A stretch of DNA of 21,948 nucleotides, from positions 1 to 21,948 of the IMG/VR virus record IMGVR_UViG_3300029319_000581, one strand, 5' to 3'. Shown here one piece after another: positions 1 to 21,948 of the stretch. The DNA is from a virus. The number at the start of each line of letters is the position of its first letter. Within the stretch, counting starts at the first letter, position 1. Below the pieces are notes generated by a model. The model saw only the letters and a list, made by a program, of their open reading frames with translations, made no database searches and was not told the origin of the DNA. Position numbers and translations under genes: made by a program.

Positions 1-3000
1 CTTGAAATCCTCGAATCAATCGTCACCCCAGAAGATGACTTATCACTCAATGATAACGCTGCAGGCACATCTAATTATGCTGCTCCTGGTTCTCATAGAT
101 TCAGAATAACAACTAATTTAATTAAGAAACTTCTTACTGACGAAGCAGATAAAGACTTTATTGAATTACTTCGTATTAATGGTAGTAAGATTGAGAAATT
201 AGTTGATCGTAGTGCATATGATGAATTAGAAAAATCACTAGCATTAAGAACATTTGAAGAGTCTGGTAACTATGTTGTAAATGATTTCCAGATTACAAAT
301 AGAGAAAACTTAAATGATGGGTTCAATAATGGTGTTTATGAGTCAGGTGATATCACAGCACAAGGAAACACTGCGACATCTGAAAAGTATGCTGTAGAGT
401 TTGGTCCTGGCACAGCATATGTTAGAGGTTATAGAGTTAAAACATTATCTCCAACATATGTTGACTTAGATAAACCAAGAGCAACTAATAGTGCTCAGAA
501 CGTTATTATTCCTTTTGAACTTGGAAACTTTTCAAGAATCGAAAATGTATATGGTTTCTTAAATTGTTCTGGCTCTACCATTACTAATGCATATCAAACT
601 TTAGAACTGCGTGATAGATTTACTGCTACACCTGGTGATTCTGTAGGTAATTTAATTGGTTATGCTCGCGTATCTTCTATTGAGCATATTCAAGATCCAG
701 ACACTACATTTGGTAATGCTGATGATAGATATCGTTTGCATGTTTTTGATGTGCAAATGTTCACTCAATTACAACTTGCATCTTCACAAAGTATTACTGC
801 AGGTTCTCTTGTAGTTGGTAAAACATCTGGTGCTAGAGGATATGTTGTAGATGCTGTTAATGCAGATCCTGATGTAACTTTATATTCAGTAGAAGGTAAT
901 TTCCAAGATGGTGAGATGGTTACTGTTGATGGACTTGATAAAGATACAATTTCTAAAAGTTATGCTTACCAGTATTCAGATACTCGTCAAGTACTTTCAA
1001 AAGATGAAAGCACAAGTGCTGTAGAATTTACAGCAGATATTGTTCTTGAAGATCAATTACAACTTCAAGGTGCTACTTTTACATATGACGCATCAGGTGG
1101 TTCCGAAAATATTACAGGAACAAATAGTAACTTCTCTATTGATCTAAGAGCTGGTGATAGAATTTATTTCAGTGCTACAAAATATGTTGATGTTGATTTT
1201 ATTGATCCAACTAACTTAGGATCTTCTAACAATGGAACAATCTTTAACTATGCAAACCAGACTGTAAATGTCACACCTGGTGCAGGCGGTGCTGCTCCTA
1301 GTGCTGGTGACTATACTGTCTTGATTAGATACAGATCTAAACTATTTGATGCTAATACTGCTTCTCTACTAGAAGAGATGCCTAGACCTTATGTTAAGAG
1401 TATCTCTGATGAATCTATGATCGTTAGAAGAACTTTTGACTCACAGACAGTTGCTTCTAGTTCTATCGCTATTACTTTACCTGCAAATGAACAATTTGAA
1501 GCGTTATCTAATTCAAACTATACTTTCACCGTTCTCGCAAGTACCAACGGTACTTATCCAGTCGGTGACCAAATACCTATTGATACTACTAATACTGGTG
1601 CTTTAGGATATACAACATTTACTTCATCTGATAGAACAACTCTTCAGATGGATAACCTTACAAACATTACTTCTGTTAAGGTAACCGCATCTATTTCTAA
1701 GAACGTTACTACTAAGAAAACTAAATCTCCTCAGAAAATGTTTGTTCTTAAAACAAACAAAACTATTAATAATCTTGATAAGCAAAATTATAATTTAGCA
1801 TATTCTAATCTTTATGGAACTAGAATCGAAGATCAAGACATATCATTAGGTCTTGTTGATGCTTATAAAGTTCATGCTGTATATGAATCTCTTGATGACA
1901 GTGATCCTGTTCTTCCTTCCATTACATTAGTTGAACCAACATTCTTTGCTACTGGAAGTATCGTTACAGGTAGAACTTCAAAAGCAAGAGCAAGAGTTGT
2001 TAACTTTAACTCAAGCACATTAAAATTAACGATTGTATATTTAAGTGGACAGTTTATTGTTGGTGAAACAGTAGATGGATTTGATTCAACTCCTACTGCT
2101 ATCACTGGAATTATTAATGACTCTGCAGGTTCTATTATCGTAGGTTCAAAAGTAATCACAGACAGATATGATTTACAAAGTGGACAAACTAATTTCTTAT
2201 ATGGTATTTCAAAATTAGTAAGAAAGAAAGGTGTCGCTGTTCCTATTAGAAAATTAAAAATCGTTTTAGATTACTACGCACATGCTGCTACTGGTGATTA
2301 CTTTGGTGGACAATCATATCTTGATACTAACTATGAAGACGTTCCTCTATTTGAAGGACAGTTCTTACCAGACTTCTTAGACTTTAGACCAGGTGTAAAA
2401 AATCTATTCAGTGGAACTGGTTCTGTTGCATCACCTGCATTTGTAAACTGTTCTACATTCGACTTTAAGTCAAGAGTATTCCCAACTTCTAGTACACCTG
2501 CTGCAACTCTATTTGATATTCCTAAAGTCAATAGTGATTTCCGTTGTGATTTTAATTGGTATCTTCCTAGAATTGATAAAGTATTCGTACTTCCTAATGG
2601 TGAGTTCCAAATTATTAAAGGTAAATCTGAAGAAAGACCTTCTGCTCCAGATGATTTACAAGATGGTATGTTGTTAGCAACACTATCACATGCACCATAT
2701 GGTTTTGATCCTGTTGATGACGTAATTATTCAGAGATCTGAGAATAGACGATATACTATGAGAGATATCGGTAAGATCGAAACTAGACTTAATCAGGTTG
2801 AATATTATACATCTCTCAATATGCTTGAGACAGATACATTTAACACTGAAGTTCTTGATGCATCTGGAAAGAGTCGTTTAAAGAATGGATTTATAGTTGA
2901 TGACTTTACAGATCATTCTAAATCAGATACAAAAAATCCTGATTTTAGTGCTTCATTAGATTATGTTGATGGATCTGCTCATCCAGCACATTTTACAACT

Positions 3001-6000
3001 AACGTTGCTCTTGTAATTAATGAATCTTTATCTACAAATTATCAAAAAACAGGTCCTTTAATTACACTTCCATATACAGAAGGAAAATTAATTGAACAAC
3101 CATATGCCTCTCGTGTTGAGAACGTTAACCCATTTAACGTTTTTGCATATATCGGTCGTATTGATCTAGTACCTGCAAGTGATGATTGGGTGGATACTAA
3201 TCGTCTTCCCGTTAGAGTTACTAATATTGAAGGTGACTTCCAAGCAACACGGGACTCAATGAATGTTGATCAAAATGGATTTGCTCCTCTTCAATGGGAG
3301 TCTTGGAGAACTACATGGACTGGAACCACTACAAGTGGTTGGAGTAGAAGAAGAGAACATACCTTTGCCAACTTTGTTGCAGGTAGAGGTCGTCGTGTTA
3401 TGGGAACTAGAACCATTACGACAACCGAAAATCAGACAAGAAGAGGTATTAGAACTAGAGTTGTTCCTAGAATTGATCGTAGATCATTAGGAGACAGCAC
3501 AGTATCTTCAACTTCTATTCCTTGGATTCGTTCTAGAAATATCGATGTTACTGTTGCAAGAATGAAACCTAGAACTACATTCTATGGATTCTTCGATGGA
3601 ACTAAAGTCGGTGATTATATGATTCCTAAGATTTTAGAAGTTATTAAAGATCCATCTACAGATAGTAGAACTAACTCTACACCATTTGTTATCGGTGAAA
3701 CTGTAGTTGGTCAAACTTCTGGTGCAACACTTAGAATTGCAGCACCAAATGATTTCTATGAGTTTGATCCGTATACTGATACGGCTATGCCTACATCATA
3801 TTCTTCAACAACTAACTTTATCAACATTGATACTGATTCACTTGCAGCACAAGCAGTCGGACAGTTCTTTGGTAATATTCAAGTTGGTGAGTTATTAGTC
3901 GCTTCCTCTGGTGCAACTGCTGTTGTTAAAGATCGTAGATTGATGACTGATAGGTTAGGACAATGGAAAGGTTCACTATTCATTCCACCACCTGCTGTAG
4001 ATACAAATCCACGTTGGGCAACAGGAACAAGAACTCTAAGATTTACCACAAACGAAAATGATTCTCGTGTTGGAGGTACAGTTGCATCTTCTGCAGAAGT
4101 TGAATACAAGGCAGAAGGAACATTGAACACAGTTCAAGAAAACGTTCTTGCAGTTAGAAATGCTGATCTTGTTAGAGATACTGTTACACAGGATAGAACA
4201 ATTAGTTCTACTAGAACTGAGACACGTCAGGTTGGTTGGTGGGATCCACTTGCACAATCATTCTTGGTTGATGAAACAGGTGGAACATTCCTAACTTCAG
4301 TTGAAGTTTACTTCAATGCTAAGGATAGTAATATTCCTATCTCAATGCAGATCAGAACAATGGAAAATGGTTATCCTACAACTACTATTCTTCCTTTCTC
4401 TGATACAACTTTAAATCCTGCTCAGGTTCAAATTTCTGAGACTGGTGCTGTTGCAACTAAGTTTACATTTAGAGCACCTGTTTATATTCCACAATCTGTT
4501 GAACATTGTTTTGTTCTATTCTCAGACTCTAATGAATATCAAGTTTGGATTTCTAGAATGGGTGAATTAGATATTTCTGGTGACAGAACCATATCTGAAC
4601 AACCATATGCAGGTGTTTTATTCAAATCACAAAACGCTACTACTTGGACTGCAGATCAGTATGAAGATTTGAAGTTCATTGTTAACAGAGCAGTATTTGA
4701 TAATAGTGGTGCTACAAGAATCACTCTTAATAATGCTCCTCTTGATAGAGGTAACAATGGTAAGATTACACTTCAGAATGATGCAATTAGAACATTCCAA
4801 CCAGAGTTACAATTAGTAACTAACTCAACAACATTACCATTTACTATTGGTGCAAGAATATATCAAAAGACAACTCTTGCAGAAGGAACAATCGTTGGCG
4901 TTGCAACAAGTAGCACTGGCGTATTGTTAACTATCAATGATATCTCTGGAACATGGTCTGCAGGTAGTAACACTGGTGGTGTTATTACTAATCGTATTGT
5001 TTCATCTAAAGCAACTGCAACTATGGTTGTATCAGGTGCATCTGGAGACTTCACAGTTGGTGAAACAATCTCAGGTAACTCCTCCACAACTCCTACTGCA
5101 GAAGTTGTGACATGGACTGCTGGTACTAATACACTAACGTTAAGATATGTTTCAACTGATTTTACTGCTTCAACTGAGACCATTACTGGTGGAGAATCCA
5201 CCACAACTGCAACAGTAAGTTCTGTAACATATGCAGGTGACGTTGTTGAAGGTGGTGCAGTTAGCGATGCTTTTGTTAGCACATCTCCTACCTATACAAC
5301 AACACAAAGAAAAGTTCGTGTTTCACATTCTAGTCATTGTATGCATGACTTAGATAATAACGTTGTTATTACTGGTGTAATTTCTGAAGTATCTGATACT
5401 TATCTAACATCTTCTATCTCTGCTACTGATACTAGCATTAATGTTAACGATGCTAGTGCCTTCCATAAAATTATTAATGGAGCAGCAATCAGTGCTTCCA
5501 ATGTTGGTTATATGAAGATTGGTAATGAAGTTATGTCTTACTCAGCAATCTCTTCAAATGGTAAAACTATTACTGTTAATGAAAGAGGTGTTGATGGAAC
5601 TACTGGTGTAGCACACGCTGATGAAACTGTAGTTAAATGCTATAACATTGATGGTATTCCTCTAACAGAAATCAACAAGACACATGCAGCGATACAAAAT
5701 CCTACATTAGATACATACGATCTTGCAACATCATCTATTGCAAGACTTGGTATCAAGTCTGGTGGAGATAATATTGTTGCAACTCAGAATATTCAGTACG
5801 AGATTCTCGTTCCTCAAATCCAGAAAATGTTACTTCCTAAGACGGATATGACTGCGAGAGTTCAGACAATTACTGGAACATCCATTAATGATGGACAAAC
5901 ATTAGCACAAAGTTCATTCAGTAATACTGGTGAATTTAGTGATGTTAACTTATCAGAGGATAATTACTTTAATTCTCCTCAATTAATTTGTTCTGCAATT

Positions 6001-6522
6001 AATGAATCTGCAGAATTAAGTGGTGACAAATCATTCAGAATGGATCTAACAATGTCTAGTTTATCTACAACAGTTTCACCTGTTATGGATACTGACAGAA
6101 TGTCTATTACTATGGTAAGTAGTAGAATTAATAATCCTAGCGATCCTAACGTTGCTAAGAGACCTTTTGGTGATGAACACTCAGCAATCTATATTAGTAA
6201 GGTTGCAGATCTAACTAACCCTTCTTCTGCTATCAAACTAATCTTTGCGGGTTATCGCCCACCTAACACTGTGATTAAACCCCTATATAGAATACTACCC
6301 TCAGGATCTACAGATCCTATTGAGACACAAGGATTTGAATTCTTCCCAACAGAAGGTGCCAAAATACCTGGTACAACTGAAACGGAAGCATATCAAGATT
6401 ATGAATACGAAGTATCAGGTCTATCCTTCTCTCAATATCAGATCAAGATTGTGTTTGTTTCACCGAACCAAGCGTATTCTCCAATCATTCAAGACTTTAG
6501 AGCAATCGCTCTTGCTGTATAA
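1..6522 (+). CDS. Giant DUF4815-type virion structural protein (5' end missing)
   Basis: The frame is open from base 1, so at least 2173 residues of a larger protein are here and the N-terminus is missing. The first ~200 residues carry motifs I associate with the DUF4815 family of cyanophage structural proteins: a GSHRFRI segment, LRINGSKI, LALRTFEESGNYVVNDF, then GPGTAYVRGYRVKT. About residues 1109-1163 (nt 3325-3490) is an Arg/Thr-rich, low-complexity-like stretch. A DPLAQSFLVDETGG motif (nt 4243-4284) opens a domain of ~120 residues. Several copies of a GETV-G-TSGA beta-repeat occur (nt 790-935, 1930-2110, 3685-3945, 4841-5260). Near nt 5503-5610 is a motif around GYMKIGNEVMSY with RGVDGTTG. 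It ends in a TAATG overlap with the next gene. The role is probably a tail- or baseplate-associated appendage; exact virion placement is inferred, not shown. Confidence 0.85.
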   Translation, partial: LEILESIVTPEDDLSLNDNAAGTSNYAAPGSHRFRITTNLIKKLLTDEADKDFIELLRINGSKIEKLVDRSAYDELEKSLALRTFEESGNYVVNDFQITNRENLNDGFNNGVYESGDITAQGNTATSEKYAVEFGPGTAYVRGYRVKTLSPTYVDLDKPRATNSAQNVIIPFELGNFSRIENVYGFLNCSGSTITNAYQTLELRDRFTATPGDSVGNLIGYARVSSIEHIQDPDTTFGNADDRYRLHVFDVQMFTQLQLASSQSITAGSLVVGKTSGARGYVVDAVNADPDVTLYSVEGNFQDGEMVTVDGLDKDTISKSYAYQYSDTRQVLSKDESTSAVEFTADIVLEDQLQLQGATFTYDASGGSENITGTNSNFSIDLRAGDRIYFSATKYVDVDFIDPTNLGSSNNGTIFNYANQTVNVTPGAGGAAPSAGDYTVLIRYRSKLFDANTASLLEEMPRPYVKSISDESMIVRRTFDSQTVASSSIAITLPANEQFEALSNSNYTFTVLASTNGTYPVGDQIPIDTTNTGALGYTTFTSSDRTTLQMDNLTNITSVKVTASISKNVTTKKTKSPQKMFVLKTNKTINNLDKQNYNLAYSNLYGTRIEDQDISLGLVDAYKVHAVYESLDDSDPVLPSITLVEPTFFATGSIVTGRTSKARARVVNFNSSTLKLTIVYLSGQFIVGETVDGFDSTPTAITGIINDSAGSIIVGSKVITDRYDLQSGQTNFLYGISKLVRKKGVAVPIRKLKIVLDYYAHAATGDYFGGQSYLDTNYEDVPLFEGQFLPDFLDFRPGVKNLFSGTGSVASPAFVNCSTFDFKSRVFPTSSTPAATLFDIPKVNSDFRCDFNWYLPRIDKVFVLPNGEFQIIKGKSEERPSAPDDLQDGMLLATLSHAPYGFDPVDDVIIQRSENRRYTMRDIGKIETRLNQVEYYTSLNMLETDTFNTEVLDASGKSRLKNGFIVDDFTDHSKSDTKNPDFSASLDYVDGSAHPAHFTTNVALVINESLSTNYQKTGPLITLPYTEGKLIEQPYASRVENVNPFNVFAYIGRIDLVPASDDWVDTNRLPVRVTNIEGDFQATRDSMNVDQNGFAPLQWESWRTTWTGTTTSGWSRRREHTFANFVAGRGRRVMGTRTITTTENQTRRGIRTRVVPRIDRRSLGDSTVSSTSIPWIRSRNIDVTVARMKPRTTFYGFFDGTKVGDYMIPKILEVIKDPSTDSRTNSTPFVIGETVVGQTSGATLRIAAPNDFYEFDPYTDTAMPTSYSSTTNFINIDTDSLAAQAVGQFFGNIQVGELLVASSGATAVVKDRRLMTDRLGQWKGSLFIPPPAVDTNPRWATGTRTLRFTTNENDSRVGGTVASSAEVEYKAEGTLNTVQENVLAVRNADLVRDTVTQDRTISSTRTETRQVGWWDPLAQSFLVDETGGTFLTSVEVYFNAKDSNIPISMQIRTMENGYPTTTILPFSDTTLNPAQVQISETGAVATKFTFRAPVYIPQSVEHCFVLFSDSNEYQVWISRMGELDISGDRTISEQPYAGVLFKSQNATTWTADQYEDLKFIVNRAVFDNSGATRITLNNAPLDRGNNGKITLQNDAIRTFQPELQLVTNSTTLPFTIGARIYQKTTLAEGTIVGVATSSTGVLLTINDISGTWSAGSNTGGVITNRIVSSKATATMVVSGASGDFTVGETISGNSSTTPTAEVVTWTAGTNTLTLRYVSTDFTASTETITGGESTTTATVSSVTYAGDVVEGGAVSDAFVSTSPTYTTTQRKVRVSHSSHCMHDLDNNVVITGVISEVSDTYLTSSISATDTSINVNDASAFHKIINGAAISASNVGYMKIGNEVMSYSAISSNGKTITVNERGVDGTTGVAHADETVVKCYNIDGIPLTEINKTHAAIQNPTLDTYDLATSSIARLGIKSGGDNIVATQNIQYEILVPQIQKMLLPKTDMTARVQTITGTSINDGQTLAQSSFSNTGEFSDVNLSEDNYFNSPQLICSAINESAELSGDKSFRMDLTMSSLSTTVSPVMDTDRMSITMVSSRINNPSDPNVAKRPFGDEHSAIYISKVADLTNPSSAIKLIFAGYRPPNTVIKPLYRILPSGSTDPIETQGFEFFPTEGAKIPGTTETEAYQDYEYEVSGLSFSQYQIKIVFVSPNQAYSPIIQDFRAIALAV

Positions 6523-6740
6523 TGAAAACACCTGTAAAAGATCATTCGGGATGGTATCGTGATGCTAACGGTGCTATCTCATGTGCAGACTCTTCTACAT
6601 ACGAAAAGTATATGAAGGGTTATCGTGCTGATCAAGAAAAGGAAAAGCAAATGGAGACTTTACAAACTGAGGTTTCTGAGTTAAAATCTGATATGAGTGA
6701 AATAAAATCACTCTTACTAACGTTAGTCCAAAAAAATTAA
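6522..6740 (+). CDS. Small coiled-coil protein, unknown function
   Basis: This encodes 72 residues. Its ATG shares one base with the stop of the giant structural gene (TAATG), which suggests translational coupling. The N-terminal half has a short aromatic segment (SGWYRDANGAISCADSS). From about residue 38 to the end, hydrophobic residues recur at heptad spacing (METLQTEVSELKSDM, then IKSLLLTLV), as expected for a coiled coil. No enzyme motif is visible. Its position, sandwiched between two giant virion proteins and co-transcribed with the first, suggests a minor structural or chaperone-like role for the upstream protein. That is inference; no function is recognised. Confidence 0.75.
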   Translation: MKTPVKDHSGWYRDANGAISCADSSTYEKYMKGYRADQEKEKQMETLQTEVSELKSDMSEIKSLLLTLVQKN

Positions 6741-6742
6741 TT

Positions 6743-6958
6743 ATGGAAAAAGTCTCGCAAGAGTCCATGCTGAAAGAGTTTCGAGAAAGGTTTGCAAAAC
6801 TTACTGCAGAAACTAATCAGTTGGCTGCAAAAATCAAAGAAAACGAAGTCACAGCCTTGAAATTACAAGGTGCTATCGAAACACTTGAATATTACATTAA
6901 CCCTCCTGCAGAAGAAACTGCATCTCCTCCAGAAGAGGTTGATGAAGTAACAGCATAA
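6743..6958 (+). CDS. Small coiled-coil protein with acidic proline-rich tail
   Basis: This encodes 71 residues starting two bases after the previous stop. Residues ~1-50 are charged and helical with heptad hydrophobics (LKEFRERFAKLTAETNQLAA, then KLQGAIETLEYYI). The last ~20 residues are Pro/Glu-rich and acidic (NPPAEETASPPEEVDE). The helical end GAIETLEYY resembles GSMQAIEYV in the 78-residue protein at 20300, so the two may be distant relatives or may simply share a coiled-coil pattern. It is the last gene before a rho-independent terminator and so closes the operon of the giant structural protein. No function is recognised. Confidence 0.72.
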   Translation: MEKVSQESMLKEFRERFAKLTAETNQLAAKIKENEVTALKLQGAIETLEYYINPPAEETASPPEEVDEVTA

Positions 6959-6966
6959 TAATATTG

Positions 6967-6991
6967 AGGGGGTTTCAATTACCCCCTTTTT
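6967..6991 (+). terminator. Rho-independent terminator
   Basis: A 7-bp stem AGGGGGT/ACCCCCT (6967-6973 and 6981-6987) with a 7-base loop runs into a T-run ending at 6991. It starts 9 bases after the stop of the 71-residue gene. It should end transcripts of the giant structural gene operon before the fibre gene. Confidence 0.85.
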
Positions 6992-6996
6992 ACTAG

Positions 6997-7004
6997 CATA
7001 AATA
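6997..7004 (+). promoter_or_regulatory. T4-type late promoter octamer (CATAAATA)
   Basis: CATAAATA matches 7 of 8 bases of the T4 late promoter consensus TATAAATA. It lies directly after the terminator and about 38 bases before the ATG of the 2131-residue fibre-like gene. In T4 such sites are read by RNA polymerase with gp55 and need no -35 box. Placement between a terminator and a large late gene makes a real promoter likely. Confidence 0.65.
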
Positions 7005-7041
7005 ACTTGGAAGCATTACCTTTATAGAGTTGTCGTAAAAA

Positions 7042-10000
7042 ATGGCAAATAGAATTCAATTAAGACGAGGTGGAGCCCAAGAGTGGGCAAACTCAAACCC
7101 TACTCTAGCTCAAGGTGAGTTAGGTATCGAACTTGATACGGGTAGATTTAAAATCGGTGACGGAGTTACCGCATGGAACACGCTGCGATATGAAAGACCA
7201 GTTGAATCCGTAACTAATACTGCAAATACACTTGTACAAAGAGACGCTGACGGTAACTTCTCTGCAGGTACTGTCACAGCAACACTTATCGGTAATGCTT
7301 CAACAGCCGCTCGTCTTGCTTCCTCTCGACAAATCCAACTCTCTAGTGATGTAACTGCTTCTGGTGTATTTGATGGTTCTACTAACTTAAACTTAGTCTC
7401 GTCTCTAAGTCTTGTATCTACACTACCTCACTATGATGGAACTGCTGCTGCAGAAGGAACTTATACTAAGGTCGTAGTTGATGCAAAAGGTAGAATTAAA
7501 AATGCTTCTTTCCCTTCAACACTTGCAGATTATAACCTTAATGGAACTGTAGAAGGACAATCTGCACAACCATATGATTTAGATCTTGTTGCAATAGCAG
7601 GTCTTACTACTACTGGAATGATTGCTAGAACCAGTGGTGGTGCAATGTCAACCAGAACTATCACAGGTACTGCTGGTAGGATTTCTCTTACTAATGGTAA
7701 TGGTGTATCTGGAAACCCAACAGTTGATTTAATCACTACAACAGTAACAAGTGGTGACTATAATACGGAATCCCTGACATCTGAAACAGGTTCACAGACA
7801 GTTAATGCTACAAAATTCTCAGTTGACGACTACGGTCGTATAACAAGTGCTACAACTGTGCCTATTGCTACTGCAGTCGAAGGAACTACTGCACTAGCTT
7901 ATAATGCAGGCACCTCTTATAGTAGATATGATATCATCACAAATGCCTCTAAGGTATATCAGGCATATCAAGATGTTTCTGCAGGCGCAGGTGCACCTAC
8001 TCATAGTTCTGGGGATAACGGTGGGTGGAGATATCTCGCTGCCGAAGGGACTGAACAAAAAGGTCTTGCTTCCTTTGCCCAAGAAGACTTTGACGTAAGT
8101 TCTGGTCACGTTACTATTGCTGCAGCAGGTGTTGATAATACTCAATTACAAAATAATAGAATTTCTTTTGCTGATGGTAATGCTGTTGAGCATTTTGAAT
8201 TAGATCAAGAATTAACCGCAACAACTGGATACAGAGGACTTACTGGGGTAAACTATCTAAATGTAAAGAATACATCAGGTGGTTTATTATTTGCTGCTAA
8301 CAATACAGGTGATAGTGGTAATGGTGAAGTTGATATTAATGTAAAGACATTAATTAGTGATCCAGATATCGTACTTGATGGTGCAGTTGCACAGACTCTT
8401 GATAAAACTGGTGATGGTAATCTAACATTCCAAACTACACAGAGCTCAACATCTGCTAGAACATTAAGTATCTTAGCAACTAACTCTGGTTCTGGTAATA
8501 GCGGTATTGTAGTAACAGCAGAAAATACAGTTGCTATCACTGCATCAGACGCTGCTGGTAAAGTACAAGTAGAAGACATATACTTCCAAGGAGACTACGT
8601 TGCTTCCTCTGCTGCTACCATGATTCTAGATCCTGGTGATGATAGAGCAGTAAGTGGTAAAGTTCAAATAATGGGGGACTTACAAGTAGATGGAACGACT
8701 ACAACAATTAATTCAACAATCACTACGTTGGATGATCCTATTATTACTCTTGGTGGTGATACTGCTCCAGGTTCAGATGACAACAAAGACAGAGGAGTTG
8801 AATTCAGATATTATGACGATCAAGCAAGACTTGGATTCTTTGGTTACGATGATTCTTACACAGACCTTGGAGGACATGTCGGAGGATTCACATTCTTACA
8901 CAATGCCACAAATTCCTCAGAAGTATTCTCTGGAACAGCTTCTGGAATTACAGCAGGTAATTTAAAACTTACAACTAATACAGCATCTACAAATAATACT
9001 ACTGGAGATCTAGTGATCGCAGGTGGTGCGGGTGTCGGTGGTGACGTTAATATTGGTGGTTCAGTAGATATTGATACAAACCTTGTTACTCATGGAACAG
9101 GTCGTTTCAATGACAACCTTACTATTCAAGGTGCTTCCAAGACATTACAATTAAACAATGGATCTGGAACTACTAAGATTGAATTCCAATCTACAACTGG
9201 TAATGGATCTCTTGCTGGCATCTTAGATGTAACTGGCAACTTTAATGTTAATACTAACAAGTTCAACGTTGTCGCTGCCTCTGGTAATACTTCTGTTGCA
9301 GGTACTCTTGCAGTAACTCAAGGCACAACTCTTACAGGTGCTCTTGATCTCAATAACAATGCAAATATTTCTGGTTTAGTTCATCTTGAATCTACAGATG
9401 AACCTGATATTGTATCTGGTGCTCCACATACAATTCAGAATGCTGATTATGGTGCATTAAGAGTAGATGGTGGTGGATACTTTGATAAAGACGTATTATT
9501 CAATGGTAACGTATTCTTAAATGGTGACTTTAACCAACAAGAAGACGCAACTGAAAACTATGGTCTAAGAAACTACCTATCTATTCGATATAAACTAAGA
9601 ACTGGTTCTATTGCTGCATATAACCCATCATTCTCAAACTCTAACACTTCTAACTTGAGAGTCTTTGGTGGTGCTGGTGTTAACCAGAACTTACATGTTG
9701 GTGCTACTAATGCTGGCGAAGGATTCTTCGTAGGTAAAAAAGTCAGTAGCGATACCGTTAAGTTCTCTGTTCTTGGTGCATCTGGTAACACTGATATTCA
9801 AGGAACACTCGATGTTGCTGGTGCTTCTGAGTTCAATGGCACTGTTGATGTTGATGCAGACTTCGCAGTTAGAAATGGCACAACAGACAAGTTCTTTGTC
9901 GATAACGTAACTGGTAATACTAATATTGAAGGAACTCTAACTGCTGATGGTCACACAGAATTAAATAGCACTCTTAATGTAGATGATAATACAACTCTAG

Positions 10001-13000
10001 GTGCACAACTAACTGTTACAGGTGCTTCCGAGTTTAACGGAACTGTAGATGTTGATGCAAACTTTGCAGTCAGATCAGGTTCAACTGATAAGATGACTGT
10101 TGCATCTTCTACAGGTAACATTGCAACTGATGGAACTCTAGTTGTTGCAGGTCAAACAACTATTAATGATACTCTAATTGTTCAAAGTGATAATGAAGTA
10201 GTTAATATAAACAATGGTTCTGGTGTAACTAAGTTTAGTATTGATACTGATAATGGTAATACAAATATTATCGGAACTTTAACAGTTGGTGATGCAACTC
10301 AAATCAATAATACTCTTGGTGTTTCAAACGTTGTAACTTTAACAAGAAACACTCAGCAAACTCTGACTGGATCTTATGCTGCTGATGGTGCATTCCAACT
10401 AACTGGTGGTGCTGCTATTGGTAAGAACCTTGCTATTGGTGAAGGTTTGAGAGTTTATGGTGGTACTGAACTTACTGGTGCTCTTGATCTTAACAATAGT
10501 GCTGATATTTCTGGTGCTTTAGTGACTCATGATAATGTCACTATCACTGCAGATAATAAAATGTTTAAGGTGCAGAATGGTTCTGCAGCAAATAAATTTA
10601 CAGTTGATACTGATAATGGTAACACTGATATTCAAGGAACATTAGATGTTGCAGGTGATTTAACTGCTTCATCTGATCTTACAATCACAGGAAATCTTAC
10701 AGTCAATGGAACGACAACTACAGTTAACTCTACAGTTACAACAATCGATGACCCTATCATTACTGTTGGTGGTGACACAGCACCCGCGTCTAACGATGGT
10801 AAAGATCGCGGTGTGGAATTTCGTTATTACGACGGGTCTGCTAAAATTGGTTTCTTTGGTTTTGACAGATCATCACAGGAATTCGCATTCCTAACAAGTG
10901 CAACTAATAGTTCAGAGGTAATTTCAGGTACTGATGGTGCTTTAAGGGTAGGATCAGTTCATGTAACTGGTGCAGGTACATCTGTTGATATTGACAATAA
11001 CTTAAATGTTGATGGAACTGCGACTGTAGATGGTCAGATTATTTCTAATCTTGCTACAGGAACTGCTCCTCTGTCTATTTCTTCTACTACTAAGGTTGCA
11101 AATCTAAACGTAGATTTACTAGATGGTATGACAACTGCGACTGCTAATACAGCATCTACAGTTGTAAATCGTGATGCATCTGGAGACTTTGCTGCTAATC
11201 AAATCACTGCTGCTAGTGCTGCAGGATCTGGTGCAGGTTTCTTAGGAAACGCATCTACTGCTGATGCATGGAAAACTGCTAGAACACTTACTATCACTGG
11301 TGTTGTATCTGGTTCAGTAGTCATAGATGGAAGTGAGAATGAAACACTCACAACAACCTATGTTGATGATGATATCACTGCTTTAGCAGCGATGAGTGGA
11401 ACTGGTTATGTAGTCCGAACTGCTGCTAATACCTATGCCCAAAGAACTTTCTCGGTTACCGCATCGTCAGGAATTACTCTTACTAATGCTGATGGTGTTT
11501 CTGGTAATACTACAATTAACGTTGCTAGTGCGAGTTCTAACTCTGCTAACAACCTCGTCCTAAGAGACGCATCTGGTAACTTCGCTGCTGGTACAATTAC
11601 TGCTACGTTAACTGGTAACGTCACAGGTAATGTCACTGGTCAGGTATCTGATATTTCTAATCACGATACTGGGGATCTTACTGAAGGAACTAACCTTTAT
11701 TACACTGATGAAAGAGTTGACGATAGAGTCAATGCTCTTATTACTGCAGGAACTGGTATCACTAAAGCATATAACGATGCTGCAAACACATATACACTGA
11801 CTGTAACTCAGGCAGATATCGATACTGACAATGTAACAGAGGGATCAACAAATCTATTCACAACTGCTGCTAGAACTAGAACTCATTTCACATATGGAAC
11901 TGGTATCACACATAGTTCTGGAACTTTATCTGTTACTCAATCTGATATCGACACCGACAATGTAACTGAAGGATCAACTAATCTGTTCACCACTGCTGCT
12001 CGAACAAGGACACACTTTACCTACGGAACAGGTATTGAGCTGTCTGGTGGTGGTGAACTCTCTGTTACTCAAGCAGATATCAACACTGATAATATTACTG
12101 AAGGTTCTACAAACCTATTCATTACTAACGAACGTGTTGATGATAGAGTTAATGCTCTAATAGTTGCTGGTACTGGTGTAAGCAAGACTTATGATGATGC
12201 TGCAAATACATTAACTGTTGCACTTGATTTTGCTGAGTTCAATACTTCTAATATTACAGAGAATACTAATCTCTACTACACCAATGATCGTGCTGATGCT
12301 AGGGCAGACTTAAAGGTTGCTGCTGCTACTGGTGCAAACTTAGATTTATCCAGTAAGTCTACTTCTGATCTTTCTGAAGGAACTAATCAATACTATACAG
12401 AAGCAAGAGTTCAAGCAAAACTTGACAATGCGTTTGCACAACTTAGTGCAATGTTAAATAATCTTGCAACCTCTACTACTCTAACTCTAAACTTATCTGG
12501 CGACCCAACACCTGGTGCTGTTGTTACCACTGGTGTTAGTGTTGGAGGTGGTGGTGGATTCACAGGAGCAACTGCTGTTGCCACATCTGGTGGAACTGGA
12601 TCTGGATTGACTGTTGATACTACGGTTGATGGTGATGGAAATATCACTGCTGCTGCGGTAAATGCAGGTGGTTCAGACTATCTAATTACAGATACAGTTA
12701 CAATTACTAACGCGAATGCAGGTAAAGTATTAGGACTTAACTTAGCATCTCTTGTTGGAGGAACTGGATATAGCACTGCAACTGGAGTTTCTGCTACTGG
12801 TGGAGATGGATCTAGTCTAACTGTTGACATCACAGCGTCTGCTGGTGGAGCGATTACCAACGTTACAATCAACAATGCTGGTACTGGATACGCTGTTGGC
12901 AACACAGTCACCATTGCTAACGCTAATGCATCTGGTATTAAGACTATTGGTAATATCAGTGCTGCTGATGCAGCGAGAACTGCTGGCACCTACACCTTAG

Positions 13001-13437
13001 GAACAACAGATTACGCAACTCAGGCATCTGGTGCTAACGCAACATTCACTGTCGTTATTGACGGAACTGGTGCTGCTACTATCAGTGTTACTGATGATGG
13101 ATCTGGATTCATTGCTGACGAAACAGTTACTGTTTTAGATGCACAACTTGGTGGTGGTGGCGGTGCACCTCTCACCTTCGATGTCACAGCAATTCATGGT
13201 AATGGTGCAACTGTGGACATCGCAACTGTTGCAACTAATGCGACTCTAACTCTTACTGACATCACAACGATGGAAGTTGGAGCAACAGTCACTGGTGCTA
13301 CTTCTGGCACTACAGGTGTTATCACTGCTCTCGGCACAAATGCCATTACTGTTGATAATGTTGACGGTTTCTTCAAATCTGGAGAAGTCGTTAGTGCTAA
13401 TGATGTTACTACTTTGACAATATCCTCATTCGCTTAA
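7042..13437 (+). CDS. Giant repeat-built tail-fibre-like virion protein
   Basis: This encodes 2131 residues. The N-terminus (NRIQLRRGGAQEW, then GELGIELDTGRFKIGDG) matches the Mtd-N-like domain that opens many phage fibre and tropism proteins. The middle is made of GTLxVxGxxxxNGTLxV-type repeats, which suggest a beta-rich trimeric shaft. A ~85-residue block with VEFRYYD and GFFG motifs is present twice (nt 8671-8940 and 10684-10926). Six TEGTNLYYT-type repeats follow (nt 11677-12460). The C-terminal ~300 residues are Gly/Ala/Thr-rich, with three beta-repeats and a final TVTGATSG module (nt 13270-13410). No chaperone or cleavage motif is recognised. It has its own late promoter and no clear ribosome binding site. 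The likely role is a long fibre or adhesin for host contact, based on architecture rather than on a named homologue. Confidence 0.85.
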   Translation: MANRIQLRRGGAQEWANSNPTLAQGELGIELDTGRFKIGDGVTAWNTLRYERPVESVTNTANTLVQRDADGNFSAGTVTATLIGNASTAARLASSRQIQLSSDVTASGVFDGSTNLNLVSSLSLVSTLPHYDGTAAAEGTYTKVVVDAKGRIKNASFPSTLADYNLNGTVEGQSAQPYDLDLVAIAGLTTTGMIARTSGGAMSTRTITGTAGRISLTNGNGVSGNPTVDLITTTVTSGDYNTESLTSETGSQTVNATKFSVDDYGRITSATTVPIATAVEGTTALAYNAGTSYSRYDIITNASKVYQAYQDVSAGAGAPTHSSGDNGGWRYLAAEGTEQKGLASFAQEDFDVSSGHVTIAAAGVDNTQLQNNRISFADGNAVEHFELDQELTATTGYRGLTGVNYLNVKNTSGGLLFAANNTGDSGNGEVDINVKTLISDPDIVLDGAVAQTLDKTGDGNLTFQTTQSSTSARTLSILATNSGSGNSGIVVTAENTVAITASDAAGKVQVEDIYFQGDYVASSAATMILDPGDDRAVSGKVQIMGDLQVDGTTTTINSTITTLDDPIITLGGDTAPGSDDNKDRGVEFRYYDDQARLGFFGYDDSYTDLGGHVGGFTFLHNATNSSEVFSGTASGITAGNLKLTTNTASTNNTTGDLVIAGGAGVGGDVNIGGSVDIDTNLVTHGTGRFNDNLTIQGASKTLQLNNGSGTTKIEFQSTTGNGSLAGILDVTGNFNVNTNKFNVVAASGNTSVAGTLAVTQGTTLTGALDLNNNANISGLVHLESTDEPDIVSGAPHTIQNADYGALRVDGGGYFDKDVLFNGNVFLNGDFNQQEDATENYGLRNYLSIRYKLRTGSIAAYNPSFSNSNTSNLRVFGGAGVNQNLHVGATNAGEGFFVGKKVSSDTVKFSVLGASGNTDIQGTLDVAGASEFNGTVDVDADFAVRNGTTDKFFVDNVTGNTNIEGTLTADGHTELNSTLNVDDNTTLGAQLTVTGASEFNGTVDVDANFAVRSGSTDKMTVASSTGNIATDGTLVVAGQTTINDTLIVQSDNEVVNINNGSGVTKFSIDTDNGNTNIIGTLTVGDATQINNTLGVSNVVTLTRNTQQTLTGSYAADGAFQLTGGAAIGKNLAIGEGLRVYGGTELTGALDLNNSADISGALVTHDNVTITADNKMFKVQNGSAANKFTVDTDNGNTDIQGTLDVAGDLTASSDLTITGNLTVNGTTTTVNSTVTTIDDPIITVGGDTAPASNDGKDRGVEFRYYDGSAKIGFFGFDRSSQEFAFLTSATNSSEVISGTDGALRVGSVHVTGAGTSVDIDNNLNVDGTATVDGQIISNLATGTAPLSISSTTKVANLNVDLLDGMTTATANTASTVVNRDASGDFAANQITAASAAGSGAGFLGNASTADAWKTARTLTITGVVSGSVVIDGSENETLTTTYVDDDITALAAMSGTGYVVRTAANTYAQRTFSVTASSGITLTNADGVSGNTTINVASASSNSANNLVLRDASGNFAAGTITATLTGNVTGNVTGQVSDISNHDTGDLTEGTNLYYTDERVDDRVNALITAGTGITKAYNDAANTYTLTVTQADIDTDNVTEGSTNLFTTAARTRTHFTYGTGITHSSGTLSVTQSDIDTDNVTEGSTNLFTTAARTRTHFTYGTGIELSGGGELSVTQADINTDNITEGSTNLFITNERVDDRVNALIVAGTGVSKTYDDAANTLTVALDFAEFNTSNITENTNLYYTNDRADARADLKVAAATGANLDLSSKSTSDLSEGTNQYYTEARVQAKLDNAFAQLSAMLNNLATSTTLTLNLSGDPTPGAVVTTGVSVGGGGGFTGATAVATSGGTGSGLTVDTTVDGDGNITAAAVNAGGSDYLITDTVTITNANAGKVLGLNLASLVGGTGYSTATGVSATGGDGSSLTVDITASAGGAITNVTINNAGTGYAVGNTVTIANANASGIKTIGNISAADAARTAGTYTLGTTDYATQASGANATFTVVIDGTGAATISVTDDGSGFIADETVTVLDAQLGGGGGAPLTFDVTAIHGNGATVDIATVATNATLTLTDITTMEVGATVTGATSGTTGVITALGTNAITVDNVDGFFKSGEVVSANDVTTLTISSFA
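8671..8940 (+). repeat. Duplicated fibre block, copy 1
   Basis: This encodes GTTTTINSTITTLDDPIITL followed by GGDTAP, then KDRGVEFRYYD, GFFG and ATNSSEV. The same order recurs at 10684-10926. Copy 1 has about 8 extra residues around YDDSYTDLGGHVGG. Confidence 0.85.
10684..10926 (+). repeat. Duplicated fibre block, copy 2
   Basis: This is the second copy of the block at 8671-8940. In the 11 shared residues KDRGVEFRYYD, 7 codons differ and all differences are synonymous. This copy uses CGC/CGT for Arg where copy 1 uses AGA. Confidence 0.85.
11677..12460 (+). repeat. Six tandem TEGTN-type protein repeats in the fibre
   Basis: Copies begin near 11677, 11830, 11959, 12091, 12250 and 12370. Each starts with a variant of LTEGTNLYYT or NVTEGSTNLF, and most are followed by an R-rich helix-like segment (DERVDDRVNALI or AARTRTHFTYG) and a VTQADIDTD-type linker. 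Copies 2 and 3 are identical in protein over 26 residues. Confidence 0.9.
12589..13150 (+). repeat. Three Gly/Ala-rich beta-repeats near the fibre C-terminus
   Basis: Units near 12589-12723, 12799-12930 and 13024-13150 share the pattern G-G/A-x-LTVD/FTV, then G-x-I/T, then an N/D-x-G-x-G-Y/F turn, then D/N/E-TVTI/V. They look like short beta-hairpin repeats of a fibre tip or shaft end. Confidence 0.75.
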
Positions 13438-13441
13438 TACC

Positions 13442-14248
13442 ATGTCTGCTACTAAACCCGCAAGCAAAACAGAATTAAAGAACTATGCTCTTCGTAGATT
13501 AGGATATCCTACGATCGATATCAACGTCGCTGATGAGCAACTAGATGATTTAATCGAAGAAGCAATCGACTTCTATCAAGAGTATCACTACAATGGTAGT
13601 TACAAAACCTTTATGAGAATTGAGGTTACTGAAGCAATTAAAACTGCTGCACAACAATTTTCTCAAGAGGGTTCTACTGCATGGTATGAAATGGATAACT
13701 ACGTTTCATTACCACCAGGCACATTAGGTGTTAACCATGTGTATTCAATGATTGGTGCATCTAGTATCGTACCAGGCAATATATTCAACATTAAGTATCA
13801 AATATTTTTGAATGATATCTATGCTATGACGCATGGACACATTCTACATTACTTTATGACTTCACAGTATCTTGAGACATTGGATTGGGTTACCAACTCT
13901 CAAATGAATCGTAGAGTCAGATTTAATCAGCACCAAGGTAGATTATATCTTGATATGGATTGGGGAGATTTAACAGCTGGTGATTTCTTGTTAGTTGAAA
14001 TGTCTTTCAGACAAGACCCAGATACATATACAGCAATGTATAATGATAACTGGTTGAAGGATTATGTTGAAGCATTATTCCAACAACAGTGGGGAAGAAA
14101 CCTAAGTAAGTATGATGGTATACAAATGTTAGGTGGTGTGACTCTTAATGGTCGTCAAATTTTAGATGACGCAAGTCAATTTAAAAAAGATCTTGAAGAG
14201 ACAATTCGCAGTACTTATGAACTACCACCTTTAGACCTAGTGGGGTAA
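13442..14248 (+). CDS. gp13: Neck (head completion) protein, T4 gp13-like
   Basis: This encodes 268 residues, near the usual size for cyanophage gp13 (T4 gp13 is 309). The N-terminal segment (SKTELKNYALRRLGYPTIDI followed by NVADEQLDDLIEEAIDFYQE) is typical of T4-type cyanophage gp13. It contributes to the neck that seals the packaged head and joins it to the tail. It is followed within 6 bases by gp14 and then by gp15 and gp16, the expected T4-type order, which supports the call strongly. The start is ATG 4 bases after the fibre gene stop, and no strong ribosome binding site is seen, so coupling to upstream translation is plausible. Confidence 0.88.
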   Translation: MSATKPASKTELKNYALRRLGYPTIDINVADEQLDDLIEEAIDFYQEYHYNGSYKTFMRIEVTEAIKTAAQQFSQEGSTAWYEMDNYVSLPPGTLGVNHVYSMIGASSIVPGNIFNIKYQIFLNDIYAMTHGHILHYFMTSQYLETLDWVTNSQMNRRVRFNQHQGRLYLDMDWGDLTAGDFLLVEMSFRQDPDTYTAMYNDNWLKDYVEALFQQQWGRNLSKYDGIQMLGGVTLNGRQILDDASQFKKDLEETIRSTYELPPLDLVG

Positions 14249-14254
14249 TCACTA

Positions 14255-15187
14255 ATGGCAATCTCTAATACACCAGCACAGGATTACGTCCAAAGTGACT
14301 ATAGTAATAGTGCGAGACTAAAAATTAATGGTTCTGCCCAAGAGCAGAAATTTATTGAAAACCTTATTGTAGAAACTATTGAAATTTATGGGCAAGACAT
14401 TTTCTATGTTCCGAGAACGATTGTCAACCGCGATACAGTCCTTGGAGAAGACTCGGATTCACAATTTGACAGTGCGAAAGCAATTAGAGCATATGTCAAT
14501 AATGTTGAAGGATGGGAAGGACAAGGTGAGTTACTTAGCAAATTTGGAGTCCGTATCGAAGACAAGACAACTTTTATATTCTCCCGTGAGAAATTTAAAG
14601 AGCATGTTGACGACTCTACAGTCCTTAACGTCGAAGGGAGACCGAACGAAGGGGACTTAATCTGGTTTCCTGTAACTAAGCATTTGTTTGAAATTAAATT
14701 TGTAGAAGCAGAAAAACCATTTTATCAATTAGGAAAAGGTTATGTTTGGGAATGTCAATGCGAACTCTTTGAATACAGTGACGAGGATCTCGACACAGGA
14801 ATCGCAGAGATTGATGCAATCGAAACTTCCTTTGCTAATGCTATTACAGTTAACTTTGCTACTGGAGGGTCTGGTGATTTCACAGTTGGTGAGATTGTTG
14901 CTGGAGGCACATCTAATGTAACTGCTGAAGTTAAGGCATGGGATTCTGGTACACGACAACTACAAGTGTTTAATAGAAGCGGTATCTTTACTGTGCCTGA
15001 GACTGTTACAGGACAGACATCAGGTGCTGCATGGACATCCGCATCTTATAATACACTAAATAATGTGAACACTGCTGATTCTATCGATCAGAACTATGAT
15101 TTTGAAACACTAGATAATGACATCATAGACTTCTCAGAAACTAATCCATTCGGATCATTTGGTTCATCTACTGACACTACTGTTTAA
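14255..15187 (+). CDS. gp14: Neck protein, T4 gp14-like, with an added beta-repeat
   Basis: This encodes 310 residues, against 256 for T4 gp14. The N-terminal ~180 residues look like cyanophage gp14 (EQKFIENLIVETIEIYGQDI, FYVPRTIVNRD, FSREKF, GKGYVWECQCELFEYSDEDL). Residues ~201-265 (nt 14855-15045) contain a two-unit repeat, GDFTVGEIVAGGTSNVTAEV and then TVPETVTGQTSGA. The same motif occurs in the giant DUF4815-type protein and at the end of the fibre protein. The tail ends in an acidic Phe/Ser-rich segment (NPFGSFGSS). gp14 works with gp13 to complete the head-tail connection. The added repeat may explain the extra length; whether it decorates the neck surface is inference. Confidence 0.9.
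   Translation: MAISNTPAQDYVQSDYSNSARLKINGSAQEQKFIENLIVETIEIYGQDIFYVPRTIVNRDTVLGEDSDSQFDSAKAIRAYVNNVEGWEGQGELLSKFGVRIEDKTTFIFSREKFKEHVDDSTVLNVEGRPNEGDLIWFPVTKHLFEIKFVEAEKPFYQLGKGYVWECQCELFEYSDEDLDTGIAEIDAIETSFANAITVNFATGGSGDFTVGEIVAGGTSNVTAEVKAWDSGTRQLQVFNRSGIFTVPETVTGQTSGAAWTSASYNTLNNVNTADSIDQNYDFETLDNDIIDFSETNPFGSFGSSTDTTV
14855..15045 (+). repeat. GETV-G-TSGA beta-repeat pair inside gp14
   Basis: Two units, FTVGEIVAGGTS and FTVPETVTGQTSGA, separated by AEVKAWDSGTRQLQVF. They match the unit FTVGETISGNSS plus AEVVTWTAGTNTLTLRY at nt 5050-5150 of the giant structural gene. The two genes also share near-identical DNA over about 22 bases at TCTGG-GA-TTCACAGTTGGTGA. Confidence 0.85.
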
Positions 15188-15189
15188 TT

Positions 15190-15978
15190 ATGTTAGGCAC
15201 TTATACATATCACGAAATTTTTAGAAGATCTGTTGTTGCATTTGGAACTTTATTCAACAACATCGAGTTACGTCGTAATGACGAGGTAATGAAAGTGCCT
15301 TTGGCATATGGTCCTAAAGCAAAATTTTTAGCACGTTTAGATCAAGTTCCCGATCCAACTAATAAGAGAGTTCAAATTACTTTACCAAGAATCTCTTTTG
15401 AGATTAATGGTCTTGAATATGATTCAAGTAGAAAGGTATCACCAACACAAAAGGTAAAGATTGCCTCTACTGCAGATAAAAGTAAGAACATGTTTATGCC
15501 TGTTCCTTACAATCTGTCATTTGAAATGGGTATTATATCAAAGAATCAGGAAGATGCATTACAGATTGTAGAACAAATATTACCATATTTCCAACCTCAT
15601 TATAATCTATCAATTAAATTAGTTCCTAGTATGAATGAAACTAGGGATGTTCCTATTGTCTTAACTAATGTAGAGTACGAAGACATATATGAAGGTGAGT
15701 TTGCAATAAGAAGAGCGATTACTTATACTCTTCAGTTTACAATGAAGACATACTTATACGGTCCTGTTACAGAGTCCAAGGTTATCAAGAAGGCAATCAC
15801 AGACATGTATACAGATATCAATACTTCATCTGCACCAAGAGAAGTTCGTTACACCATTCAACCAGATCCAATCACTGCTGATGCAGATGATGACTTTGGA
15901 TTTGGTATTGTAGATCAAGACTTTACAGATAATAAGAAACGTAATCCTTCAAGTGGTGCTGACGAGACAATAACATGA
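15190..15978 (+). CDS. gp15: Proximal tail sheath stabiliser, T4 gp15-like
   Basis: This encodes 262 residues (T4 gp15 is 272). Typical cyanophage gp15 motifs are present: YTYHEIFRRSVVAFGTLFNN near the N-terminus, then KRVQITLPRISFEINGLEYD, the NMFMPVPYNLSFEMGI segment, and RRAITYTLQFTMKTYLYGPV near the C-terminus. gp15 caps the tail tube and sheath and binds the neck to join head and tail. It begins 2 bases after gp14 and ends in an ATGA overlap with the next small gene, so it is part of one tight late operon. Length, motifs and order agree. Confidence 0.92.
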   Translation: MLGTYTYHEIFRRSVVAFGTLFNNIELRRNDEVMKVPLAYGPKAKFLARLDQVPDPTNKRVQITLPRISFEINGLEYDSSRKVSPTQKVKIASTADKSKNMFMPVPYNLSFEMGIISKNQEDALQIVEQILPYFQPHYNLSIKLVPSMNETRDVPIVLTNVEYEDIYEGEFAIRRAITYTLQFTMKTYLYGPVTESKVIKKAITDMYTDINTSSAPREVRYTIQPDPITADADDDFGFGIVDQDFTDNKKRNPSSGADETIT

Positions 15979-16274
15979 TAAGAATTTTTATTGTATTAAC
16001 TTTGATATGGGGAATCTTAATAGGATTGCCAAGCATTGCCAGTGCAAATCATTTACCAGTAATGTATGTGCAAGTGCCACAGTGGGCAGATGATTGGGCA
16101 GTGTGTGCTGTAGATATACCTGATGCTAAGTGTCATTGGTATGTCATGTCTCCTGATAATACATTCGGTGAGGGATTTGATTGGGAAGAAGCACCTTGGT
16201 TTGATGCTAATGGTCTAAATGATATTGCACCCATGCAAGCAAAAACAGTTGTAGAGAGGTTACAAGAACAATGA
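15975..16274 (+). CDS. Small exported protein with signal peptide
   Basis: This encodes 99 residues. Residues 1-24 look like a Sec signal peptide: basic MIR, a hydrophobic core (IFIVLTLIWGILIGL), then PSIASA with a likely cut after Ala24. The mature part is acidic and aromatic-rich, with Trp at several sites and two cysteines (C44 and C53) that could form a disulfide. It overlaps gp15 (ATGA) and gp16 (ATGA) and so is co-translated with neck and packaging genes. No family is recognised. A membrane-anchored or periplasmic phage protein could affect superinfection, lysis or the envelope, but nothing in the sequence decides this. A single-pass membrane anchor instead of a cleaved signal is the main alternative. 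Confidence 0.8.
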   Translation: MIRIFIVLTLIWGILIGLPSIASANHLPVMYVQVPQWADDWAVCAVDIPDAKCHWYVMSPDNTFGEGFDWEEAPWFDANGLNDIAPMQAKTVVERLQEQ

Positions 16275-16702
16275 CTAATCCTTTCGATGGTTTGAATGAT
16301 GCTTTTGGTTCTGAACCCTCAGAATTACAGAAGCATGTTGAAAAAGTAAAACCTGCTTTAAAAAAATCTGATACTGAAGATGTCAAACAAGACTATGAAG
16401 TTTCTCGTGCTCAATTACATAATCTTGTAATGAAAGGACAGGAAGCAGTTGACGGGATTCTTGATGTTGCACGAGCATCAGATCATCCTCGTGCTTATGA
16501 GGTTGCAGGTCAGTTGATTAAGAACGTAGCAGACACTGCAGATAAATTAATTGATCTTCAGAAGAAGATGAAAGAACTTGATGCAGAAGATAAAAAGAAT
16601 GCACCATCTACAGTAAACAACACCATGTTCGTTGGTAGCACTGCAGATTTACAAAAGATGTTAAAGAAGCAAAAAGAGATAAATAAAAAGGACACGAAAT
16701 AA
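16271..16702 (+). CDS. gp16: Terminase small subunit, T4 gp16-like
   Basis: This encodes 143 residues (T4 gp16 is 164). The N-terminus MTNPFDGLNDAFG and the segment DYEVSRAQLHNLVMKGQEAV followed by DGILDVARASDHPRAYEVAG are characteristic of cyanophage gp16. A helical, lysine-rich segment with LIDLQKKMKELD follows, then NNTMFVGSTADLQKMLKK near the C-terminus. The protein forms the ring that recognises DNA and stimulates the large terminase gp17 at the start of packaging. It follows gp15 in T4-type order with one exported gene between. gp17 is not found in this window, so cargo genes separate the two terminase subunits here, or gp17 lies further downstream. Confidence 0.9.
   Translation: MTNPFDGLNDAFGSEPSELQKHVEKVKPALKKSDTEDVKQDYEVSRAQLHNLVMKGQEAVDGILDVARASDHPRAYEVAGQLIKNVADTADKLIDLQKKMKELDAEDKKNAPSTVNNTMFVGSTADLQKMLKKQKEINKKDTK
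16678..16685 (+). promoter_or_regulatory. Probable late promoter octamer (GATAAATA)
   Basis: GATAAATA, 7 of 8 bases of the T4 late consensus, lies in the last codons of gp16 and about 28 bases before the ATG at 16714. The spacing fits a late transcript for the beta-rich protein. The AT-rich Lys codons here could give this match by chance. Confidence 0.45.
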
Positions 16703-16713
16703 CACGACACGAC

Positions 16714-17247
16714 ATGTCAGTTCTAAATGTACTAAGTACTAATGCTATTGCAGCAGGTGCAACTGAATACCAGACAGTTCAAACTGGTTACTACAGAGTT
16801 ATTGCCACTGGTGGTGATGCGACTGTAGCATTCAATGGTGGTCCTGCTATCACATTGATTCAAGATGAAGCATTGCTTTTAAAGGGTAGTAAACCTGGTC
16901 AAGCAAAGATTGTAAAAGGAGTATCTGATTCTACTGGTGATTATATTTTAGGTCATCATATACATGCAACAGGAGATGCACATCCATTCTCAGCTGGTGA
17001 TTTTATTGCAGTTGTAGATAATGGCACATCACCTGCTATTGATAGTAACTTCCTTTCTGCAGGAACTGCAGGTAAAAAGATTACTGCTGTTACAGGAAAT
17101 ACAATCGCCACAGATGTAGATTCATCAAGTGCTTCTGCAGACTACACATATGCCTCAGGTAATCAGGCAATTGTACAACGTGCAATCAAAGTTGCTGTTA
17201 CTGGTAACGCGATTGTTCTAGAGGAAATTCAAGTCGTTGGTGGCTAA
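16714..17247 (+). CDS. Beta-rich protein, probable virion component
   Basis: This encodes 177 residues with no signal peptide. Its composition is Ala/Gly/Thr/Val-rich with few charged residues and many short beta-like stretches (TGYYRVIATGGDATVAFNGG, GDYILGHHIHATGDAHPFSA). This is the style of small phage decoration or capsid-associated proteins. It sits just downstream of gp16 and possibly has its own late promoter, which suggests high late expression. The stop overlaps the next ATG (TAATG). The 11-base gap before the start contains a short ACACG/ACGAC repetition. I recognise no named family, so the structural role is inferred from composition and position. Confidence 0.72.
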   Translation: MSVLNVLSTNAIAAGATEYQTVQTGYYRVIATGGDATVAFNGGPAITLIQDEALLLKGSKPGQAKIVKGVSDSTGDYILGHHIHATGDAHPFSAGDFIAVVDNGTSPAIDSNFLSAGTAGKKITAVTGNTIATDVDSSSASADYTYASGNQAIVQRAIKVAVTGNAIVLEEIQVVGG

Positions 17248-17981
17248 TGCAAGAGGCGAAGAAATACTACGGAGGTAAGAATACCAAACCGAAAGGTTTT
17301 GGTGCTCCCGAACTTGGTCCTATTAACCAAGAAGCGGAGAGAATTATCCGTGGTATGAAACGTCAAAGTGGATCTAGATTTAAAAAACTCTATGGTAAGC
17401 GTGACAAAGATGTCATGACTTTAACCGCTAACAAGTTAGCACTAAAAGACAATTTGAAAGTTATGTACTACAAAGATTTCATAGACTTAGTTGAAGGTAA
17501 TCCTACCACTAGGATGCTTACAAAATCTAAGACTCAGACAACTGGAAATATTTCTGCTGACAGAGGCACAGATGAAAAGAAAAATCGTGCAAGTAGAAAA
17601 TCACTTGAGAAAGACCTAAAGAAAAAAGGCATCGGTTACAAAAAAGGGGTCGGAGAATATAAATATTCCTCAGGTGAAGGAACAGGTCGTGAGGTTTCAT
17701 ACCAAACGAGTCCTGGTAAAGGAATGTCTAAGAGACGTTTTGGTAAAGTCATGCGTCGTTTAGGACGTAAGCATGGTCAGGAATCAGTAATCACTAAGAA
17801 AGGTGATAAACCTGCAAGATTGCATGATACTGAAAAGAAAAAACCTGATAAGTCTATGACTCTAGGTAAATCAAAACCAGGTAAGAACCCATCTGGTTTT
17901 GGTGAAACTTCTGGCACAAAAGTTAGAAGTGGAAAATTATCTAAGAAAACTAACAAACCTGCAATGCATTATGGAAAATAG
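17247..17981 (+). CDS. Basic protein with a DUF3293-like domain
   Basis: This encodes 244 residues, very rich in Lys and Gly. Residues ~44-67 hold the motif RFKKLYGKRDKDVMTLTANK, also seen in changed form in the next gene. A segment MYYKDFIDLVEG follows. Residues ~101-195 have a pattern like DUF3293: ISADRG, then N-RASRKSLEKDLKKKGIGY, KGVGEY, GREVSYQ, and RRLGRKHGQESVI with LHDT. The last ~45 residues are basic and low in complexity (KSMTLGKSKPGKNPSGFGET). There is no signal peptide. It follows the beta-rich gene with a one-base overlap and itself overlaps the next gene by 11 bases. Its function is unknown; the DUF3293 link is my pattern match from memory and untested. Confidence 0.75.
   Translation: MQEAKKYYGGKNTKPKGFGAPELGPINQEAERIIRGMKRQSGSRFKKLYGKRDKDVMTLTANKLALKDNLKVMYYKDFIDLVEGNPTTRMLTKSKTQTTGNISADRGTDEKKNRASRKSLEKDLKKKGIGYKKGVGEYKYSSGEGTGREVSYQTSPGKGMSKRRFGKVMRRLGRKHGQESVITKKGDKPARLHDTEKKKPDKSMTLGKSKPGKNPSGFGETSGTKVRSGKLSKKTNKPAMHYGK
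17658..17665 (+). promoter_or_regulatory. Exact TATAAATA octamer inside a gene (possible late promoter)
   Basis: A perfect match to the T4 late promoter consensus lies in codons for E-Y-K-Y, inside the palindrome GAATATAAATATTC. It is about 313 bases before the start at 17971. It could drive that gene but may be fortuitous. Confidence 0.25.
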
Positions 17982-19107
17982 CATTACTGAAATTGCAATG
18001 AAGACCGATAAAAAGGTTCCTCTTGGACGTAAGAGCAATCCTTATGGAAAGCGTGCTATACTAAAAATGGTAGGGTCATCAATTATGGATAGAGCAAAAC
18101 AAAAAGCAAGAGCTTTGACAACAGTTCATTCAGAAGAAATGACTAAATCACAAATTAAAAAACGTGATGAGATTGCTGACTCCATGAGCACCAGAGATTT
18201 CAATAAGAGATATGGTAAAGATCGTGGAAAGGATGTCAAGTACGCAACTGCTACCAAACTTGCTATGAAAAAAGAATCTAATGAAATTGTCGAGAAAAAC
18301 AAAAGCGGTGATAGTTCTCTCCACGACTGGTTTTCTAAGAGTAAGTCTTCTGATGGGAAGCCTGGTTGGGTGCAACTCGGTGGTAAATATGCAGGAAAAC
18401 CCTGTGCCAAACAGCCAGGACAAACAACTAAACCAAAATGCGGCTCTTCTAAAATGAAGAGAAACCTAAATAAAAAGGAAGAGGATGCTGCCTTCCGTCG
18501 CAAAAACAGACAAGATCCTAATCCCGATAGAAAAGGAAAAGCAATCAACGTGAAAACAGAATCTACAGAAATCCAGACAGAAGGCAAAAAAGACGCTTGT
18601 TATCACAAGGTCAAGTCTCGTTATTCAGTTTGGCCAAGTGCTTATGCAAGCGGTGCACTTGTCAAATGCCGAAAAGTTGGTGCAGCAAATTGGGGAAATA
18701 AAAGTAAAAAAGAAGAATTTGATGGTAAGAAAAGTTTCCAAAACTTCATGGATGAAGGGCAGAAGTGTTGGAAAGGATATGAAAAGAAAGGAACCCAAAC
18801 CTTATTCGGCAAAAAGTACAACCGTTGCGTAAAGAAAGAGGAGACTGAGAATGTCGAAGAAGGAGCAGCGTGGACAAAAAAATCAGGAAAAAACCAGTCA
18901 GGAGGACTTAACGAAAAAGGCAGAAAAAGTTACGAACGCGAAAATCCTGGATCTGACCTTAAAGCACCTAGCAAGAAGGTTGGAAACCCCCGTAGGGCAT
19001 CGTTCTGTGCAAGAATGAAAGGAATGAAAAAGAAACTAACATCTAAGAAGACTGCTAGTGACCCCGATTCAAGGATTAATAAAAGCTTGCGAGCTTGGAA
19101 CTGCTAA
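17971..19107 (+). CDS. Lysine-rich multi-module protein of unknown function
   Basis: This encodes 378 residues from ATG 17971. An in-frame ATG at 17998 is a fair alternative, and neither has a clear ribosome binding site. The protein is strongly basic and modular. Residues 75-99 hold RDFNKRYGKDRGKDVKYATA, related to the preceding gene. Residues 116-193 begin SLHDWFSKSKSSDGKPGWVQ and include C145 and C157. Residues 206-240 begin KKDACYHKVKSRYSVWPSAY. Residues 263-290 are C-x3-GYEKKGTQTLFGKKYNRC. Residues 300-378 run from AWTKKSGKNQSGGLNEKGRK through RRASFCARMKGMKKK to the end RAWNC. Several modules are known to me as short uncharacterised domains scattered in phages and giant algal viruses, usually as separate proteins or in other combinations. 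DNA binding is a guess from charge alone. Confidence 0.78.
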   Translation: MENSITEIAMKTDKKVPLGRKSNPYGKRAILKMVGSSIMDRAKQKARALTTVHSEEMTKSQIKKRDEIADSMSTRDFNKRYGKDRGKDVKYATATKLAMKKESNEIVEKNKSGDSSLHDWFSKSKSSDGKPGWVQLGGKYAGKPCAKQPGQTTKPKCGSSKMKRNLNKKEEDAAFRRKNRQDPNPDRKGKAINVKTESTEIQTEGKKDACYHKVKSRYSVWPSAYASGALVKCRKVGAANWGNKSKKEEFDGKKSFQNFMDEGQKCWKGYEKKGTQTLFGKKYNRCVKKEETENVEEGAAWTKKSGKNQSGGLNEKGRKSYERENPGSDLKAPSKKVGNPRRASFCARMKGMKKKLTSKKTASDPDSRINKSLRAWNC

Positions 19108-19115
19108 TATATAAT
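19087..19115 (+). promoter_or_regulatory. Sigma70-type promoter
   Basis: TTGCGA (19087-19092, 4 of 6 to TTGACA) and TATAAT (19110-19115, perfect) are separated by 17 bases, the optimal spacing. The predicted start, near 19122, is about 19 bases before the ATG at 19141. It overlaps the end of the preceding gene. It would let host-sigma RNA polymerase transcribe the Cys-rich gene, PTOX and genes beyond. Confidence 0.65.
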
Positions 19116-19140
19116 ACAACTTATCTACAATAACTTCCAT

Positions 19141-19383
19141 ATGGATGGATTATCTTCGGCTACATGTCCCACTTGTGGTGCAAAATGGTTAGGTGGTCAA
19201 TTATATTGGTCAACAGGTAAAGAAGGAGATCCTCATGATCTTGCAGGTCTAGTTTGCAACACATTAAAAGATTACGGATACGATAAAGAAAAAGGATGTA
19301 TCAACCCATGTAAAGGTTCTGATAGTGGTCAAACATGGGAACATCGTCGTGGAATGATAGATGGTTTGTTAGGAGAACATTAA
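19141..19383 (+). CDS. Small Cys-rich, possibly zinc-binding protein
   Basis: This encodes 80 residues. CPTCGAKW (C9 and C12) looks like half of a zinc ribbon. Further cysteines at C39, C53 and C57 (GLVCNTL, GCINPC) could complete a metal site. The pattern GGQLYWSTGKEGDPHDLAGL followed by VCNTL is one I associate with conserved small cyanophage proteins of unknown role. It is the first gene after the sigma70-like promoter and precedes PTOX by 29 bases. There is no signal peptide and no enzyme motif. Zinc binding is inferred from the CxxC only. Confidence 0.72.
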   Translation: MDGLSSATCPTCGAKWLGGQLYWSTGKEGDPHDLAGLVCNTLKDYGYDKEKGCINPCKGSDSGQTWEHRRGMIDGLLGEH

Positions 19384-19412
19384 GTGTATAGATAGTACAT
19401 ATACCTATTAAT

Positions 19413-19919
19413 ATGTTAAGAGCATTCAATACTATTGTTTTATCCGTAACAGTAGCGATTATTGATTTCTTGTATCGTGGTAGAGACTTTCAAAGATTTT
19501 GGGTGCTTGAGGAGATAGCTCGAGCACCCTATTTTGCGTTTTTGAGTGTCTTACATTTTCGAGAATCAATGGGATTACGAGGACCAGATCACATTTATCT
19601 AATGGAGGAACATTTTGGTCAAACACTTAACGAAACAGAACATCTTGAACATATGGAAAGTAGGGGTGGCAATGCTTATTGGATTGACCGTGCTTTCGCC
19701 AAGCACCTCGTCCTTATCTACTATTGGATCATGGTGGTTTATTATGGGTTATTTCCTGTATCTGCTTATGACCTAAATGAAAGAGTAGAGTGGCACGCTG
19801 CTCATACATATGAGGAATACCTAACAAGGTATCCAAATGACGAAGACATCATTAGAATAAGAGATGATGAAATCAAACATGCTCAAGAACTATCACAAGC
19901 AATGGAGATGATTAAATGA
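19413..19919 (+). CDS. ptox: Plastoquinol terminal oxidase (PTOX, alternative oxidase family)
   Basis: This encodes 168 residues, short like cyanophage PTOX. It oxidises plastoquinol and reduces oxygen to water at the thylakoid membrane. The diiron ligands expected of the family (four Glu, two His) can all be placed: E33 or E34 in VLEEIARAP, E74 and H77 in NETEHLEHM, E123 in LNERVEWHAAHTY, and E153 and H156 in RDDEIKHAQ. Hydrophobic stretches near residues 8-20 and 98-116 fit a monotopic membrane protein. In infected cells it is thought to act as an electron safety valve when carbon fixation falls. It lies 29 bases after the Cys-rich gene and has no obvious ribosome binding site. Its stop overlaps the next ATG (ATGA). 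Confidence 0.93.
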   Translation: MLRAFNTIVLSVTVAIIDFLYRGRDFQRFWVLEEIARAPYFAFLSVLHFRESMGLRGPDHIYLMEEHFGQTLNETEHLEHMESRGGNAYWIDRAFAKHLVLIYYWIMVVYYGLFPVSAYDLNERVEWHAAHTYEEYLTRYPNDEDIIRIRDDEIKHAQELSQAMEMIK

Positions 19920-20056
19920 GAACACTAACCAAAAACGAGTATAAATTAGTATTGGATGCTCTTTGGAAACGTCAGCGATGCTTTATCGCAGGTGATAGAA
20001 TGTTCAAAGAATACGAGAAACTTATTGAGGAGTTTGAAAATGCCAGTCTATCGTGA
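19916..20056 (+). CDS. 46-residue protein, unknown function
   Basis: This short frame starts with an ATG overlapping the PTOX stop (ATGA) and ends 17 bases into the next gene. The product begins MRTLTKNEYKLVLDALWKRQ and continues as a charged helix (RMFKEYEKLIEEFENASLS). The frame fills the space between PTOX and the gene at 20040, and the ATGA coupling is the same device used by real genes around it. Both points argue that it is coding. No domain is recognised. Confidence 0.65.
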   Translation: MRTLTKNEYKLVLDALWKRQRCFIAGDRMFKEYEKLIEEFENASLS

Positions 20057-20303
20057 CTATGAGATTAGACTTAATCTCAATGAATTAATTGAACACAGGA
20101 TTCCAACCTGTGACTTGCTGCATCCAGACCATTGTTTATCTGAAGCACAAGTGGCACAGATAGCACATGATATTAATATGGATTTGGATTTACATCCAAT
20201 CTATCATCAGATTGATGATCATATCATGAGATATGTAAAGGCAGCAGGTATTGATAACTCAGATCACTGGGTTGAGAAAAAATTAAAAGATTTAAATCCA
20301 TGA
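20040..20303 (+). CDS. 87-residue hypothetical protein
   Basis: The start at ATG 20040 is chosen because GAGGAG (20027-20032) stands 7 bases before it, a strong ribosome binding site. Longer in-frame readings back to 19956 would overlap the 46-residue gene and lack such a site. The product starts MPVYRDYEIRLNLNELIEHR and is rich in Asp, His and Leu (DLLHPDHCLSEAQ, DLDLHPIYHQIDDHIM). It appears soluble and helical. It overlaps the following gene by ATGA. No family is recognised; the His/Asp content could indicate metal binding but no canonical motif is seen. Confidence 0.78.
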   Translation: MPVYRDYEIRLNLNELIEHRIPTCDLLHPDHCLSEAQVAQIAHDINMDLDLHPIYHQIDDHIMRYVKAAGIDNSDHWVEKKLKDLNP

Positions 20304-20536
20304 AAGGAATGAAACCTACAGAATCTTCTGAACAACTGATTCAACGTTTTACCAAACGTACTATGCAGTTGTCTCAGAGAAAACAAGAACTTCAATCTGC
20401 ATATGATGAATATGTAAAGTTAGAAAGAGATCTGACTAGACTTGAAGGTTCTATGCAAGCAATCGAATATGTTGCTTTCGGCAAATTGCCAGGAGACGGT
20501 AACCATGGCGGTATGAAAGACCACAATCCAAACTAA
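20300..20536 (+). CDS. 78-residue coiled-coil protein
   Basis: The ATG overlaps the previous stop (ATGA). Residues ~10-58 form a long charged helix with heptad-like hydrophobics (LIQRFTKRTMQLSQRKQEL, then DLTRLEGSMQAIEYVAFGKL), predicted to be a coiled coil by eye. The tail is Gly/Asn/His-rich (GDGNHGGMKDHNPN). The helix end resembles that of the 71-residue protein at 6743. Its stop lies 3 bases before the end of the antisense tRNA. No function is recognised. Confidence 0.72.
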   Translation: MKGMKPTESSEQLIQRFTKRTMQLSQRKQELQSAYDEYVKLERDLTRLEGSMQAIEYVAFGKLPGDGNHGGMKDHNPN

Positions 20537-20539
20537 ATA

Positions 20540-20612
20540 TAAGGGTGATGGGGATCGAACCCATCTTAGCCGAATTATGAGTTCGGTGCATTCACCAGAT
20601 TGCTACACCCTT
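20540..20612 (-). tRNA. tRNA with anticodon CAT (elongator Met, or Ile if modified)
   Basis: Read on the minus strand, the sequence folds into a 7-bp acceptor stem (AAGGGTG/CACCCTT), a 3-bp D stem (GCA/TGC), a 5-bp anticodon stem (CCGAA/TTCGG) with loop CTCATAA, a 5-base variable loop, and a T arm ATGGG-TTCGATC-CCCAT. The discriminator is A and CCA is not encoded. The A1:T72 pair and the lack of three G:C pairs in the anticodon stem argue against an initiator. A CAT anticodon could also decode AUA as Ile after lysidine modification; sequence alone does not settle this. The D stem is short and position 13 or 14 is irregular. It is the only minus-strand gene I find in the window. Confidence 0.88.
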
Positions 20613-20630
20613 AATGGAGTTGAAACTATC

Positions 20631-20789
20631 ATGTCCCATTATACTGTAGGTTATCACGATAACCATAATCAGCATTATGAAATATGTGAATATGCAGATG
20701 ACGCATTCACCGCTATCAAACAAGCAAGAGAAGACTTAGAAGGATTTAATAATCCTCACGCAGCAGAATATTGTATTAAGGAAGAATAA
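20631..20789 (+). CDS. 52-residue hypothetical protein
   Basis: The start is ATG 20631. An earlier in-frame start at 20577 is rejected because it would run through the tRNA. GGAG at 20615-20618 stands 12 bases upstream, somewhat far. The product begins MSHYTVGYHDNHNQHYEICE and contains DAFTAIKQAREDLEG. It is small, acidic and rich in aromatic residues and His. The stop is directly followed by the next ATG (TAAATG). The minus-strand -10 box of the tRNA promoter lies just inside this gene. No family is recognised. Confidence 0.7.
   Translation: MSHYTVGYHDNHNQHYEICEYADDAFTAIKQAREDLEGFNNPHAAEYCIKEE
20638..20643 (-). promoter_or_regulatory. Minus-strand -10 box for the tRNA
   Basis: On the minus strand this reads TATAAT, a perfect sigma70 -10 box, 25 bases before the tRNA 5' end. 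The -35 region is poor (at best 3 of 6). The predicted transcript would start near 20631, over the start codon of the 52-residue gene. Confidence 0.5.
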
Positions 20790-20915
20790 ATGGTAGTTTG
20801 GGGAGTTGTCTGGATGATACTTATTCTTGTTATAATCGTGTCCTTATACATTGCCTATATACTAAAGTTAGCATATACGGAGATGGGTGATGGCAGCGAT
20901 GGTACCACCAAGTAG
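20790..20915 (+). CDS. 41-residue single-span membrane peptide
   Basis: The ATG follows the previous TAA with no gap. The product opens MVVWGVVWMILILVIIVSLY and continues with a hydrophobic helix to about residue 28. A short polar tail follows (EMGDGSDGTTK). It overlaps the nuclease gene by 26 bases. Tiny one-helix membrane proteins are common in T4-like phages. This one could be a host-membrane effector, but there is no specific motif and no lysis signature. Confidence 0.65.
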   Translation: MVVWGVVWMILILVIIVSLYIAYILKLAYTEMGDGSDGTTK

Positions 20916-21354
20916 GAAAAGTTGTTACAACTTCCGAGTAGTATCGATCGATAGAGTAGTTGATGGTGATACCATTGATGTATCGATTGATTTAGGGTTC
21001 GATCTTATAAAGAAAGAACGGGTACGTGTAGCTGGAGTTGATACTCCTGAGAAAAGAACGAGGGACTTGGAAGAAAAGGCACTCGGAATTGATGCTACAA
21101 ATTGGATGAAAAAAAATCTAGAAGAGACCTTAGAAGGAGATGAAGAACTTACTATTAGAACCGAACTTGTCGGTGGCATGGGTAAGTATGGTAGACTTCT
21201 TGGTTGGTTATACGTTGGCGATGATGAAGTTTCACTCAACGAAAAAATGATTACCGAAGGGTATGCATGGGCATACGATGGAGGTACAAAACAAAAGAAT
21301 TTCGAGGAACTACGAGAAATTCGCAGATCAAATGGCACACTACTGGAGGGTTAA
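20890..21354 (+). CDS. Staphylococcal-nuclease-type (thermonuclease) protein
   Basis: This encodes 154 residues from ATG 20890, chosen for GGAG at 20879-20882, 7 bases upstream; a GTG at 20887 is also in frame. The SNase fold residues align with the Staphylococcus enzyme: DGDT with D27 (D21), R46 (R35), D51, T52 and E54 in VDTPEKR (D40, T41, E43), and R102 in GKYGR (R87). All catalytic positions are therefore kept, and a Ca2+-dependent nuclease that cleaves phosphodiester bonds is expected. There is no signal peptide, so it probably acts inside the cell, perhaps on host nucleic acid. It overlaps the membrane peptide gene and is closely followed by a gene with a strong ribosome binding site. 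Confidence 0.9.
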   Translation: MAAMVPPSRKSCYNFRVVSIDRVVDGDTIDVSIDLGFDLIKKERVRVAGVDTPEKRTRDLEEKALGIDATNWMKKNLEETLEGDEELTIRTELVGGMGKYGRLLGWLYVGDDEVSLNEKMITEGYAWAYDGGTKQKNFEELREIRRSNGTLLEG

Positions 21355-21355
21355 A

Positions 21356-21529
21356 ATGTCTTGTGGAGATCACGAAAAAATGAATCCCGTCGTACATGCT
21401 TTATATCATGTAAAAGAATGGGATAAGAAGATGATTGATAAATTTCAAAAGAAATTCAATCTAACTGACTATCAAATTAAATGTCTTGCCTTTGCTAAAG
21501 GATTTATTATTGGAGCAATTCTACTGTGA
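21356..21529 (+). CDS. 57-residue protein with hydrophobic C-terminal helix
   Basis: The ATG at 21356 is set by GGAGGG at 21345-21350, 5 bases upstream, the strongest ribosome binding site in the window. It lies one base past the nuclease stop. The product begins MSCGDHEKMNPVVHALYHVK, is Lys-rich in the middle (KKMIDKFQKKFNLTDYQ), and ends in a hydrophobic stretch (CLAFAKGFIIGAILL) that may be a membrane tail. It ends in a GTGA overlap with the next gene. No function is recognised. Confidence 0.78.
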   Translation: MSCGDHEKMNPVVHALYHVKEWDKKMIDKFQKKFNLTDYQIKCLAFAKGFIIGAILL

Positions 21530-21750
21530 GAGAACAACTACTCAAAGCATTACTAGCACATGCACAAGGAGATATCGCTAAACATAAAGCCAATGTTGAG
21601 GTTTATCTTACAAATCCTGTTGGTATTGGTGAGCATTCAAATGTTGTAGAAGCAATCGAAGAAGAACTAAACATGATCGCGAAGTATCAAGATCAAATTG
21701 AAGTTATTCAAAAGTATTTTATGAAAAAAAGTGACAAGTCTGACGGCTGA
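21526..21750 (+). CDS. 74-residue hypothetical protein (GTG start)
   Basis: It starts at GTG 21526, overlapping the previous TGA (GTGA). The product begins MREQLLKALLAHAQGDIAKH and continues with VEVYLTNPVGIGEHSNVV and EAIEEELNMIAKYQDQIEVI. It is helical and soluble by eye and resembles small conserved proteins of T4-like cyanophages whose role is unknown. The last 20 bases overlap the start of pcyA, so the two are probably translationally linked. Confidence 0.82.
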   Translation: MREQLLKALLAHAQGDIAKHKANVEVYLTNPVGIGEHSNVVEAIEEELNMIAKYQDQIEVIQKYFMKKSDKSDG

Positions 21751-21948
21751 AGTATCTAATTATATTAGAAAAGAATTAAGAAGTTTTCCTGGTGTCAGAC
21801 CCATGGAGAACAAATACCCTATTGTTGAAAATGATAAGGTATTCATTATGAATGAAATGCATCAGAGTCAAAAACTTAGAAAGATGCATTTAGAAACTGG
21901 GTATACGGATAATATTGAAGTGATGCATTGTGTATTGTATCCTTCGGT
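21731..21948 (+). CDS. pcyA: Phycocyanobilin:ferredoxin oxidoreductase (3' end beyond window)
   Basis: Only the first 72 residues are in the window. The GTG at 21731 is the first possible start in this frame (a stop is at 21722-21724), and it overlaps the preceding gene by 20 bases. The segment QSQKLRKMHLE followed by IEVMHCVLYPS matches PcyA. E55 and H66 align with catalytic E76 and H88 of the Synechocystis enzyme; D105 would lie past the window. Retention of the Glu favours PcyA over phage PebS, which lacks it. The enzyme reduces biliverdin with ferredoxin electrons to phycocyanobilin. Cyanophage pcyA is known, and its benefit to infection is unsettled. Confidence 0.88.
   Translation, partial: MTSLTAEVSNYIRKELRSFPGVRPMENKYPIVENDKVFIMNEMHQSQKLRKMHLETGYTDNIEVMHCVLYPS

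Follow-up and report, generated by a model that had tools for sequence, protein, structure and literature searches.

What does the long basic reading frame downstream of the small terminase gene of this virus encode, and what could hold its many short conserved blocks together? The window, which is the whole stretch of 21,948 nucleotides analyzed here, is a fragment of a T4-like cyanophage (Kyanoviridae). Its translation shows that the frame at 17971-19107 on the plus strand is open from ATG to stop and encodes 378 amino acids, with a net charge of +49 and a K+R content of 24.6%. The protein matches phrog_727 (E=6.8e-151), and tblastn matches to it are found in 489 phage records, chiefly Synechococcus and Prochlorococcus myoviruses. 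ATG 17971, which overlaps the 3' end of the upstream ORF1 (17247-17981), was taken as the start, as a 402-amino-acid form beginning at TTG was unnecessary.

16271..16702, plus strand: gp16, small terminase subunit, the conserved upstream neighbor (phrog_445, E=1e-67)
17971..19107, plus strand: putative multi-module basic precursor of the phrog_727/T4-GC 119 family, 378 aa

On the 5' side of the frame, the window harbors genes for a head-tail adaptor (phrog_211, gp13-like), a gp14-like neck protein, the gp15 tail sheath stabilizer, and gp16, and on the 3' side genes for PTOX and an endonuclease. The counterpart gene sits between gp16 and gp17 in Syn9, S-SM1, and P-RSM4, and immediately 3' of gp16 plus gp16's neighbor in S-E7. 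In Sullivan et al. (2010), it appears solely as "a hypothetical protein (T4-GC119)." We also considered and rejected a cellular origin. A genome scan across about 85,000 species returned only 19 matches; almost all were in metagenome-assembled genomes, one was in a Prochlorococcus single-cell-type assembly, and these matches are probably viral contigs.

The original prediction, made from the letters of the window, described the protein as a fusion of several viral modules, and all of the motif blocks that it named are present. We ran block profiles over 86 related loci and the window, the loci being phages or marine bacterial and archaeal assemblies. Five modules were distinguished in the window, as follows.

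18166..18282, plus strand: module A, the YGKDRGKDV helical motif, residues 66-104 (module profiles)
18295..18582, plus strand: module B (NKSGDSSLHDWFSKS...GKAINV), two Cys (profiles; a separate gene in other phages)
18583..18711, plus strand: module C (GKKDACYHKVKSRYSVWPSAYASGALVKCRKVGAANWGNKSKK), two Cys (profiles; stand-alone ORFs in L194, L197, L198, and others)
18757..18861, plus strand: module D (GQKCWKGYEKKGTQTLFGKKYNRCVKKEE) and linker, two Cys, predicted beta hairpin (profiles, AlphaFold)
18862..19104, plus strand: module E, DUF6321 (GAAWTKKSGKNQSGGL...RAWNC), net charge +16, two Cys (PF19846; stand-alone forms)

In the window, each of the four modules B to E contains two cysteines and is net positively charged. 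Could the blocks be low-complexity Lys-rich sequence? This alternative fails against the phrog_727 match, the near-invariant alignment columns within modules B to E, and the match of module E to PF19846 (residues 306-376, E=6.8e-23), which scores 81.5 bits against a gathering threshold of 28.5 and covers model positions 1-72 of 72. Module E is the only one to which Pfam gives a name. Searching each block separately and cataloguing the combinations, as had been proposed, revealed the orders BCDE, BCE, BDCE, DBCE, BCDDE, BADCE, and others among the 86 loci and the window. As module order varies across loci, the modules are shuffled units with variable linkers between them. The YGKDRGKDV motif also occurs in ORF1 and in the N terminus of single-ORF relatives (e.g., S-SM1_115). 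In S-SM1 and S-E7, the YGK motif lies at the N terminus of a single ORF that also includes modules B to E, and the gene is split in two in P-RSM4, as in the window. A search of solved-structure sequences with the 378-aa protein gave no match, and a weak HET-s match in the family search (E=0.91) was set aside. Two more recurrent modules, W-RGK...MFFP...KVYP and a Cys-rich RYC-x2-C...ETR-x2-CAYG, were seen in L039, L054, L087, and L088.

The modules also exist outside such fusions. B, C, and E are encoded as single, separate, adjacent small genes in other marine phages (L194, L197, and L198), and a wider scan identified 26 loci with consecutive genes E, C, and B in that order. The protein encoded upstream of the E-C-B set was the major head protein in 9 of the 10 loci checked. 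The stand-alone start codons lie near the predicted-cut boundary of the polyprotein (MPKKDACYHK, MAKKETTLRDWF). DUF6321 proteins are also encoded near the capsid gene, without a targeting sequence, in podovirus P-SCSP1q (gp18) and Pelagibacter phage HTVC023P (gp43). In L281-L343, L194, and L197, the tiny basic genes of this conserved E-C-B set lie 3' of the major capsid gene, and the phages that carry them are not evidently T4-like.

What lies at the boundaries where the modules are joined? The T4 prohead protease gp21 cleaves after L/I-X-E (PMC9026906). When the residues that precede module starts were aligned, the endings VSE/G, IIE/K, LDE/G, INE/G, VEE/G, and LQE/G recurred (slashes mark predicted cuts). 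Of 197 distinct contexts, 132 have a strict [ILVM]xE in the 8 residues before the module core; shuffled 30-mers gave about 24 such contexts, and shuffling confined to the last eight residues gave about 50; many sequences share ancestry, so shuffle p-values overstate independence. By module, the counts were 22 of 25 contexts before B (2.6 in shuffles), 28 of 47 before C (6.2), 52 of 71 before D (9.2), and 30 of 54 before E (6.3). Per 100 aa, the motif occurs 9.1 times at boundaries, 2.1 times in linkers elsewhere, and 0.62 times in module interiors, and an L-N-E is also present within module E. Roughly 40% of the boundaries before C and E lack the strict motif. Stand-alone modules rarely contain it (3/76, each time a few residues from the start Met). 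The four predicted sites in the window are as follows.

18292..18294, plus strand: codon of E108, predicted site IVE/K before module B (in the pLDDT<50 segment 91-131)
18580..18582, plus strand: codon of E204, predicted relaxed site IQTE/G before module C (in the pLDDT<50 segment 181-206)
18736..18756, plus strand: internal capsid-targeting-like FQNFMDE with a predicted cut after E262, codon 18754-18756 (T4 spacing pattern)
18859..18861, plus strand: codon of E297, predicted site VEE/G before module E (in the pLDDT<50 segment 291-299)

The window site before C has the relaxed form I-x-x-E only, and relatives carry a strict IQE, IIE, or LDE there. An AlphaFold model of the whole 378-aa protein, whose alignment rows were contig loci only, had a mean pLDDT of 55, with 41% of residues in segments with pLDDT below 50. 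The model was too uncertain for a fold search and was therefore used for locating disorder only; all four predicted cuts (E108, E204, E262, and E297) fall within such low-pLDDT segments. Homologs of gp21 are encoded by S-SM1 and S-SZBM1, and the corresponding gene would lie beyond the limits of the 22-kb window fragment.

A second signal accompanies these sites. In T4 IPIII, residues 4 and 7 are required for capsid targeting and residues 8 and 10 for processing, and in the T4 record both ipII and ipIII begin with MKTYQEFIAE/A. In its strict form, [FY]xx[FY][ILMVQF]xE, this spacing was seen 10 times among the 79 distinct multi-module proteins, each time at a module boundary, although boundaries account for 4% of residues. 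In the 378-aa protein the T4 spacing is found internally (FQNFMDE/G) and not at its own N terminus, whereas the T4 position is N-terminal. Free-standing proteins with such sequences exist as well. L136 encodes an 89-aa protein, MKTFSEYLNE/DWQKKSG, that consists of the targeting sequence and DUF6321 alone; a free-standing protein of L122 starts with MKTFSQFMAE/GNP; S-SZBM1_192 starts with MKTFKQYITE/A; and further examples are encoded in L095, L096, and L097. A literature search that covered few subscription papers found no paper tying capsid-targeting sequences to cyanophages. The original prediction thus holds as regards module fusion, and it missed the T4-type protease sites and capsid-targeting sequences that join the modules. 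The nucleic-acid or metal binding that it proposed for the Cys/Lys blocks would be a further candidate property.

The same kind of signal is found in the overlapping upstream frame.

17247..17981, plus strand: ORF1, 244 aa, with YGK module, targeting sequence, and SAM-lyase-like module; overlaps the 378-aa frame
17463..17495, plus strand: targeting-like MYYKDFIDLVE/GN in ORF1, residues 73-83 (relaxed pattern)
17517..17978, plus strand: SAM-lyase-like module of ORF1 (PF23780, fold search)

With the relaxed pattern, a targeting-like sequence precedes 37 of 38 distinct SAM-lyase modules, and in relatives the tag-plus-lyase cassette is fused behind differing upstream partners. All nine members of the module examined match PF23780 (best E, 4.7e-20), the window copy at 26.6 bits, slightly below the 28-bit cutoff. 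The first fold matches of the modeled module were the phage SAM lyase 6znb (E=3.5e-3, TM of about 0.4) and T3 SAMase, with modest scores, and its profile gave no match among solved-structure sequences. An invariant E59 is a candidate for the catalytic Glu (E69 in Svi3-3) that, with a ferredoxin-like fold, characterizes phage SAM lyases. The SAM-lyase-like module of ORF1 is likely anti-restriction cargo.

Are such proteins found in virions? The original prediction had called for proteomics, and for relatives of the protein, published mass spectrometry of S-SCSM1 (PMC9602691) and S-CREM2 supports presence in the virion. S-SCSM1_29, annotated as a "virion protein," contains modules B, C, D, and E. 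In purified S-CREM2 virions, 52 of 219 annotated proteins were detected (PMC10665884, Table 3), among them gp137, which carries module E (DUF6321) and was identified by 4 peptides only. The strict N-terminal T4 targeting pattern is present in 4 of the 219 S-CREM2 proteins, and all four are in the virion, compared with 0 of 167 non-virion proteins (Fisher p=0.003). These are a SAM hydrolase (gp6, MKDFDSFLEE), an APH-like kinase (gp14, MKRFDAFLTE), gp136 (MQTFSMFFSE), and a cytidylyltransferase (gp154, MKNFSSFLTE). Near forms of the pattern occur in virion proteins gp12 (Cas9-like, LRFASFMAE) and gp13 (MKDLHSFLTE). The virion SAM hydrolase, the APH-like kinase, the cytidylyltransferase, and the Cas9-like protein of S-CREM2 (loci L173 and L176-L179) thus have T4 IP-like targeting sequences at or close to their N termini; the S-CREM2 authors left undecided whether carriage of such virion enzymes is real. 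In S-SZBM1, the virion cytidylyltransferase starts with MRFRQFIIE/A, and the virion protein S-SZBM1_139 has module D behind EMTE/G. S-SZBM1_192 (module E) and S-SZBM1_194 (SAM lyase) are absent among the 30 reported virion proteins of that phage; tryptic mass spectrometry readily overlooks short peptides rich in Lys, but this absence is still negative evidence.

The modular make-up, the boundary-specific protease-like sites, the targeting-like sequences, and the separate-gene counterparts are features of the sequences themselves. Taken together with the relatives in virions and the gp21 homologs of S-SM1 and S-SZBM1, they lead us to regard the 378-aa protein of this T4-like cyanophage as probably a polyprotein precursor from which internal-head cargo derives. 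The precursor would be made late and loaded into the prohead core via T4-type capsid-targeting sequences. The phage's own prohead protease, a gp21 homolog, would cut after [ILVM]-x-E at E108, E204, E262, and E297 and release modules B, C, D, and E as small basic two-cysteine proteins. The freed modules would remain alongside the DNA inside the head and would probably enter the host at infection; they may function in DNA binding or counter-defense. ORF1, which is apparently coupled, would use the same signal for its SAM-lyase-like module.

We weighed three other explanations. The protein could belong to the scaffold or core of the prohead, as T4 gp22 and gp67 do, with most of its fragments being expelled and not retained as cargo. 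T4 scaffold and core proteins likewise undergo multiple gp21 cuts (PMC9026906), and the 378-aa protein is basic and adjoins packaging genes. We consider this improbable, however, as gp22 is already present in the genomes checked, mature virions contain relatives, other phages have the modules as separate genes without protease sites, and the same signals stand before enzymes (SAM lyase, kinase, and cytidylyltransferase). Slightly less probable still is an uncut, flexible, multi-domain head protein for DNA binding or decoration, in which E-rich linkers mimic sites by composition. The linkers are indeed E-rich and predicted to be disordered, and the cuts at module boundaries are predicted ones; yet the motif exceeds shuffles that preserve local 8-aa composition, is rare before stand-alone modules, and is accompanied by strict targeting patterns at boundaries only. 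A non-virion protein for host takeover or regulation, with its gene in a mobile cassette close to PTOX, is very unlikely because relatives occur in two virion proteomes and the modules adjoin the capsid gene in other phages, even though T4-GC119 has been listed as a hypothetical protein of a possible mobile cassette and the S-SZBM1 virion list lacks the proteins with module E and the SAM lyase.

As a cargo precursor, the protein would resemble known systems in part. T4 IPI, IPII, and IPIII (and Alt) are comparable in being small basic proteins with the same targeting spacing, polymorphic cargo, and an [IL]-x-E cut of the kind predicted here. They carry one cargo per N-terminal signal, however, whereas the proposed cyanophage precursor has up to five modules, with a site before each and internal targeting sequences, and family searches (Pfam and PHROGs) detected no similarity between the modules and T4 IPs. 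Polyvalent proteins of phages and conjugative elements (Iyer et al. 2017, PMC5512222) are likewise multi-domain and, as proposed for the cyanophage protein, are co-delivered with DNA and can have their domains freed proteolytically; they too have anti-restriction themes. They contain their own embedded peptidase domain, while no peptidase domain was matched in the 378-aa protein in Pfam or PHROGs, and release in the cyanophage would be by the head protease in trans. SPN3US and phiKZ-type head proteins undergo several prohead-protease cuts per protein, as predicted here, and include ejected head proteins, but their cut segments are removed propeptides, unlike the cyanophage segments, which are conserved modules and whole proteins elsewhere. 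DUF6321 (PF19846), which module E matches in full length, is a family without a described function, and head cargo is proposed here. The ORF1 module appears to resemble phage SAM lyases (T3 SAMase and Svi3-3; PF23780) in family and fold, with modest scores; T3 SAMase is reported to be produced early in the cell, whereas the ORF1 module is apparently head-loaded.

These results raise a broader possibility, to which we give even chances, that T4-like cyanophages have a general means of head loading based on a portable targeting and cleavage tag, and that a captured E-C-B set was strung into the precursor. The tag would also load single enzymes, namely, the SAM lyase, kinase, cytidylyltransferase, and Cas9-like nuclease, and the prohead protease would free all cargo for delivery along with the genome. 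The capsid-linked E-C-B genes of other marine phages would be the source of the precursor modules. The ocean is rich in T4-like cyanophages, and this "hypothetical" gene is present in hundreds of their genomes. A cargo precursor, if confirmed, would explain how ready-made proteins reach the cyanobacterial host, would provide the first functional assignment for DUF6321 and several orphan modules, and would show that a DNA phage can equip its head by way of a polyprotein. With a predictable tag, virion proteins that have been puzzling (cytidylyltransferase/NMNAT, kinase, SAM hydrolase, and Cas9-like) would become parts of a testable delivery system.

Other genes around the frame have counterparts in relatives as well. 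A DUF7243/phrog_682 protein is encoded at 16714-17247, and S-SM1 and P-RSM4 also have it between gp16 and the counterpart gene. PTOX (plastoquinol terminal oxidase), an auxiliary metabolic gene at 19413-19919, is also found in the gp16-gp17 region of Syn9, S-SM1, and P-RSM4. A tRNA-Met gene on the minus strand (20539-20613) overlaps a small plus-strand ORF (20577-20789), and P-RSM4 is annotated likewise.
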